From Burkholderiales bacterium (GTDB taxonomy: Bacteria; Pseudomonadota; Gammaproteobacteria; Burkholderiales; Casimicrobiaceae), in the NCBI GenBank assembly GCA_016790165.1, contig JAEUPL010000030.1:62001-126000 (forward strand): a stretch of DNA of 64,000 nucleotides, in the 5' to 3' direction. Position numbers and translations under genes: made by a program. Below the pieces are notes generated by a model that was not told the DNA's origin, did not search any database, and saw nothing but the letters and a program-made list of their open reading frames with translations. Numbering within the stretch: the stretch's first letter is position 1; each line of letters begins with the position of its first letter. Below, piece by piece: positions 1 through 64,000 of the stretch.

Positions 1-117
1 AAAACCTTGCCCAGCGCCACAAGTCAGCGCGACATGAGTGCTGTAGCTAGCCGCATGAAGAGTGAGCGCATGCAAACTAGTTTGGCGCGGCTGGCAAAGA
101 CCATTGCGGATCGTTAG
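1..117 (+). CDS. C-terminal end of a protein, probably DciA/DUF721 family (partial)
   Basis: An open frame enters the window at base 1 and stops at TAG 115-117, giving 38 residues that end ARLAKTIADR. The frame is convergent with lpxC. From family knowledge, a DUF721 (DciA-like, helicase-loading) gene often sits beside lpxC and secA in betaproteobacteria, and such proteins end in a short basic helix of the type LxRLAxR, which resembles what is seen. The assignment is an inference from this short tail and from position. It could be another gene or a chance open frame. Its stop lies 6 bases from the palindromic repeat at 124-239. Confidence 0.4.
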   Translation, partial: KTLPSATSQRDMSAVASRMKSERMQTSLARLAKTIADR

Positions 118-123
118 CTGTAC

Positions 124-239
124 AGCTTTTTAGCCCGATCGACCGATCCGTGGTCGTTCAAGCCATTTTTATCAGTGAGTCGACTCGGGTGATTTTTCAC
201 AGCAAACGACCAGTGGGCGGTCGATAGAACCAAAAAGCT
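124..239. repeat. 116-bp palindromic gene-end repeat, copy A
   Basis: The element starts AGCTTTTT, ends AAAAAGCT and has its centre at GAGTCGACTC (177-186), exactly midway. Internal blocks ATCGACCG and TGGTCGTT occur in both arms at matching distances. The outer arms extend to ACAGCTTTTT and AAAAAGCTGT. It fills the space between two convergent stops: the partial gene stop at 117 and the lpxC stop at 242-244. Three other copies with the same register are at 25920, 30231 and 48931. Confidence 0.85.
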
Positions 240-241
240 GT

Positions 242-1099
242 TCAAGTCACGTAGCGCCAAGCCGCTGGATTGGCCTGAAGTGCGAGGCAGAGCCTGTTGT
301 TGAGCTCGTGACCGGACTTGAACGCGTGATATTTGCCGCGCACCCGATGCCCAAGCAGGAACAAATCGCCCACCGCGTCCAGCACTTTGTGGCGCGCCAG
401 TTCGTCAGTGAAGCGGAGGCCTTCACGGTTGAGCACCTTGTACTCGTCCAGGACGACCGCGTTTTCCATGCTACCGCCCTGTGCCAACCCCATCGAGCGC
501 AAGGTTTCGACCTCGTAGGCGAAGCCGAAGGTTCGCGCACGGCTGATGTGTGCAAGAAAGTCGTCGTCGTCGAGCTTCATACGCACGTGGCACTGGTCAT
601 CCGGAATCGCCGGATGCGAGAAATCGATCGTGAAATCCACCTCAAAGTGCGGATTGGGGAGCAGCTCGGCGAATTTGTCGCCGGCCTCAACGCGTACCGG
701 CGACAGAATCTCAATGTAGCGGCGAGGTGCATCTTGCGCGAAGACGCCCGCCTGTTCAATCAGAAACACAAACGGCGCCGATGAGCCATCCATGATCGGC
801 ACTTCGAGGTTGTCAAGCTCGATCAAGGCGTTGTCGAGCCCGCAGCCGACGCAGGCGGCGAGCAGGTGCTCCACGGTCGCCACCTTGGCGCCGCCGTGCA
901 CCAGGGTCGTGGCGAGGCGCGTTTCCTTCACCAGATCAGCGCGCGCCGGGATCTCGGCGACGGGGTTGAGGTCCGTGCGGCGAAAGATGAAACCGGTGTC
1001 CGGTGGCGCGGGATTCAGCGTAATCTGCACTCGAACGCCGGAGTGCAGCGCGACCCCCGTGGCAGAAATGGGCGCAGCGATAGTCTGTTGCTTGGGCAT
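242..1099 (-). CDS. lpxC: UDP-3-O-acyl-N-acetylglucosamine deacetylase
   Basis: This cytoplasmic zinc enzyme catalyses the committed step of lipid A synthesis, removing acetate from UDP-3-O-acyl-GlcNAc. The 285-residue product starts MPKQQTIAAPIS; the longer upstream frame is arginine-rich noise, so ATG at 1099 is chosen. Visible family motifs are EHLLAA near residue 80, carrying a zinc-binding His, then HKVLDAVGDLFLLG and SGHELNN near the C-terminus with the second His, the Asp ligand and a catalytic His. It is slightly shorter than the E. coli protein (305). It is the last gene of the dcw cluster, 127 bases after ftsZ, the usual place in proteobacteria. A palindromic repeat begins 2 bases past its stop. 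Confidence 0.97.
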   Translation of the reverse strand: MPKQQTIAAPISATGVALHSGVRVQITLNPAPPDTGFIFRRTDLNPVAEIPARADLVKETRLATTLVHGGAKVATVEHLLAACVGCGLDNALIELDNLEVPIMDGSSAPFVFLIEQAGVFAQDAPRRYIEILSPVRVEAGDKFAELLPNPHFEVDFTIDFSHPAIPDDQCHVRMKLDDDDFLAHISRARTFGFAYEVETLRSMGLAQGGSMENAVVLDEYKVLNREGLRFTDELARHKVLDAVGDLFLLGHRVRGKYHAFKSGHELNNRLCLALQANPAAWRYVT

Positions 1100-1226
1100 C
1101 GCGAGAGTATAGGAGCGGCCGTCGCGTGCGGCAGCGATCGTCGCCGGACGGCGACGCGCGACGTTCCGGCACCGGGAGCGAATCGGTGCCGGAGTGCCTC
1201 GGGTCGCGCCAGTCGCTGCTCGGCGG

Positions 1227-2411
1227 CTAGTCCGCCTGCTTGCGCAGGAACGTCGGGATCTCGAGCGAGCGGGCAGGATTGCGCGCCGGCGAACGCTGCC
1301 AGGTCGGCTCGTCAAGCGACACGTCGGTGGTCACCGTCGTCGCCACGCCGACGGCTTCGGTCACCACGGGCACGTTGTCAGTGCCGGTACGAACTGTCGG
1401 GATTTCCAGTCGCGTCATGGCCGCCGCGCCACCCTGCACGGCCTGCATCTTGCGCTTGGCACCGAGGCCCGTGGCCACCATCGTGACGCGCATCTCGTCG
1501 CCCATCGCGTCGTCGATCACGTGGCCCCACAGCACCGTGGCATCAGCCGAGACGAACTCCTGAACGGTGTCAGTCACGTCGTACAGCTCGCCGAGTTCGA
1601 CGTTGCTGGACGTCGTGATGTTGAGCAGCACGCCACGCGCGCCTTGCAAGTCCACGTCTTCGAGCAGCGGGCTCTTGATCGCAGCCATCGCAGCGGCCTT
1701 GCCGCGGTCTTCGCCGGAGGCGGTGGCGGTGCCCATCATCGCCATGCCCAGCTCGGACATGATGGTGCGCACGTCGGCGAAGTCACGGTTCACCAGCCCC
1801 CGTTTGTTGATGATCTCGGAAATGCCGGCGACGGCCCCGTGCAGAACATCGTTGGAGGCAGCAAACGCAGCCGGCAGCGACACATTGCGACCGAGCACCT
1901 GAATCAGTTTTTCGTTCGGCACGACGATCAGCGAATCGACGTGCTTCTGCAGCTCGTCGATACCGGCTTGCGCCGCGCGTTCGCGCTTTTGCATTTCGAA
2001 GCGGAACGGCTTGGTCACCACCGCAACGACAAGAATGCCCATCTCCTTCGCCAATTGGGCCACGACGGGCGCCGCGCCGGTACCGGTACCGCCTCCCATG
2101 CCGGCGGTGATGAAGAGCATGTCGGCGCCGCGGATGGCTTCCTGCACCGCCATTTTCGATTCCATTGCAGCGTCGCGGCCTACTTCCGGTTTGGCCCCTG
2201 CGCCGAGGCCTTGCGTCAGCTCCGCGCCGAGGGCGAGGCGTTTCGGCGCGCCGTTGCGATCCAGCGCCTGCGAATCGGTGTTCGCGGCGATGAACTCCAC
2301 GCCCGCCACCCCTTTCGCGACCATGTGATCCACGGCGTTGCCGCCGCAACCGCCGACGCCGATCACTTTGATGACCGCGCCATCCCTTTTTTCATCCACG
2401 ATTTCAAACAT
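1227..2411 (-). CDS. ftsZ: Cell division GTPase FtsZ
   Basis: FtsZ is the tubulin-like GTPase that polymerises into the Z ring at midcell. The 394-residue product begins MFEIVDEKRDGAVIKVIGVGGCGGNA. It contains the tubulin signature GGGTGTGAAP near residues 107-116 and a conserved C-terminal peptide ending LEIPTFLRKQAD, which binds FtsA and other partners; the RKQAD ending is typical of betaproteobacteria. A Shine-Dalgarno AAGGAGC precedes the ATG. It lies 77 bases downstream of ftsA and upstream of lpxC, as in the standard dcw order. Length and motifs are normal. Confidence 0.98.
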   Translation of the reverse strand: MFEIVDEKRDGAVIKVIGVGGCGGNAVDHMVAKGVAGVEFIAANTDSQALDRNGAPKRLALGAELTQGLGAGAKPEVGRDAAMESKMAVQEAIRGADMLFITAGMGGGTGTGAAPVVAQLAKEMGILVVAVVTKPFRFEMQKRERAAQAGIDELQKHVDSLIVVPNEKLIQVLGRNVSLPAAFAASNDVLHGAVAGISEIINKRGLVNRDFADVRTIMSELGMAMMGTATASGEDRGKAAAMAAIKSPLLEDVDLQGARGVLLNITTSSNVELGELYDVTDTVQEFVSADATVLWGHVIDDAMGDEMRVTMVATGLGAKRKMQAVQGGAAAMTRLEIPTVRTGTDNVPVVTEAVGVATTVTTDVSLDEPTWQRSPARNPARSLEIPTFLRKQAD

Positions 2412-2488
2412 AGTTTCGCTCCTTCAAGGCTATGCAATCAAATCCAAACCAAACTCAAAAAACATCGCACCACACCGCACCCGAACCA

Positions 2489-3703
2489 CTACAAACCAAA
2501 AGCATCACGCAACTTCGCGAACATGCCCGCGGCCGCCGACTCCCGTCGCCGTGCCACCACCTGCCGCGCATGCTGGTCGCGACCGTGCATCAAGAGGCCA
2601 ATCGCCGTGGCGTACTTCGGCGCGGCCAGAACATCCTTCAGCGCGCCACGATAGTCCGGCACGGCGATGCGCACCGGCATGTGGAACACTTCTTCGCCCA
2701 GCTCTGCCATGCCGGGCAGCAGGCTGCTGCCCCCGGTCAGTGCGATGCCCGAGCGCAGCAGCGGCTCGAATCCAGAGCGCTTGATCTGCTCATGTACCAG
2801 CTGGAACAACTCCTCGACGCGAGGCTCCACGACTTCGGCGAGCAGGTGACGCGCCATCGCCTTTGCGGGACGATCCGCCACGCTCGGCACTTCAATCAAC
2901 TCGTCCGGCGCCACGAGCTTGGTCAATGCGCAGGCGTAGCGATGCTTGATGTCGCTCGCCTCCTTGCTGGGTGTGCGTAGCGCCATCGCGATGTCGTTGG
3001 TGATCTGGTCACCTGCGACCGGGAGCACACCCGTGTGGCGAATGGCACCGCCAGTGAACAGTGCGAAATCGGTGGTGCCTCCGCCAATGTCTACCAGCCC
3101 GACGCCGATCTCCATCTCGTCCGGCGTGAGGCAGGCTGCCGCAGACGCGAGCGGTTGCAACACCAGCTCCTCCACATTGAGGCCGCAGCGCCGCACGCAT
3201 TTCTCGATGTTTTCTGCAGCCGAGGCGGCGCCGGTCACGATGTGCACCTTCACCTCCAGCCGCCGACCACTCATGCCGAGTGGGCGACGCACGCCCTCCT
3301 GACCGTCAATGATGTATTCCTGCGGCAAAGTGTGCAGCACCACCTGATCGTTCGGAATCGCGATGGCGCGTGCGGTTTCAACCACGCGTTCCATGTCCGC
3401 TTCGGTCACCTCGCTGTCCTTCATCGCAACCATACCGCTCGAATTCAGGCTGCGGATGTGTGCCCCGGCGATGCCCACGTAGACGTTACTGATCTTGCAG
3501 TTCGCCATTGCCGCTGCTTCGCGCACCGCCGCCGCAACCGTGTGCGTGGTGGCGTCAATGTCGACCACCATGCCCTTGCGCAATCCGACGGACGGTTGCT
3601 CGCCAAAGCCGATGACGTTGATCTTCTGTTCCGCATCGATTTCGGCAACCAGTGCCACTACTTTCGACGTACCAATATCAAGCGCCGCGATGAGTTCGCT
3701 CAC
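2489..3703 (-). CDS. ftsA: Cell division actin-like protein FtsA
   Basis: FtsA is the actin/Hsp70-fold ATPase that tethers FtsZ filaments to the inner membrane. The product is 404 residues. The N-terminal phosphate-1 motif reads ALDIGTSKVVALV, the phosphate-2 region GVGLVDIGGGTTDF lies near residue 205, the adenosine motif IALTGGSSLLPGM near residue 335, and the C-terminal amphipathic tail AGMFAKLRDAFGL fits the membrane-targeting helix. Its ATG overlaps the ftsQ stop by 4 bases, suggesting translational coupling. Length is close to the usual 410-420. Confidence 0.97.
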   Translation of the reverse strand: MSELIAALDIGTSKVVALVAEIDAEQKINVIGFGEQPSVGLRKGMVVDIDATTHTVAAAVREAAAMANCKISNVYVGIAGAHIRSLNSSGMVAMKDSEVTEADMERVVETARAIAIPNDQVVLHTLPQEYIIDGQEGVRRPLGMSGRRLEVKVHIVTGAASAAENIEKCVRRCGLNVEELVLQPLASAAACLTPDEMEIGVGLVDIGGGTTDFALFTGGAIRHTGVLPVAGDQITNDIAMALRTPSKEASDIKHRYACALTKLVAPDELIEVPSVADRPAKAMARHLLAEVVEPRVEELFQLVHEQIKRSGFEPLLRSGIALTGGSSLLPGMAELGEEVFHMPVRIAVPDYRGALKDVLAAPKYATAIGLLMHGRDQHARQVVARRRESAAAGMFAKLRDAFGL

Positions 3704-4440
3704 GATCGACCTTTCTGTGTTTCCGTACCGCCCGACGGGTCTGCGGTTGCGTTGCGCGCCACGGCGACGGCAGCCTTGTAGCGCAGGTCGACGCGCGCGA
3801 GCGATTGCCGGAAGGCAGGCGACCAGGTGCCATAGAGACTGGCGAAGCGCGCCAATCGCTCCTGAAACTGTTCGCGCCCAAATTCAATCTGCACATCGTT
3901 GCCCGTAGTCAACGTCACCGCCCCGCGCGGCGACATCGCAAGCGATTTGATGTCGAGCCCATAGGCCGCGAGCGTCACGCGCGCTTCGCGGTAGCGGGCC
4001 AGTACGTCGGCACTGCTGCCGGTCGGCCCGTCAAAGCGCGGCATCGGTGCCTTGGACGCCGCACGGAACACCTCACCGCGATCGGACAACAACTCGTTCT
4101 CGCCCCAATATCCAACCGCACGGTGCTCATCGACGGCGATATCGAGCGCCCACGGCCAGCGTCGGCGCACGCTGATGTCGCGCACCCAGGGCAGCTTGCG
4201 CAGCGTGCTGCGAACCCGAGGCGGCGACACCGAAAAGAAATTTCCGCGCAGGTCCGTGCGAATAGCGGACTCAAGCAAGCCCGGATCGACTTCCGTCAGT
4301 GCGCTGGTGACACGGACCTGTCGCAGCGCGAAGTAACCGCGCCCGCCGGCCCAGGCCATCAGGCACCAGGCCAGCGCGACCAGCGCGACGGCCGCGATGC
4401 CGAATGCCAGCCGGTTCAGCGTGCGTGGGTCAGACCACAT
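3700..4440 (-). CDS. ftsQ: Cell division protein FtsQ
   Basis: FtsQ is a bitopic inner-membrane protein that links FtsA/FtsZ with the FtsB-FtsL pair. ATG at 4440 gives 246 residues starting [14 protein letters not shown], overlapping the end of murC by 11 bases; a start at 4482 would overlap further and adds only arginine-rich sequence. One transmembrane helix follows ([17 protein letters not shown]), then a POTRA-like region ([35 protein letters not shown]) and the FtsQ beta domain with [30 protein letters not shown]. In many betaproteobacteria ddl lies between murC and ftsQ; it is absent here. Confidence 0.95.
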
Positions 4441-5848
4441 GAGCGCCCTCCGCCGGCTTCGCCGCCTGCGCCAGCGCGACAACGCGTTGCGCCACCGAAC
4501 CGATCGATCCAGCGCCCATCGTCATCACCACGTCACCGTCAAGCACGGTGTACAAAATTTGCGCGGGCAGCGCCGAGACGTCGTCGATGAAAATCGGCTC
4601 CACGCGACCACGCAGGCGGATCGCCCGCGCCAGCGCGCGCCCATCCGCCGCCACAATCGGCGCTTCGCCCGCCGCATAGACCTCAGTGAGCAGCAGCACA
4701 TCGACCTCAGACAACACGGCCGCGAAGTCTTCAAACAGATCGCGGGTTCGCGTGAAGCGATGTGGCTGAAATGCCAGTACCAGTCGGCGGCCGGGGAACG
4801 CGGCGCGTGCCGCCGCCAGCGTGGTGCGCAGTTCAACCGGATGGTGACCGTAGTCGTCGATCAATTCAAACTTTGCAGCGCCCGAGGCCTGTGCGCCATA
4901 GCGCTGGAAGCGCCGCCCGACCCCGCCGAACGCGGCAAGTGCGCGTGCAATGGCCTCGTCGCCGACGCCAAGGTCCTGCGCAATGGCAATTGCTGCGAGG
5001 GCGTTGCGCACATTGTGTAACCCCGCTGTTTTGACCGACACAGGCAGGTCCGCATGGCCTCTGCGATGAGCAACAAAGCGCATCGTCGCGCCGTCCGCGG
5101 CAATATCCGTGGCATAGATGTCGGCCGTCGTGTCCAGGCCGTAGGTCACGACGGGCTTGGCAAGACGGGGCAGGATGGCGGCCACGCCTGCGTCGTCCAG
5201 GCAAGCGTAGAGCGCACCGTAAAACGGCAACCGATGCGCGAAATCAACAAACGCCTGTTGCAGCCGCTCGATGCTGTGATCATAGGTTTCCATATGATCG
5301 GCGTCGATGTTGGTCACGACGGCGAGTGTCGGCGTCAGATGCAGGAAGGAAGCATCGGACTCGTCGGCTTCTGCCACCAAAAACTCGCCCGTACCAAGTC
5401 GTGCGTTGGAGCCCGCAGCGAGTAGCCGGCCGCCGATCACGAACGTCGGGTCGAGGCCGCCCTCGGCCAGCACGCTGGCGACCAGCGAAGTCGTGGTGGT
5501 TTTGCCATGCGTGCCGGCGATCGCGATACCGCGCTTCATGCGCATCAGCTCAGCCAGCATCAGCGCGCGAGGGACCACGGGCAACTTCTTCGCACGTGCC
5601 GCCGCCACTTCCGGGTTGGCCTCGTTGATGGCAGACGACACCACAACCGCTTGCGCATCACCCAGATTCTCGGCGCGGTGCCCAACCGCAGTGCGGATGC
5701 CCAGCCCAGCCAAACGCTCCAGCGTGGCGGATTGTGCGGCGTCGCTGCCACTCACGACGTAGCCCTGGTTATGCAGCACCTCGGCGATACCGCTCATACC
5801 GATACCGCCGATGCCGACAAAGTGCAAGCGTTGCAAGCGGAATTTCAT
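4430..5848 (-). CDS. murC: UDP-N-acetylmuramate--L-alanine ligase
   Basis: MurC adds L-alanine to UDP-MurNAc, the first amino acid of the peptidoglycan stem peptide. The 472-residue protein has the N-terminal nucleotide fold [17 protein letters not shown], the ATP-binding P-loop [10 protein letters not shown] near residue 114, and the Mur-ligase central and C-terminal domains with [11 protein letters not shown] and FQPHRFTRT. Its ATG overlaps the murG stop by 4 bases and its 3' end overlaps ftsQ. Length matches the family. Confidence 0.98.
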
Positions 5849-6948
5849 GATCCGCCTCCGGCGGCGCTTTGGGCCGCCAGCGTTTCAAGCACGGCACAAA
5901 TATCCGCAGTGGCCTGCGGTTTGGCGACGGACTGCGCTGCTGTGGCCATCGCCAGGCAGCGCTCTCGCGAAAAACCGGCAAGATGGGCCGCGAGAGCGTC
6001 CGCCGTCAGCCCGGTTTGTGCGGCGATCACCGCCGCGCCGGCAGTTTCAAGAACACGTGCATTGTGCAATTGCTGCTGGTCCTTGTGATGCGGGTACGGA
6101 ATCAACAGCGATGCAACGCCCAGCGCCGCAAGTTCCGACACTGTGCTCGCGCCCGAGCGCCCCACAAAGTAGTCGCAATCGGCAAGCAGTGGCGCCGGGG
6201 CAGAGATGAATTCGACGACCTCGGCAGCGATTCCAAGCTGCGCGTAACGCGCCGCGGTCGTTTGCTGCGCGCCACGTCCCGCCTGATGCAAGACCACGGG
6301 CCGATCCGCCTCCGGCAGTCGTCGCAACGCCTCCGGTAGCAGAGTATTGATCGCTTCCGCGCCTCGGCTTCCACCCATGGCTACGAGTCGAAGCGGTCGT
6401 CGGTTGCGTGTCGCGAATCGTGCGGCGGGTGCCGGAAAGCGTGCGAACTCCGCCCGGATCGGATTGCCGGTCACCACGCGTTTTTCAGCACGATCGGCGA
6501 ACACCGTGGCAAAGCCGGTCAGCACGCGATTGGCCTGGCGCGCCAGCATGCGATTGGCGAGTCCGGCGACGGCATCGCTCTGGTGAATAGCGAGCGGAAT
6601 GCCCAGTCGCACCGCTGCCAACCCGCCCGGTACCGTTGGATAGCCACCCATCCCAATCACCACGTCGGGTTGAATCTGACGCAGCAGCGCCTTCGCCGTG
6701 CCCACCGCCCTGAACAAGCGCCATGGCAAGAGCAGCTTGGGCGCGAGGCCACGCCCGACAATGCCCTCAAACGCGATGCTGTGCAACGGAAAGCGGTCGC
6801 GCGGCACCAGCGTTTGCTCCATCCCACCTGGTGTACCGAGCCAGCTGACGCGCCAGCCGCGTTCACGCATGGCCTCGGCAATCGCCAACCCCGGGAAGAT
6901 GTGCCCGCCGGTCCCACCAGCCATCATCAACAAGTGCCTGGCAGTCAT
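5845..6948 (-). CDS. murG: Undecaprenyldiphospho-muramoylpentapeptide N-acetylglucosaminyltransferase
   Basis: MurG transfers GlcNAc from UDP-GlcNAc to lipid I, making lipid II on the inner face of the membrane. The 367-residue GT-B protein carries the N-terminal glycine-rich loop [15 protein letters not shown]. The second Rossmann domain starts around [20 protein letters not shown], and the UDP-GlcNAc site includes [26 protein letters not shown]. It overlaps ftsW upstream and murC downstream by 4 bases each, so it is probably translationally coupled. Length is typical. Confidence 0.97.
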
Positions 6949-8213
6949 ACCTTGAACCCCCGCTCAAGTCGGCGGTTTTCCCAATCAATGCGCAGCAGCA
7001 CCGACAGCGTGATCAGGCTCGCGATCATGCCACTGCCGCCATAGGACATCAGCGGGAGTGTCAGCCCCTTGGTCGGCGCGAATCCCATGTTGACCGCAAT
7101 ATTGATGAGCGACTGGATGCCAAACAGCGTGCCGATACCCTGAGCTACCAACGCGGCGAACGGCTGCTCCAGCCGCCGTGCCTCACGACCGATCGCAAAG
7201 GCGCGCCAGGTCAGCCAGGCATAGGCGCCGACGACTACGCATACGCCGATCAGGCCAAGCTCTTCTGCGGTAACGGCCAGGATGAAGTCAGTATGTGCCT
7301 CGGGAAGGTAATAGTGCTTGGACACGCCGGCACCCAGGCCAAGACCAAAGACACCGCCGCGCCCGATTGCCATCAACGACTGCGTCAGTTGGTAGCCAGA
7401 ACCAAACTCTTCCTTCCACGGGTCGATGAATCCGAAGAAGCGCTCCAGACGATAGGGCTCAAACCAGACCAACGCAACGGCGGCCACCAATCCGACGACC
7501 ACCACCGGCAGCACCAGGCGATGGTCGAGGCCAGCCATAAAAAGGATCAGAAGCCCGGTGCTCAACACCACGAGCGTCGCGCCAAAGTCGGGCTCGCGCA
7601 ATAGGGCCACGCTCACGGCGAGGGCGATCAGCAGGAATGGGCCGAGACCGTTCACCAGACTCTGCTTGATTGGCTGCGCGGCGTGCAGAACGCTCGCCTT
7701 GGTGACGGCGTAGCGCGCGGCGAACAAAATCATCGCGAACTTCATAAGCTCTGAGGGCTGCAAGCTGAACGGCCCGAGCGGAATCCAGCGTCGCGCGCCG
7801 TTCACCTTGCGTCCGATACCGGGAATCAGCACGGCGACAATCAGCACGCAGGCAATGACGAAGACGATCGGCGCAATCCGCTCCCACGTACGCACAGGCG
7901 TGTCAAACACAAACAGGGCTAACACGGCACCGATCACCACGAACATGCACTGGCGCAGGAGGAAATACGTCGCCGAATTGCGTGTCATGCGGCTTTCACT
8001 GGCGCTGGCAATCGACGAGGAATAGACCATCAAGAGACCAATCGCCACCAGCAGCGCGACCACCCAGATCAAGTTTGCGTCGAACTCCGGCGGCACCGTC
8101 GCACCGCGGTGGCGCGTTGCGCGCGTCGCCGCAGAAGCCCGCCCCGGCAACGCGGCTCGCCATGCCGACCACCTACCGGACAGGCGGGTCACGAAACCGC
8201 GCGCACTACTCAT
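6945..8213 (-). CDS. ftsW: Peptidoglycan glycosyltransferase FtsW
   Basis: FtsW is the SEDS-family glycosyltransferase that polymerises septal glycan with FtsI. ATG at 8213 overlaps the murD stop by 4 bases in the ATGA arrangement and is preferred over an upstream extension lacking support. The 422-residue product has about ten hydrophobic segments, the early block GLLMVYSSSIASA, the loop FGSGYQLTQSLMAIGRGG and the C-terminal signature NMGFAPTKGLTLPLMSYGGSGM typical of SEDS proteins. The cytoplasmic N-terminus of about 60 residues is basic. Neighbours are murD and murG as expected. Confidence 0.96.
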   Translation of the reverse strand: MSSARGFVTRLSGRWSAWRAALPGRASAATRATRHRGATVPPEFDANLIWVVALLVAIGLLMVYSSSIASASESRMTRNSATYFLLRQCMFVVIGAVLALFVFDTPVRTWERIAPIVFVIACVLIVAVLIPGIGRKVNGARRWIPLGPFSLQPSELMKFAMILFAARYAVTKASVLHAAQPIKQSLVNGLGPFLLIALAVSVALLREPDFGATLVVLSTGLLILFMAGLDHRLVLPVVVVGLVAAVALVWFEPYRLERFFGFIDPWKEEFGSGYQLTQSLMAIGRGGVFGLGLGAGVSKHYYLPEAHTDFILAVTAEELGLIGVCVVVGAYAWLTWRAFAIGREARRLEQPFAALVAQGIGTLFGIQSLINIAVNMGFAPTKGLTLPLMSYGGSGMIASLITLSVLLRIDWENRRLERGFKV

Positions 8214-9613
8214 GCCGAACCTCCCGCGCTGACCAACGTGCGGCCATGGGCCCTCGCCCAGCTCTCCACGGCTGACAGAAACACGTCGGCACGATGCCCA
8301 AAGTTGCGGAACATGTCCCAACTCGCACACGCAGGTGAAAGCAGCAACTGCTCGCCCGACTTCGCAGCATCAAGAGCAGCATGCACGGCGTCTTCAAGGC
8401 TGCTGTAGCGCCGGTACGGCACACCCTGCGATTCGAGCGCCGCGGCGATGACCGGCGCATCGCGACCAATGAGGTGCACGGCACGGCAGAAAGGCGCGGC
8501 GGCGGCGGCGAGCTCTGCGAATGCCTGCCCCTTGCCATCGCCACCCGCGATCAACCAGGTAGGCTGCGCCAATCCGGCCAACGCTGCGCTCGTGGCGATG
8601 ACCGTAGTGGCTTTGGAATCATCGATCACAGCCACACCGTCGACGCTACCGACATACTGGCAGCGATGCGGCATTCCGGCAAAGCGACGCAGCACGGTAC
8701 GCTGCTGCTCGAGCGGGACCGCAAAGTCAGCCGTGATGGCGAGCGCTGCCAGCGCGTTGAGTGCGTTGTGCTGGCCCCGAACGCCCAACTGCGAGACAGG
8801 CAACAAGACCTCATCCCCTCGCATCAGCGAGACCGACCCATCGCGACCATGGCGCGCAGCCGCGAGACCAAAGTCACTGCCCTGTGTTGGCATCGACGCG
8901 CCAAACGTCGCGCACGGCAGCGCGGGTCGGCGCATGCTCATCGACCACACATCGTCGCGGTTCAGCACCTGCGCGGCGGCATGCGCAAACAGGCGCTCCT
9001 TGCTCGCGGCATACGCAAAGAAGCTCGGGTAACGGTCGAGATGATTGTCAGTCACGTTAAGTACTGCCGCGCGCTCGACTCTCAGCGACTCGGTTGATTC
9101 GAGTTGGAAGCTTGACAACTCAAGCACCCAGGCGGGACAGTCCGGCGCCTCATCGAGCGCGTCGAGAATCGGTACGCCGATGTTGCCGGCAACCCGCGCG
9201 GCGGGCAGCGTTGACTGCACCAGTTGGCCTGCCAATGCGGTCGTTGTCGTCTTGCCGTTTGAGCCCGTGACCGCGACCGCGCGGGCCTGCGGGGAGACGT
9301 CCTGCGCGAAGATTTCGATGTCACCCACCACGCATCGCCCATGAGCGATCGCCTGCTTGAGGGCCGGGAGGCTACGCGGCACGCCGGGTGAGAGCGCCAC
9401 GATGTCAGACGCGGGCAATGTGTCACGCGTCAAGTCACATGGTTGAAAGGCAACGCCAGGGAGCTGCGCACGCAGCGTGGGCAGACCTGCGGGGTCCGCG
9501 GCTCCATCGACGACGGTGACGTCTGCACCGCGTTTGCCAAGGTAGCGCGCAAGCGACAACCCCGTGGCGCCGAGGCCTACCACGGTGACAGTTGCATTGA
9601 CGCAGGCAAACAC
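8210..9613 (-). CDS. murD: UDP-N-acetylmuramoyl-L-alanine--D-glutamate ligase
   Basis: MurD adds D-glutamate to UDP-MurNAc-L-Ala. The 467-residue product begins at GTG 9613 with the Rossmann fold VTVVGLGATGLSLARYLGKRGADVTVVD. It has the Mur-ligase P-loop GSNGKTTTTAL near residue 117, a central VLNVTDNHLDRYPSF motif and a C-terminal domain with VIDDSKATTV and LLSPACASWDMFRNFGHRADVF. It lies 16 bases after mraY and overlaps ftsW by 4. Length is normal. Confidence 0.97.
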   Translation of the reverse strand: MFACVNATVTVVGLGATGLSLARYLGKRGADVTVVDGAADPAGLPTLRAQLPGVAFQPCDLTRDTLPASDIVALSPGVPRSLPALKQAIAHGRCVVGDIEIFAQDVSPQARAVAVTGSNGKTTTTALAGQLVQSTLPAARVAGNIGVPILDALDEAPDCPAWVLELSSFQLESTESLRVERAAVLNVTDNHLDRYPSFFAYAASKERLFAHAAAQVLNRDDVWSMSMRRPALPCATFGASMPTQGSDFGLAAARHGRDGSVSLMRGDEVLLPVSQLGVRGQHNALNALAALAITADFAVPLEQQRTVLRRFAGMPHRCQYVGSVDGVAVIDDSKATTVIATSAALAGLAQPTWLIAGGDGKGQAFAELAAAAAPFCRAVHLIGRDAPVIAAALESQGVPYRRYSSLEDAVHAALDAAKSGEQLLLSPACASWDMFRNFGHRADVFLSAVESWARAHGRTLVSAGGSA

Positions 9614-9629
9614 GGGAGGCGATCCTTGG

Positions 9630-10784
9630 TTAGCGCAATTTCAGGGTGGATAAGCCGGCCAGCACGAGGAACATGGTAATGATCCAGAAGCGCACGACGA
9701 CATGGTTTTCATGCCAGCCGCTCAACTCGTAGTGGTGGTGTAGCGGGGCCATCCTCAGGATGCGTTTGCCCTTGGTGTACTTGAAATAGCCAACCTGCAA
9801 CATGACTGACAGGGTCTCCGCAACGAACACCCCCCCCATCACCACCAGCACAATCTCCTGACGCACAATGACCGCGATGGTGCCCAGCGACGCGCCGAGC
9901 GCCAAAGCACCGACGTCACCCATAAACACTCGCGCCGGATGCGCGTTGAACCAAAGGAAGCCGAGCCCAGCACCGGCCATCGCGCCGCAAAACACCATCA
10001 GCTCTGCAGCGCCGGGAATGTGCGGAAACAGCAGATAGCGCGAATAGTCGACGCGACCCACGACATAAGCGAATACCGCGAGTGCGCTCCCTACCATCAC
10101 CACCGGCATGATGGCCAGACCGTCCAGGCCGTCGGTGAGATTTACCGCGTTGCTGGTACCGACAATCACGAACCAGGTCAGCGCGATGAAGCCGAATACG
10201 CCGAGCGGATACGCGATGTTCTTGAAGAACGGCACGATCAGATCGGCCTTCGAGGGCAAATCGTTGCTGAACCCGCTCTGCAGCCACGAAAAGATGAGGT
10301 TGAAAATCGTGCTGGTACTCGGGGCGGACACCGCAAACGCGAGATAGGTCGACGCGATCAATCCAACCAGCGCCTGCCAGAACAGTTTTTCCTTCGCCGA
10401 CATCCCTTTCGGGTTTTTGTGCACCACCTTGCGGTAGTCATCCACCCAACCGACTGCACCGAACCCCACCATCACGAACATCACCACCCATACAAAGCGG
10501 TTGCTGAGGTCAGCCCACAGCAGCGTCGAAATGGCGATGGCAGTGAGAACGAGGGCGCCCCCCATCGTTGGTGTGCCTTGCTTGGCGAGATGCGACTGCG
10601 GGCCATCGTTGCGCACGGCCTGACCGATTTTCATGGCCAGCAACCAACGAATCATTCGCGGGCCGATCGCCAGCGCAATGCCCATCGCTGTGGCGCAGGC
10701 CAGCACGCTGCGCAGCGTGATGTAGTTCACCGCCGCGAGTGCGCGGATATCGCCTTGAAACAAGTTGGCAAGCCACAGCAGCAT
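9630..10784 (-). CDS. mraY: Phospho-N-acetylmuramoyl-pentapeptide-transferase
   Basis: MraY transfers phospho-MurNAc-pentapeptide to undecaprenyl phosphate, forming lipid I, in the inner membrane. The 384-residue polytopic protein contains the magnesium-site signature [27 protein letters not shown], the catalytic loop [16 protein letters not shown], and the cytoplasmic loop [18 protein letters not shown] with the conserved C-terminal histidine run [13 protein letters not shown]. The ATG shares one base with the murF stop (TAATG). Length is close to the usual 360-390. Confidence 0.98.
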
Positions 10785-12178
10785 TAGGGGTTTTCTCCAG
10801 TTCCAGAGGCGAGCCGATCAATCACGCGATGCATCGCCATCGAGTGCGCGCCTTTGACGAGCAGGGTGAGCGGTGCCGACGAGGCAGCGATCTCACACTG
10901 CAATTGGTTGACGAGTTTGTCGATCTGCTCGAATGCGCGGATGCGTGAGGCGGGAATCTCCGCCGCGAGTGCCGACGCAGCGACCGCTGTGCGGACGCCC
11001 AGCGTGAAGACATGCGTCACGGCAGAGGCGGCGATGTCACGGAGCAATTCAACGTGCAGTTTGGGACTCTCGTCACCGAGCTCAGCCATGTCACCAAGTA
11101 CCATCACCGTACGTCCTGGCTCGCGCAGAAGCACCTGCAATCCCGCCCGGACCGATGCCGGATTGGCGTTGTAGCTGTCGTCGATAGCCTCCACGTTGGG
11201 AGCCAGCGTCTTGCGCGTCAGCCGACCGCCAATATTGGTTGCCGTTGCCAACCCCTGTCGCTGCCCCGCTTCCGGAATGTTGAGGGCGCGCGCCACTGCC
11301 ACTGCGGCCAATGCGTTGCGCGCATTGTGCTCACCAGCGAATGCCAGCGACATCGGTGTCGCCACGTCGTCGAGTGTCAGCGTGTTCGCCGCAGCGTCGT
11401 AACGGCCCCGGACGTCCGCACGGTCACTCATGCCGAAACGCAGTATGCGTCGACTGCGGTTGACGACTTCCCAATAGGGCAGAAAGTGGTCGTCAGCGTT
11501 GAGAACTGCCATGCCTTGCGCACGCATCCCCACGAACACCTCTGCCTTGGCCTCGGCGACACCCGCCAGCGAGCCAACCCCTTCGAGGTGTGCTGGCCCG
11601 GCATTGGTGATCACGGCAATATCGGGTTGTGCCAGGCTCGACAAAAGTTCCAGCTCATGGAAGTGGTTCATCCCCAGTTCGATGACGGCGGCGGCGTGCG
11701 TGGGCCGCAATCTGAGCAATGTCAATGGCACACCGATGTGATTGTTCAGGTTACCTTCCGTCGCGAGCACGGCACCGGCGCCGTAGTGCGCCGACAGCAC
11801 GGACGCAATCAATTGCCGTGTGCTGGTCTTGCCATTGCTGCCGGTGACGGCAATCAGGGGGCCGCTTAACGTCTGCCTGGCGGCATGGCCCATCTGTTGC
11901 AACGCCAGCAGCGTGTCCGCCACTTGCAACACGGTGATGTCAGCCGGCAGTGCGCTCGCGTCAAAGCTTCGCTCCACCACAACACCGCGCGCGCCCGCCG
12001 CAACGGCTTGAGACACAAAGCGATGGCCGTCGAAGTTGGCCCCTCGCAATGCAACGTAAAGCGCGCCGGGTTGAAGGCTTCGGGTATCGATTGAAACACT
12101 GGCGAACATGACCGCTGAACCAGGCCCACCCTGCCGCGCGGCAGCGCACGCACGCACCAGCCAATCAGCGGCCCACAC
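10784..12178 (-). CDS. murF: UDP-N-acetylmuramoyl-tripeptide--D-alanyl-D-alanine ligase
   Basis: MurF attaches D-Ala-D-Ala to the UDP-MurNAc-tripeptide. The start is taken as GTG 12178 because GGGGAGG lies 7 bases upstream; GTG 12184 is in frame but overlaps that ribosome site. The protein, about 464 residues, has the N-terminal substrate domain [27 protein letters not shown], the P-loop [11 protein letters not shown] and the C-terminal [14 protein letters not shown] motif. It overlaps murE by 14 bases and mraY by one. No ddl, the source of D-Ala-D-Ala, is found in this cluster. Confidence 0.96.
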
Positions 12179-13751
12179 AGGCACCTCCCCGCGCTTGCGG
12201 TGTGACCGTCTGGCGAGCGTCGACCCAAGCGCAAAGCGCCGCGCGTGCTTCGGTCACATCCGAAAACGGCTCGCGAAGCCCGTTGACTTCCTGATAGGTC
12301 TCATGGCCCTTTCCGGCAATCAGCACGGCATCCGCCGCATTTGCCGTGCCGATGGCGCGCGCAATGGCATCACGGCGTGCCGGCACGGTCACACAAATGC
12401 TGCGGCGCTCCGGATCAATGCCCGCGACGATGTCGGCGATGATCGCCTCGGGTGGTTCGCTGCGCGGGTTGTCACTGGTGACGACCACACGATCCGCACG
12501 GGTCGCGGCGATCGCGCCCATCAACGGCCGTTTGCTGCGGTCACGATCACCCCCACAACCGAATACAACGGCCAGCGATGCCGGCGCGGTTTCGCGCACC
12601 GTGTCGATCGCCTTGGCCAACGCGTCCGGCGTATGGGCGTAGTCAACGTAAACGGCGGGCGCGATGCTGACGGCGCCGTGTTCGGCAGCGTCTTTGTGCG
12701 TCACGCGTTGCATGCGGCCCGGCGCAGCCGTCAGCCTGGTGAGGCGATCCGCGACCACGTGCAGCGGCACGCCATCCGCCAGGAGCGTGCCCGCGACAGC
12801 CAGCAGATTGCTCGCATTAAATCGGCCGATCAATGCGGTGTCGATGCGCGCGACCTCGCCTCGCCAGACAAGATCGAGCGTCATGCCGTGCGCCGTCATG
12901 GCAAGCAACTTGCCACGCAAGTCAACGCAGGCGCCCTCATTGAGCCCATAGGACACTGCGCCGCGCAAACCTCGGGTGAGGAGCTCCGCGCCGAAGGCGT
13001 CATCGGCGTTGATTACGCGATGCTGAAGCGCGAAGTCAGTGAAAAGTTTGGCTTTTGCGGCACCGTACGCGGCCATCGTGCCGTGAAAGTCAAGGTGATC
13101 CTGCGTCAGATTGGTGAAGATCGCCGAGTGAAAGTCGACGCCACGGACGCGATGCAATTCCAGCGCGTGCGAACTGACTTCCATCGCCACCTGGGTTGCA
13201 CCTGCGGCCCGCAGATCACGCAGGATGGTCTGCAGGTGCACCGCATCCGGCGTCGTGTTCCGTGTCGCCCACGTGCGTGTACCCAGCGATACACCGAGCG
13301 TACCGATAGCGGCGCAAGGTGAACCTGCGGCATCGAGCGCCTGCGCGAGCCAGTTCGCGATCGAAGTCTTGCCGTTGGTGCCGGTCACTCCGTAGACGCG
13401 CATCACACGCGAGGGGTAGCCATAAAACGCCGCCGCGATGTCGCCCATGACCTGACGCAATGCGGGGATCTGGATGATCCGCCGGGGCGTGTCGACCTGA
13501 ATCGCTGAGGCGACACCGGATGCGGCGTCGTCCGCCTCGCAGAGCACGGCTGCAGCACCGGACTGCAGCGCGGCGTCAACAAAATGGCGACCGTCCGCAT
13601 GTGCGCCGGGTACGGCGACGAAGACGTCTCCCGCGTGCACGGTACGAGAATCCAGCGTCATGCACCGGCGTTCGACGCGCAGGGCATCGAGCGCCGCGAG
13701 CACGGCCAACACGACGGCAGACTCGCGCGATGTGCTTGCGATCAAGCTCAA
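12165..13751 (-). CDS. murE: UDP-N-acetylmuramoyl-tripeptide synthetase MurE
   Basis: MurE adds the third amino acid (meso-diaminopimelate in Gram-negatives) to the muramyl dipeptide. The 528-residue product has DSRTVHAGDVFVAVPGAHADGR in the N-terminal domain, the P-loop GTNGKTSIANWL and the C-terminal motif DNPRSEPPEAII, the DNPR form associated with diaminopimelate specificity. A TTG start at 13751 overlaps the ftsI stop as TTGA and is preceded by GGGAGGG at good spacing, so the unusual start codon is supported. Length is slightly above the E. coli protein. Confidence 0.96.
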   Translation of the reverse strand: MSLIASTSRESAVVLAVLAALDALRVERRCMTLDSRTVHAGDVFVAVPGAHADGRHFVDAALQSGAAAVLCEADDAASGVASAIQVDTPRRIIQIPALRQVMGDIAAAFYGYPSRVMRVYGVTGTNGKTSIANWLAQALDAAGSPCAAIGTLGVSLGTRTWATRNTTPDAVHLQTILRDLRAAGATQVAMEVSSHALELHRVRGVDFHSAIFTNLTQDHLDFHGTMAAYGAAKAKLFTDFALQHRVINADDAFGAELLTRGLRGAVSYGLNEGACVDLRGKLLAMTAHGMTLDLVWRGEVARIDTALIGRFNASNLLAVAGTLLADGVPLHVVADRLTRLTAAPGRMQRVTHKDAAEHGAVSIAPAVYVDYAHTPDALAKAIDTVRETAPASLAVVFGCGGDRDRSKRPLMGAIAATRADRVVVTSDNPRSEPPEAIIADIVAGIDPERRSICVTVPARRDAIARAIGTANAADAVLIAGKGHETYQEVNGLREPFSDVTEARAALCAWVDARQTVTPQARGGACVGR

Positions 13752-15496
13752 TTGCCCTCCCGCACGATCGCAACTTGCGCATCGACGACGGCCGGACCGC
13801 CCGGCAGCGGTGCGTCGTAGGGCACTTCCATGAGGCGCAGCGTCTGCCCCATGATGCTGCTGAAAATGGGAGCCGCTACCAACCCACCGTAGTACACACC
13901 TGTGCCGGGTTCGTCAACCATCACTGCAACGATGTATCGCGGATTGCTCACCGGCGCGAGTCCAACGAACGACGCGACGTATCGGCCTTCGGAATACACC
14001 GCACCGGCGAGTTTCTTTGCTGTACCCGTCTTGCCAGCCACCCGATAACCGGGCACTTGCGATTGCGGCGCAGTGCCTTCCTTCGCTGTTGCCTTTTCCA
14101 GCATGGGCAACACGGCCTGCATCGTGCCCTTCGAGTAAACCCGCGTGTGCCGACCGGCGCCGCCATTGCGAAACAGCGTGACATCCACGAGTTCGCCCTG
14201 ATTGGCGAACACCGTATAGGCGCGCGCGAGTTGCACCAGATTGACCGAGAGACCATAGCCGTAACTCATCGTGGCCTTTTCGATCGGGCGCCAGGACTGA
14301 GGCGCGCGAAGGCGCCCATGCGCCTCCCCGGGGACGCCGATCTGCGGCGCGCGACCAAAGCCCGCACGTTGAAGATGTTTCCACATCACTTCATTGGGCA
14401 AGCGTTCAGCCACTCTCGCAGTGCCAACGTTGCTCGACTTCTGCACGATTTCGGTAAGCGACGCTACGCCGTGGCTGCCGATGGCATGGGTATCGCGAAT
14501 GGTGGCACCGTTGAGTGTGTAGGTGCTGCCCGACATTGGAACCAAAGCGTCCGGCTCGTAGGCCCCGGTTTCAATTGCTGTGGCGATCGTGAATGGCTTC
14601 ATGGTCGAACCCGGTTCGAACAGATCCGCCACAGCGCGATTGCGCAGTCCGCCAGTCGCCGCCGCGCTGCGGTCGCCGGGGTTTGCGGTCGGATAGTTGA
14701 CCAGCGCCAGCAACTCACCGGAATGGGCGTCCAGCACCACCGCTGCGCCGCCCTTGGCGCGGTGCGCTTCGATGCCACGTTTCAGTTCACGAAACGTCAA
14801 GTGTTGCACCCGGCTGTCAAGTGCAAGTTGCAAGTCGCGCCCCTGTTGCGGCGAACGCACGCTGGCCAGCTCTTCCACCACGCCACCGCGACGATCAATG
14901 GTGACTCGACGAGCACCAGCTTTGCCCGATAGCCATTCATTCTGCGCCAGCTCAATGCCCTCCTGACCCACGTCGTCCACGTTGGTGATGCCGAGGACCT
15001 GCCCCATGACTTCCTGTGCCGGATACTCGCGCTTGAATTCGCTTTGCACTGCAACGCCGGGAATCTTGAGTGCCGACACGGCCTGCCCCTGCTCCGGCGT
15101 AATACCGCGCGCCAGGAACACCAGATCACGATCACTGTTGAGTTTGCTTTCGAGATCTTTGCCCTTGAGATTGAGCGCTTTGGCCAGCCCGTCACGCTGC
15201 GCAGCCGTCAGCTCGACCTGATCAGGAAACGCGAATACGCCCCGCGCCGGCACGCTCGACGCCAGCACTGCACCCTCGCGATCCAGCAAACGGCCGCGAT
15301 GTGCCGGAACCACGAGATCACGCGTCGTTCGAGCATCGCCGCGCCGGGTCAGGTCATCGTGCTGCACGATTTGCAAATACACGCCGCGGCCCGCAAGCAC
15401 GGCAAACCCGAGCAACAAACCATAGGCCACCGCACGAACTCGCCACACGGCGAATCCGCCCGGTTGTGCTGCGCTCCTGCCTGCGTTCGCCGCCAT
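13748..15496 (-). CDS. ftsI: Peptidoglycan D,D-transpeptidase FtsI (PBP3)
   Basis: FtsI is the septal class B penicillin-binding protein that crosslinks new wall with FtsW. The 582-residue protein has a short basic cytoplasmic tail, one membrane anchor (AVAYGLLLGFAVLAGRGVYLQIV), a dimerisation domain, and a transpeptidase domain with all three catalytic motifs: SxxK in GSTMKPFTIATAIETG, SxN in QKSSNVGTARVAE and KTG in GKTGTAKKLAG. It lies 11 bases after ftsL and overlaps murE by 4 bases. Length is typical. Confidence 0.98.
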   Translation of the reverse strand: MAANAGRSAAQPGGFAVWRVRAVAYGLLLGFAVLAGRGVYLQIVQHDDLTRRGDARTTRDLVVPAHRGRLLDREGAVLASSVPARGVFAFPDQVELTAAQRDGLAKALNLKGKDLESKLNSDRDLVFLARGITPEQGQAVSALKIPGVAVQSEFKREYPAQEVMGQVLGITNVDDVGQEGIELAQNEWLSGKAGARRVTIDRRGGVVEELASVRSPQQGRDLQLALDSRVQHLTFRELKRGIEAHRAKGGAAVVLDAHSGELLALVNYPTANPGDRSAAATGGLRNRAVADLFEPGSTMKPFTIATAIETGAYEPDALVPMSGSTYTLNGATIRDTHAIGSHGVASLTEIVQKSSNVGTARVAERLPNEVMWKHLQRAGFGRAPQIGVPGEAHGRLRAPQSWRPIEKATMSYGYGLSVNLVQLARAYTVFANQGELVDVTLFRNGGAGRHTRVYSKGTMQAVLPMLEKATAKEGTAPQSQVPGYRVAGKTGTAKKLAGAVYSEGRYVASFVGLAPVSNPRYIVAVMVDEPGTGVYYGGLVAAPIFSSIMGQTLRLMEVPYDAPLPGGPAVVDAQVAIVREGN

Positions 15497-15507
15497 CGTC
15501 GGCCGTC

Positions 15508-15837
15508 CTATCGCGCCGCGGAAACCGCGCTGCTACCCGCAGTCGGTGTCGTCAGGGATTGCACGGCGGCGCTCGCGGGCAACTCCACCATGAACGTACG
15601 GGCGCCCTCCGGCAGATCCATACCGAGGCGGTCGCGTGCAGTGCGCTCGACGATGGACGGCGTAGACAGGCGCGATTGCACCAGCGTCGCTCGCGTGCGA
15701 TCAGTGTCGAGCTGGTAGGCCTGATCGCGCGCCCGATTAATCTCGATCGTGAGCTGCCGCACTCGATACTGGCTCGTCACCAGCGCAAAGGCGCTGATCC
15801 ACACGAGCGCTGCGAGTACGACGTTGATTCGGATCAT
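15508..15837 (-). CDS. ftsL: Cell division protein FtsL
   Basis: FtsL is a small bitopic protein that forms a periplasmic coiled coil with FtsB and activates FtsWI. The 109-residue product has an N-terminal membrane helix (INVVLAALVWISAFALVTSQ) followed by a heptad-like segment with YRVRQLTIEINRARDQAYQLD and the ERTARDRLGMDLPEGARTFMVEL region typical of FtsL. ATG 15837 overlaps the rsmH stop by 4 bases. Sequence conservation is low in this family, so position between rsmH and ftsI is important support. Confidence 0.94.
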   Translation of the reverse strand: MIRINVVLAALVWISAFALVTSQYRVRQLTIEINRARDQAYQLDTDRTRATLVQSRLSTPSIVERTARDRLGMDLPEGARTFMVELPASAAVQSLTTPTAGSSAVSAAR

Positions 15838-16811
15838 GCCGCAGCCCCCGCATCGATCAGACGTTCGGCAACGCGCAGGCGTGCGCTCCGCGCGCGTGGG
15901 TTGCCAGCGATTTCACCCGCACTCGGCGCGATGTCGCGACCAACCAGTTTCATGCGTGGCGCCCGGGTCAAGCGATTCGGGAGGTGACGCAGACGCGGAT
16001 CCTCCGGCGTGCGGCCAGCGGCATCGCGCATCCATTGCTTCACGATGCGGTCTTCCAACGAATGGAAGGTGATCACGGCGAGGCGTCCGCCTGGCCCGAG
16101 CAGATCAATCGCCTCGCTCAATGCCATACGGAGCTCCTCGAGCTCTTGATTGATGTGAATCCGAATAGCCTGGAAGGTTTTCGTGGCCGGATGCTGCCCG
16201 CTCCACCGCGCTGGGACGGCTTTTTCGACAATCTGCGCAAGCTGAACGGTTCGCTCGACTGGTTGCCGCTCGCGTGCCGCAACAATCGCTGCTGCAATCC
16301 TCGAAGCAAACCGCTCTTCACCGTAGTCACGGATCACCTCCGCCAGTTGTTCAGTCGATGCACTCGCCAACCATTCGGCCGCGGTGACCCCGCGGCCTTG
16401 GTCCATCCGCATGTCGAGGGGGCCATCGCGCATGAAACTGAAACCGCGCGCGCCATCATCGAGTTGTGGCGACGACACACCGATATCCATGAGCAAACCG
16501 TCAACGCTGCCCTCGCGGAGCCCCACGCGAGCGAGTGTCGAAGCAAGATCTCCAAAGTGTGCCCGCACAAAGCGGAAGCGCGCGTCATCGATGTGCGCCG
16601 CCTCGCGCTCGGCAGCGGCATCACGATCCAGCGCGACCAGGCGGGACGGACTCGTCCCTGCACCGTGCGCCGGTAGTCGCCGCAGTAGTTCGCGACTGTG
16701 GCCGCCGCGCCCAAACGTGGCGTCGACCAGTGTGCCGCCGCGTTCCGGCAGCAAAGCGTCGCAGGCCTCTCGCAACAAGACTGAGATGTGGGAATCAACT
16801 GGCACGGCCAA
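15834..16811 (-). CDS. rsmH: 16S rRNA (cytosine(1402)-N(4))-methyltransferase
   Basis: RsmH (MraW) N4-methylates C1402 of 16S rRNA in the ribosomal P site. The 325-residue product shows HISVLLREACDALL, the SAM-binding motif TLVDATFGRGGHSREL, LMDIGVSSPQLDDGARGFSFMRDGPLDMRMD and AVITFHSLEDRIVKQWMRD, all diagnostic of the family. The start is TTG 16811 or GTG 16805; both are non-ATG and only two codons apart. It sits 4 bases after mraZ and overlaps ftsL, the standard dcw entry. Confidence 0.96.
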   Translation of the reverse strand: MAVPVDSHISVLLREACDALLPERGGTLVDATFGRGGHSRELLRRLPAHGAGTSPSRLVALDRDAAAEREAAHIDDARFRFVRAHFGDLASTLARVGLREGSVDGLLMDIGVSSPQLDDGARGFSFMRDGPLDMRMDQGRGVTAAEWLASASTEQLAEVIRDYGEERFASRIAAAIVAARERQPVERTVQLAQIVEKAVPARWSGQHPATKTFQAIRIHINQELEELRMALSEAIDLLGPGGRLAVITFHSLEDRIVKQWMRDAAGRTPEDPRLRHLPNRLTRAPRMKLVGRDIAPSAGEIAGNPRARSARLRVAERLIDAGAAA

Positions 16812-16815
16812 GCGC

Positions 16816-17250
16816 TCATACCGACAAACGGGCCAATTCGGCAGGCGGCTCTTCGCGCGCTGTTCGCTGTGCGAGATCGATCACTGACTGCCAGCCCCGT
16901 TCGCTCCAGAGCTCAAAGCGATCGCCCTGACCCATCATCTGAATCTTGCGGTCGAACTTCGCGTAGTCGCGCATCTCCGGCGGGATCACGATACGACCAG
17001 CAGCATCGATCTCGCAGTCGAGCTTGTAGCCCAGCCACATGCGTTGCATGGCCCTGATGCGCGGCACCAGATTCGGTAACGCGCCGACACGTTGTTCGAA
17101 GGCCTGCCACGCCGATTCCGTGAACAGCAGCAAACAACCATCAGGGTCGGCCGTAATGACGACGCGAGCACCCAATTCGTCGCGATAACGCGTCGGGATC
17201 GCCATGCGACCCTTGGCATCGAGACTCAAACTGGAGGCACCGGTAAACAT
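16816..17250 (-). CDS. mraZ: Transcriptional regulator MraZ
   Basis: MraZ is a SpoVT/AbrB-like DNA-binding protein that forms rings and represses its own dcw promoter. The 144-residue product has two copies of the swapped-hairpin fold: SLSLDAKGRMAIPTRYRDELG at the N-terminus and CEIDAAGRIVIPPEMRDYA in the second half. It is the first gene of the dcw cluster. Candidate TGGGN operator boxes lie 12-36 bases upstream of its ATG at 17262-17286. No strong Shine-Dalgarno is evident. Confidence 0.96.
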   Translation of the reverse strand: MFTGASSLSLDAKGRMAIPTRYRDELGARVVITADPDGCLLLFTESAWQAFEQRVGALPNLVPRIRAMQRMWLGYKLDCEIDAAGRIVIPPEMRDYAKFDRKIQMMGQGDRFELWSERGWQSVIDLAQRTAREEPPAELARLSV

Positions 17251-17693
17251 GCAGGAAATTATCCCACCTTTATCCGCGTATCCCCACTTTTATGCACAAC
17301 ATGGTACTTTTCTTACAGATTTGCTTTTGTCTATACAAAACAATTAGTTACATTCACTTTTTAAAGCACAGTTAACGCAACAAGCGTCGAAGAATGAATG
17401 AGTTATGCACAGTTTTCAATGTGCAAAACAATAGGTGGCATGAGTGGGGGAAAAGCCGCCTCGGATACGAAAAGCGAGGATGTTTCCCCCGGTCAAGACG
17501 CGCCGCACAGGAAGCGTCCGCACTGCGCCGCAGCGTTCGTGGCGAACTCAACGTGCGGATCGATCACTTCGTCGGAGAAATAGTTTTTTACTTTTGCAGC
17601 CACCGCAACCGCCGACTTCGCGGCGACACTTCGCGCTGCCAATTCACGCATCGCGAGCTTGTTTGCGCGGTGCCCGCTAAATAGGGGAAAGTC
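17251..17693. other. Intergenic region between mraZ and the DUF1800 gene
   Basis: These 443 bases separate two divergent genes. The mraZ side (to about 17420) is visibly AT-richer than its surroundings and holds the TGGGN boxes and probably the dcw promoter. The other side is GC-rich, has no convincing gene, and ends with AGGGGAAAG, the ribosome site of the DUF1800 gene. Short open frames here lack ribosome sites and family features. Confidence 0.6.
17262..17286 (-). promoter_or_regulatory. Candidate MraZ operator (TGGGN boxes)
   Basis: Read on the reverse strand, the sequence is TGGGG, five bases, CGGAT, five bases, TGGGA. Known MraZ operators are direct TGGGN repeats with 5-base spacers in front of mraZ. 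Here the outer boxes match and the middle one is degenerate. The spacing and position support autoregulation, but binding is inferred. Confidence 0.6.
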
Positions 17694-19820
17694 ATGCGAC
17701 GACTCACGATGACACGCTGTATTCAGGCCGGTGTGATTGCAGCGCTGGCGACGAGCAGCAGCAGCTTGCACGCTGCAGAACCTGCCGCCACCATCGTTGA
17801 ATATTTCAATTCAACGTCCAACAAATACTTCATCTCGGCGAACCCGGCAGACTGGGCGTTGCTGGACCAGTACGCGAGCATTGGCTGGAAACGCACCGGC
17901 GTGACCTTCTCTGCGTACACCCAAGGGCAGGACGGCGCTGCGAAGCCGGTTTACCGCTTTTTCGCGCCCGCCGTGGGTTCGCACTTCTTCACACTAAGCG
18001 AGGCGGATCGCGTACTCCTTTCCAACACGGCTGGCTTCAATTACGAAGGCGTGGCGTGGTACGCGCAGGATCAACTGCAAACGCTCGTCGCCACTATCAA
18101 TCCTTGCGCGACCGGCACCACTGCGCTGTACCGTGCGTTCAACAACGGCAGCAGCGCACCGGCAAATCATCGCTACTTTGAAGACTACGGTTTCTATCAG
18201 TCCTACGCCGACAAGGGTTACGCGCTCGAAGGCGTGGCCATGTGTTTGCCGTTGTCCACCAGCGAAAAGCGGTCGGACGCCTCGCGTCTTCTGTATCAGG
18301 CAGGTTTCGGAGCGCGACCGGGGGACATCGACATTGTCGTCAACCGCGGCGTCAACGGTTGGCTCGACGATCAGTTTGCCGCCACCGGGTCTCAGTACAC
18401 ACCGCGCGACTGGTGGCCGCTGAATCGTCCGGACACGTGCGTTAACAACACCACTCCGCCGCTGACGGACAGCAGCTACTGCCAGCGCGATAACTACAGC
18501 CTCTTCCAACCGCAGCGCGAGTTTTTCAAGCACGCGATCAACAACGGCGATCAGCTCCGGCAACGCGTCGCCTGGACGTGGTCACAGCTATTCGTCACGT
18601 CGGGGACCGACGTCGGCATGCCCTACGGAATGATTGACTATCAACAAATGCTGCGCGACGAGGCATTCTCGAATTTCCGCAATTTGCTGCAGAAGGTCAC
18701 CCTGCATGCCGCGATGGGTCGCTACCTCGACATGGTCAACAACCTGAAACCGGCCAACGGCGTAGCGCCGAACGAGAATTACGCACGCGAAGTATTGCAG
18801 CTATTTTCCGTAGGACTGTATCAACTCAACAACGATGGCACGTATAAGCGCGGCGCCAAGGGCGAGTTGCTCGATACCTATTCGCAGGATGATGTCGAGA
18901 ATCTCGCGCATGTATTCACCGGATGGACGTACCCCACCGTACCCGGAAACACACCCGCCACGCTCAATCGGGTCGCCAACACCAAAGGCGCCATGGAAGA
19001 GCGCGGTGCGCAGCACGACTACAGCACCCAGGCCTTCATGAACGGCACGATCGCCGGCTCACAGACTCAGGGCCAGCGCCTGAACGCCGCACTCGACATC
19101 ATCTTCAATCACCCCAACGTGCCGCCGTTTGTGTCGAAATTCCTGATCCAGCAGTGGGTCACTGGACAACCGTCGACGGCCTACGTCGATCGGGTTGCGC
19201 GAGTATTTCAGAACAACGGTAGCGGCGTCCGCGGCGATATGAAGGCGGTGATTCGCGCCGTGCTCACTGACCCCGAGGCACGTGGCCCCGCAAAATGGAA
19301 CCCCACGTTCGGCCATCAAGCTGAACCCGTGCTGGCGATCACGCGACTGGCGCGCGCAATGAACGCGCAGACCGATGGCGTATTCTTCCGCACCACCACC
19401 GGAAACTCCGGACAAACGGTGTTCGTATCGCCGTCCGTGTTCAATTACTACCCACCGGACTACGCACTGTCGACGAGCGGTGTGCTCGCGCCAGAATTTG
19501 CGATCTATAACACCACCTCGGCGCTCAACCGCGTTAATGTGGCTTACGGCACGGTCTTTGGGACCATCAATCCGGACGCGACGGTTTTCGGGGCCACGGG
19601 CACGCAGTTTGACCTGAGTGCTTACACCGCAGTCGCCGCCGACAGCAATGCGCTACTTGATCGTATCAACGACGTGCTGTTCGCTGGCCGATTGACGTCG
19701 ACAACGCGAACAAAGATCAAGACAGCCGTCGATGCGGTCGCCACGACCGACCCCGTCGCCCGCGCTCGCACTGCCCTGTACCTGGCGAGTGCGGCCCCCG
19801 AAACCCAGGTTCTGCGCTAA
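17694..19820 (+). CDS. Secreted DUF1800 protein with an N-terminal DUF5648-like domain
   Basis: The 708-residue product starts with a signal peptide ending near SSSLHAAEP. Residues about 30-190 form a repeat resembling DUF5648, with VEYFNSTSNKYFIS, GWKRTGVTFSAY and YRFFAPAVGSHFFTLSEAD. From about residue 195 a DUF1800 domain follows, with EKRSDASRLLYQAGFGARPGDI, NENYAREVLQLFSVGLYQLN and DVENLAHVFTGWTY. DUF1800 proteins are exported, of unknown biochemical role, and usually paired with DUF1501 proteins, which is the case here 11 bases downstream. The accessory N-terminal domain may mediate binding at the surface; that is a guess. AGGGGAAAG precedes the ATG. Confidence 0.85.
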   Translation: MRRLTMTRCIQAGVIAALATSSSSLHAAEPAATIVEYFNSTSNKYFISANPADWALLDQYASIGWKRTGVTFSAYTQGQDGAAKPVYRFFAPAVGSHFFTLSEADRVLLSNTAGFNYEGVAWYAQDQLQTLVATINPCATGTTALYRAFNNGSSAPANHRYFEDYGFYQSYADKGYALEGVAMCLPLSTSEKRSDASRLLYQAGFGARPGDIDIVVNRGVNGWLDDQFAATGSQYTPRDWWPLNRPDTCVNNTTPPLTDSSYCQRDNYSLFQPQREFFKHAINNGDQLRQRVAWTWSQLFVTSGTDVGMPYGMIDYQQMLRDEAFSNFRNLLQKVTLHAAMGRYLDMVNNLKPANGVAPNENYAREVLQLFSVGLYQLNNDGTYKRGAKGELLDTYSQDDVENLAHVFTGWTYPTVPGNTPATLNRVANTKGAMEERGAQHDYSTQAFMNGTIAGSQTQGQRLNAALDIIFNHPNVPPFVSKFLIQQWVTGQPSTAYVDRVARVFQNNGSGVRGDMKAVIRAVLTDPEARGPAKWNPTFGHQAEPVLAITRLARAMNAQTDGVFFRTTTGNSGQTVFVSPSVFNYYPPDYALSTSGVLAPEFAIYNTTSALNRVNVAYGTVFGTINPDATVFGATGTQFDLSAYTAVAADSNALLDRINDVLFAGRLTSTTRTKIKTAVDAVATTDPVARARTALYLASAAPETQVLR

Positions 19821-19831
19821 GGAGAATCAAC

Positions 19832-21190
19832 ATGAAACACTCCCGTCGTGATTTTCTGCATGCCCTGAGTGCAGGCGCTGCGGTGGCCTCGTTGACCCGG
19901 TTGGGTGTCTCACCCGCGTGGGCGCAAGTGGCGCCTACCGACTACAAGGCGCTGGTGTGCGTCTTTCTGTTCGGTGGCTACGACGCCAACAACGTCATCA
20001 TCGGCGCAGACACCGCCGGCTATGCCGCGTACAACGCCACGCGCGGCCCGGCGAGCGGCATCAACATCGCGCAAAGCGAGCTGCTGCAGTTTCAACCGAA
20101 AAACAGCAGTCGGGTTTTTGGCCTGCATCCCTCGCTGAGCAAAATCCACCCGCTGTTTGCCAGCGGCCAGCTCGCTATGCTCGCCAACGTCGGCACGCTC
20201 AACGCGCCGACGACCAAGGCGCAGTACCTCGCCGCGGTTGACAATCCGTACCAACTGTTCTCGCATTCGGATCAGCAGGCGCAGTGGCAAAGCACGATCT
20301 CGGACGCGCCTTCGCGCACCGGCTGGGGCGGCCGTCTCGCGGATGTGATGAAGTCAGCCAACGGCACGGCGGCGATGCCAGTCACCACATCAATCGCAGG
20401 TACCGTGCTGTATGGACAAGGCACTGCTACCAGCGCGTTGACCGTACCATCCTCGGGAACCTTCGGCCTCAGCGACACCGGAACCACCACTGCCGCACGG
20501 GCGCGGCAAGCCGCGCTATCAGCGCTCCTGGGCGAAGGCCGCGATCACACCCTGGTGGCGGAAACGGCGGACGGTCTGGCCAATGCGATCAATCTATCCG
20601 GCGTGGTCAATCCGGTCATCACGGCGGCCAACACGACGGTCACCTCGCTATTCAACACCGCAGGCAACTCACTCGCTGCGCAACTGCAACAAGTGGCAAA
20701 ACTGATCTCCGCACGCGATACGTTCGGAGTCAAGCGGCAGATCTTCTTCGTCTCACTCGGCGGTTTCGACACTCACACCAACCAGCTCGCAACGCAGGTC
20801 AACCTGCTCGGACAAGTCGACAGTGCACTGCGTTCGTTCTACGACGCCACCGTGGCGCTGGGTGTTGCCGACAAGGTCACCACCTTCACGCAATCAGACT
20901 TCGGGCGTACTTTCAAACCGGCTGCCGGCGGTGGCTCGGATCACGCCTGGGGGAATCATCACCTGATCCTCGGCGGGGCGGTGAAAGGCGGGGCGATGTA
21001 CGGGACGTTCCCGGACCTCACGCTCGGCGGCGGCGACGACGTGAGCAACGAGGGGCGATGGCTGCCGACCACGTCGGTCGATCAATATGCCGCGACACTG
21101 GCGAGCTGGTTCGGTGCAACGCCATCGCAGCTGGCAACAGTATTGCCCAATCTCGCCGCGTTTGGCGTGAAGAATCTGGGCTTCGTCTGA
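19832..21190 (+). CDS. Tat-exported DUF1501 family protein
   Basis: The 452-residue product has a twin-arginine signal (KHSRRDFLHALSAGAAVASLTRLG, cleavage near AWA-QV). The mature part shows the DUF1501 hallmarks VCVFLFGGYDANNVIIG near the N-terminus, LGGFDTHTNQ mid-protein and SDFGRTFKPAAGGGSDHAWGNHHLILGGAVKGGAMYGTFP near the C-terminus. The fold is related to sulfatase/phosphatase-like alkaline phosphatases, but activity is unknown. AAGGAGA lies just upstream of the ATG. It follows the DUF1800 gene as a probable two-gene operon. Confidence 0.88.
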   Translation: MKHSRRDFLHALSAGAAVASLTRLGVSPAWAQVAPTDYKALVCVFLFGGYDANNVIIGADTAGYAAYNATRGPASGINIAQSELLQFQPKNSSRVFGLHPSLSKIHPLFASGQLAMLANVGTLNAPTTKAQYLAAVDNPYQLFSHSDQQAQWQSTISDAPSRTGWGGRLADVMKSANGTAAMPVTTSIAGTVLYGQGTATSALTVPSSGTFGLSDTGTTTAARARQAALSALLGEGRDHTLVAETADGLANAINLSGVVNPVITAANTTVTSLFNTAGNSLAAQLQQVAKLISARDTFGVKRQIFFVSLGGFDTHTNQLATQVNLLGQVDSALRSFYDATVALGVADKVTTFTQSDFGRTFKPAAGGGSDHAWGNHHLILGGAVKGGAMYGTFPDLTLGGGDDVSNEGRWLPTTSVDQYAATLASWFGATPSQLATVLPNLAAFGVKNLGFV

Positions 21191-21235
21191 GGCCGGAGCG
21201 ACTTCACGCTGCACGTTGTGAGCACCCGCGAGCCG

Positions 21236-22237
21236 TCAGCCCGCGAGGTTGCGCATTTGCGCCAGCGTCGCGTCGGCCACGTGGAGACCGTCACTGGCCG
21301 CTTTGCGCGCCAGCGCATAGCGGCGAGCGCCAGGGAGGCGAACGCCGTCATCGGCGAGCATTGCGGCCACGAGCGTTTCGACACGTTCGGCGAAGACCTC
21401 GCCACCGCCCATGGCTGCCGGGTCGATCAGCAAGAACAGCTGGCCGATCTTCGGCATATTGCCCGGCACCTCGAAAAACGAGTCGGCTTCGAAACCGAAG
21501 TGCGCACCGGTAAACGCCGTCACCAGCAATTCCACGGTCAGCGCGAGCATCGCGCCTTTGACGCCACCCGCCGGCGCCATGCTCCCCTTCAGGCCCCGCG
21601 CCGGGTCAGTCGTTGGCCGGCCGTTCTCGTCCAGCGCCCAACCCTCGGGAATGGCCTTGCCTTCCTTGGCAGCGACCATCAATTTGCCGCGCGCGACTTC
21701 CGAGAGTGCCAGATCAATGGCCAGCGGTTCACTGTCGCGACGCGGAAAGATGGCCGCGATGGGGTTCGTGCCAAACAGCGGTCGCTTGCCGCCCCAGGCG
21801 TTGATCGCTGCCGGCGAATTGGAAAACGCCAGGCCCACCATACCCGCCGCCGCCACGGCTTCGAGGTGGTAGATCGCAGCGCCGAAGTGATAGCTGTTAG
21901 TCACCGCAGCGACGGCCACGCCCTGCGCGCGCGCCATTTCGATCGCCCGGCCGATGGCCAGCGCGCACGCCGGGAACGCTAATCCGTCCGCAGCATCGAC
22001 CACCAGTGTCGCCCCATGCTCGCGACGAATCGCCGGCGTCGCCTGACCATTGACGCGCCCCGCCCCCATGTGGCCAGCGTATTGCGCGACGCGCGAAAGA
22101 CCGTGCGAGACCGTGCCCTGCGCCTCGGCATACACCAACGCCCGCGCGGTGGCAGCGGCCGCGACCGAGGATGCGCCTGCGCTTTCCAGCGCACGGGTAG
22201 CCAGCGCCTCGGCGTCGGCGATAGAGATTTGTGCCAT
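21236..22237 (-). CDS. comC: Ldh/malate dehydrogenase family oxidoreductase, probable (R)-sulfolactate dehydrogenase
   Basis: The 333-residue protein starts at ATG 22237 with GAGGAACTGAC upstream. It belongs to the non-Rossmann NAD(P)-dependent Ldh_2 family: AEAQGTVSHGLSRVAQYAG, VTNSYHFGAAIYHLEAVAAAGMVGLAFSNSPAAINAWGGKRPLFGTNPIA and DLALSEVARGKLM are clear. ComC oxidises (R)-sulfolactate to sulfopyruvate; other family members act on malate, lactate or ureidoglycolate. The specific call rests on its neighbours: a SerA-like dehydrogenase 31 bases upstream and a divergent split UxaA-family enzyme. That is the set that racemises and cleaves sulfolactate. Family certainty is high, substrate moderate. 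Confidence 0.75.
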   Translation of the reverse strand: MAQISIADAEALATRALESAGASSVAAAATARALVYAEAQGTVSHGLSRVAQYAGHMGAGRVNGQATPAIRREHGATLVVDAADGLAFPACALAIGRAIEMARAQGVAVAAVTNSYHFGAAIYHLEAVAAAGMVGLAFSNSPAAINAWGGKRPLFGTNPIAAIFPRRDSEPLAIDLALSEVARGKLMVAAKEGKAIPEGWALDENGRPTTDPARGLKGSMAPAGGVKGAMLALTVELLVTAFTGAHFGFEADSFFEVPGNMPKIGQLFLLIDPAAMGGGEVFAERVETLVAAMLADDGVRLPGARRYALARKAASDGLHVADATLAQMRNLAG

Positions 22238-22268
22238 CGTCAGTTCCTCACTTTTTTTGTCACCACGG

Positions 22269-23201
22269 TCACTGGAGCACGTCAATCACGGCTGCCGCAA
22301 TCATTGACGAAACACGGACATTGGCCTCGAACGACACGCCGGCGATGTGGGGCGTGAGTATGAGATTCGTGCAACCCGTCCAGCCCGCCATTGCCGGCAG
22401 CGGCTCCTGCTCGAAGACGTCCAGCGCCGCCCCACCCAGTGCACCGCTACGTAGTGCGGCCACCGCAGCGCCTTCGTCCACAATGCCGCCACGCGATGTG
22501 TTGATCAGTACCGCACCGCGCTTCATCGCGGCGATACGCCCGGCGTCGAACAGATTGCGCGTCGCGTCGAGCAAGGGCACGTGCAGGCTGATCACATCGG
22601 CGTCGACGGTCACCTCATCAAGGCTTGCCCTACGCACACCGATCTCCTGCCACGCGGGATGCTTGGCGGGCAGGGCTGGATCGTAGGCGATGACCTGCAT
22701 GCCGAGGGCGCTGGCCAGTCGCGCTGTCAGTTGGCCGATCGAACCGAAGCCGATCAACCCCATCACCGCCCCCGCCGTCTCGCGGCCAGCAGACAGCCGA
22801 TTCCGTGGCCACTTGCCGTCACTCACTTCGCCGGTGCTTAGATAGCTCGCACGCCGGAGCAGCATGGCGGTACCGATCACATACTCAGCGACCGCCAGCG
22901 CATTGGCACCGGTGGCGGGGATCACGCGAATGGCGCGCGCGTCGCAGGCCGCGACGTCGATGTTGTCGAGCCCCACCCCGAGGCGCCCAATGACTCTCAC
23001 CTTGGCGCAGGTGTCGAGCAGCGCGCCGCGGACCTGTGTGCGGTTGCGCACGATCAGGGCGTCGCAGTCTGCCACCGCCGTCGCGAGCGCGGCAGGATGG
23101 TCGACCAGGTTGGCGTCGTAGTGAACAGCGGCCGCGCCAAATCGCTGGCGCAACGTATCGACTGCGGCTTCGTCCATGAACTCGGAAATGACTATTCGCA
23201 T
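22269..23201 (-). CDS. slcC: D-isomer 2-hydroxyacid dehydrogenase, probable (S)-sulfolactate dehydrogenase
   Basis: The 310-residue product is a SerA-type NAD-dependent 2-hydroxyacid dehydrogenase. It has the NAD-binding loop GLIGFGSIGQLTARLASALG near residue 150, the substrate Arg in LINTSRGGIVDE, a Glu in FEQEPLPA and the catalytic His in LTPHIAG. It lacks the ACT regulatory domain of long SerA enzymes. Its length agrees with known SlcC, which oxidises (S)-sulfolactate to sulfopyruvate so that ComC can reduce it to the (R) form. It lies upstream of comC on the same strand and is divergent from suyA across an operator-like palindrome. Phosphoglycerate or another hydroxyacid remains possible. 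Confidence 0.72.
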   Translation of the reverse strand: MRIVISEFMDEAAVDTLRQRFGAAAVHYDANLVDHPAALATAVADCDALIVRNRTQVRGALLDTCAKVRVIGRLGVGLDNIDVAACDARAIRVIPATGANALAVAEYVIGTAMLLRRASYLSTGEVSDGKWPRNRLSAGRETAGAVMGLIGFGSIGQLTARLASALGMQVIAYDPALPAKHPAWQEIGVRRASLDEVTVDADVISLHVPLLDATRNLFDAGRIAAMKRGAVLINTSRGGIVDEGAAVAALRSGALGGAALDVFEQEPLPAMAGWTGCTNLILTPHIAGVSFEANVRVSSMIAAAVIDVLQ

Positions 23202-23282
23202 GAGAGATGACTGGTAGGCGGGTGGGACATCGCCGGCACCGGTTTGTGGCGTCTGGCGGGTTTCATTTTCGGTATTGTATGC

Positions 23283-23309
23283 AAGTCATCTATATCATCT
23301 ATATGACTT
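23283..23309. promoter_or_regulatory. Palindromic operator between slcC and suyA
   Basis: A 27-base inverted repeat has ends AAGTCAT and ATGACTT around an AT-rich middle in which TCATCTATAT is repeated. It lies between the divergent slcC and suyA genes, about 70-80 bases from each start. The GntR-type regulator at 26126 is a reasonable candidate binder, by inference. The stretch is markedly AT-rich against a GC-rich background. Confidence 0.55.
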
Positions 23310-23380
23310 ACAATGCAGCCGAGTTTTGCGGCAATGCGGCAGTCTGACGGCAGGCTGCGCAAACCGCTTCAGGAGAGGTA

Positions 23381-23662
23381 ATGATTCACTTTGTCGTACA
23401 TGAAAAGGGCGATGGCGTCGGCGTCGTCGTCGTGGAAGGCTGCGCCCGCGGCAGCAAGGCAACCGGCTGGATCATGGAGCCGGACTCCACGGTCAAGGTC
23501 GAACTGAAGAACGATATTCCAATCGGCCACAAAGTCGCACTGAAAGATTTCAAGGTGGGCGACACGGTCATCAAGTATGGCGTGGACATCGGCAAGGTGG
23601 TGGCACCGATCAAAAAGGGCGAGCACCTGCACGTTCACAACGTAAAAACCAAGCGTTGGTAG
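23381..23662 (+). CDS. suyA: UxaA-family small subunit (SAF domain), probable sulfolactate sulfo-lyase subunit A
   Basis: The 93-residue protein is a stand-alone SAF domain, the N-terminal part of altronate dehydratases: MIHFVVHEKGDGVGVVVVE, then DIPIGHKVALKDFKVGDTVIKYGVDIGKVVAPIKKGEHLHVHNVKTKRW, where HVHNVKT is the family hallmark. GGAGAGGT precedes the ATG. Split small and large subunits of this size (about 10 and 42 kDa) are characteristic of SuyA and SuyB, which release sulfite from (R)-sulfolactate to give pyruvate. A sugar-acid dehydratase is the alternative. A repeat of about 200 bases separates it from the large subunit. Confidence 0.75.
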   Translation: MIHFVVHEKGDGVGVVVVEGCARGSKATGWIMEPDSTVKVELKNDIPIGHKVALKDFKVGDTVIKYGVDIGKVVAPIKKGEHLHVHNVKTKRW

Positions 23663-23681
23663 CAGTGCGCGCTGCGCGCGC

Positions 23682-23878
23682 AGGACGACGCTTCGCTAAG
23701 ACGACGCGCTGCGCGCTAGGACGACGCTCCCGCTGGTCGCTACGACGCAAAGCTTGGCAGCGACTAGTCACCGAAACAACGGTCACTTTTTGGCAACGAA
23801 TCGAACATGAATGAGCCGCACTCCCGGACCCCGCTTTGCGCCCTAGCGAAGCGTCGTCCTAGCGCGAAGCGCGTCGTC
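23682..23878. repeat. Inverted-repeat element between suyA and suyB
   Basis: A perfect 16-base inverted repeat joins 23682-23697 (AGGACGACGCTTCGCT) and 23845-23860. A second, near-perfect 18-base pair joins 23700-23717 and 23861-23878. A 34-base piece at 23719-23752 recurs with three mismatches at 60270-60303. The element fills most of the 266-base gap between the two subunit genes. Confidence 0.75.
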
Positions 23879-23928
23879 ATTCGTCCTTCGTTTTCTTGCC
23901 TTATCCAACATCAATCAGGACCTTCCAA

Positions 23929-25098
23929 ATGATCAGCAAGAAAACGAAATTTTGGGGCTACCGCCGCGAGAACGGTCGCGTCGGTGTGCGCAACCACGTC
24001 ATCATCCTGCCGGTCGACGATCTGTCGAACGCCGCAGCAGAGGCCGTTGCCCACAACATCAAGGGCACGATGGCGATTCCGCACCCGTACGGCCGCCTGC
24101 AGTTCGGCGCCGACCTTGATCTGCACTTCCGCACCCTGATCGGCACGGGTTGCAACCCGAATGTCGCCGCGGTCGTTGTGATAGGCATCGAGGGGGGCTG
24201 GACGCAAAAGGTGGTTGATGGCATCGCCACCACCGGCAAGCCCGTGGCTGGCTTCGGCATCGAAGGGCACGGTGATCACGAGACGATCCGGCGTGCTTCG
24301 GCTGCCGCCAAGAAATTCCTGCAGAACGCCAGCGAGCTGCACCGTGTCGAGTGCCCGATCAGCGACTTGTGGATCTCCACCAAATGCGGCGAATCCGACA
24401 CGACGTCCGGCTGCGGCGCCAATCCGACCGTGGGCAACGCGTTCGACAAGCTGTACCCGCTGAAGACGACGCTGCTGTTCGGTGAAACCTCCGAAATCAC
24501 GGGGGGTGAAAAACTGCTCGAAGCGCGCTGCCGCACACCGAAAGTGTGGAAAGACTTCATGACCATGTTCGACCGCTATCAGGCGATGATCGAACGGCAC
24601 AAAACGAGCGACCTGTCGGACTCGCAGCCGACCAAGGGCAACATCGCGGGCGGGCTGACCACCATCGAGGAAAAGGCGCTCGGCAACATCCAGAAGATTG
24701 GCCGCACCTGCAAGATTGACGGTGTGCTTGACAAGGCCGAAGCGCCGACTGGCCCTGGCCTGTGGTTCATGGATTCGTCGTCCGCTGCCGCAGAAATGGT
24801 GACGCTGTGCGCCGCCGCTGGCTACGTGGTGCATTTCTTCCCGACGGGTCAGGGCAACGTGATCGGCAACCCGATCCTGCCGGTCATCAAAATTTGCGCC
24901 AACCCGAAGACGGTACGCACGATGAGCGAACATGTGGACGTCGACACGTCCGGCCTGCTGCGCCGCGAGATGACCATGAGCGATGCGGGCGACGCGTTGC
25001 TTGATTGCATGATGCGCACCATCAACGGTCGCCTCACCGCCGCCGAGGCACTCGGCCATCGCGAGTTTGTGCTGACTCGCTTGTACGAATCGGCCTGA
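23929..25098 (+). CDS. suyB: UxaA-family large subunit, probable sulfolactate sulfo-lyase subunit B
   Basis: ATG 23929, preceded by CAGGACC, gives 389 residues beginning [28 protein letters not shown], the usual opening of the galactarate/altronate dehydratase C-terminal domain. Metal-ligand cysteines are likely within [28 protein letters not shown] and the region around [12 protein letters not shown]. The motif [18 protein letters not shown] replaces the glycine-cysteine rich loop of typical altronate dehydratases, which fits SuyB rather than UxaA. SuyB eliminates sulfite from sulfolactate. No sulfite exporter or sulfolactate transporter gene is nearby, so the pathway is incomplete locally. 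Confidence 0.75.
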
Positions 25099-25137
25099 TC
25101 GGCAAATCCGGCAGGGCGGGTGCTTTATCCTCCCGAC

Positions 25138-25911
25138 ATGAAGTCCCTCGCCCACCTGTTCCGTCTCGACAACCGGATCGCGGTCATCACGGGTGGTAGT
25201 TCCGGCATCGGGCGCGCGATGGCCTATGCCCTGGGCGCACAGGGCGCGAAGCTAGTGCTCGTCGCGCGCAGCGCCGACACACTCGCGGAGACGGTGCGCG
25301 ATTTTGCGACCGACGGAATCACGGCCTGCGCAGTCGCCGCAGACCTCGGTGACGAGGCCGAGCGCGCGCGTGCAATCGGTGAGGCCAACGCCGCGTTCGG
25401 CGCGCCGGACATTCTGGTCAATGCCGCTGCGAACAACATTCGCAAGCCGTTGCCTGAACTCAGCAGTGATGAAATCCGCGCGACACTCGCACTCAATCTG
25501 GAGGCACCGCTCGCGCTGATTCAGGCATTCGCGCCCGCCATGCAGGCGCGCGGCTGGGGCCGCATCATCAATGTCACCTCACAACAGGCGCAACGGGCGT
25601 TTAACCACAGTGGCGTGTATGGCGTCAGCAAGGGCGGCCTGGCCTCGCTCACGCGATCAACGGCGGAGTACTACTCGCGCTTCGGTGTCACCTGCAATTC
25701 GCTGTCGCCGGGGTTCGTGGTCACGCCGTTGACTGTTGGCGCCCTGAACGCGCAGCCCGGCTTCGCCGAACGGCACGCCGCAGCTTCAATGATCGGGCGC
25801 AACGGCGTGCCCGACGACTTCATGGGCGCCGCGATCTTTCTGGCGTCCGACGCGAGTGCATTGGTGACGGGACACTCCTTGTTCGTCGACGGCGGGTACG
25901 GCGCGAAGTGA
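25138..25911 (+). CDS. Short-chain dehydrogenase/reductase (SDR)
   Basis: The product, about 257 residues, is a classical SDR with the cofactor loop VITGGSSGIGRAMA, NAAANNIRKPL, a catalytic Ser in INVTSQQAQ and the YGVSKGG catalytic Tyr-Lys pair. It ends in the usual FLASDASALVTGHSLFVDGGYGAK. It resembles gluconate 5-dehydrogenase-like SDRs acting on sugar acids or related polyols. ATG 25138 is preferred from homology; an in-frame GTG at 25120 is possible and neither has a convincing ribosome site. It follows suyB by 39 bases and may belong to the same operon. A palindromic repeat begins 8 bases after its stop. Confidence 0.85.
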   Translation: MKSLAHLFRLDNRIAVITGGSSGIGRAMAYALGAQGAKLVLVARSADTLAETVRDFATDGITACAVAADLGDEAERARAIGEANAAFGAPDILVNAAANNIRKPLPELSSDEIRATLALNLEAPLALIQAFAPAMQARGWGRIINVTSQQAQRAFNHSGVYGVSKGGLASLTRSTAEYYSRFGVTCNSLSPGFVVTPLTVGALNAQPGFAERHAAASMIGRNGVPDDFMGAAIFLASDASALVTGHSLFVDGGYGAK

Positions 25912-25919
25912 TGAGCGAT

Positions 25920-26034
25920 AGCTTTTTCGCCGTATGGACGGCTGTGTGGTACATGGAGGCCAATTTTTTGTGAAGTCGACTTTTCCTATTTTTGCGCTCA
26001 AACGCCGGTAGACTTGTGGATTCGCCAAAAAGCT
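25920..26034. repeat. Palindromic gene-end repeat, copy B
   Basis: This 115-base imperfect palindrome starts AGCTTTTT, ends AAAAAGCT and is centred on AAGTCGACTT at 25973-25982. Its right arm is one base shorter than in the other copies. It begins 8 bases after the SDR stop and lies upstream of the GntR gene. TATGGACGGC in the left arm aligns with TATCGACGGC of copy C. Confidence 0.85.
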
Positions 26035-26125
26035 GCCGTGAACTATCTGATGGTGACCGTCGCTACTCAAACCGCGCCGCCGGACTCGCCCGCTCGTCGG
26101 GATCCGCCGCGCCTGGAGTTGTCCC

Positions 26126-26851
26126 GTGCTGAATAATCCCGATGGCGGCCCCCTGTACAAAGGCGTGCAGCGCGCGCTGATGGAGCAATTGGCTTCGGGC
26201 GAGTTGAAGCCGGGGCAGTTGATTCCTTCCGAACGCCAGTTGGCCACCGAGTTCGGCGTCTCCATTGGCACCTTGCGCAAGGCGATCGATGAGCTGGTAG
26301 AAAACCGCATCCTGATCCGGCAGCAAGGCAAGGGCACTTACGTCGCCTCGCACGACCGCGAGCGGCTGCTGTTCTACTTCTTCCACGTCGTGCCGCAGCA
26401 CGGCGCCAAGAGCTACCCGCTGGTTGAATTTGTGTTCTTTCACAAGAGCACCGCCGATGCCGAGGCGGCCACACGCCTCGATATTGCTGTCGGCGCGCCG
26501 ACGCTACACATCCGCAACAAGCTCTCACTGCAAGGCGCCGTCGTGCTGGTCGACGACCTCACACTTGATCAGGCCCGCTTTCCTGGCCTCACCGCCGCGC
26601 AGTTCAAGGAGCGACCGAACACGATCTACAACCTCTACCAGGAGGTGTTCGGCATCACCGTGGTGCGCACCGAGGAACGCCTGCGCGCCGAAGCGGCCTC
26701 AGTCGAGCACGCAAAATTGCTCAAACTCAAAGCAGGCATGCCAGTCCTGACGATTCGTCGCACCGCCTACGACATGCGCGACGACCCCGTCGAGCTGCGC
26801 ATTTCAACGGTGAACACCGCAGCGCACGAGTACTTCGCGGAATTGCTTTAG
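26126..26851 (+). CDS. GntR-family transcriptional regulator with UTRA domain
   Basis: The 241-residue protein starts at GTG 26126 with CTGGAG upstream. Residues about 10-75 form a GntR winged helix (LYKGVQRALMEQLASGELKPGQLIPSERQLATEFGVSIGTLRKAIDELVENRILIRQQGKGTYVASH). The rest is a UTRA ligand-binding domain of the HutC subfamily, with ATRLDIAVGAPTLHIRNKLSL and a closing GMPVLTIRRTAYDMRDDPVELRISTVNT. It probably controls the adjacent dehydrogenase and lyase genes through the palindrome at 23283; that link is inferred from proximity. It is followed 24 bases later by a ROK gene. Confidence 0.88.
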   Translation: MLNNPDGGPLYKGVQRALMEQLASGELKPGQLIPSERQLATEFGVSIGTLRKAIDELVENRILIRQQGKGTYVASHDRERLLFYFFHVVPQHGAKSYPLVEFVFFHKSTADAEAATRLDIAVGAPTLHIRNKLSLQGAVVLVDDLTLDQARFPGLTAAQFKERPNTIYNLYQEVFGITVVRTEERLRAEAASVEHAKLLKLKAGMPVLTIRRTAYDMRDDPVELRISTVNTAAHEYFAELL

Positions 26852-26875
26852 ACGGGAGTTCGCCTCGTTGCCCGC

Positions 26876-27784
26876 ATGACGCATTCCAAACCGTTTCGCC
26901 TCGGCATTGACCTTGGCGGCACCAAGATCGAAGCGCTCGTGCTCGACGCCACCGGCGCCGAACGCTGGCGAGAACGCGTCGCCACGCCGCGCGAATCGGC
27001 TGACGCCATTTGTGATGCCATCGCCGCGCTGGTCGGTCGCGCTGAACGGGCGCTGGGCGCGAGTTGCACAGTGGGTATCGGCACGCCGGGGTCGCTCTCG
27101 CCGCGAACGGGGCTGTTGCGCGGCTCCAATACGGTTGTGCTCAACGGCCAGCCCGTGCAGCAGATGCTTGAGGCGCGCCTGGCTCGACCGGTGCGCATCG
27201 CCAACGATGCTAACTGCTTTGCGCTTTCGGAGGCAGTGGATGGCGCAGGCGTTGGGGCGGCGGGCGTCTTCGGGGCGATTCTGGGCACCGGCGTTGGCGC
27301 GGGCGTGGTGATCAACGGTGCCATCGTGAACGGGGTGCACGGCATCGGTGGCGAATGGGGACACAATCCCTTGCCCTGGCCCGCCGACGACGAGCTGCCT
27401 GAGCGCGGTGCACATCGCTGTTATTGCGGCAAGGACAGCTGCATTGAAACCTGGCTATCCGGCACCGGCATTCAGAGGCATTTCACCGACGGCACCGTGC
27501 CAGCCGCTGAGATTGTCAAGCGCGCGGAGCGCGGTGACGCTGCTGCGGAAGCGTACCTGCAACGCGTTGAAGATCGCATGGCGCGTGCGTTCGCGACCAT
27601 TATCAATGTGCTCGACCCGGAGGTCGTCGTCCTGGGCGGTGGCGCGTCGAACATTGAACGGCTGTACCGTAACGTGCCGCGCCTGCTGCCGAAATACGTG
27701 TTCAGTGAATATGTCGCCACGCGATTTGTGCGCAATGTGCACGGCGACTCGAGCGGCGTGCGCGGGGCGGCCTGGCTATGGTGA
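26876..27784 (+). CDS. ROK-family sugar kinase
   Basis: The 302-residue product has the N-terminal phosphate loop LGIDLGGTKIEALVLD, the central GTGVGAGVVINGAIVNGVHGIGGEWGHN and the ROK zinc motif HRCYCGKDSCIETWLSG. It ends with LDPEVVVLGGGASN and a conserved C-terminal helix. These features match fructokinase and N-acetylglucosamine kinase type ROK enzymes, which phosphorylate sugars with ATP in the cytoplasm; the exact sugar cannot be told. It has no DNA-binding domain. It lies 24 bases after the GntR regulator on the same strand, so may be co-transcribed. It does not fit an obvious step in sulfolactate use. Confidence 0.88.
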   Translation: MTHSKPFRLGIDLGGTKIEALVLDATGAERWRERVATPRESADAICDAIAALVGRAERALGASCTVGIGTPGSLSPRTGLLRGSNTVVLNGQPVQQMLEARLARPVRIANDANCFALSEAVDGAGVGAAGVFGAILGTGVGAGVVINGAIVNGVHGIGGEWGHNPLPWPADDELPERGAHRCYCGKDSCIETWLSGTGIQRHFTDGTVPAAEIVKRAERGDAAAEAYLQRVEDRMARAFATIINVLDPEVVVLGGGASNIERLYRNVPRLLPKYVFSEYVATRFVRNVHGDSSGVRGAAWLW

Positions 27785-27803
27785 GTATTCACCAACACAG
27801 GGT

Positions 27804-27832
27804 TTGAACGATTCGGCTGGCCGGGTTATAAT
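27804..27832 (+). promoter_or_regulatory. Sigma-70 promoter of rpmB-rpmG
   Basis: TTGAAC at 27804-27809 and TATAAT at 27827-27832 are separated by exactly 17 bases, near-consensus for the housekeeping sigma factor. The predicted transcript starts about 27840, leaving a leader of about 135 bases before rpmB. Confidence 0.8.
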
Positions 27833-27974
27833 GTTCGGCTATCCCTGATTGATTCAACCGGCTCGCCTGCTGTCCACTCGACGTTGGCGGCGCGCCAGAT
27901 CCTTCGGCCGCCCAGGGACGTGTCTGAAGTACCGGCAATCGCCCGCGCGGCGAAACGCCAGAGGAGTTCCGAGC

Positions 27975-28208
27975 ATGGCTCGCGTATGTCAAGTCACCGG
28001 CAAAAAGCCGATGGTGGGTAACAATGTGTCCCACGCCAACAACAAAACCAAGCGCCGCTTTCTGCCGAATCTGCAAAGCCGCCGCTTCTGGGTTGAGAGC
28101 GAAAACCGCTTCGTCCGCCTGCGTCTGACCACCGCCGCGATCCGTCTGATCGACAAAAACGGCATCGACGCGGTACTGGCCGATCTGCGCGCCAAAGGCA
28201 CCATCTAA
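27975..28208 (+). CDS. rpmB: 50S ribosomal protein L28
   Basis: L28 is a small protein of the large ribosomal subunit. The 77-residue product [20 protein letters not shown] followed by [31 protein letters not shown] is immediately recognisable, and its length agrees with the family. GAGGAGTT upstream is the ribosome site and fixes the ATG at 27975; the longer frame upstream is not coding-like. It is followed 16 bases later by rpmG, the usual pairing in proteobacteria. Confidence 0.98.
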
Positions 28209-28224
28209 CCCGGAGGACTGAATC

Positions 28225-28380
28225 ATGCGTGAAAAAATCAAGCTCGAATCGACCGCCGGTACCGGTCACTTCTACACCACGACCAAGAACAAAAAAACCA
28301 TGAGCGGCAAGTTCGAGATCAAGAAATTTGATCCCGTCGCCCGCAAGCATGTGCTCTACAAAGAGACGAAGCTGAAGTAG
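28225..28380 (+). CDS. rpmG: 50S ribosomal protein L33
   Basis: This short gene encodes 51 residues starting [25 protein letters not shown] and ending [13 protein letters not shown], a standard L33. The ribosome site GGAGGA lies 8 bases before the ATG. The four-cysteine zinc pattern of some L33 paralogues is absent, so this is the zinc-independent (C-minus) form common in proteobacteria. It is the second gene of the rpmBG operon and is followed by a strong terminator. Confidence 0.97.
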
Positions 28381-28401
28381 GCAACCTGCCTGCAGGAAAA
28401 G

Positions 28402-28436
28402 AGCCCACCAGAAGCGATTCGGTGGGCTTTTTTTTT
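28402..28436 (+). terminator. Intrinsic terminator after rpmG
   Basis: The stem AGCCCACC / GGTGGGCT (28402-28409 and 28421-28428) is followed by a run of nine T residues to 28436. It lies 21 bases after the rpmG stop. Confidence 0.92.
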
Positions 28437-28494
28437 CGCCGAGCACTGCGTGCCCCGGGCCGATCAATGTCCACCTGCCCAAGCCCCCGCTGTG

Positions 28495-28839
28495 ATGAAG
28501 ACGGCGCACGGTGCCCCCTCCCGGCGGTGCCTCAACTGCGGCGCCAACGCCCCGGGACGTTTCTGCCCCGAGTGCGGGCAGGAGACCGATGTTCGCGCGC
28601 CGCAATTCGGCGAGTTCGTCAAACACTTCACCGGCAATTGCATCGCGGTGCAGAGCCCGCTGGTGCAGCCGCTATGGACGCTGGTTTCGAAGCCGGGGCA
28701 ACTGACCATTGACTATCTGGCGGGAAGGCGGCGACGGCACGTACTGCCGCTGCGCCTGTATCTGGCAGTGAGTTTTGCGTGTTCCCTTGGCTTGCGCTGC
28801 TTGCTGGCCACGAGGGGTTGCCGTGGCGCCGTGCCGTGA
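28495..28839 (+). pseudogene. Truncated DUF3667 zinc-ribbon membrane protein
   Basis: The 114-residue frame has a zinc ribbon CLNCGANAPGRFCPECGQET followed by FGEFVKHFTGNCIAVQSPLVQPLWTLVSKPGQLTIDYLAGRRRRHVLPLRLYLAVSF, which is the N-terminal half of DUF3667 family proteins. In the family this is followed by several membrane helices and the protein is usually more than twice as long. Here the frame turns non-conserved after AVSF and stops, and the terminator of the facing desaturase gene lies only about 25 bases beyond. It is most likely a decayed remnant, though a short product cannot be excluded. ATG 28495 is chosen; GTG 28450 is in frame. Confidence 0.6.
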
Positions 28840-28861
28840 GTACCGTGTAAGCGTGGGGCGC

Positions 28862-28886
28862 AAAAAAAGCGCCCGCAGGCGCTTTT
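28862..28886 (-). terminator. Terminator of the desaturase gene
   Basis: The stem AAAAGCGCC / GGCGCTTTT has loop CGCA. Read on the reverse strand it ends in seven T residues. It lies 20 bases after the desaturase stop and may also stop transcription coming from the opposite side. Confidence 0.85.
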
Positions 28887-28905
28887 CTCGGGGCAGCCAT
28901 GCCGT

Positions 28906-30102
28906 TCAGGCAAACCGCGCCAGTCGCAGCGAAAACGCTTGCAGCGACGCAATGCCGGATGACTCCGCGCTCTTGCGCCATGCGCTCCAGCGTGCCGCGA
29001 GCTGCTCCTTGCTTTCCGTCGAGCGACTCCACAGTCGCGCCAAATCCTGCCGTGCCTGGTAGAGCTTTTTCAGCGCCTCGCTGTGCGCGAGCACGGCGGC
29101 GAGGCGCTCGCGTTGCGCGTCGGCCAGCGTGGCCGCGTCGGCGCGGAAATCCTTGAGCAACTGGCGGAGCTTCGGCAGCTCAATCTCGCCGCGTTCGGCG
29201 CGGGCCTTGAGGGCGGCGAGCTCCGATTTGGCTGTCGCTTTCACCAGCCGTGCGTACTCCTGCATCACGCGATAACGATGGGTGATGATCGCCTGCAGGG
29301 TTTCGTCGACTTCCCCCTCGCTGGTGCGCAGCTTGAGCGCTGGCGCTACCTTGCGCACATGGGCGAGGCCGACGGCCGACATCATGCGGATGTAGACCCA
29401 GCCGATGTCGAACTCATACCAGCGGTGCGCAAACTTGGCCGAGGCACCAAACGCGTGGTGATTGTTGTGCAACTCTTCGCCACCGATGATGATGCCGATC
29501 GGGCTGATGTTGGTCGAGGTGTCGTCCGTGGAGTAGTTGCGATAGCCCCAGAAGTGGCCCGTGCCGTTGATGATGCCGGCCGCGGTGATGGGAATCCACG
29601 CCAGTTGGATCGCCCACATCGACAGCCCGGCAAAGCCGAACAGCGCGACGAACAGAACCAGCGACACACCCATGCCCTGCCAGGTGTATTTGCTGTAGAC
29701 GTTGCGCTCCATCCAGTCGTCAGGCGTGCCGTAACCGTAGCGCTGCAGCGTGTCCTGATTTTTTGCTTCCTTGCGGTAGAGGTCAACGCCAAAGCGCAGC
29801 ACGCCCCAGTGCCCGTAGACCATCGGGCTGTGCGGGTCGTCCGGCGTTTCGCACTTCGCGTGATGTTTGCGATGAATGGCCACCCACTCGCGCGTCACCA
29901 TGCCCGTGGTGAGCCACAGCCACATCCGGAAAAAGTGCGAGACGATGGGATGCAAGTCCAGCGCGCGGTGCGCCTGCGTGCGATGCAGAAAGATGGTGAC
30001 CGCGGCAATCGTGACATGCGTGGTGGCCAAGAGCACCAGCACGTAACCCCACCACGGCAGGTCGATCGCGCCTTGTGCAGCGTGAAGAACAGTATCCAGC
30101 AA
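28906..30102 (-). CDS. Membrane fatty acid desaturase (acyl-CoA delta-9 type)
   Basis: The 398-residue protein is a di-iron membrane desaturase with three histidine boxes: HRTQAH near residue 40, HRKHH in WVAIHRKHHAKCETPDDPHSP, and HNNHH in GEELHNNHHAFGASAKFAHRWYEFDIGW. Four hydrophobic segments flank them. A long, charged, helical C-terminal extension (about residues 270-398) is rich in Arg, Ala and Leu and may be a coiled coil. The start is TTG 30102, because GGGAGA lies 6 bases upstream; the upstream frame to 30177 has no such support. It introduces a double bond into acyl chains, adjusting membrane fluidity. Confidence 0.9.
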   Translation of the reverse strand: MLDTVLHAAQGAIDLPWWGYVLVLLATTHVTIAAVTIFLHRTQAHRALDLHPIVSHFFRMWLWLTTGMVTREWVAIHRKHHAKCETPDDPHSPMVYGHWGVLRFGVDLYRKEAKNQDTLQRYGYGTPDDWMERNVYSKYTWQGMGVSLVLFVALFGFAGLSMWAIQLAWIPITAAGIINGTGHFWGYRNYSTDDTSTNISPIGIIIGGEELHNNHHAFGASAKFAHRWYEFDIGWVYIRMMSAVGLAHVRKVAPALKLRTSEGEVDETLQAIITHRYRVMQEYARLVKATAKSELAALKARAERGEIELPKLRQLLKDFRADAATLADAQRERLAAVLAHSEALKKLYQARQDLARLWSRSTESKEQLAARWSAWRKSAESSGIASLQAFSLRLARFA

Positions 30103-30230
30103 GATGTGTCTCCCGAAAGTTCGACCGTGTCCCGCGCTGTGGAACACCCCGCAGGCACGGTCGGCGTGTAACCGCAAATTTTAGGTCGCGACGGAGCGAA
30201 AAAAACGGTCAGCGCCGGATGCAGAGTAAT

Positions 30231-30346
30231 GGCTCTGTAGTGCTAACGGCTTGCGGGCGGTCAATCGAGGCTGATTTACGTCAAGGTCGACTTGATTCAA
30301 AAAACGGCTGCATCGACCGCCAGGCCGTCGATACCGCCAAAAAGCT
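30231..30346. repeat. 116-bp palindromic gene-end repeat, copy C
   Basis: The centre is GTCGAC 30286-30291 and the right end AAAAAGCT 30339-30346. The left end is degenerate, GGCTCTGT, three mismatches from AGCTTTTT. The block CGGCTGCATCGACCGC at 30305-30320 matches GGGCTGCATTGACCGC in copy D at the same distance from the centre. The element begins 11 bases beyond the stop of the reverse-strand PhzF gene. Confidence 0.82.
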
Positions 30347-30357
30347 GCTTTGCGATG

Positions 30358-31227
30358 CTACGGCAGCGCAATCTCGCCACCGCCCAGCGCCAGCACGCGC
30401 CCCCCCACGCGCACGCGGCGCTCGGCCGTGAGGGAGATCTGCAAGACGTTCAGGCGGTTGACGAATTCGCCTTGCGTGACGGTGAACCGCGACGGGGCGG
30501 GCTCGCCCGCGTCCAGCAGAAAGCCACCGAGGCAGGCGCAGGCGGAGCCGGTGCCCGGGTCTTCCGCCATCTGGCCGCCGTCCTTCGGGAAGAAGAAGCG
30601 CACCTGGAAGCGGTCGGTCGCGACGCGCGCCACCACGTAGGCGAGGTAGCGATCCAGCCGCGTGCGCACGAGGGCCTTCAGCAGGGCCGGATCGGGGTTC
30701 ACGCGCGCCAGTGCGTCCAGCGTTCTGACGGGGACTACCAACTGCTCGCTGCCGTTGTCAACGTAGCGCGAATCCCCGGCGAGGTCAGCGCCGTCGAGGC
30801 CGAGCATGCGCGCCGCCTCCGCCCGCGCGATACCGCTGGCGCGGCTGCTGTGCGCGTTGGCAGTGAAGGTCCAGGCGCCACTGGCGTCGCGCGTCACCGG
30901 GATGTCGCCCACCTTGAGCGCAAGCTGGATGGCATCACCCGCGCAGCCGTCCAGGCCCAGCGCGCTGGCCACAAACGAGGTGCCGATGGTGGGGTGGCCC
31001 GCAAACGGCATCTCGAACCCCGGCGTGAAGATGCGCACCTGCGGATGCGCCCCCGGCCGCGGCAGGATGAACGTCGTCTCTGACAAATTGAACTGCGCCG
31101 CCAGCGCCTGCATTTCGGCATCGGTCATGCCGTGCGCGTTCTCGAACACGCAGAGCGGATTGCCGCCAAAGGTGGCCGCGCTGGATTCGACGAAAACATT
31201 GACGAGCTGATAGCGGAAGCGGCGCAT
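30358..31227 (-). CDS. PhzF family isomerase/epimerase
   Basis: The 289-residue product is a PhzF-fold (diaminopimelate epimerase-like) protein: QLVNVFVESSAATFGGNPLCVFENA, the catalytic Glu region LSETTFILPRPGAHPQVRIFTPGFEMPFAGHPTIGTSFV, and a C-terminal half with RFFFPKDGGQMAEDPGTGSACACLGGFLLD, where DPGTGSA is a family hallmark. Substrates of most members are unknown; PhzF itself isomerises a phenazine precursor. No phenazine genes are nearby, so the specific role is open. ATG 31227 is chosen; ATG 31242 is five codons upstream. Confidence 0.88.
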   Translation of the reverse strand: MRRFRYQLVNVFVESSAATFGGNPLCVFENAHGMTDAEMQALAAQFNLSETTFILPRPGAHPQVRIFTPGFEMPFAGHPTIGTSFVASALGLDGCAGDAIQLALKVGDIPVTRDASGAWTFTANAHSSRASGIARAEAARMLGLDGADLAGDSRYVDNGSEQLVVPVRTLDALARVNPDPALLKALVRTRLDRYLAYVVARVATDRFQVRFFFPKDGGQMAEDPGTGSACACLGGFLLDAGEPAPSRFTVTQGEFVNRLNVLQISLTAERRVRVGGRVLALGGGEIALP

Positions 31228-31291
31228 GGTGACAGGCGGCATCGGGTAGGCGGCCTGAGATAATACGGGCAATCCGCCGCATTTGCGGCCC

Positions 31292-31390
31292 GTCGCCCCT
31301 GCGCAGGCAGGGGCCCAGCGACTTCTTCGGTGCGGCGCGCAGCCGACAACGTACGACAGGACGCTGGATTCCTGCCTTCGCAGGAACGAC
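31292..31390. repeat. 99-bp MITE-like element with 29-bp imperfect inverted ends
   Basis: Bases 31292-31320 and 31362-31390 form a 29-base inverted repeat with six mismatches, sharing CCTGCG and AGGCAGG blocks. The right end carries CTGGATTCCTGCCTTCGCAG, a motif type known from dispersed extragenic repeats in many proteobacteria. It lies between the divergent PhzF gene and ettA and codes for nothing. Confidence 0.75.
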
Positions 31391-31429
31391 GAAGAAGAAA
31401 AAATCAACGCAAGGCAATCGTCTCCCGAC

Positions 31430-33091
<1,662 letters not shown>

Positions 33092-33094
33092 GAG

Positions 33095-33291
33095 GGAGAC
33101 GCGGGACGCCGTCAGGCGAGAGGGGCCCCACCGCAGGTGGGGATCGGTCCCGCGACGACCGACGCGCGCGACGCAGAGTCGTGGTGGCGCACGGCGCTCG
33201 GGCGGAGCGCGCAGGAGACGCGGGGCGCCGTGAGGCGAGAGGGGCCCCGCCGCTGGTGGGGATCGGTCCCGCGACGACCGACGCGCGCGAC
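33095..33291. repeat. Tandem 78-bp repeat pair, period 119 bp
   Basis: Bases 33095-33172 and 33214-33291 are the same 78-base sequence with four mismatches. Each copy includes GGATCGGTCCCGCGACGACC and a small hairpin (CCCCACC / GGTGGGG in the first copy, 33127-33143). The first begins 4 bases after the ettA stop. No coding function is evident. Confidence 0.85.
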
Positions 33292-33400
33292 ACAGTTGCG
33301 GGTGCATACATCACTCGTGCCGAGCGCGCGGGGCACGCTCAGAGCGTCACGCTCCGTTCGTGGTGAGTTTGTCGAACCATGAACCCGTGGGAAATCGTAG

Positions 33401-33530
33401 GGCGGGTTTCAACCCGCCACAAATTGATACCAACCAAAGATGTTTTCGCGAAGATGGTTGGCTTGCCACGCTCGCGCTCATGCCGCGCGGGGCAGTAACT
33501 TTCTTTTGCCTCGCCAAAAGAAAGTTACCA
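33401..33530. repeat. Palindromic extragenic repeats in the 580-base gap after ettA
   Basis: The hairpin GGCGGGTT / AACCCGCC lies at 33401-33418. A perfect 12-base inverted repeat TAACTTTCTTTT / AAAAGAAAGTTA lies at 33496-33507 and 33516-33527. From general knowledge, sequence of the second type followed by CCAAAGAAAAGGCGACC is a widely dispersed intergenic repeat in beta- and gammaproteobacteria. The whole stretch from the ettA stop to 33671 shows no credible gene and consists largely of repeats. Confidence 0.7.
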
Positions 33531-33671
33531 AAGAAAAGGCGACCCCAACGATTCGCCTTTTTCCTCCGGTGCTCGCGTCAGGCGAGCGTCGCAGAAATCG
33601 CCCGAATGTTGCGCTGACGCGCAACCAGTGGGCTCATGCTGCGCCGCTTGAACCGCCTGCCGCTGCGCTCC

Positions 33672-34094
33672 TCAGGGCGAATCCATGGGGACCCGGTCGG
33701 ACCCATTCTTGATCGCTCTGCGATTGACGCGTTGGAACCCGGATGCGAGCATCCGGGTTCTACGTTCCGGAGCCGTGCTATCAGGTTCTTGTTCAGAGGT
33801 GAATCTCAGCAGCCGTTCGTCCATCGATTCGCGAACTCGGGAGAGACGCTTCAGCCGACCAGCCTGCCCAAAGCACCTTGAGTACGCAAGCCAAGACGCG
33901 AACAAAGCGCCTTGTAAGACACTTTTGAGCACAAATTTGTCCGATAGCATGCTGCCGGCTCCTTCTTGCGCGTTCGCGAATAACAGTGATACGTCGTACT
34001 CGCGTTCTATTTGCGAACGGTTTGGGTCGTACGACAGATCCACTGCGGTCGCCAATATTTGTTCCAAGAACTCTGACAATTGGTCGTTGGTCAT
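33672..34094 (-). CDS. Hypothetical protein, low-GC gene with possibly altered 3' end
   Basis: A 140-residue frame starts at ATG 34094 with AGGAG 6 bases upstream. The N-terminal 100 residues (MTNDQLSEFLEQILATAVDLSYDPNRSQIEREYDVSLLFANAQEGAGS and onward) look like a natural, soluble, helical protein, but no family is recognised. Base composition is visibly less GC-rich than its neighbours, suggesting transfer. The last 30 or so residues are translated across a perfect 24-base hairpin repeat at 33735-33760 and are arginine-rich, so the original C-terminus may have been replaced. The real product may be shorter or non-functional. Confidence 0.45.
   Translation of the reverse strand: MTNDQLSEFLEQILATAVDLSYDPNRSQIEREYDVSLLFANAQEGAGSMLSDKFVLKSVLQGALFASWLAYSRCFGQAGRLKRLSRVRESMDERLLRFTSEQEPDSTAPERRTRMLASGFQRVNRRAIKNGSDRVPMDSP
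33735..33760. repeat. Short perfect hairpin repeat
   Basis: GAACCCGGATGC at 33735-33746 and GCATCCGGGTTC at 33749-33760 form a perfect 12-base stem with a 2-base centre. It lies inside the 3' part of the hypothetical gene at 33672-34094 and resembles extragenic palindromic repeats. Confidence 0.65.
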
Positions 34095-34307
34095 TTGCTA
34101 CTCCTGTGCGCTGCGCCATTGCAGCGACTTCAGTAGATCAATTTTCTTAATTCGCAACCAGTAACAACCGCTGTCCATCACCAAACACCCCAGGTCGGAA
34201 CGCTTGCGGTTCCGACGAATGCGCAGCGCAAAGAAGTTCTGTCCGCCTCACCTCCATTCCATCGCAGCGTGCTACCCGCGACGAGCGCCGCGCGTTAGTC
34301 TCCGCCC

Positions 34308-34640
34308 ATGATCAAAGCCCCCAACTACGACTGGCGGTACCCGCATTGCCGTACGGTCAACGCAGCGAACACGGCGATCTGCAGTTCCTGCCATCACGAT
34401 GTGACGTTTCGCTCGCCAACGTTCTGGCAGCAGATGAAGTACCGCGGCGTCCCCGCGTCGCGACGGGTGCTGGTGATCGTCGGCTACGGAGTGGGCATTC
34501 CGTTGCTTGTTGGCGGTTTGGGTTTCTGCTTCCGCCTGTTCTTCCCGACCGATTTGACAGGCATGCTATGGAGCCCTGGGGTTGCGGCGACCGGCGGTGC
34601 GTTCGTGCGCGTTGCGTACGCACTCGACCCCGACAGGTAG
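34308..34640 (+). CDS. Small hypothetical membrane protein with a degenerate zinc ribbon
   Basis: The 110-residue frame has an N-terminal CxxC-like segment (PHCRTVNAANTAICSSCHHDVTF), where three of the four expected ribbon cysteines are present. Two hydrophobic segments follow (VLVIVGYGVGIPLLVGGLGFCF and LWSPGVAATGGAFVRVAYAL). The arrangement resembles small zinc-ribbon membrane proteins, but no specific family is recognised. No clear ribosome site precedes the ATG. It could be real or a remnant. Confidence 0.4.
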   Translation: MIKAPNYDWRYPHCRTVNAANTAICSSCHHDVTFRSPTFWQQMKYRGVPASRRVLVIVGYGVGIPLLVGGLGFCFRLFFPTDLTGMLWSPGVAATGGAFVRVAYALDPDR

Positions 34641-34820
34641 CGGACCACACGCGTCGCAGCGCCTTCAACTCCAACAACTGCCACCGCGGGAGGTGGGCAT
34701 CCTCCGCAGCCTTCGCGCTTGCATGCGCGACGGCGCTCGGAGGCTCGCCGCATGCGGCTCGTCCCCTGCTCGCCCCGTGTGGCCACCGGCTCATTGTGCG
34801 CAAATTCGATCACACAAATA

Positions 34821-34850
34821 AAACGGCCCACCCTATCGGGCAGGCCGTTT
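34821..34850 (-). terminator. Terminator of ssrA
   Basis: The stem AAACGGCC / GGCCGTTT (34821-34828, 34843-34850) lies 8 bases beyond the CCA end of the tmRNA. On the reverse strand it is followed by TTTATTTG. The A-rich flank makes it potentially bidirectional. Confidence 0.85.
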
Positions 34851-34858
34851 TGTTTTGG

Positions 34859-35248
34859 TGGTGGACCCGGCGGGAATTGAACCCGCGTCCGAAAGCCATC
34901 GATGGTCAGGACTACATGCTTAGCTCAGTGATTTGATCTCGCCGTTGACGCGAGCATGAGCACCCTCGCCACCAGCCAGCCCGCTTGATTTCGGATGCAC
35001 ACCGCAGGCGTTCATGCACCCTACCCGTGGGAAGATGATGTTGCTGCTTTACCAGTTGCCCGGCTCGGCGCAGGGTCCACGTCCCCTGCTGCAACACTCG
35101 AACCTAGTTTTTAATTAGGCTGCGAGACGGCTTTCGCCGTAGAAGCTATCGTTTGCAATTAAATTGCTTTGCAGCGGATTTACGAGGAGCTACCCCTCGA
35201 CATGCCCCAAGCGCATATCAGAACTCCCGTCGAAACCAGGTCGGGCCC
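34859..35248 (-). ncRNA. ssrA: Transfer-messenger RNA (tmRNA)
   Basis: tmRNA rescues stalled ribosomes and tags the nascent peptide for proteolysis. Read on the reverse strand, the RNA begins GGGCCCGACCTGGTTTCGAC and ends with the T-arm GGGTTCAATTCCC and GGGTCCACCA. The 5' GGGCCCG pairs with the 3' CGGGTCC to give the 7-base acceptor stem, so it is one-piece and about 390 nt. A pseudoknot-1 region GTCGAGGGGTAGC / CCTCGTAAA precedes the tag. The resume codon is GCA at 35154-35156 and the tag reads ANDSFYGESRLAA with TAA at 35115-35117. The usual betaproteobacterial tag is nearer ANDxxxALAA, so this one is longer and unusual. Confidence 0.95.
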
Positions 35249-35325
35249 GGAAATCGATGTTGAGCGCGTGATGCGTTCAGTGAATCGGTATTTTACGGCG
35301 ACCAGCGAATATTCAAGATCGTCGG

Positions 35326-36027
35326 CTAGCTGCGCCGCTGCAATTTTTCCAGTTGCTTCTGCGTTTGCGCCTCGAGATCAAGCGCGCGATCCATGTCGGG
35401 CAGGTTGACGTCGTTCAGCACGCGCTTGAAGCGATGCACCACGTCGGGCGCGAGGGCCGCGAGTCGCGCTGCAATGCGCGCGACTTCGGTATCTAGCGCG
35501 GCGTCGTCGACGACGGCCCAGATGAGGCCCCACTGCGCGGCTTGGTCGGCACTAATCGTCTCGCCCAGCAGCATCGCACCGCGTGCGCGCGGCAGCCCGG
35601 CCGCGCGGGCGAATGTGGCCACGGCGCCGCCGGTGACGAACACGCCGAGCGCCGCCTCGGGCAGCTTGAATTGCGCCGTGCGTGCCGCCACCGCAATATC
35701 GGCGGCGAGCATCCATTCCAGCCCAAGCCCGACGGCCCAGCCCTGCACCGCGCACAGCACGGGCTTGGGGCAGCGCACCATGGCGCGAACCACTTTCTGC
35801 GCCAGCCCAAGCATCTCGGCGGTGGGTGGTGACGAGACGTCGCGCCCCGCGCAGAAGGCTTCGCCACTGCCGCGCAGAACGATGACGCGGATCTCGGTGG
35901 AGGCTTCCGCCTCGTTCAGCGCGCCGAGCAGTTCACGCGCCGTCGCCTCGTCGACGGCGTTGCGCTTTTCCGGGCGATCAAAACAGAGCGTGAGAACGCC
36001 GTCGGACTGGCTGAGTTGCAACGCCAT
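35326..36027 (-). CDS. Enoyl-CoA hydratase/isomerase family protein
   Basis: The 233-residue product belongs to the crotonase superfamily. It has VLTLCFDRPEKRNAVDEATARELLGAL at the N-terminus, the oxyanion-hole loop GEAFCAGRDVSSPP, and the second loop CPKPVLCAVQGWAVGLGLEWMLAADIAVAARTAQFKLPEAALGVF. It is somewhat shorter than the usual 255-265, with a reduced N-terminus. A Glu lies in PEAALG, but the position equivalent to the first catalytic Glu of hydratases is not Glu, so isomerase or another crotonase chemistry is possible. It is 9 bases downstream of the penicillin acylase gene on the same strand. Confidence 0.85.
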   Translation of the reverse strand: MALQLSQSDGVLTLCFDRPEKRNAVDEATARELLGALNEAEASTEIRVIVLRGSGEAFCAGRDVSSPPTAEMLGLAQKVVRAMVRCPKPVLCAVQGWAVGLGLEWMLAADIAVAARTAQFKLPEAALGVFVTGGAVATFARAAGLPRARGAMLLGETISADQAAQWGLIWAVVDDAALDTEVARIAARLAALAPDVVHRFKRVLNDVNLPDMDRALDLEAQTQKQLEKLQRRS

Positions 36028-36036
36028 GCCAGCGCC

Positions 36037-38481
36037 CTATTTCGCCACCGGCGCGAGGGTTTGCCGCGACCGCGCCTCGCGCTCAATGGCCTTCTGGTCA
36101 AACCACCACGGCAACAGTTTGCCGGCGAACCACGCGTCGAGCTGATCCTTCTGGTGGGCGTGGAACTGCCGCTCGACCACCCCGCCCGACAGCACGGCCT
36201 GCACCTTTTCGTCATCGGCGAGATCGGCCACGATGCGCATCGACGCGTGAATATCAACATCGTAGCCCGACATGAAGCCCAGTGTGAGCGCCCGCATGAC
36301 GGTTTCGTTCGAGCCATCGTAGGGTTGCGCTGCGCGGCCAAGGAAATCGCGGCCGGCACCGGTGCGGCGCAGCGGCGCGTCAAAGTGAATGACATGCTCC
36401 GCCCCCCATTTCCACGCCTTCGCATCCGCGCCGTATTTGGCGATGAGTTCGGCTCGAACTGCCGTTGCGGCACGGTGCGCGATCTCAGTGAGCGATTCAC
36501 GCGCGGGTGTGCGCACGTCGTCAAACCACGCCGAGTTGGGCAATTGCAGCAGTTGGTCAAATCGGGCTTGCCAGAGGTAGCCTTGCGCAAGCCACTTGCG
36601 CGCAGCTTCGTCCCCAAGCTCATCAACAAACGTCTCGTAGGCGATGCGCTGATAGAGGTGACGATAGATCAGCGACGCGGGTTGATCGGCGCGTTCATCG
36701 CCGTCCCAGGCGGAGAGTATCGCCGCCCAGTCCTCAAAGCCGGGCACGCCTTTGAACAGCGTGACGAGCAGCGGCAGCAAATGCCGCGCCTGCTTGTTGC
36801 GGATGTCCATCTGCAAACGGGCGTGATCGGCGACCGTAGTGGCCTTGGCCGCATCAAGCACTTCGCCGATGCGTTCAATGCGATACGCGGGCGAAAAGAA
36901 CGATGAATACTCGTAGGTGGTGTCGGCGGCGCGTGTGTCGTGGTTCGCCGTGCCAATCCAGCCGCGGGCCGGTGAGCGCTGGCCAGGCATCTTGTCCGGC
37001 GGAATCATCGCGAGCCAATCGTCCTCGCGCGCGGCCGGCTTGGGGTAAAGGCCCTGTCCGCTGCGCCGCACGGGCACGCGACCCGTGGCGCGATGACCAA
37101 TGGCGCCCGCCTTGTCGGCAAACACGAAATTGAAGTACATCACGTCGATCTGCTGCACCGCGGCATTGAGCTCGTCGGCATTTTTGGCAAGCAGCATGCG
37201 GTCAATGCCAATCTCGCCACCAGGCAGTTCGGCGGATACCATGCGCAGGCTCAACACGCGATCCTTGTTCGCTCCAAGCGGCGCAGCACTGACCACGGGA
37301 CCGCGCACCGTGCGCTTGATGCTGAGCGTTTCTTCACGGTATCCACCCGGCGCGTCCTTGTCCTTGATGCGGATGACCTCATTGCTGACCGCAAAGGGTT
37401 TCGCTTGATCACCGTCGAGGTAGTGATCCGGCTTGCCGGGTGCCAGCTGTTCGATGAATAGATCCTGACTGTCGCCGTAGGCGTTGGTGACGCCAAACGC
37501 AACATCCGCATTGCGGCCCACCAGAATGCCCGGCACCGCGGGGAGCGCAGCGCCCACCGCGCGAATGTCCGGGCTGAACAGGCCCACCGGCATCCAGATG
37601 CCGGGGAGTACCCGGGCGTCGAGATGAGGGTCGTTGACGACCATCGGTTTGCCGTTTGCTGCACGCGAGCCCGCGACGACCCAGTTGTTGCTGCCCACGG
37701 CCAGCGGCGGGCGGAAGGCGTCATCGGACGCAAGCGAGGCCGTGGATGGGTCGCCGACGCCCAGCCACATCGCGGCCGTCTTGGTGGCTGCGCTGGGGTT
37801 GGTTGGGGCCGGCGACGCCGCGGCGGGCCGCGGAATACCGGTCGGCGCATCGCGATAGGCAGGCGGAAACAGATCGCTGGCACGCTCGTAGCCGAGCTTG
37901 TCGATCAGCAATTGCGTGAGCAATTCAGCCTTGTAGTTCGCCGCCTGACTCCAGTTCACAAAGTGCAGCACGTTGACCATGTCCGCGATTTGCCACTCAC
38001 TCGCACGGAAGCCTGCGAGTTTGAGCTCCACCGGCAAGTCGTCGGCGTGTTGCGTGATGTAGGCGTTCATGCCTTCGGCGTACCAACCCAACCATTGGCG
38101 GGCGGCTGGCGAGAGCAGTTTCGCGTGGCGCTCGGCGTTGCGTCGGAGTCCGATCAGACGGATTTCGCGGTCATTCTTGAGTCCCTTTTCGCCGATGGCC
38201 TCTGCCAGCCGCCCTGAGGCAATAGCGCGATACGCCTCAAGCTGGAAGATGCGTGACTGCGCCGTCACGAAGCCCTGCGCGCGGATCAGATCGGGAGTGT
38301 TCTGAGCAAAGATGTAGGGGATGCCATGCCCATCGCGCAGCACCTGCACCGGAGCGCTCAGGCCGTTGAAGGCCACCGTCCCGCTCACGTTCGGCCCGCG
38401 TGCGTGCCCCGAGAGCAGCCAGATTGCACCGGCGGCGAGCACGACGACGACGGCCAGCAGGCCTCGAATCAACCAACGCAT
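36037..38481 (-). CDS. Penicillin acylase family Ntn-hydrolase
   Basis: The 814-residue protein has an N-terminal membrane anchor or signal (LLAVVVVLAAGAIWLLSG), an alpha subunit with GHGIPYIFAQNTPDLIRAQGFVTAQSRIFQLEAYR, a linker, and the self-processing site GSNNWVVAG at residues 263-271. Ser264 would be the nucleophile and new N-terminus of the beta subunit. The beta part continues with MVVNDPHLDARVLPGIW and GNVNxxF-like sequence. Family members cleave amide bonds of beta-lactams or, physiologically, acyl-homoserine lactones and aryl-acyl amides in the periplasm. The natural substrate is unknown here. Confidence 0.92.
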   Translation of the reverse strand: MRWLIRGLLAVVVVLAAGAIWLLSGHARGPNVSGTVAFNGLSAPVQVLRDGHGIPYIFAQNTPDLIRAQGFVTAQSRIFQLEAYRAIASGRLAEAIGEKGLKNDREIRLIGLRRNAERHAKLLSPAARQWLGWYAEGMNAYITQHADDLPVELKLAGFRASEWQIADMVNVLHFVNWSQAANYKAELLTQLLIDKLGYERASDLFPPAYRDAPTGIPRPAAASPAPTNPSAATKTAAMWLGVGDPSTASLASDDAFRPPLAVGSNNWVVAGSRAANGKPMVVNDPHLDARVLPGIWMPVGLFSPDIRAVGAALPAVPGILVGRNADVAFGVTNAYGDSQDLFIEQLAPGKPDHYLDGDQAKPFAVSNEVIRIKDKDAPGGYREETLSIKRTVRGPVVSAAPLGANKDRVLSLRMVSAELPGGEIGIDRMLLAKNADELNAAVQQIDVMYFNFVFADKAGAIGHRATGRVPVRRSGQGLYPKPAAREDDWLAMIPPDKMPGQRSPARGWIGTANHDTRAADTTYEYSSFFSPAYRIERIGEVLDAAKATTVADHARLQMDIRNKQARHLLPLLVTLFKGVPGFEDWAAILSAWDGDERADQPASLIYRHLYQRIAYETFVDELGDEAARKWLAQGYLWQARFDQLLQLPNSAWFDDVRTPARESLTEIAHRAATAVRAELIAKYGADAKAWKWGAEHVIHFDAPLRRTGAGRDFLGRAAQPYDGSNETVMRALTLGFMSGYDVDIHASMRIVADLADDEKVQAVLSGGVVERQFHAHQKDQLDAWFAGKLLPWWFDQKAIEREARSRQTLAPVAK

Positions 38482-38546
38482 GTGTTTCCTCCTTATGCGA
38501 CGCCGTCAGCCCGTCAGTCGATCCAGGTCGCGATCGCGCGGAGGCA

Positions 38547-39335
38547 CTATAGCCGGTTCTGCGGCAACTGGTAGTTGGCGTCGGTCACCAGGTCGACGCC
38601 GCAGTAGAGGTTCTCGATCCAGTCGATGAACGCGTTCACCATCGGCTTGCCTTTGAAGAACGGGCCGTGCTGCGGCACGATCATCTCAATGTCGAGCTGG
38701 CGCGCCATGCGTGCCCAGAGTCGGCACACTTTGTTCGACACCATGTAGCGGCGATGGAAGCCCTCCATGTTCGGCACATGGCGGGCAAAGTCCGGCACCG
38801 GTTGGCCGCACACCACCGGTGGCATCAGGGAGGCACCGAGGTCACCGGAAAAGAGAATCTTGCTGACCGGATCGTAGAACTGGAAATTACCTTCCGAATG
38901 CAGGAAGTGCGCCGGGATCACGTGCAGAGCGCTTTTTCCGAGCGGCAGAATGCCGCCCTCGTCTCGCACGGCCAGGATTCGGCCTTCCGTTTTGGTACCG
39001 GTACAGAAGTGTGGCGCAAAGCGCGACCAGATCGACGAGATGACGAGCTGGCAGTCGGTCCCATTGAGCCAGCGTGCGAGAGAGGCGATGATGTCCGGGT
39101 CGGCGTGCGACGCGCAGACATAGCGCAGCTTCTTCGGCGGCACGTAGCGCGACATGGTCATGTACAGCGCGTGGTACGTCATGTTGCCACCGGGGTCGAT
39201 CAACGCGTCGTCGCCGTTGTCGACCACCAGAAACTGGTTGGCCTGGACGGCTTCGGTCGGTCCTTCGTTAACCAGATCGGAGAACGAGATGCAGATGTGA
39301 GTGCCGTCGTTGTACAGCTCGGTCGGTGCGAACAT
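38547..39335 (-). CDS. MBL-fold di-iron protein (oxygen-binding ODP-like)
   Basis: The 262-residue protein has a metallo-beta-lactamase fold of the flavodiiron/ODP type: NQFLVVDNGDDALIDPGGN, the metal site SHADPDIIASLARW (HxDxD form), an H in IPAHFLHSEGNFQFYDP, the Asp bridge in LFSGDLGASL and the final His in IVPQHGPFF. There is no flavodoxin domain, so it is the stand-alone ODP class, which binds oxygen or nitric oxide and has been linked to sensing. TTAGGAG is placed before the ATG. It is transcribed in the same direction as its neighbours but separated from them by about 65-100 bases. Confidence 0.85.
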   Translation of the reverse strand: MFAPTELYNDGTHICISFSDLVNEGPTEAVQANQFLVVDNGDDALIDPGGNMTYHALYMTMSRYVPPKKLRYVCASHADPDIIASLARWLNGTDCQLVISSIWSRFAPHFCTGTKTEGRILAVRDEGGILPLGKSALHVIPAHFLHSEGNFQFYDPVSKILFSGDLGASLMPPVVCGQPVPDFARHVPNMEGFHRRYMVSNKVCRLWARMARQLDIEMIVPQHGPFFKGKPMVNAFIDWIENLYCGVDLVTDANYQLPQNRL

Positions 39336-39439
39336 GCCTCACTCCTAAGAAAATACTTAGACTCAAGGCGATATTGTGCGGCAGTGCAGCATTTCAGAAT
39401 TGATGCGGGTCAAGGACCGTGGCTTTTGCGTTCCAGACC

Positions 39440-40801
39440 CTACGCCGCCGCGTTGAACGAATCGCCGAGCGCCGCAAGCAGCCGGTCGATGTCGGCGCGT
39501 TCGGCGACGAAAGGCGGCGCGACCTGAATCGTGTCACCGCCGTAGCGCACATAAAAGCCCTTGCGCCACATGTCCATCGCGATTTCGAACGGGCGTCGCG
39601 CCGGTTCCCCGGGCACTGCAGCGACGGTAATTCCCGCAGCCAGACCGAAATTGCGAATGTCCTGCACATGCTTCGCGCCGCGCAACTGATGCACGGCGGT
39701 CTCGAAGTGCGGTGCCAGCGCGCGCACCCGACCCACCGCATCTTCACTGGCAAGCAACTGCATCGCGGCGTTGCCCGCCGCGCACGCCACCGGATGTGCC
39801 GAATAGGTGTAGCCATGCGGGAATTCGAGCAGGTACTCCGGCCCGCCAGCCGCCATGAACGTATCGTGAATTTCCTGACGCGCGACCACGGCGCCCAGGG
39901 GCTGTGCACCGTTGGTGACTTGCTTGGCAATGTTGAGCAGGTCCGGCGTCACGCCGAACGCCTCCGCCCCGGTCCATGCGCCGGCCCGGCCGAAACCGGT
40001 GATCACTTCGTCAAAGATGAGCAGGATGTGGTGTTCGGTGCAGATCTCCCGCAGGCGCTTAAGATAGCTCTCCGGTGGAATGATCACACCCGCGGAACCG
40101 GCGAACGGCTCCACAATCACAGCGGCGATGGTTGACGCGTCGTGCAGCCCGATCAGGTCTAGCAGGCGGTTGGCGAGCGCCTCGCCGCCTTCCGGCGGCA
40201 TGCCACGGTGAAAGCTGCCCGCAGCCGGCTGCGTGTGCGGCAGATGATCGGCCTCGACGCCCTGGCCAAAGGTCTTTCGGTTGCCGGCGATGCCGCCGAC
40301 CGAGATGCCACCAAAATTGACGCCGTGGTAGCCCTTTTCCCGACCGATGAGTCGCGTTTTGCCGGCTTGCCCCTTCGCCCGCCAATAGGCGCGCGCCATC
40401 TTTAGCGACGTGTCGGCCGCCTCCGAGCCCGATCCGGTGAAAAACACGCGATTGAGGCCCGCCGGCATGCGCTCAACGATGCGGTTGGCGAGCTCAAACG
40501 AGCCCGGATGCCCAAACTGGAATGCCGGCGAATAGTCGAGCGTGGCGATCTGACGACTCACGGCCTCGACGATTTCGCGTCGTGTGTGGCCCAGGCCGCA
40601 GCACCAGAGCCCGGACAGGCCATCAAAGACCCGCCGCCCGTTGCTGTCGTGGAGGTAACAGCCGCTGGCACCCACGATCATCCGTGGCTCGGCCTTGAAC
40701 TGCCGATTCCCGGTAAACGGCATCCAGTGCGCCGCCAGCCACGCGGGATCAGTTCTGACGACTGTGTCGGTGCTGGATGAAGGCTGTGTGCTGAGGTCCA
40801 T
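39440..40801 (-). CDS. Class III PLP-dependent aminotransferase
   Basis: The product, about 453 residues, matches omega-amino acid--pyruvate type aminotransferases. It has WMPFTGNRQFKAEPRMIVGASGCYLHDSNGRRVFDGLSGLWCCGLGH, the cofactor phosphate loop FFTGSGSEAADTSLKMARAYW, the Asp of LLIFDEVITGFGRAG and the Schiff-base Lys in LLNIAKQVTNGAQPLGAV. Family members transfer amino groups from omega-amino acids such as beta-alanine or from taurine-like amines to pyruvate. ATG 40801 is chosen over TTG 40828. The cytoplasmic enzyme stands alone here, divergent from rpsF. Confidence 0.92.
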   Translation of the reverse strand: MDLSTQPSSSTDTVVRTDPAWLAAHWMPFTGNRQFKAEPRMIVGASGCYLHDSNGRRVFDGLSGLWCCGLGHTRREIVEAVSRQIATLDYSPAFQFGHPGSFELANRIVERMPAGLNRVFFTGSGSEAADTSLKMARAYWRAKGQAGKTRLIGREKGYHGVNFGGISVGGIAGNRKTFGQGVEADHLPHTQPAAGSFHRGMPPEGGEALANRLLDLIGLHDASTIAAVIVEPFAGSAGVIIPPESYLKRLREICTEHHILLIFDEVITGFGRAGAWTGAEAFGVTPDLLNIAKQVTNGAQPLGAVVARQEIHDTFMAAGGPEYLLEFPHGYTYSAHPVACAAGNAAMQLLASEDAVGRVRALAPHFETAVHQLRGAKHVQDIRNFGLAAGITVAAVPGEPARRPFEIAMDMWRKGFYVRYGGDTIQVAPPFVAERADIDRLLAALGDSFNAAA

Positions 40802-41130
40802 GATGTCGTCCGCTGGCGGCCAAATCAATACCGACAGCTCTTTGATGGGGATGAACTGGAGTCTATCCGTGCGACGCGGTGGCTGCTTGCGGCGTCTCGC
40901 CCTCCTGCCGGACTTCCAGGCGGCATTCGTTTAGCCTATAATGCTGGGTTCTGCCCCATGACACATACGGGTCGTGCTGCGGTTTTCCCGGTGCAAGCCG
41001 GTGATGCCGTCTCAGCGACCTGCAATCAACAAACGTCGGGGGTCAGGCAAGCGTACGCCGACACAGCAGGGTTTTCATACTGCCCACGGCGGACATTTAT
41101 CTGTCCATAGATCGCGAAAGGAAATGACCG
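40802..41130. other. Intergenic region and rpsF leader
   Basis: These 329 bases separate the divergent aminotransferase and rpsF genes. The region after the TATAAT box, about 40948-41130, is a long leader with GC-rich segments that can pair, such as CCGGTGCAAGCCGG near 40990. In many bacteria an S6:S18-binding structure lies in the rpsF leader and mediates autoregulation. Such a structure is plausible here but not demonstrated by reading alone. GAAAGGAAATGACC at the end holds the ribosome site. Confidence 0.45.
40914..40942 (+). promoter_or_regulatory. Probable rpsF promoter
   Basis: TATAAT at 40937-40942 is a perfect -10 box. TTCCAG lies 17 bases upstream at 40914-40919 as a weak -35. The position fits transcription of rpsF-rpsR-rplI with a leader of about 180 bases. 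Confidence 0.6.
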
Positions 41131-41499
41131 ATGCGTCATTACGAGATCGTTTTTATCGTCCATCCGGACCAAAGCGAGCAAGTGCCCACGATGGTTGAGC
41201 GTTATCGCTCCCTCGTCACCGGCAAGGCAGGCAAGATTCATCGCCTGGAAGATTGGGGTCGCCGCCAACTGGCCTACCCGATCAACAAAATCTACAAAGC
41301 CCACTACGTGTGCATGAATATCGAGTGCGACCGCGACACGCTGGTTGAGCTCGAAACCGCGTTCAAGTTCAACGACGCCGTGTTGCGCCACCTGACTGTC
41401 AAGAAAGACGCCGCAGAAGTCGCGCCGTCGCCGATGATGGCTGGCGAAAAGGCCAAGAATCTCAACACCGAAACGGCCGATGCGGCCGCCGCTCAATAA
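41131..41499 (+). CDS. rpsF: 30S ribosomal protein S6
   Basis: S6 binds 16S rRNA together with S18 on the platform of the small subunit. The 122-residue product [21 protein letters not shown], with [37 protein letters not shown], is a clear S6. The C-terminal tail is low-complexity and acidic/alanine-rich, as in other proteobacterial S6 proteins. AAAGGAAATG provides the ribosome site. It is the first gene of the rpsF-rpsR-rplI operon, 12 bases before rpsR, with no priB between them. Confidence 0.98.
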
Positions 41500-41511
41500 C
41501 GGAGGCAGCTC

Positions 41512-41787
41512 ATGGCATTCGGCAAACCCAAATTCGGCCAGCGCCCCAAGCGTGATCGTCAACCGAGCCTGTTCAAGCGCAAGAAGTTCTGCCGCTTCAC
41601 GGCCGCTGGCGTGAAAGAGATCGACTACAAAGACATCGACACGCTGAAAGACTTCATCCAGGAAAACGGCAAGATCATGCCGGGCCGCGTGACAGGCACC
41701 AAAGCCCGCTACCAGCGCCAACTGACCGTCGCGATCAACCGTGCGCGTTTCCTCGCGCTGGTGCCGTACTGCGACCAGCACGAATAA
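41512..41787 (+). CDS. rpsR: 30S ribosomal protein S18
   Basis: The 91-residue product has the conserved core [64 protein letters not shown], the S18 signature that forms a heterodimer with S6 on 16S rRNA. The N-terminal extension [20 protein letters not shown] is basic, as in many betaproteobacterial S18 proteins. GGAGGCAG precedes the ATG. Gene order and spacing are normal except for the missing priB. Confidence 0.98.
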
Positions 41788-41808
41788 GCCGCAGAAGGAA
41801 CTACAACC

Positions 41809-42261
41809 ATGCAAATCATTCTGCTTGAAAAAGTCCTCAACGTCGGCCTCCTCGGCGACATCGTCAAGGTCAAGGACGGCTACGCCCGTAACTTCCTGAT
41901 CCCGCAAGGCAAAGCCAAGCGAGCGACAGAAAAGAACATCGCCGACCTCGCGGCTCGCCGCGCAGAGCTGGAAAAGATCGCTGCCGACAAGCTCGCCACG
42001 CAAACTGCGCTCGGCGAGAAGCTCAACGGCGTTGAGCTCAAGATGTCGCAAAAAGCCGGTGTCGACGGCCGCCTGTTTGGCTCGGTCACCAACGTTGACA
42101 TCGCCGAGGCGCTGCGCGCCCAGGGCTACGAAGTCACCAAGTCGATGGTGCAGATGCCCACGGGCCCGATCAAGACCATTGGCGAAACCGACGTGAAGCT
42201 CGCCCTGCACACAGACGTCACGGCCGAGATCAAGGTCATTGTGGTGGCGGAAAAAGAATAG
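41809..42261 (+). CDS. rplI: 50S ribosomal protein L9
   Basis: L9 is an elongated two-domain protein at the base of the L1 stalk that helps maintain reading frame. The 150-residue product [40 protein letters not shown] carries the N-terminal 23S rRNA-binding domain; the long connecting helix ([28 protein letters not shown]) and the C-terminal domain ([31 protein letters not shown]) follow. AGAAGGAA is the ribosome site. A strong terminator follows 21 bases later. Confidence 0.98.
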
Positions 42262-42282
42262 TTCTCCGCAACGGCTTGCCGG

Positions 42283-42312
42283 AAAACCCGCTTCGGCGGG
42301 TTTTTCTTTTTT
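42283..42312 (+). terminator. Intrinsic terminator after rplI
   Basis: AAAACCCGC / GCGGGTTTT (42283-42291 and 42296-42304) with a TTCG tetraloop is followed by T-rich sequence to 42312. It is a textbook rho-independent terminator. Confidence 0.93.
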
Positions 42313-42323
42313 TGGGCGCTGGT

Positions 42324-42415
42324 GCTTATTGCTGAACGCGAAGCGGCGACTCGCTCGCAGGCTCGCTCTTCGTTGCTGTGAGCGCTTTGCGCTCCGACGC
42401 TACGTTGCAATAAGC
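42324..42415. repeat. 92-bp imperfect palindrome with GCTTATTGC ends
   Basis: GCTTATTGC at 42324-42332 and GCAATAAGC at 42407-42415 flank a GC-rich stretch with repeated CGAAGCG and GCTCGC motifs. It lies in the 342-base gap between rplI and the hydrolase gene. It differs from the GTCGAC-centred family. The rest of the gap, 42416-42603, shows no gene or other clear structure. Confidence 0.55.
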
Positions 42416-42603
42416 TGGGTGATTGCGCGCCTGGCCCGCGTACTTCCGCGGGAAATGGGGCGCATTGAGACTGTTCGACAGTTGACCCAATCGCGCTGAT
42501 GGCGCGGTTTGTTTGTTTGAATGGCTAACTCGAAAACGGGTTCTTACGCTTGACCGTCTGCCCGAATCTAGCCCAATGGGATGGACTCCTCCCGCACGCT
42601 GTC

Positions 42604-43422
42604 ATGCCGAACACTTCGCGACCTCACATCACCTTTCTGCACGCCAACGGCTACCCCTCAGGCGTCTATCGGCAGTTCTTTGCCGCCCTGCAAGGCCGAC
42701 ATGCGGTGGTGGACGCACCTGAGATACTGGCGACCACTAAGGACTGCGCTCCCCATCACCGCTGGCCGCAGATGCTCGAGCAGGTTCTCGCGGAAACCCG
42801 CTCCCATTCCCCGAAACCGACCCGGCGAGCCATCGTGGGCCACTCGATGGGCGGCTACATCGCGCTGCAGACGGCAGCGCGGCACCCTGAACGGTTCAGC
42901 GATGTCGTGCTCTTGGATTCACCCATACCTACCGGCTGGCGCGCCAACCTGCTGAGTTTGTCGCAGTTGACTGGTCTCGCCTATCGCGCCGGACCGGCAC
43001 CGATTGCGGCGAGGCGGCGTGACCGGTGGCCGAGCCGGGATGCCGCACGCGAGTTCTTTCAAGCCAAGGCGTTTGTGCGGCGCTGGGCGCCGGGCGTGCT
43101 GGACGACTTCATCGCGCACGCCCTGGTTGCGACCGGCGACAACGACGAAGTGACCCTGCGGATTCCGCGCGACGTCGAACGTGACATTTACGCTCACATC
43201 GTGCACAGCGCGGCACGGCGTGCGCTCGGCGCGCTTCGTCGCACGCCGGTGCGCGTGAGTTTCATCGCCGGACAAATGTCTGAGGAAACACGGATGGCGG
43301 GCTACGCAGCCAATGAGCGGCTGTTCGCGCCGCGTTTTCACTCGATGCCCAATGGCCACCTCATTCCGCTGGAGGCGCCCGCGCCGTGCGCCGAGATGTT
43401 GCTCGACATCCTCAAATCGTAA
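42604..43422 (+). CDS. Alpha/beta hydrolase
   Basis: The 272-residue protein has the alpha/beta hydrolase fold: oxyanion region TFLHANGYPSGVYRQFFAAL, nucleophile elbow GHSMGGYIALQTAARHPE (Ser in GHSMG), an acid likely in SFIAGQMSEETRMAGYAANER and a catalytic His in FHSMPNGHLIPLEAP. There is no signal peptide, so it is probably cytoplasmic. Substrate cannot be deduced; members include esterases and C-C hydrolases. ATG 42604 is preferred; TTG 42550 is in frame upstream. It is convergent with the MFS gene, 28 bases between stops. Confidence 0.85.
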   Translation: MPNTSRPHITFLHANGYPSGVYRQFFAALQGRHAVVDAPEILATTKDCAPHHRWPQMLEQVLAETRSHSPKPTRRAIVGHSMGGYIALQTAARHPERFSDVVLLDSPIPTGWRANLLSLSQLTGLAYRAGPAPIAARRRDRWPSRDAAREFFQAKAFVRRWAPGVLDDFIAHALVATGDNDEVTLRIPRDVERDIYAHIVHSAARRALGALRRTPVRVSFIAGQMSEETRMAGYAANERLFAPRFHSMPNGHLIPLEAPAPCAEMLLDILKS

Positions 43423-43450
43423 CGGGTCACGCAGCGGCCGAGGCGTCTGC

Positions 43451-44959
43451 TTACCCCGCATTGGTTTTCACATCGTCGGCACGCAATTGCCACGCCGCCG
43501 CGATCGCGAGCGCACAGGTGACTGCGAGGACGACAAACACTTCGTCGAACGCCGCCAGGCGCGCGGGGCTGCTCTCGTGCAGGCGGAGCGAATCCCCGTG
43601 TGCCGTGAGGCGCCATTCGAGCACGATGCCGCACACGCTCACGCCGGCGGCGCCGCCCAGCGTGCGCACAAAGTTGATCACGCTCGCACCCTGTGGAATC
43701 AAGGGCCGATCCACGCCGCGCATCGCGCCCAGACTAAGTGAGGGAAGAATGAAACCAAGTCCGATGCGACCGACGACCGCCCAAGCCATCAGCCACCAAA
43801 GTGTTGCCGTTGAATGTACGGTCGTCATCCCGGCAAACGAGCCTGCCAGCAAGCCGAGGCCCACTGAAAGCAGCACAAACGTCGGCCGCCGATCGGCCAG
43901 TCGTCCCACGAGTCCGATGGTCAGTGCGAGCACGATACCCGCCGGCAGCAAGATCGTGCCGACGTACGAGGGCGAGAGCATCAGGGCACGCTGCATGAAC
44001 ACCGGCAACAGATAGGTCGATCCGAACAGCGCCGTGCCGTAAATGAACGCGACGATGCTGCCCATCGCAAATTGTCGATACCGAAACAGCTCAAAGTTCA
44101 TCAACGGTGCCACCGCTGCACGCCGTTCCCAGGCAACGAACGCCACCCACGCGAGCGCTGAAAGCGACAGGAGGGTCAGAGCAATCAGCGGGGAGTCTCC
44201 GTGCAACTGAACCAGACCGTTCAGCAACGTCAGCGTACCGGCGCTCGCCAGCATCAACCCGATCCAGTCGAGCGCGATGCCGTCACGATTCGGTGGCGCA
44301 CCGCCCGGCGCGGTGGTGGGGACATAGCGGTACGCCAGCCCCATCGACACCAGACACAGTGGCACGACCATGAAAAAAATGGAGCGCCAGCCCCACCAGT
44401 CCACCAATATCCCGCCAAGACTCGGACCGAGCGCAGGCGCGAGCACCACCCCCATGCCAAACAAACCGCTCGCACGCCCCTGTTCGCTCGTATCGAACGC
44501 ACGCAGAATGATGATCGCCGGAATCGGTTGCACCACGCCCGCTGCGAGGCCCTCGGCAACCCGCGCGACGAGCACCAGTGCGTACGTGCCGGACAGGCCT
44601 CCGGCGACGCCACCCAGCAAGAGCAACCACATGCAGATGAGATAGGTGCGTCGATAGCCGTAGCGCGCGAGCAACCATGGCGTGGTCAGCATCGACACCG
44701 TCATCGCGGCCATGAATGCGGAGCTGACCCATTGTGCGCGGTCCTGGCCCAGCGTGAAGTGCCGGCTCATGTCGGGAATGGCGACGTTGACGATGGTGGA
44801 CGACATCACCGAGGCTATGGTTCCGACCATCAGTGATAGTAGCAGCAGCCAGCGATGGCGATGGCCATAGCGAGCCTGCAGTGCGGCCAGCGTGCCAGGA
44901 ACGGCGGCGGCCTGCGCCCGATCGGTGGATGGGTCCGCAGGAGGTTCGGGATTGCGCAT
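43451..44959 (-). CDS. MFS drug-efflux transporter, DHA2 (EmrB/QacA) type
   Basis: The product, about 502 residues, has fourteen predicted membrane segments. Motif A-like sequence LLARYGYRRTYLICMWLLLLGG and the segment SSTIVNVAIPDMSRHF are typical of the DHA2 family of proton-coupled exporters. PIPAIIILRAFDTSEQGRASGLFGMGVVLAPALGPSLGGILVDWWGWRSIFF carries motif C and the conserved block before helix 6. ATG 44959 is chosen; upstream sequence to 45001 is not conserved-looking. No membrane-fusion partner (EmrA-like) gene is adjacent, so it may work alone or with a distant partner. Confidence 0.92.
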   Translation of the reverse strand: MRNPEPPADPSTDRAQAAAVPGTLAALQARYGHRHRWLLLLSLMVGTIASVMSSTIVNVAIPDMSRHFTLGQDRAQWVSSAFMAAMTVSMLTTPWLLARYGYRRTYLICMWLLLLGGVAGGLSGTYALVLVARVAEGLAAGVVQPIPAIIILRAFDTSEQGRASGLFGMGVVLAPALGPSLGGILVDWWGWRSIFFMVVPLCLVSMGLAYRYVPTTAPGGAPPNRDGIALDWIGLMLASAGTLTLLNGLVQLHGDSPLIALTLLSLSALAWVAFVAWERRAAVAPLMNFELFRYRQFAMGSIVAFIYGTALFGSTYLLPVFMQRALMLSPSYVGTILLPAGIVLALTIGLVGRLADRRPTFVLLSVGLGLLAGSFAGMTTVHSTATLWWLMAWAVVGRIGLGFILPSLSLGAMRGVDRPLIPQGASVINFVRTLGGAAGVSVCGIVLEWRLTAHGDSLRLHESSPARLAAFDEVFVVLAVTCALAIAAAWQLRADDVKTNAG

Positions 44960-45032
44960 CGGGCTTTGAGTGTAGCGCCGCCTAAAATCAGAAGTTATCA
45001 AGCACTTATCCGCGCTCGCGGTTGCCTCCCTG

Positions 45033-47036
45033 ATGATTCCCGAACTCGGTCACTTCGCTTTGATCATCGCGTTTTTCGTGTGTGCAGCCACCACCCTCAC
45101 CGTGGGCGGCGCCAACATCCGGCGCGGTGTGGTACTCGCCGATTTTGCGCGCAACGCCACCGGGGTTGTGTTCGCGTTGGTGCTCTTTTCCTTCGCGTGC
45201 TTGATGTGGGCGTTCGCCGAAGGTGATTTCAGCGTCGCCAACGTCGCGACCAACTCCAACTCGCTGTTGCCGCTGCAGTACCGCATCTCGGCCACCTGGG
45301 GGTCACATGAGGGTTCGATGCTGCTCTGGGTACTGATGCTCGCTGGCTGGAGCGCGGCAGTCGCCGTGTTTTCGCGGCAGTTGCCCGACGTTCTGATCGC
45401 GCGTGTGTTGACTGTGCTGGCGGGCGTGACGGCGGTCTTTATCGCGTTCTTGCTGCTGACGTCGAACCCGTTTGAACGGCTGCTTCCCGCAGTGCCGGAA
45501 GGGCGCGACCTGAATCCGTTATTGCAGGACCCCGGCATGATCTTTCACCCGCCGTTGCTCTACATGGGCTACGTCGGCATGGCGGTCGTATTCGCGTTCG
45601 CGATTGCTGCGCTCTGGGGCGGTCGGCTCGATTCGACATGGGCGCGCTGGAGCCGGCCGTGGACGATTGCGGCGTGGATTTTTCTCACCATCGGCATCGC
45701 GCTCGGCAGCTTCTGGGCGTACTACGAGCTGGGCTGGGGCGGCTGGTGGTTCTGGGACCCGGTGGAGAACGCGTCGTTCATGCCGTGGCTGGTGGGCACA
45801 GCGCTGATTCACTCGCTCGCCGTCACCGAGAAGCGAGGCGCGTTCAAGGCGTGGACGGTGCTGCTGGCCATCGCGGCGTTCTCGCTCTCGCTGCTCGGCA
45901 CCTTCCTCGTGCGCTCGGGTGTCATCACCAGTGTGCACGCATTCGCTACCGACCCACGCCGTGGCGTGTTCATCCTTGCCTTCCTGGTGGCAATCATCGG
46001 CGGTTCGTTGACGCTCTACGCCCTGCGCGCGCCCAAGGTCAACGACGGTGGCCGATTTGGTTTGCTGTCGCGCGAGTCGTTTTTGCTCGGCAACAATTTG
46101 CTGCTGGTGGTTGCCTGCGCAGCCGTGTTGCTCGGCACGCTCTACCCGCTGTTTGTCGACGCGTTTGGCGCAGGCGAGAAAATCAGCGTCGGCGCCCCTT
46201 ACTTCGAGCTCGTCTTCGTGCCCCTGATGTTGCCCTTGCTCGTGCTGATGGGCGTCGGCCCGCTGGTACGCTGGAAGGATGAAGCCCCGGCGGATGTGCG
46301 CCGACGCCTGCTCGCGCCGGCGCTCGGCGCGGTGATCGCCGTGCTGCTTTTTGTTGGGCTGGCGCCGCGATTTTCAACGCTCGCCTGCGTGGGTTTCGCG
46401 ACCGCAGGGTGGTTGCTCGGCGGTATCGTCGACGCCTACCGGGACCGCCTGCGCCACGCCTCCGGCCTGGCGAGCAGCGCTACACGGTGGCGGCAGATCC
46501 CGCTCGCGTATCACGGCATGCAACTGGCCCATGTGGGGGTCGTGGCGTTCATCGTGGGGGTCACGGCCGTGAAGGCGTTCGAGCAGGAACATGATCTGCC
46601 GATGGCGCCCGGTGCGACGAAGACAGTCGCCGGGTTGAGCGTGAAGTTCCTCGGCGTGACCGATGTGGTGGGGCCGAACTACAACGCCAAGCGGGGCCGT
46701 TTCGAGGTAACCCGCGACGGCGCCGCGGCACAAATGCTGACGCCCGAGCGGCGCTTTTATGCCTCGCAGCGCGCGATGCCGATGACCGAAGCGGCGATTG
46801 ATCGGGGGTTGAGTCGCGACATCTACGTTTCGCTCGGCGAGGAGCTCAAGGATCAACCCGGCCACTGGCTCGTTCGCGTATACCACAAGCCACTCGTGAA
46901 CTGGATCTGGCTTGGCTGCGTGATCATGGCGTTGGGCGGCTTGCTTGGCGCGCTCGATCCGCGCTACCGCCGCGCGCGGCGCACAACCCCTGTCGCGGGC
47001 GGCGTTGCCGCCGTGGGCCGCGGAGGCACACAATGA
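45033..47036 (+). CDS. ccmF: Cytochrome c heme lyase subunit CcmF
   Basis: CcmF is the inner-membrane core of the system I (Ccm) cytochrome c heme lyase. The 667-residue product has many membrane helices and the heme-handling tryptophan-rich motif GWGGWWFWDPVENASFMPW near residue 240, with conserved histidines in RISATWGSHEGSMLLWV and FHPPLLYMGYVGMAV. Length agrees with E. coli CcmF (647). Its stop overlaps the ccmH start by 4 bases. The upstream genes ccmABCDE are not adjacent; the gene before it is a divergent MFS exporter. Confidence 0.96.
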   Translation: MIPELGHFALIIAFFVCAATTLTVGGANIRRGVVLADFARNATGVVFALVLFSFACLMWAFAEGDFSVANVATNSNSLLPLQYRISATWGSHEGSMLLWVLMLAGWSAAVAVFSRQLPDVLIARVLTVLAGVTAVFIAFLLLTSNPFERLLPAVPEGRDLNPLLQDPGMIFHPPLLYMGYVGMAVVFAFAIAALWGGRLDSTWARWSRPWTIAAWIFLTIGIALGSFWAYYELGWGGWWFWDPVENASFMPWLVGTALIHSLAVTEKRGAFKAWTVLLAIAAFSLSLLGTFLVRSGVITSVHAFATDPRRGVFILAFLVAIIGGSLTLYALRAPKVNDGGRFGLLSRESFLLGNNLLLVVACAAVLLGTLYPLFVDAFGAGEKISVGAPYFELVFVPLMLPLLVLMGVGPLVRWKDEAPADVRRRLLAPALGAVIAVLLFVGLAPRFSTLACVGFATAGWLLGGIVDAYRDRLRHASGLASSATRWRQIPLAYHGMQLAHVGVVAFIVGVTAVKAFEQEHDLPMAPGATKTVAGLSVKFLGVTDVVGPNYNAKRGRFEVTRDGAAAQMLTPERRFYASQRAMPMTEAAIDRGLSRDIYVSLGEELKDQPGHWLVRVYHKPLVNWIWLGCVIMALGGLLGALDPRYRRARRTTPVAGGVAAVGRGGTQ

Positions 47037-47596
47037 ACCGTCGCCCAGTGGGCAGCCCTTCGCGCGCAAGGCGAGCCCGCGCCGCGGTCGCGGCATTGAT
47101 CGTCGCGCTCGTCAGCGCCGCAGCCAGCGCTCCGGTTGCCGCGCAGGCTGTCAACCCCGTTGCACCGTCTGACCCGGCGCTTGAAGCCCGCGTCAAGGCG
47201 CTGGGTTCGGAGTTGCGCTGTCTCGTGTGCCAGAACCAGACCGTTGCTGATAGCGACGCGCCCGTTGCGCAGGACTTGCGCGCACAGGTTCGCGCGCAGC
47301 TCGCCGCAGGCAAGAGCGAGGCTGAAGTGAAGCAATACATGACCGAGCGGTTCGGCGACTTTGTGCTCTACAAGCCCCCCTTCAAGGCGAGCACCGTGGC
47401 GCTCTGGGCGGGGCCCTTTGTGGTGCTGCTTGTCGTCGGTGCGCTGTTATGGCGCCGCATTGTTCGCGCCAGCACGGGCGCCGGTGCGGGCGCGGCAGAC
47501 GGCGAAGCGGCCACGTTGTCGGAGGCGGACCGCAGCCGGGCACGCGCCCTGCTCGCCGCGGCCAACGCTGACCGTGCAGGCGGGGAGCGCCCATGA
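47033..47596 (+). CDS. ccmH: Cytochrome c maturation protein CcmH (CcmL/CycL type)
   Basis: The 187-residue protein has a signal peptide (AAVAALIVALVSAAASAPVAAQA) and the periplasmic redox motif LRCLVCQNQTVADSDAPVA, with the reactive cysteines at residues 63 and 66 that reduce or hold apocytochrome heme-site thiols. RAQVRAQLAAGKSEAEVKQYMTERFGDFVLYKPPF and a C-terminal membrane anchor follow. A short cytoplasmic tail ends in RALLAAANADRAGGERP. It overlaps ccmF and ccmI by 4 bases each. A ccmG (DsbE thioredoxin) gene normally lies between ccmF and ccmH but is missing here. Confidence 0.95.
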   Translation: MNRRPVGSPSRARRARAAVAALIVALVSAAASAPVAAQAVNPVAPSDPALEARVKALGSELRCLVCQNQTVADSDAPVAQDLRAQVRAQLAAGKSEAEVKQYMTERFGDFVLYKPPFKASTVALWAGPFVVLLVVGALLWRRIVRASTGAGAGAADGEAATLSEADRSRARALLAAANADRAGGERP

Positions 47597-48921
47597 ATCC
47601 AGCCATCGCCCTCGTATTACTCATGCTCGCCATGCTTGCTGCGGTGCTCTGGTGGTTGCTGCGCGTGCTGCTGCGTGGACCACGGGCTCCTCAGGTGGTC
47701 AGCGGCCTCGCCGAGAGCGAAAGCGCCAACGTCGACGCCCTGCGCAGCGAACTGGCCGAGGCCCGTCGCGACCGGCAATTAGGTCTGCTTTCCGACACTG
47801 CGCTGGCCGAAGCCGAGCGCGAGATTGAGGCGCGCGTGCTCGCCGAGAGCACCGGCGTCGATGCGGGCACCGCTGCGCCCCGCAGCAGCAGCGCCGCCGT
47901 CCGCCCAAGCCGCCGACCAGCGATCGCGCTGGGCGTGCTGCTGCCCCTCTTGTCGCTCGGCGCCTACTTTCTGGTGGGTTCGCCCGCGGCCGTGATTCCA
48001 GACGTTGTGCGGCCGCAGCCCACCGCTGCGAAGTCGGCTGAGGCCGAGCAGCAGATGGAGGCCATTTTCCGGCAAGCCGAAGAGCGTCTGGCCAAGCAGC
48101 CCGACGACGCGCGTGGCTGGGCACTGCTGGCACGCGCACGGGCGTCGGTGGCGCAGTTCGACAAGGCACTGGTCGCCTACGAAAAGGCGGCGGCACTGAC
48201 GCCGCAGGACGCCGACTTGTGGGCCGACTTCGCCGACGCCGCCGCCGGACAGGCCGAAGGCAAGATGGCCGGCAAACCGCTCGAATTGATCAACCGCGCA
48301 CTCGCGCTCGATGCCCGCAACGCCAAAGCGCTGCTGTTGCGCGGCACCTGGGAAATTCAAAACAATCAGCTGGCGGCTGCCGTCAAAACCTTCACGCTCG
48401 CCAAATCGGTGGTTGAGCCGAACTCCGGGTTCGCGCAAATCGCCGACAACGCGCTCGCCGACCTCGCCAGCCGGGGTGCGTCTGGCGCGACCGCAGCCCC
48501 CAGTGCGTCGGGCGTGGCTACCGCGCCAAGCTCGGCCGCAAACGCCGCCGCGTCGCCCGCGGCAGCGGCGACGCCCATCGCGACGGTTCGAATCGCGCTG
48601 CCCGACGCCGCGCGGCGCGCGGCGACCGCAAAGTCTGCGGTGTTCCTCATCGTGCGCAACGGCACCGGCGCTGATCGCGCCCCCCCGCTCGCCGTGCGCA
48701 AGTTGACGCTCGGCGAACTCGAGCGCCCGGTCGTGCTCACCACCGCCGACGCCATGATCGGTGGCAGCGGTCTGCAGCCCGGCGCCGCCGCCACCTTGCA
48801 AGCGCGGCTCTCAATCACCGGTCAACCGACACCGCAGCGCGGCGACTGGCAAAGCAACAAGCTCACCATCACGCTGCCTGCCGGCGAACAGCGGCTATCG
48901 CTCGATCAGGCGGTAGAGTAG
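47593..48921 (+). CDS. ccmI: Cytochrome c maturation protein CcmI (CycH)
   Basis: CcmI is the apocytochrome chaperone of the system I heme lyase, delivering the unfolded cytochrome to CcmFH. The 442-residue product has two N-terminal membrane segments (IALVLLMLAMLAAVLWWLLRVLL and PAIALGVLLPLLSLGAYFLVG) with a charged leucine-zipper-like loop between them. A periplasmic TPR region follows (ADDARGWALLARARASVAQFDKALVAYEKAAALTPQDADLWADFADA), then an Ala-rich linker and a C-terminal beta-rich domain of the CcmI type. It overlaps ccmH by 4 bases. A palindromic repeat begins 9 bases after its stop. Confidence 0.92.
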   Translation: MNPAIALVLLMLAMLAAVLWWLLRVLLRGPRAPQVVSGLAESESANVDALRSELAEARRDRQLGLLSDTALAEAEREIEARVLAESTGVDAGTAAPRSSSAAVRPSRRPAIALGVLLPLLSLGAYFLVGSPAAVIPDVVRPQPTAAKSAEAEQQMEAIFRQAEERLAKQPDDARGWALLARARASVAQFDKALVAYEKAAALTPQDADLWADFADAAAGQAEGKMAGKPLELINRALALDARNAKALLLRGTWEIQNNQLAAAVKTFTLAKSVVEPNSGFAQIADNALADLASRGASGATAAPSASGVATAPSSAANAAASPAAAATPIATVRIALPDAARRAATAKSAVFLIVRNGTGADRAPPLAVRKLTLGELERPVVLTTADAMIGGSGLQPGAAATLQARLSITGQPTPQRGDWQSNKLTITLPAGEQRLSLDQAVE

Positions 48922-48930
48922 TGCGCCAAC

Positions 48931-49046
48931 AGCTTTTCACCTCGAACGACTACCCAGCGGTCGTTTCAGCGAATAATCGTGCTTAGTCGACTAGATCGAA
49001 TTTCGGGCTGCATTGACCGCTCAGAAGCCGTGCGTGTCAAAAAGGT
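48931..49046. repeat. 116-bp palindromic gene-end repeat, copy D
   Basis: The left end is AGCTTTTC, the centre TAGTCGACTA (48984-48993) and the right end AAAAAGGT (49039-49046), each terminal octamer one mismatch from the family ends. The flanks extend the inverted repeat by AC and GT. The arms share GCGGTCGTTTCAGC-type blocks in the same register as copies A and C. It starts 9 bases after the ccmI stop and lies upstream of the glnA control region. Confidence 0.82.
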
Positions 49047-49080
49047 GTATCAGCCAAGTTTCAACGAAGCACGATAAAGG

Positions 49081-49142
49081 TGCGCCAAAAATCGCGCGCA
49101 CCAAAGTTGGTCGCCTGCGGAACGACGCACCAAAAACGTGCT
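49081..49142 (+). promoter_or_regulatory. Candidate NtrC-binding sites upstream of glnA
   Basis: Three A/C-rich half-palindromes resemble the NtrC consensus TGCACCA-N3-TGGTGCA: TGCGCCAAAAATCGCGC at 49081-49097, CGCACCAAAGTTGGTCGC at 49097-49114 and CGCACCAAAAACGTGCT at 49126-49142. Left halves match well and right halves are degenerate. They lie 130-190 bases upstream of the sigma-54 box, the normal enhancer distance. Confidence 0.6.
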
Positions 49143-49272
49143 TTCTCAACGTGGTGGCGGGGCGTTCACCGTCGTTTGCTGCATCGCAACAAAGCGTTCG
49201 GCAGCGGGCCGTGCGACGGGTTAGCATTGCATTTGCCGCCCGCACGGAGCGTGCCGAGTCGCCGAGAGTCGA

Positions 49273-49288
49273 TGGCATGTTTTCTGCT
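49273..49288 (+). promoter_or_regulatory. Sigma-54 promoter of glnA
   Basis: TGGCATGTTTTCTGCT matches the sigma-54 consensus TGGCACG-N4-TTGCW at all but two positions, with the essential GG and GC exactly 10 bases apart. Transcription would start near 49300, about 110 bases before the glnA ATG. Together with the upstream NtrC-like sites it implies nitrogen-regulated expression. Confidence 0.75.
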
Positions 49289-49408
49289 CCGTATGGCGCA
49301 TTCGGCGCGAACCAACGATGCCCCGGCCGTCTGGTCGGGTTGCGCTGCCTGATTTCATATCCGCCCGACTTTATCCAAACCACTTCAACGCTGCTTAGGA
49401 GAAACTGC

Positions 49409-50821
49409 ATGGCCACTGGAGCCGACGTCCTCAAGAAAATCAAGGACGACGAAGTCAAGTTCGTCGACCTCCGCTTCACCGACTTCCGTGGCAAAGAGCA
49501 GCATGTGCAAGTGCCGCATCATCAGTTCGTCGCCGAGAAGTTCACCGAGGGTCACGCGTTTGACGGCTCCTCCATCGCGGGCTGGAAAGGCATCGAAGCC
49601 TCTGACATGCTGCTGATGCCGGATCCGAACACCGCAGTGATTGATCCGTTCGTCGAAGAAACGACGCTCAACATCACCTGCGACGTGATCGAGCCGTCCA
49701 CGGGCAAGGGCTACGACCGCGACCCGCGCTCGCTCGCCAAGCGCGCTGAGGCCTACCTCAAATCCTCCGGCATCGGCGACACCGCCTACTTCGGTCCGGA
49801 GCCGGAATTCTTCATTTTCGACTCGGTGGAGTGGAAAGTGGACATGTCGGGCGCCTACAGCAAGATCTACTCCGAAGAAGCGGCGTGGGAAACGGACGCC
49901 AAGCACGAAGGCGGCAACAAGGGCCATCGCCCGACGGTCAAGGGTGGCTACTTCCCGGTCCCGCCGGTTGACCAACTGCAAGACCTGCGTAACGCGATGG
50001 TGCTCGCGGTTGAGCAAATGGGCGTGCCGGTTGAAGTGTTCCACCACGAAGTGGCAAATGCCGGGCAGTGCGAAATCGGCACCAAGTTCAGCTCGCTGGT
50101 GCAGCGCGCTGACTGGACGCAAACCCTCAAATACGCCGTGTGGAATACCGCCGCGCTGTACGGCAAGACCGTGACGTTCATGCCGAAACCGATCGTTGGC
50201 GACAACGGCTCGGGGATGCACGTTCACCAGTCGGTGTGGAAAGACGGCAAGAACCTCTTCGCAGGCAATGGCTACGCCGGCCTCTCCGAATTCGCCCTCT
50301 ACTACATCGGCGGCATCATCAAGCATGCCCGCGCCCTGAACGCGATCACCAACCCGGGCACCAACAGCTACAAGCGTTTGGTTCCGGGCTTCGAGGCGCC
50401 GGTCAAGCTGGCGTACTCGGCGCGTAACCGCTCGGCATCGATCCGCATTCCGTACGTGCAGTCCGACAAGGCCCGCCGCATCGAAGCGCGCTTCCCCGAT
50501 CCGATGGCCAACAGCTACCTCGCGTTCGCTGCGCTCCTGATGGCCGGTCTCGATGGCGTGCAAAACAAGATTCACCCGGGCGAGCCGTCCGACAAGAACC
50601 TGTACGACCTGCCGCCGGAGGAGGATGCCAAGATCCCAACCGTCTGCTCGTCGCTCGACCAGGCGCTGGAGTACCTCGACCGCGATCGCGAGTTCCTGAC
50701 CCGCGGTGGCGTGTTCAGCAACGAAATGATCGATGCTTACATCGACCTCAAGATGGAAGAAGTCACGCGTTTCCGCATGACCACGCACCCGGTTGAGTTC
50801 GACATGTACTACTCGATGTAA
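49409..50821 (+). CDS. glnA: Glutamine synthetase type I
   Basis: GlnA condenses ammonia and glutamate using ATP, the main entry of nitrogen at low ammonia. ATG 49409 with TTAGGAG upstream gives 470 residues starting [25 protein letters not shown]. Visible GSI motifs include [22 protein letters not shown], the metal-site [22 protein letters not shown], the ATP-loop [19 protein letters not shown] and NRSASIRIP. The adenylylation tyrosine sits in [10 protein letters not shown], so it is the GSI-beta type controlled by GlnE. The length is standard. A terminator follows, then a DUF4124 gene and ntrBC. Confidence 0.98.
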
Positions 50822-50859
50822 TCTGGTTGCCCACGTCGTGGGCAGCGCGGAAACATCTG

Positions 50860-50886
50860 AAAAAGCGCGGCCTGTCCGCGCTTTTT
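50860..50886 (+). terminator. Intrinsic terminator after glnA
   Basis: AAAAAGCGCGG / CCGCGCTTTTT (50860-50870 and 50876-50886) with a 5-base loop is followed by further T residues. It lies 38 bases after the glnA stop. Confidence 0.93.
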
Positions 50887-51043
50887 TGTTGTTCATCGTT
50901 GACAGAACACGTTGCCGCGGGAACTTGACAGGCGCGCGCGACTCGAATCAGTGCATTGCCGCAAACGATTGATTTGATTAGACTTCCGTCCCCGCACTCA
51001 TTGCGTGCGGAGCCCGCCAGATCCGAACCACTGATTGCCACTT

Positions 51044-51595
51044 ATGCGCTTCCAGCCACGTCCGCCACTTCTGCTGTCCGCCGTTGTCGGTGCGACCGCG
51101 CTTGCGCTGGGCACGGCCGCCGCATTCGCGCAATCAGAAATTTACAAGATCGTTGACCCGGTCACGGGCGCGGTGGAGTACACCAATCAGCCCAAGAAGG
51201 GCGCAGTACGCATGAGCAGCGGCGACACGCTGTCGGAAATTCCCATCGGCAACAAGCCCGGCAAGGCGCGTGACGCCAAGGCGAGTGCGGGCAAACCCGC
51301 TGGTGCGACAGCTAACGCCAGCGCAGGGACTGCCGTCGCGTCCGTGGATGCCGGCACACAAAGAACTCGCGACGGCACGCGGCGTCAGGTGCTCAGCGAC
51401 GAGCTGGCGTCCGAAGAAAAACTGCTGAGTGACGCGCGTGCCTCATACAACAATGGACGTCCGGCACCGCTCGCGGATGAAGGCGTCGGCTCGCCGCGCT
51501 ATGTGGATCGCGTCAAGCAGCTGGAAAAAACGCTTCGGCTGCATGAACGTAACGTCACCTCACTCAAGCAGGAACTGGCTAATCTCAAGTCCTGA
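51044..51595 (+). CDS. Secreted DUF4124 domain protein
   Basis: The 183-residue product has a signal peptide (LLLSAVVGATALALGTAAAFA-QS) and a short N-terminal DUF4124 domain, SEIYKIVDPVTGAVEYTNQPKKGAVRM, a beta-rich periplasmic unit of unknown role. A low-complexity Ala/Lys stretch follows, then a C-terminal helical region (RQVLSDELASEEKLLSDARASYNNG and KQLEKTLRLHERNVTSLKQELANLKS) likely forming a coiled coil. In many betaproteobacteria a DUF4124 gene sits between glnA and ntrB, as here, but its link to nitrogen control is unknown. Confidence 0.85.
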   Translation: MRFQPRPPLLLSAVVGATALALGTAAAFAQSEIYKIVDPVTGAVEYTNQPKKGAVRMSSGDTLSEIPIGNKPGKARDAKASAGKPAGATANASAGTAVASVDAGTQRTRDGTRRQVLSDELASEEKLLSDARASYNNGRPAPLADEGVGSPRYVDRVKQLEKTLRLHERNVTSLKQELANLKS

Positions 51596-51682
51596 GTCGA
51601 TCCCGACGCGCTGCGGGCGTCAGCGCACGCCTGCGACGCAACGCACGCAAGCCCGCTGGTTTGCTTCTTGCTAAAACGGGGC

Positions 51683-52795
51683 ATGACCGATACCGCTGGC
51701 CTCGAACTGATCTCCACTGCGGTGCTGCTGATGACGGCCGGGCGACGCATCGCCTACGCCAATCCGGCGGCGGAAAACCTGTTTGCGCAGTCGCGTCGGC
51801 AGCTCGTTGGCGCACGGCTCGGTGATGTGCTGCGCGACGCGGAGCGGCTGACACCGGCGCTCGATCTCGCCCTGACGCACCGCGCCAGCTACACCGAGCA
51901 GGAGATCGAGCTGCATCTCGCGGGCAAGACCAACGGCCACGCGCGCTTGCTCGTGAACTGCACGGCCACGTTTCTCGACTCGCCGCACGCGTCCGACCCG
52001 CAGCTGATTGTCGAATTCAGGCCTATCGATCAGCAGCTAAAGATCGCGCGAGAGGCAAAGATCGCCGAGCAAAATCAGGCCAACCGGGAACTGGTCCGCA
52101 ACCTTGCGCACGAAATCAAGAATCCGCTGGGCGGCATCCGCGGCGCGGCGCAACTGCTCGAAGGGGAGCTCAGCGAGCCACAGCTGGTGGAGTACACGCA
52201 GGTCATCATCGGTGAGGCGGACCGCCTGCAGAATCTGGTCAACAAACTGCTCACGCCGCACAAGTTGCCACGCTACGTGCGCACCGATATTCATGTGCTG
52301 CTTGATCGCGTGCTGCAATTGCTGAAGAACGAGTTTGGCGCGACCCACACGCTGGAAGCGGATTTCGACGTGAGCCTGCCCGAGCCCGAGCTCGACGGTG
52401 AGCAAATTACCCAAGTGCTGCTCAATATCGCGCGCAATGCCTGTCAATCCACCGCCGCGGTCAGTTCGCCTGAGGTCACCCTGCGCACTCGGGTCGCACG
52501 GCAGGTGGTGCTCGCCAAGCGACGCTACCGCATGGCGCTCGAAGTTGCAGTGGTGGACAACGGCCCGGGCGTCCCCCTGGCGCTGCGTGACCGCATTTTT
52601 TACCCGCTATTCACGACGCGCACCGACGGCACGGGCTCCGGCCTCGGGCTGTCCATCGCACAGACCTTCGTTGCCCAGCACTACGGGGTGATTGAAGTCG
52701 ACAGTGAGCCCGGGCACACCGAGTTCCGGGTCATCCTTCCGTTCGACCATCCCGCCGAACCTCCGTCGCACGCCGACACGAAAGCCAAGCCATGA
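51683..52795 (+). CDS. ntrB: Nitrogen regulation sensor histidine kinase NtrB
   Basis: NtrB (GlnL, NRII) phosphorylates or dephosphorylates NtrC according to PII status. The 370-residue cytoplasmic kinase has an N-terminal PAS domain (LLMTAGRRIAYANPAAENLFAQSRRQLVGARLGDVL), the H-box NRELVRNLAHEIKNPLGGIRGAAQLL, the N-box LLNIARNACQST, and G boxes VDNGPGVPLALRDRIFYPLFTTRTDGTGSGLGLSIAQ. There is no membrane segment, as expected. ATG 51683 is chosen. Its stop overlaps the ntrC start by 4 bases, so the pair is probably translationally coupled. Confidence 0.95.
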   Translation: MTDTAGLELISTAVLLMTAGRRIAYANPAAENLFAQSRRQLVGARLGDVLRDAERLTPALDLALTHRASYTEQEIELHLAGKTNGHARLLVNCTATFLDSPHASDPQLIVEFRPIDQQLKIAREAKIAEQNQANRELVRNLAHEIKNPLGGIRGAAQLLEGELSEPQLVEYTQVIIGEADRLQNLVNKLLTPHKLPRYVRTDIHVLLDRVLQLLKNEFGATHTLEADFDVSLPEPELDGEQITQVLLNIARNACQSTAAVSSPEVTLRTRVARQVVLAKRRYRMALEVAVVDNGPGVPLALRDRIFYPLFTTRTDGTGSGLGLSIAQTFVAQHYGVIEVDSEPGHTEFRVILPFDHPAEPPSHADTKAKP

Positions 52796-54375
52796 AAGAC
52801 GTCTGGATCGTCGACGACGATCGCTCCATCCGCTGGGTCCTCGAAAAGGCCCTGTCCCGCGAGGGCCTGCCCTTCCGCAGCTTCGACAATGCGCTGGACG
52901 TGCAGCGCGCCATTGAGGACGATGCGCCCAGTGTGCTGGTCAGCGATGTCCGCATGCCCGGTGAATCCGGCCTCTCCTTGCTCAAAAAAATCAAGGCGGC
53001 GCACCCGCAAGTGCCGGTGATTGTGATGACGGCCTACTCTGATCTCGACACGGCGGTGCAGGCATTTCAGGGCGGCGCATTCGAGTACCTTCCCAAGCCA
53101 TTCGACGTCGAGCAGGCACTTGACCTCATTCGTCGCGCTGCTGCCGTCACCGAGGTTGCGCCCAGCGAAGACACCCAGGTCGGCGGCGAACGCGAGATGC
53201 TCGGTCAAGCCGCCGCGATGCAGGACGTGTTTCGTGCCATCGGTCGCCTGTCGCAATCACACGTCACGGTGCTGATTACTGGCGAATCCGGCACCGGCAA
53301 GGAACTGGTCGCCCGCGCACTGCACGAGCACAGTCCGCGCAAAGGCAAACCGTTCATTGCCATCAACACGGCAGCCATTCCGAAAGACCTGCTCGAAAGC
53401 GAGCTGTTCGGTCATGAGCGCGGCTCGTTCACCGGAGCGGCCGCGACACGGCAGGGCCGCTTCCAGCAGGCCGAGGGCGGCACGCTGTTCCTCGATGAGA
53501 TCGGCGACATGCCCGCCGATTTGCAGGTGCGATTGCTGCGCGTCCTGCAGGACGGTGAGTACTATCGCGTCGGTGGCCAGGCTCCGATGAAGTCCAACGT
53601 ACGCATCATCGCCGCCACACACCAGAACCTCGACGAACGGGTCCGGCAAGGGATGTTCCGCGAGGATCTGCTGCACCGCCTCAATGTCGTGCGCCTGCGG
53701 CTGCCGCCGTTGCGCGAACGGCGGGAAGATGTGCCGCTGCTCATGAAGCATTTTCTCGGCAAGAGCGCCGCGGCTCTGGGCGGCGAGACCAAAGTCCTCA
53801 CGGCATCCGCAATGCAGGTGCTTCAGGGCTTTGGGTTCCCTGGCAATGTGCGGCAGCTCGAAAACATCTGCCACTGGATCACGGTGATGGCACCGGGCAG
53901 CGTCGTGGACATCGCCGATCTCCCGCCCGAGGTACGGGTCGCCGAGAGTGCAGCCGTCGCGACTGCCGGCCCACCTCCGGCTTCGCAGGGCGCTACGACG
54001 ACGGCCGCCGCGGGTGGCGTGGAGTCGGCTGCTCCGCCGACGTCCTCACCGCTTGTCTCTGCGGCGCCTGGTGCTCGTGCGCTCACAACGGCTTCGGCTA
54101 CAACGACTGCGGCACCCTTGCATGACGCGGCTGGCAGCGCAAACGGCCACCGCCCGGTATGGCAGTCCGGCTTGGCCGCGGCGCTCGCACAAGCGATTCA
54201 GCAAGGAGAAAAGGCACCGGGCGAGCGGCTGACGCGCGAATTCGAAGCCACCATGATTCGTGCCGCACTCGGCCAAACCCGTGGCCGGCGAATCGAAGCG
54301 AGTGAGTGGCTCGGTTGGGGCCGCAACACACTCACCCGCAAGATTCACGAACTCGGGATGGACGGCGAGGTGTAG
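52792..54375 (+). CDS. ntrC: Nitrogen regulation response regulator NtrC
   Basis: NtrC activates sigma-54 promoters under nitrogen limitation. The 527-residue protein has a receiver domain with phospho-acceptor Asp52 ([11 protein letters not shown]), an AAA+ domain with Walker [21 protein letters not shown], the GSFTGA form of the sigma-54 contact loop in [15 protein letters not shown], Walker [14 protein letters not shown] and a C-terminal Fis-like DNA-binding helix-turn-helix ([38 protein letters not shown]). An unusually long Ala/Thr/Pro-rich linker of about 70 residues separates the AAA+ and DNA-binding domains. The candidate target is the glnA promoter 3.5 kb upstream. Confidence 0.97.
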
Positions 54376-54387
54376 CGGCCTGTCGAA

Positions 54388-55815
54388 TCAGTCAAACCGT
54401 CGCAGCCAGCGATTGCGCATCGCAACCACCGCGAGCGACAGCGCGAGCAGCAGGATGCCCCACTGCGCCAACGTTGGCACGGGGGGCAACACATCTTCCA
54501 CGCCCGCGCGCAATTCAACGGCGCCGGCATCGCAGACGCCACCTTGAGGCCGCGCGATCCCCCGCTGGTCGGTGGTCGCCACCTGCGACTGCGACATCAG
54601 CGCGACCAGATTCGGGGCTGCCGTGCTGGCGCCACAGCCAGCGGCGCGATTGAGCGCAGCCGACGACGGGCCGGGCAGATGCGTGCTGGTCAAGCCTCCG
54701 TTATTGCCCAGCGCGCCCAGTTGAGCCATGGCATTGCTGATATCGCCCGTGGCTGCGAACGGGCACGATGCATCGGTGAGCACGTTGTAGCCGCGGCTTT
54801 CGACACCATTGTCAGCGCCGTGCCCGCAGTTTGCCGTACTGACCGTTGGCCCGGAACGACTCGTCAGCACGGCCGTGGTGAACCCGGCCGAATTGCCACT
54901 GAAGATGTTCGCCTCGAACGTCACGAAAGAGGGGAAATTGGGGTCACCGCGGCCACCGGCAACGACGCCACCGACGCCATTCGGCGCGGCATTGTTGGCC
55001 AGCGTGCTGAAGCGCACGGCCACCTGCGGAAACGCACCCGAGACCCAGAGCGCCCCGCCGCCGCCCCAGTTCGCCACCTGATTGCTCGAATCGGTGCTCT
55101 GCGCGCTGTTGCCGCTGACCGTGGAATTCTCGATCAGCAATTGCCCGTCGTTCACTGCAATCGCGCCGCCGAACCAGCTCGCGCGGTTGTTGCTGATCGT
55201 GCTGTTGCGGATAATGGTCGAACTGCCCCCGCACAACGATGCAATCGCGCCACCGATGCCGCCGCCGCCCCAGTCACACCCGGCGTGATCCGCCGTCGTG
55301 GCGGTGTTGTTGTCCAACGTGCTTGAGAGGACGTTGAGATTGGAGCACGACGTGAAAATCGCCGCGCCGGAGCCAGGCCCGTTGCCCGTGAGGCGAACGC
55401 GCTCGAGGATGACGGTATTGGCGCACGGCCCGCTGAGGTCGATGGCGCGATAGGCGCGCTGCAGCGTCATCTGCGAAAAGTAGACAGTCAGCGACGGGTC
55501 CGGGAAAGTGAAGATCGAACGTCCCGCCGCGAAGGTAGATGCACCGTCGACAATCGTGCTTGCAGTGCCGGCGCCAAGAAACGAAAGCGACTTGGTGAGT
55601 GCGATGTCGCTTTCGTTGTAGGTGCCTGCGGCGATGGTGATGATGTCGCCATTGCTGGCGGCCGTCACCGCCGCGGCAATTTGCGTGTAGCAGCCAGGGG
55701 TGCTGGCAGGCGTAACGCACAAGGTTGCCGCCTGCGCGGGCGCCGTCGCAGCGAACAACGAAAGCAGCGACCACACTGCGACCATCGGCGCGCGGCGCCA
55801 GACGTTTACAAACAT
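54388..55815 (-). CDS. Secreted right-handed beta-helix protein with IPTL-CTERM sorting signal
   Basis: The 475-residue product has a signal peptide (VAVWSLLSLFAATAPAQA-AT) and a body of parallel beta-helix repeats rich in Ser, Asn and Gly (SFLGAGTASTIVDGAS, SSTLDNNTATT, STISNNRASWFGGAI, STVSGNSAQST), resembling choice-of-anchor and polymorphic outer-membrane proteins. The C-terminus has VPTLAQWGILLLALSLAVVAMRNRWLRRFD, the IPTL-CTERM tripartite signal of PxxTLxxW, membrane helix and basic tail, recognised by a PEP-CTERM-like sorting system. It is probably displayed on or released from the cell surface. It is convergent with ntrC, 12 bases between stops. Confidence 0.88.
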   Translation of the reverse strand: MFVNVWRRAPMVAVWSLLSLFAATAPAQAATLCVTPASTPGCYTQIAAAVTAASNGDIITIAAGTYNESDIALTKSLSFLGAGTASTIVDGASTFAAGRSIFTFPDPSLTVYFSQMTLQRAYRAIDLSGPCANTVILERVRLTGNGPGSGAAIFTSCSNLNVLSSTLDNNTATTADHAGCDWGGGGIGGAIASLCGGSSTIIRNSTISNNRASWFGGAIAVNDGQLLIENSTVSGNSAQSTDSSNQVANWGGGGALWVSGAFPQVAVRFSTLANNAAPNGVGGVVAGGRGDPNFPSFVTFEANIFSGNSAGFTTAVLTSRSGPTVSTANCGHGADNGVESRGYNVLTDASCPFAATGDISNAMAQLGALGNNGGLTSTHLPGPSSAALNRAAGCGASTAAPNLVALMSQSQVATTDQRGIARPQGGVCDAGAVELRAGVEDVLPPVPTLAQWGILLLALSLAVVAMRNRWLRRFD

Positions 55816-56160
55816 TTCAATTCCCCCAATTAATGATGTGGTGCGACACGCGACGCACAGCGTTGGCAGCGCCCTCGCAACGCGGAGCTTGCAAGAACGC
55901 GCGCCATCCTGCCCATCGGCCGACGCCGCGCCGTCCTGCTCCGTCGGCCGCGCAGCAATGATAAGTCAGAATATTCTTGGCCCTATCCAGTAGACCAATC
56001 ACATCACAGACGACATGCCGGTTCTGCGTTGCCACGACCGCGAGGTCGACCGCGATCCAGCCGTCGGGCGCCGAATCGCAAGCCACGCCCTTTGCCGTTG
56101 CTCACCCGTTAACGGGCGTCGGCCCGCCAGCGACCAGCTCGGTGCGCGACAATTCCTGCC
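55816..56160. other. Intergenic region between the IPTL-CTERM and glycosyltransferase genes
   Basis: These 345 bases separate two divergent genes. No gene, terminator or family repeat is clear. A GTCGAC at 56045-56050 lacks the arms of the palindromic gene-end family. GGGGGAATTG before the IPTL-CTERM ATG is its ribosome site. Confidence 0.55.
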
Positions 56161-56910
56161 ATGATCTCGGTTCTCGTCCCGGTTTACCATGTGCCGCTCG
56201 CATGGTTCAGTCAGTGCCTTGCGTCCATCGAGGCCGATCTTGCGCGCCTGGAAGCGGAACATCCCGGCGACACCGGCGCCGAGGTGGTGCTTGTCAATGA
56301 TGGTTGTTCGCAGACTGACTTGCTCGCCTACCTGCATGCGCTGGAAGGGCAATCGCGATACCGTGTCATTCACGCTGAGAGCAACCTGGGGGTCCCCGGC
56401 GCGTTGAATCTCGGGCTCGATGCGTGCCAGCACGAACTCGTCGCCCGGGTCGATGCGGACGACATCACGTTGCCCGGCCGCTTCGTCGCGCAGTGGCAGG
56501 CCATGCAGGCGTCACCCGAGATTGATGTGCTCGGTACCGCACTCAACTACTACCGGCAGCAGCCGAACGGCGCGTGGGCGGTCGGCGAGACGATCCGCCA
56601 TCCACCGCTGATCACCCGTGAAATTGCACTGCGGAGCCGCTGGTTCATGAACCACGGCACGGTGATGTACCGCCGCTCGGTCATTCAGGCAGCCGGTGGG
56701 TACGACGCCACGCTGCGCGGGAAGTCGGAGGACTTTGAGTTATGGGTCCGTTTGCTGCGCAACGGGCGATGCCTGCGCAATCTGCCCATGTCCTGCTACC
56801 TCGTGCGGCTGCGAGCGGGTAGCGTGTCGCAGCAGTTCACCGCGGACAACGAGGCGCTGCTCCGAGCGACTCAGGCAACATTGCTCGCCGCCAACGGCAT
56901 GCCCGACTGA
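56161..56910 (+). CDS. Family 2 glycosyltransferase
   Basis: The 249-residue protein has the GT-A fold of GT2 enzymes: ISVLVPVYHVPLAWFSQCLASIEADL, EVVLVNDGCSQTDLLAYL with the first Asp of the nucleotide site, and LVARVDADDITLPGRFVAQWQAM with the DxD metal motif (DAD). MNHGTVMYRRSVIQAAGGYDATLRGKSEDFELWVRLLRNGRCLRNLPMSCYLVR, with the catalytic-loop ED and a basic region, follows. It probably transfers a sugar to a polysaccharide or lipid carrier in the cytoplasm. No other polysaccharide genes are adjacent, so the target is unknown. Confidence 0.9.
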   Translation: MISVLVPVYHVPLAWFSQCLASIEADLARLEAEHPGDTGAEVVLVNDGCSQTDLLAYLHALEGQSRYRVIHAESNLGVPGALNLGLDACQHELVARVDADDITLPGRFVAQWQAMQASPEIDVLGTALNYYRQQPNGAWAVGETIRHPPLITREIALRSRWFMNHGTVMYRRSVIQAAGGYDATLRGKSEDFELWVRLLRNGRCLRNLPMSCYLVRLRAGSVSQQFTADNEALLRATQATLLAANGMPD

Positions 56911-57431
56911 GGTGGGGCTAGCGCACCGAACGGGCCCAGCGCGAACCGGGGACCTGGTGTCTCAAATGAGCAGAAGCTAGTCTGTAAAACACTGGGGACG
57001 ACCGCAGCGCGCGGCCGGGTTGCAATCGAGGCGACTTTCACCAGGACATCACGACGATCTGGCGAGAAAAGGCGACTACGGGGCAGCAAAGAACAATGGC
57101 ATTCGGTCGCGACGACCGATTGGCGGACACGATTAAGGCGTTCATCAATGCACTCGGCGATGGGTGCGACGGCACAGGGCACCCGGCATTCGTGACGATA
57201 AGCAATCCCGGGCAATCGAACTGCATGATCGGCATGGAGACGCAAACCGCGCAGGGGCGAATTCAGTTTCTCCGGCCGCGGGTCTCTACCGACCAGCGTC
57301 GCGGCAAGAAATCGTCTTGACGCCGGGACCGCAGCCCGCGGTCAGCTTCGAAGCGCCATGACGGACGTGCCCATTGTGGAGGCCCGATGCCGGGGCCGCG
57401 ACACACGCGCTTCACGAGCGCGCCGTCCTCG
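56911..57431. other. 521-base intergenic region with a doubtful small frame
   Basis: This gap after the glycosyltransferase gene has no clear promoter, terminator or repeat. A 74-residue frame on the forward strand (57096-57320, MAFGRDDRLADTIKAFINALGDGCDG and onward) reads partly like protein but lacks a ribosome site and has no recognised family. It is reported here only as a possibility. Overlapping reverse-strand frames look like noise. Confidence 0.4.
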
Positions 57432-58217
57432 TCACCTGCGCAGCATCGATGCGATCACCACATTTCCTGCGCCGTGAATGTCATTACGCAGCGAGAAGTG
57501 CGCCTGGAAGTGACCGCGCGCGGTCTCGACGGCCGTGCGCAGCGCGGAAATTTCGGTGCCAACATGGTTGAGCATTCCACCTCGCGAAGATTCCGCGAAG
57601 TTCACGGTGAGGCGGGTCGCCCCCGCCGCTGGCGCAGCCACACTTTCAACCATACCGATGTGCGTCCCGTTGGCCCACACGGCAATATCGTACGCTTGAA
57701 TCTCGGCCAGCGTCCGGCGTACCGTGCGACCAGTCAACCAGTCAATCGGGTAGTGATTGACCGAGGCGCCAGTCACGCCGTTGTAAACAGCCCAATTGCC
57801 CACGAAGCCATTGCAGTCCAGGCCGAGGTAGTTGTCCGCAACGCGCTGCAGCAGATCAGGTAAGGGGCGTTGGTCGTCACCTGGCAGGTTGCGCTGGTGA
57901 TGAAAGATCCGGCGCTCGGCCATGAACGCCAGACAGGTCGCGATGTCGTCCATCGAGCCCTTTCCGGAAAACACACCCACAAACGAGCTTGCCGTCAGTC
58001 CAAACTGGGCAAGACGACGGGTGCCGCCCATCGCACCGAGTACGCGATCCTTGATCGCCATGCGCTCGCTCTGTCCGGTGCCATAGCCGACATGCTGGCA
58101 GGCGTAGCGCTGGACTGCCACACGTGCGCTACGACCGCCAGGCAAAGCGACCTGAATGCGACGGTACGCATCAATCATGCCTGAAGGCAAACTGTTAGCC
58201 GGTACTTGAATCGCCAT
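57432..58217 (-). CDS. Protein of unknown function with an NlpC/P60- or CHAP-like cysteine-peptidase motif
   Basis: The 261-residue protein has AGGAG 7 bases before its ATG and no signal peptide. Residues 131-145 (LGLDCNGFVGNWAVY) resemble the nucleophile helix of NlpC/P60 or CHAP peptidoglycan hydrolases, usually DCSGFV, with Cys135 as candidate nucleophile. AYDIAVWANGTHIGMVES at about 176-192 resembles the second motif with its catalytic His (His186), and NFAESSRGG could hold the third residue. These matches are from motif reading only. It may cleave cell-wall peptides or be part of a toxin or secreted effector. No partner gene or immunity gene is recognised; its neighbours are an acyltransferase and a glycosyltransferase. 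Confidence 0.65.
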   Translation of the reverse strand: MAIQVPANSLPSGMIDAYRRIQVALPGGRSARVAVQRYACQHVGYGTGQSERMAIKDRVLGAMGGTRRLAQFGLTASSFVGVFSGKGSMDDIATCLAFMAERRIFHHQRNLPGDDQRPLPDLLQRVADNYLGLDCNGFVGNWAVYNGVTGASVNHYPIDWLTGRTVRRTLAEIQAYDIAVWANGTHIGMVESVAAPAAGATRLTVNFAESSRGGMLNHVGTEISALRTAVETARGHFQAHFSLRNDIHGAGNVVIASMLRR

Positions 58218-58292
58218 CGCACGCTCCTGCCAGTCGTTACTGGCACAGACGCAAAGCCGCAGGCAAACGGGACAGTGGGGTCACCGAGCCGC

Positions 58293-58934
58293 TCAGCGAA
58301 ACACCCACGGTGCCGCCAGCTCGGGTCGTGCGCCACGATTGCCGAGCGTTCGGTAGTAACCGCTGATCGCCGCCAGATCAGCATCCACATCACCGCTGGG
58401 CAGCAGAAAACTATCCACCACCACGCGACGCGAGGGAAACTCAAACGCACCGAGCGCAATGGGCACCTTTGCCGCCACGGCCACGTGATAGAAACTGGAG
58501 CGCATGTACGGCACATAGCTGCGCGTGCCTTCCGGCGCAATCACAAAGCGCATGCGCGGCTCGCGGGCGAAGCGCGCCGCCATCTGGCCGACGAAACCCG
58601 TCGATGCCTTGCGGTTGACGGGAAAGCCGCCGACGCTGCGGAAGAACCAGCCCCACGGCCACTTGAACAGGCTCTCTTTGCCGGCAAAGCACAGTGCATC
58701 GCGCTTGCGCGTCAGCCCGATCGCCCATTTGGTGAGCAGCCCGACCGGAAAGTCCCAATTACTGGTGTGCGGATACATGATGATCACGCACTTCTCGGGC
58801 ATTGGATCGGCAATTTCCACGCGCCAACCTCGCCGATGCAGCCACCAGGCAGCCAGGCGCGACAGCGGCCCGTAACTACCCGGCACGCGGTGCCCGGGCG
58901 CTTTGTCGACACGGGGTTGCAGCAATTCCGTCAT
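58293..58934 (-). CDS. 1-acylglycerol-3-phosphate acyltransferase family protein
   Basis: The 213-residue product belongs to the PlsC superfamily. The HX4D motif is in MYPHTSNWDFPVGLLTKWAIG and the second block is FRSVGGFPVNRKAS. The PEGTR motif is in RFVIAPEGTRSYVPYMRSSFYHVAVAAKVPIALGAFEFPSRRVVV. Such enzymes acylate lysophospholipids or related acceptors at the inner membrane. The N-terminus is short with only one weak hydrophobic patch. It is divergent from rsxB, 42 bases between starts. Confidence 0.88.
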   Translation of the reverse strand: MTELLQPRVDKAPGHRVPGSYGPLSRLAAWWLHRRGWRVEIADPMPEKCVIIMYPHTSNWDFPVGLLTKWAIGLTRKRDALCFAGKESLFKWPWGWFFRSVGGFPVNRKASTGFVGQMAARFAREPRMRFVIAPEGTRSYVPYMRSSFYHVAVAAKVPIALGAFEFPSRRVVVDSFLLPSGDVDADLAAISGYYRTLGNRGARPELAAPWVFR

Positions 58935-58976
58935 GATCTGCCGTCGCGTCGCGACGGTTCCGTAATAATTTCGGGC

Positions 58977-59612
58977 ATGTTAACCAGTCCCACGCAACCC
59001 GACCTTGATGCGATCGATGTTTTGTTGCCGCAAACGCAATGTCAACGCTGCGGCTACGCGGACTGCCATGCCTACGCCCAGGCCATCGCGAGTGGCGAAG
59101 CCGACATCAATCGCTGTCCGCCCGGCGGCGACATCACGCGCAACGCGCTGGCCGCGCTGCTCGGTCGGGAGCCCGTGCCGCCGGCCGACGACGTGGATGC
59201 GTATGCGGCAGAACACGTGGCACTGATCGACGAGGCGGCCTGCATCGGTTGCGCCGCTTGCCTGCCCGTGTGCCCGACCGATGCCATCGTCGGGGCATCC
59301 AAGCGGATGCACACGGTGATGGCGGCGGACTGCACGGGCTGCGAGCTTTGCATCCTCGCCTGCCCGGTCGACTGCATCGCGTTGCTTCCCGCGGTCAGCG
59401 CCGCCAATCGCGTGCACACCACGCTCAGTGCGCGCGAGCCCCAGGCCGATGCGCTGCGCGCCCAGTACCGCGCGCACCAGCGGCGCTACGCCGATCGTGC
59501 CGCGGCCAAAGTAGCCGCCCCTATGCCACAACCCGCCTCAAACAAGCAGGCGCTGCTCGCTGAAATTCTGGCCCGCGCCAAAGCGCGCGCGACCACGCCA
59601 TCCGGCCGATGA
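58977..59612 (+). CDS. rsxB: Electron transport complex subunit B (RnfB/RsxB)
   Basis: The 211-residue protein has the N-terminal Fe-S domain with LLPQTQCQRCGYADCHAYAQAIASGEADINRCPPGG, binding one 4Fe-4S cluster, and a ferredoxin domain with two CxxCxxCxxxCP motifs (CIGCAACLPVCPTDAIVGASKRMHTVMAADCTGCELCILACPVDCI). It lacks the N-terminal membrane helix of Vibrio RnfB, a shorter form common in betaproteobacteria. The Rnf/Rsx complex moves electrons between NADH and ferredoxin or reduces SoxR. No other rnf genes are adjacent. nth follows 10 bases later, as in many proteobacteria. Confidence 0.92.
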   Translation: MLTSPTQPDLDAIDVLLPQTQCQRCGYADCHAYAQAIASGEADINRCPPGGDITRNALAALLGREPVPPADDVDAYAAEHVALIDEAACIGCAACLPVCPTDAIVGASKRMHTVMAADCTGCELCILACPVDCIALLPAVSAANRVHTTLSAREPQADALRAQYRAHQRRYADRAAAKVAAPMPQPASNKQALLAEILARAKARATTPSGR

Positions 59613-59622
59613 AGAGCAGCCA

Positions 59623-60294
59623 ATGAACGCCGACAAACGTCGCCGCATCTTCGCTGCGCTCGCGCAGGCGAACCCCAATCCGAAGACTGAGCTTGAGTTT
59701 GGCAACGCGTTCCAGCTGCTCATCGCGGTGCTGCTCTCAGCCCAGGCAACCGACAAGTCGGTAAACGCAGCCACGCGCAAATTCTTCCCGCTCGTGCAGA
59801 CGCCCGCCGATCTCGTCGCACTGGGCGAGGCGGCGCTCGCTGAGCACATCCAGACCGTCGGCCTGTTTCGCAACAAGGCAAAAAACGCGGTCGCCGCTGC
59901 GCGTCAGCTGATCGAACGCCACGGCGGCGAGGTGCCGCACGACCGCGCCGCGCTTGAAGCGCTGCCCGGCGTCGGTCGGAAGACGGCCAACGTGGTGCTC
60001 AACGAGGCCTTTGGCGAGACCACGCTTGCCGTCGACACCCATGTATTTCGCGTCGCCAATCGCATGAAACTCGCGCCGGGAAAAACCGTCGATGAAGTGG
60101 AGCGAAAACTCATGAAATTCACACCGCCGGAGTTCTTGCGTGGCGCGCATCACTGGCTCATCTTGCATGGGCGGTACACGTGTACGGCCAGGTCGCCTCG
60201 ATGCAGCGAGTGCTGCGTATTCGACGATTGCGAACATGCTGGCCGCACACGTGCAGGACGAAGGACGAAGGACGACGCGCCCGTTGGTCGCTAG
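59623..60294 (+). CDS. nth: Endonuclease III
   Basis: Nth is the base-excision repair glycosylase/AP lyase for oxidised pyrimidines. The 223-residue product has LLIAVLLSAQATDKSVN, the helix-hairpin-helix with catalytic Lys LPGVGRKTANVVLNEAF, the catalytic Asp in LAVDTHVFRVANRM and the Fe-S loop CTARSPRCSECCVFDDC with C-x6-C-x2-C-x5-C spacing. After the last cluster cysteine the tail of about 20 residues is basic and partly encoded by a dispersed repeat (from about 60257), so the natural stop was probably replaced. The catalytic core is complete, so the enzyme is likely functional. Confidence 0.96.
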   Translation: MNADKRRRIFAALAQANPNPKTELEFGNAFQLLIAVLLSAQATDKSVNAATRKFFPLVQTPADLVALGEAALAEHIQTVGLFRNKAKNAVAAARQLIERHGGEVPHDRAALEALPGVGRKTANVVLNEAFGETTLAVDTHVFRVANRMKLAPGKTVDEVERKLMKFTPPEFLRGAHHWLILHGRYTCTARSPRCSECCVFDDCEHAGRTRAGRRTKDDAPVGR

Positions 60295-60420
60295 GACGCA
60301 AAGGTATGCAAACAATCCGCTCAATTCTCCGACACACCTCAGCCATGCCCTTGCGTCCCGGGCCGTCAGGCCGTCGTCCTGGCGAGCGCCAGCGAGCGAC
60401 GTCATTCGTCCCCGCGCGGA
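60257..60420. repeat. Second copy of the suyAB-gap repeat, overlapping the end of nth
   Basis: GGACGACGCGCCCGTTGGTC and onward at 60270-60303 matches 23719-23752 with three mismatches over 34 bases. AAGGACGAAGGACGACGCGC on the left is mirrored by CGTCGTCC and GACGTCATTCGTCC on the right (about 60371-60410), so it is again an inverted-repeat unit. It supplies about the last 12 codons and the stop of nth. Confidence 0.7.
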
Positions 60421-60426
60421 GCGCGC

Positions 60427-60864
60427 ATGTTTAACCCATCACGCGACCAAGCGCGGCAATTCTTTATCGACAGCTGGGCGAAGTTCCGCCGTGGTGATGC
60501 GCTGACGCCACTTGAAGAGAAGACGGTCGCCATCGTCAACCTGCACCCCGAATATCACCGCATCCTGCAGAACCCGGAGTCGTTTGTCACCGCCGACTGG
60601 CGTCCGGAAGCGGGCGACATCAACCCCTTCCTGCACCTCGGCTTTCACCTCGCGATCCAGGAACAACTCGACATCGACCAGCCGCCGGGAATTCGGGCCA
60701 TTCACGCGCAGCTCGCGGCCAAACACGACGACGAGCACGCCGCCAAACACGAAATACTCGAATGCCTCGGCGAAGCGCTGTGGCAATCGCAACGCACCGG
60801 CACGCCGCTGGACGGCGCGCTGTACCTGAGCCTGTTGCGGCAACGTCTGCCGGCGGCGCAATGA
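60427..60864 (+). CDS. DUF1841 family protein
   Basis: The 145-residue protein begins MFNPSRDQARQFFIDSWAKFRRGDALTPLEEKTVAIVNLHPEYHRIL and continues DINPFLHLGFHLAIQEQLDIDQPPGIR, the hallmark of DUF1841, where conserved His and Glu in PEYH and HLGFHLAI EQ may bind metal. AKHDDEHAAKHEILECLGEALWQSQRTGTPLD closes the domain. It is cytoplasmic with no known role. DUF1841 commonly follows nth and rsxB in betaproteobacteria, as here, although a repeat element separates it from nth. Confidence 0.9.
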   Translation: MFNPSRDQARQFFIDSWAKFRRGDALTPLEEKTVAIVNLHPEYHRILQNPESFVTADWRPEAGDINPFLHLGFHLAIQEQLDIDQPPGIRAIHAQLAAKHDDEHAAKHEILECLGEALWQSQRTGTPLDGALYLSLLRQRLPAAQ

Positions 60865-60887
60865 ACGCATTCCGGCGTTCAGAGGTG

Positions 60888-61646
60888 CTAGCCCGAGCGC
60901 GCCGCTTCGGCAAACGGAAGAATCGACTCCTGCAGGACCGTCAGCAAACGATTTCGCTCGGCATCGCTTTCCTTGAGCGGACCGCCTAAGCTCAGTGATA
61001 GCGGCTCACTGCCGATGGGCACCGGCAACAGCACGGCAAGCGCGGCTGCACCCGGCAGCGATGTGCCGCGCGATAGGGCGTAGCCGGCCAGCCGGCAGCG
61101 CTTTCGTTCGGCGAGCACATCGTCGAGTGCGGTGCGTAGCGAGTCGTCGAGTTCGAGGGCGTTGGCGCGCCGCAGCATTTTGGCGACGTCGCGTTCGGCC
61201 ACTGTCGTCAGCAGCATCTTGCCGGCAGCGCTGCGAAACAGCGGTCGGAGCGCACCCGTCTTGGCCGTAAAGCTGCCGACGCGTGTCGCCTGCAGCACGT
61301 GCAGATAGCGCACATGCACGCCGTGCCGGGCGCCGATCATCACGGTGTGGCCGGTGTCGGCGAGCACCTTCTCCATCAGTCGTAGCAGGCTTTGCTCCGA
61401 ATAAAGTTGCTGCGAAATCCACGCCGTTGCGAGCGCCAGCCGCACATTCGGACTGTACATGCCTGTGCGCGCGTCGTGATCAAAGTATCCGGATTCCTTC
61501 ATACACTTCAAGAGGACCGACGTGCTCGACTGTGGATACCCGAGCGTCGTGCTGATCTCTTTCACTGTGGCAGGACGCCGCCAATCAGCGAAGAACTCCA
61601 GCACCTCCAGTGCGCGCTGCGCCGATTTGACTGTTGGGTTCGCCAT
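60888..61646 (-). CDS. IclR-family transcriptional regulator
   Basis: ATG 61646 gives 252 residues, the usual IclR length; ATG 61676 is in frame and neither has a clear ribosome site. The N-terminal winged helix is SAQRALEVLEFFADWRRPATVKEISTTLGYPQSSTSVLLKCMKESGYFDHD. The C-terminal GAF-like ligand domain contains LLRLMEKVLADTGHTVMIGARHGVHVRYLHVLQATR and GALRPLFRSAAGKMLLTTVAE. Its divergent partner is a Bug receptor followed by CoA-linked enzymes, so it probably controls that catabolic operon in response to an intermediate. Confidence 0.92.
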   Translation of the reverse strand: MANPTVKSAQRALEVLEFFADWRRPATVKEISTTLGYPQSSTSVLLKCMKESGYFDHDARTGMYSPNVRLALATAWISQQLYSEQSLLRLMEKVLADTGHTVMIGARHGVHVRYLHVLQATRVGSFTAKTGALRPLFRSAAGKMLLTTVAERDVAKMLRRANALELDDSLRTALDDVLAERKRCRLAGYALSRGTSLPGAAALAVLLPVPIGSEPLSLSLGGPLKESDAERNRLLTVLQESILPFAEAARSG

Positions 61647-61745
61647 ATCACATACATGACTTGTAATCACACTCATGATACTGCGGAATGTGCCGAGTCG
61701 TTGCCGCCTAGACTGCACCATCAACGTATTTCGCGAGGTGTTCCC

Positions 61746-62756
61746 ATGTCAGATCAATCCACGACAGCCGTTGGGTTGCGTGCCCTACTAGCACTGAGCG
61801 TTGCCATCGTGGTCGCCTGCGCCGGTCCCGCAGCGGCGCAGTCCGCCACGATTCTGGCCAAGCCACTCAAACTGGTGGTTGGTTTCCCGCCGGGTGGTTC
61901 GGCCGACACGCTGGCCCGCGCGCTGGCACAGCAGCTCTCCGGCGTCGCGCCGTCGGTCATCGTCGACAACCGACCCGGTGCCGGCGGACGGATTGCCCTG
62001 GAGGCCGTCAAGAACAGCGATCCCGATGGCAGCACCCTGGCGCTCACGCCGGCGTCGATGATCACGGTGTACCCGCACATTTACAGAAAGCTCCCCTACG
62101 ACCCGCCGGCGGACTTCGCCGCGGTGGCGCGCGTTGCAGCCGCGCCCTTCGTGGTGGCCGTTGGCCCCATGGTGCCGACCGACGTGACGACATTGGCGGA
62201 CTTTGTGCGCTGGGGCAAAGCCAATCCCACCAAGGCCTCTTACGGCTCCTCCGGCGCGGGCTCCATTCCGCACTTCACGGGCGTGGCGCTCGGCAAGTCG
62301 ATCGGGCTGGACTGGACACACGTCGCCTACAAGGGGGCGGCCCCCGCCATGAACGACCTGATCGGCGGGCAGATTGCCGCGAATATCAGCGTGATGTCGA
62401 ATGCACTACCGCATCTGCAAGCGGGCCGACTTCGCGCCTTGGCCGTGAGTGCGCCAACGCGCAGTGCCGAACTGCCGTCCGTGCCGACGTTTGCCGAGGC
62501 CGCGGCGAAAGACGCCGCAGCCACCGAGTGGTTCGGCGTGCTCGCCCCTAGCAAGACGTCAGGCGACACCGTGCAAAAACTCAATGCCGCGATCAATGCG
62601 GCGATGAAAACAAAGGCATTTCAGGACGCGCTCGCCAAGGGTGCCTTTGCGTCAGTGCCCGCCGATAGTCCCGCTGCGTTCGCGGTGGCCATCAAGGCTG
62701 ACATCACCCGTTGGGCAGGCATTGTGAAGTCTTCGGGCTTCACACCGGAGGATTGA
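61746..62756 (+). CDS. Bug/TctC family periplasmic solute-binding protein
   Basis: The 336-residue product has a signal peptide (LALSVAIVVACAGPAAA-QS) and the Bug-family core KLVVGFPPGGSADTLARALAQQLSG, VIVDNRPGAGGRIALEAVKNSDPDGSTLALTP, and AYKGAAPAMNDLIGGQIAANISVMSNALPHLQAGRLRALAVSAPTRSAELP. Such proteins deliver carboxylates to tripartite tricarboxylate transporters or act as orphan receptors, and the large Bug family is typical of Burkholderiales. Its stop shares a base with the next ATG. No TctAB transporter genes are within the window. Confidence 0.93.
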   Translation: MSDQSTTAVGLRALLALSVAIVVACAGPAAAQSATILAKPLKLVVGFPPGGSADTLARALAQQLSGVAPSVIVDNRPGAGGRIALEAVKNSDPDGSTLALTPASMITVYPHIYRKLPYDPPADFAAVARVAAAPFVVAVGPMVPTDVTTLADFVRWGKANPTKASYGSSGAGSIPHFTGVALGKSIGLDWTHVAYKGAAPAMNDLIGGQIAANISVMSNALPHLQAGRLRALAVSAPTRSAELPSVPTFAEAAAKDAAATEWFGVLAPSKTSGDTVQKLNAAINAAMKTKAFQDALAKGAFASVPADSPAAFAVAIKADITRWAGIVKSSGFTPED

Positions 62757-63547
62757 TGGACACAGTTGCCGCGACAGGTCAACCAGGCGTTTCGCTATCG
62801 ATCGACGGCACCGTCGCCACGATCCGCTTGCAGCGCCCGGAGCGACGCAACGCGCTCACGCCAGACGATCTTCACCAACTGCTCGCCATGTGCGAGCGGA
62901 TCAACGGCGACGCGACCGTACGCACGGTTGTGCTGACCAGCGACACGTTTGCACACAAGCGCCCTGTGTTTTGTGCTGGCTACGATGTCGGTCAGTTTGA
63001 CGAAACGGCACATGATCCGCGCCTCTTCGAGCGCACCGTCGACGCCATCGCGCAGCTGCGCCCCGTCGTCATTGGCGCAGTTAACGGCAGCGTCTATGGC
63101 GGCGCAACCGATCTGGTTCTGGCCTGCGACCTGCGCATCGCACTCGCTGACTGCGAATTCCGAATGCCCGCCTGCGCGCTGGGGCTGCACTACTACCCCG
63201 GTGGATTTCAGCGCTTTGTGAACGTCCTGGGCATCGACGGTGCGAAGCAGGCGTTTCTGACCGCGCGGCCGCTTGCCGTCGCGCAGCTCGCAGCCCTCGG
63301 CGTATTCACCGCGGTGTGCACTACGGAAGAGTTTTCGGCGACGCTGAACTCGCTGGTGAACGATGTGGTTGCGCTCGCCCCGCTTGCCGCGCAAGGCACT
63401 AAGGCAACGCTCAACGAACTGGCGCGCGGCGTGTGCGACCCCGCGGCACAACGTGAGCGTGAGGCGCTGACGTTGCGTAGCGCAGATTTTGCCGAGGGCC
63501 GCAAAGCATGGGCCGAGCGCCGACCCGCCCAATTCAAAGGACGTTGA
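62756..63547 (+). CDS. Enoyl-CoA hydratase/isomerase family protein
   Basis: The 263-residue crotonase-fold protein has VATIRLQRPERRNALTPDDLHQLLAMCERI, the oxyanion loop KRPVFCAGYDVGQFDE, and LRPVVIGAVNGSVYGGATDLVLACDLRIALADCEFRMPACALGLHYYPGGFQRFVNVLG. The positions of the two catalytic Glu of classical hydratases are not both Glu here, so isomerase, decarboxylase or thioesterase-like chemistry is possible. It shares one base with the Bug gene and is followed immediately by a CoA-transferase, suggesting one catabolic operon. Confidence 0.88.
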   Translation: MDTVAATGQPGVSLSIDGTVATIRLQRPERRNALTPDDLHQLLAMCERINGDATVRTVVLTSDTFAHKRPVFCAGYDVGQFDETAHDPRLFERTVDAIAQLRPVVIGAVNGSVYGGATDLVLACDLRIALADCEFRMPACALGLHYYPGGFQRFVNVLGIDGAKQAFLTARPLAVAQLAALGVFTAVCTTEEFSATLNSLVNDVVALAPLAAQGTKATLNELARGVCDPAAQREREALTLRSADFAEGRKAWAERRPAQFKGR

Positions 63548-63548
63548 G

Positions 63549-64000
63549 ATGACCGCTCACCACCCGCCGCACCTGCCCTTACAGGGCGTCAAGGTGCTTG
63601 AAGTCGCGCAAATCATGGCCGGACCTACCTGCGGCCTGATGTTGGCAGACCTCGGTGCCGATGTCATCAAGATCGAAAAGTTTCCTGCGGGCGATGATGC
63701 CCGGCAGTACCAAAAGCCCGGCGACAGCGCGCTGCCACCGTCGTTTCGCATGATCAACCGCGGCAAACGCTCGCTTGCCATCGACATCCGGCAGCCCGAA
63801 GGCAAGGCCGCGCTGCTGCGCATGGCCAAGCACGCTGATGTGTTGACCGAGAACTTTCGCGTCGGCGTCATGGACCGCTTGGGGTTGGGCTATGAGGCAC
63901 TGCGTGCCGCGAACCCCGCGCTGATCTACTGTTCAATCACCGGTTACGGCAGCGTCGGCCCGCTGGCACAGAAAGGTGGCTTTGATCTGATTTTGCAAGC
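63549..64000 (+). CDS. CaiB/BaiF family CoA-transferase (cut by window edge)
   Basis: The partial frame of 150 residues starts MTAHHPPHLPLQGVKVLEVAQIMAGPTCGLMLADLGADVIKIEKFPAGDDARQYQ, the standard opening of family III CoA-transferases, and continues SFRMINRGKRSLAIDIRQPEGKAALLRMAKHADVLTENFRVGVMDRLGLGYEALRAANPALIYCSITGYG. The catalytic Asp normally occurs further on, beyond the window edge. The enzyme moves CoA between carboxylic acids. It begins 1 base after the upstream stop and belongs with the enoyl-CoA hydratase and Bug receptor. A full protein would be about 400 residues. Confidence 0.95.
   Translation, partial: MTAHHPPHLPLQGVKVLEVAQIMAGPTCGLMLADLGADVIKIEKFPAGDDARQYQKPGDSALPPSFRMINRGKRSLAIDIRQPEGKAALLRMAKHADVLTENFRVGVMDRLGLGYEALRAANPALIYCSITGYGSVGPLAQKGGFDLILQ

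Follow-up and report, generated by a model that had tools for sequence, protein, structure and literature searches.

Evenly spaced, two-fold symmetric 122-bp elements restricted to one genus of Casimicrobiaceae: putative anchor sites of a dedicated DNA-binding complex

Results

Four copies of a symmetric element in the window

We analyzed a 64,000-nt stretch of DNA (the window) that spans C12:62001-126000 of the source genome, a 3.76-Mb draft (G000); a window position is the C12 coordinate minus 62000. A first-pass annotation had described four palindromic copies here, each just past a stop codon, and all four are present where it placed them, with AGCTTTTT/AAAAAGCT-type ends and GTCGAC mid-element. 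Its flanking genes were likewise recovered by Pfam as LpxC, short-chain dehydrogenase, PhzF-like and CcmH/CycH-like. The extent that it gave to the copies was too small: a sequence-only model, R1, made from an ungapped 126-column alignment of 28 elements each in both orientations (A2), sets wider borders, and a complete unit spans about 122 bp, AACAGCTTTTT...GTCGAC...AAAAAGCTGTT. The R1 profile search found exactly four copies in the window and no fifth.

Copy A (121-242; R1 79.0/78.7 bits at C12:62121-62242) is lodged between the TAG of an upstream open frame (115-117) and the lpxC stop codon (242-244, minus strand). Its central GTCGAC (179-184), evident from the sequence and from the arm profile described below, is flanked by A/T tracts at 167-171 and 192-196 (arm positions 11-15) and by lateral palindromes at 138-158, in the CGACC...GGTCG dialect, and 205-225 (arm positions 24-44). 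The end motifs, both given on the plus strand, are TACAGCTTTTT at 121-131, with 0.6-1.7 bits at each of arm positions 51-61, and AAAAAGCTGTT at 232-242, over the same arm positions. Copy B (25918-26035; 60.5/58.2 bits) lies 3' of the short-chain dehydrogenase gene (25120-25911), copy C (30227-30349; 70.4/70.1 bits) 3' of the PhzF-like gene (30358-31242, minus strand), and copy D (48928-49050; 76.3/76.0 bits) 3' of the ccmI-like gene (47593-48921). Self-complementary positions number 64 of 116 in copy A, 42 of 115 in B, 64 of 116 in C and 70 of 116 in D. In copy B the palindrome is weak and the centre displaced by half a base because one arm is 1 bp short, a shortfall that a sliding-block scan places in the outer spacer; R1 detected this copy nonetheless. 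At the Rfam gathering score, only a tmRNA gene (34859-35248, minus strand; RF00023) matched in the window, and the four copies were unmatched.

Family size and anatomy

That the copies belong to a genome-wide family was borne out by the profile search of 396 kb of G000 (contig C12 whole and C9 1-200000), which returned 30 elements on both strands at 39.5-83 bits, well beyond the four in the window; the next hit was one partial match of 15 bits. The density, about one per 13 kb, gives about 285 per genome by extrapolation from 396 kb. A whole-genome search of G000 yielded at least 150 matches (150 of 1427 candidates were scored, all of them matching), and the pattern GTCGAC-N42..50-AAAAAGCT occurred 44+52 times in this genome, compared with 0+0 for the reversed pattern.

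An arm profile, read outward from the dyad, was compiled from 106 arms of 53 G000 elements; 4 of 57 elements, with profile scores of 60 or less, were left out of this and of the covariation, spacer and flank-repeat analyses. Positions 1-5 read GAC(T)(T), positions 11-15 form an A/T tract whose position 14 is A or T in all 106 arms, A-A-C-G-A-C-C at 24-30 and G-T-C-G-x-T at 39-44 make up a lateral palindrome, and positions 51-61 read AAAAAGCTGTT, while many intervening positions are near random. The layout is therefore one of a central palindrome, two lateral palindromes and two end motifs, and the TCGA core is present in most examples from other lineages too.

The spacing between these parts is largely fixed. 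The sliding-block scan recovered 28 of 30 G000 elements and none in reversed sequence, and in 27 of the 28 no shift between centre and lateral block outscored the standard spacing, a figure to be read with the 4-bit cost of a shift in mind, since this cost holds weak blocks at the standard spacing. In the remaining recovered element (C12:161956) the lateral blocks are unrecognisable. Among the recovered elements, outer spacers deviated by -1 bp in two arms and by +10 bp in three. Of 74 full-length matches listed, with totals of 114-132 bp allowed (27 of 27 from G005, 16 of 16 from G004 and 31 listed of 56 from G000), 72 measured 116-118 bp and two 128 bp; one helical turn is tolerated, and intermediate lengths are absent among these listed matches. 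Matches one base longer occur elsewhere in G000, for example at C32:90643-90767.

A/T content peaks along the G000 arm near 4.5, 13.5, 24.5, 43.5, 53 and 60.5, and in G015, which uses different words, at nearly the same places plus one near 32-35; the period in these two dialects is about 9.5-9.75 bp. The strongest dependencies within the arm involve adjacent bases, AA/TT at 13-14, TG/CA at 58-59 and CG/GC at 26-27, a behaviour that would be expected of duplex DNA read partly via base steps.

No sign of selection for a folded form

The first-pass annotation had suggested that the transcribed element acts as a hairpin at mRNA ends. An RNA or cruciform role predicts a better match between arms taken from the same copy than between arms exchanged among copies. 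In G000 the arm-arm match was 32.42 of 63, against 32.95 ± 0.43 after shuffling (1794 of 2000 shuffles reached the observed value); it was 28.04 of 60 against 27.61 ± 0.70 in G015 (24 elements) and 26.40 against 26.42 ± 0.86 in G005 (25 elements). Allowing a slip of ±1 produced a slight excess in G015, where 29 of 500 shuffles equalled or exceeded the observed value, and none in G005 (349 of 500). Among the top within-arm pairs in G000, none reflected covariation between the halves of the lateral palindrome. With no arm-arm covariation in three species, the hairpin proposal lost its footing and an RNA hairpin or cruciform was rejected as a candidate; since arm complementarity equals that of shuffled arms, the symmetry appears to be read as duplex and not folded. 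Read from the sequence, the elements also lack the intrinsic terminator layout of a G+C-rich stem followed by a T run, their ends, 5' AGCTTTTT...AAAAAGCT 3', being the reverse of it. Beside rplQ, a separate terminator-like hairpin adjoins the element in both G000 and G005, as judged by eye.

Distribution in the genus and dialects

Relatives of the lpxC gene above 70% identity numbered 11, all from MAG records labelled Burkholderiales, Betaproteobacteria, Proteobacteria or Pseudomonadota. Within the genus, R1 matched 11 of 17 genomes; among 23 relatives from outside the genus it matched none. A strict half-element pattern was found in 11 of 17 genus genomes, with the other six at 0+0 and the reversed control at 0 or 1, and the full-length pattern gave one match in a genome of another genus and single matches in G009 and G014, on a par with the reversed control. 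A second model, R2, was derived from an alignment (A3) drawn mainly from the complete genome G005 (21 of 26 elements); with stricter filters and at most 54 candidates scored per genome, it matched 16 of 17 genus genomes, G016 being the exception, and none of the 47 genomes from elsewhere in the family. The six genus genomes without a strict pattern match have weaker R2 matches or, in G016, none, and the element is thus dispensable or unrecognisable in these six of 17.

The wording of the element differs between species. G005 shares ends and centre with G000 and has the lateral word AGCCC...GGGCT instead of CGACC...GGTCG; the lateral word is CGCCC...GGGCG at lpxC in G012 and GCCCAATT...AATTGGGC in G007, where the ends are altered as well. 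In a three-protein tree, the CGACC genomes G000, G003 and G008 fall into one weakly supported group with G013, and since G013 has the other, G005-type dialect, the mapping of dialect onto the tree is imperfect. G009 groups with G016 in the same tree, these being the two element-poorest genomes. Both of these sisters are small (about 2.5 Mb) and without Y1_Tnp matches. Diverged elements were also seen in G011, at L166:15493-15605 and L165:5460-5571, and the lpxC one has the centre TTTCGGAAA in place of GTCGAC, as if the central word drifts too.

Elements at orthologous places

Several positions are common to many species. An element lies 3' of accD in 10 of the 16 genomes with this gene (G000, G008, G005, G013, G012, G001, G015, G004, G006 and G007), and G010 and G002 have degenerate-looking forms there, recognised by eye only. 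The region 3' of gatB carries one in 6 of 17 (G000, G013, G005, G012, G007 and G004), with two weak matches in G010 and G014, and that 3' of lpxC in 7 of 16 (G000, G003, G015, G005, G012, G001 and G013); G014 has a further one, about 440 bp past the stop codon. A fourth common place lies beside rplQ, in G000 and G005. Absences at single loci are common, as in G008 and G004 at lpxC and in G001, G015, G006 and G008 directly 3' of gatB. G007 has a weak match (23 bits; L147:1214-1334) upstream of lpxC instead of downstream.

The two models separate these elements by genome. At accD, R1/R2 scores in bits are 58.8/27.0 in G000 and 72.9/14.0 in G008, both of R1 type, and 17.0/66.5 in G005, 25.5/64.0 in G013, 13.7/52.2 in G012, 20.3/52.3 in G001 and 28.1/51.0 in G015; G004 (46.1), G006 (40.1) and G007 (24.9) were matched by R2 only. 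The accD elements and the gatB elements outside G000 were in neither model, which makes accD a clean test. At gatB the scores are 83.3/13.4 in G000, whose element was in A2 together with copy A so that the contrast is partly built in, and 19.9/55.5 in G013, 24.0/51.7 in G005 and 14.9/50.7 in G012. The lpxC locus agrees with accD on a genome-bound dialect, most of its elements having been in one of the models (those of G015, G001, G012, G013 and G005 in A3, where the contrast is again partly built in). As far as the sequences tell, the putative recognition words follow the genome and not the locus. Motif identity between G000 and G005 orthologues is 0.53 (accD, lpxC), below the 0.68 of unrelated copies within G000, a value biased upward because the motif columns were chosen from G000 conservation. 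Spacer identity of orthologues ranged from 0.18 to 0.52 over the pairs listed, compared with 0.34 for unrelated copies.

Placement and spacing on the chromosome

Placement was assessed for 88 elements from three species (30 from G000, 28 from G005 and 30 from G015) against an expectation from all gaps of 120-1500 bp; one element overlapping a called CDS and two in gaps above 1.5 kb were unclassed, three partial G005 matches were kept for the spacing test only, and one 17-bit G015 match was left out of both analyses. The 85 classed elements comprised 49 in tandem gaps (48.9 expected), 22 in convergent gaps (10.8) and 14 in divergent gaps (25.3), classes that are approximate because the simple codon-usage gene caller misses small genes, such as the frame to the left of copy A. 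Of the 49 elements in tandem gaps, 41 lay nearer the stop codon, at a median of 28 bp. The gene-end placement noted in the first pass therefore stands as a bias, given the convergent excess and the tandem elements near stops; as a strict rule it was rejected, with 14 of 85 elements in divergent gaps. The class bias is invisible with the 30 G000 elements alone and appears with the 85 classed.

Spacing is more telling than the gene-end bias. Across 796 kb from G000 and G005, the 61 elements had a mean gap of 12.2 kb and a smallest gap of 2.9 kb, whereas random intergenic choice gives 6.6 gaps below 2 kb. The coefficient of variation (CV) was 0.54, against 0.90 ± 0.10 for random intergenic gaps, and 0 of 5000 simulations were as even. 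The 30 elements of G015, an independent third species, gave a CV of 0.63 against 0.92 ± 0.15 (p about 0.01). In the complete genome G005, listed positions run from 20 kb to 4.42 Mb with no obvious empty region by eye.

Mobility and transposases

A mobile, MITE-like origin had also been raised in the first pass. Among 53 elements, direct flank identity showed no excess for target-site duplications of 2-12 bp (best z 2.0 among 231 combinations tried), and the terminal T/A showed no left-right correlation. Spacer identity between the 53 copies was 0.340, compared with 0.337 ± 0.001 for the column-shuffled null, and no pair exceeded the null maximum. An active MITE is not supported, in view of this lack of target-site duplication and of alike spacers and of the positions common to several species. 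A plasmid or phage origin of copy A was discarded: its DNA had no plasmid match, and the one phage match covered 36 bases at E 0.4. Searches of 400 kb of G005 and 360 kb of G015 gave two half-length matches and one, respectively.

The statement that no transposase is present holds for the elements themselves and fails for the genome, which does have RAYT transposases. Y1_Tnp (RAYT) proteins are encoded by 15 of the 17 genus genomes and by 15 of the 23 from outside the genus. Outside the window, tandem RAYT genes lie on the minus strand of G000:C12 (L096:1190-2830; genes 1243-1764 and 1988-2485). This pair matches NCBIfam REP_Tyr_transpos and is adjoined by GTAG-tagged REPs of two sequence types, with one inverted pair; there are 8 such REP loci in 396 kb of G000, and their sequence is unlike that of the 122-bp elements. 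A second G000 Y1_Tnp match lies at C7:97470, with surroundings searched by R2 only. A RAYT-driven REPIN was attractive at first, as Y1_Tnp is missing from exactly G009 and G016, the two genomes with few or no elements. It was dropped because the C12 pair has its own canonical GTAG REPs and its nearest element about 3 kb off, four Y1_Tnp loci of G005 lie 2.5-4.2 kb from their nearest elements, 15 of the 23 genomes outside the genus have Y1_Tnp and no R1 match, and G009 and G016 form one clade.

Discussion

The elements share traits with several known classes of sequence. Like REP/BIME/REPIN sequences they are palindromic, intergenic and often near gene 3' ends, and since REPs show a similar bias (PMC3733652), gene-end bias alone is no proof of function. 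In contrast to REP/REPIN, the arm profile holds no GTAG/CGTC tag at a hairpin foot, the stem shows no covariation, the RAYT pair on C12 and four Y1_Tnp loci of G005 are not flanked by the element, and the elements are evenly spaced and change dialect at orthologous sites. ERIC/IRU (127 bp), Correia/NEMIS, RUP and CIR MITEs resemble them in a size near 120 bp for several, in inverted-repeat ends and in a mostly intergenic location (PMC2229807). The 122-bp elements do end in terminal inverted repeats, AACAGCTTTTT/AAAAAGCTGTT; unlike those MITEs, they keep their internal spacing, include few decayed copies, and lack target-site duplication, left-right correlation at the terminal T/A and alike copies. 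Sites such as matS, parS, Noc and SlmA sites are also duplex sites scattered over the chromosome and read by a nucleoid protein. They are short single sites and fewer, whereas the elements are five-part sites of 122 bp, evenly spaced. The elements appear to fall outside the REP/REPIN, MITE and uptake-sequence definitions; titles and abstract beginnings of the top-ranked papers in the freely accessible journal literature contained no description of such elements.

Our preferred reading, to which we assign a probability of about 0.55, is that the elements are putative anchor sites, symmetric duplex sites of about 122 bp for a multimeric, genus-specific complex that organises the chromosome. The absence of shared spacers and of target-site duplication, together with the kept internal spacing, is consistent with a symmetric protein assembly that reads the DNA as duplex, and the phased architecture, lack of hairpin constraint, orthologous presence, dialects and even spacing point to a site array read by a dedicated assembly. 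Protein binding, one of the roles raised in the first-pass annotation, is supported as a possible role. We infer that the complex would bind each two-fold symmetric site as a multimer and probably bend or wrap its DNA; a period below 10.5 bp might suit a left-handed wrap, opposite to the 10.75 bp reported for the gyrase motif (PMC6379681). Bacterial histones, one wrapping candidate, were rejected, as none of 40 genomes encodes a histone-fold protein of Pfam PF00808. A role in chromosome organisation is suggested by the spacing, the spread and the gene-end parking: some 300 sites, one per 12 kb or so and mostly parked behind genes where they would be harmless, may act as anchors, for example as domain borders, bridging points or topology-control points. 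The DNA preference of the assembly would have shifted in a lineage and the sites followed. Even spacing could also stem from transposition immunity, and a different process, for example biased transfer, could lie behind the drift of motifs at hundreds of sites.

Immunity of this kind belongs to the reading of the family as an old, immobile MITE-like repeat that spread in the genus ancestor and has since diverged, with insertion immunity leaving the even spacing as a relic, which we consider rather unlikely. Inverted-repeat ends, intergenic location and hundreds of copies suit it, and some copying phase probably did occur, because a composite of 122 bp hardly arises hundreds of times from scratch. 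Dead copies should, however, leave a continuum of decay, and 396 kb holds a single match between noise and 39 bits; half-length matches are few, target-site duplications are lacking, spacers are at chance between copies while motif positions and spacing are kept, and a given orthologous site carries different motif words in different genomes. An RNA hairpin for 3'-end formation or mRNA stability would explain the gene-end bias, and single copies such as A are able to fold, but the missing covariation in three species, and between lateral-palindrome halves in G000, the 14 of 85 elements in divergent gaps, the separate terminator-like hairpins at rplQ and the unmatched Rfam search of the four window copies leave it barely credible.

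The elements might alternatively be strong sites of DNA gyrase or topoisomerase IV, with about 120 bp wrapped and cut at TCGA behind genes, where positive supercoils would be removed. Length, symmetry, the central 4-bp TCGA core, phased A/T content, gene-end bias and even spacing all agree with this, but gyrase is, to our knowledge, universal, and the element occurs in 0 of 47 sister-genus genomes. The E. coli gyrase motif is similar in its length of about 130 bp, its symmetry and the phasing of GC content in the flanking parts, and traits of strong gyrase sites are known from BIME-2 elements (PMC6379681). That motif is degenerate with a period of 10.75 bp (PMC6379681), whereas the elements have a period of 9.5-9.75 bp and base-specific lateral words, conserved within a genome, varying by species and restricted to one genus, and we hold the gyrase explanation to be improbable. 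By analogy with the uptake sequences of Neisseriaceae, the family could also be a signal for self-recognition, spelled in species dialects and maintained through biased uptake or recombination. Such DNA uptake sequences (DUS) are short. The dialects do follow the genome, much as DUS spelling differs between related species consistently with phylogeny (PMC3630211). The same source gives thousands of DUS copies (PMC3630211), compared with a few hundred elements (30 in 396 kb), each a composite symmetric unit of 122 bp and evenly spaced, and this origin is very improbable.

Should the anchor reading be correct, the elements would be a physical, sequence-defined candidate for bacterial chromosome domains, which are roughly 10 kb in size, in the form of evenly placed anchors. 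They would also provide a natural case of a DNA-binding complex that changed its recognition code at hundreds of sites, and thereby of protein-DNA co-evolution readable directly from genomes. A bolder version, possible but doubtful, is that about 300 evenly spaced, nucleosome-sized docking sites of 122 bp for a dedicated wrapping or bridging complex partition the chromosome, and that the code by which this complex reads DNA was rewritten genome-wide several times within the genus, with many sites remaining in their ancestral positions.

Three G000 elements with +10 bp in one outer spacer lie within 10 kb on C12 (L102:7018-7149, 9937-10068 and 16560-16691), and the first two look alike at the extra 10 bp. 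We considered whether this cluster (C12:127018, 129937 and 136560) marks a regulator gene and discarded the idea, as the neighbours tested, among them three RCC1-repeat genes (whose products seem, by eye, to carry signal peptides) and genes for a kinase and an ECF sigma factor, include no obvious candidate for a dedicated DNA binder. Other elements exceeding the usual length by about 10 bp were seen at L178:420-552 (G008), L223:2254-2384 (G015) and G000:C1:43541-43668.
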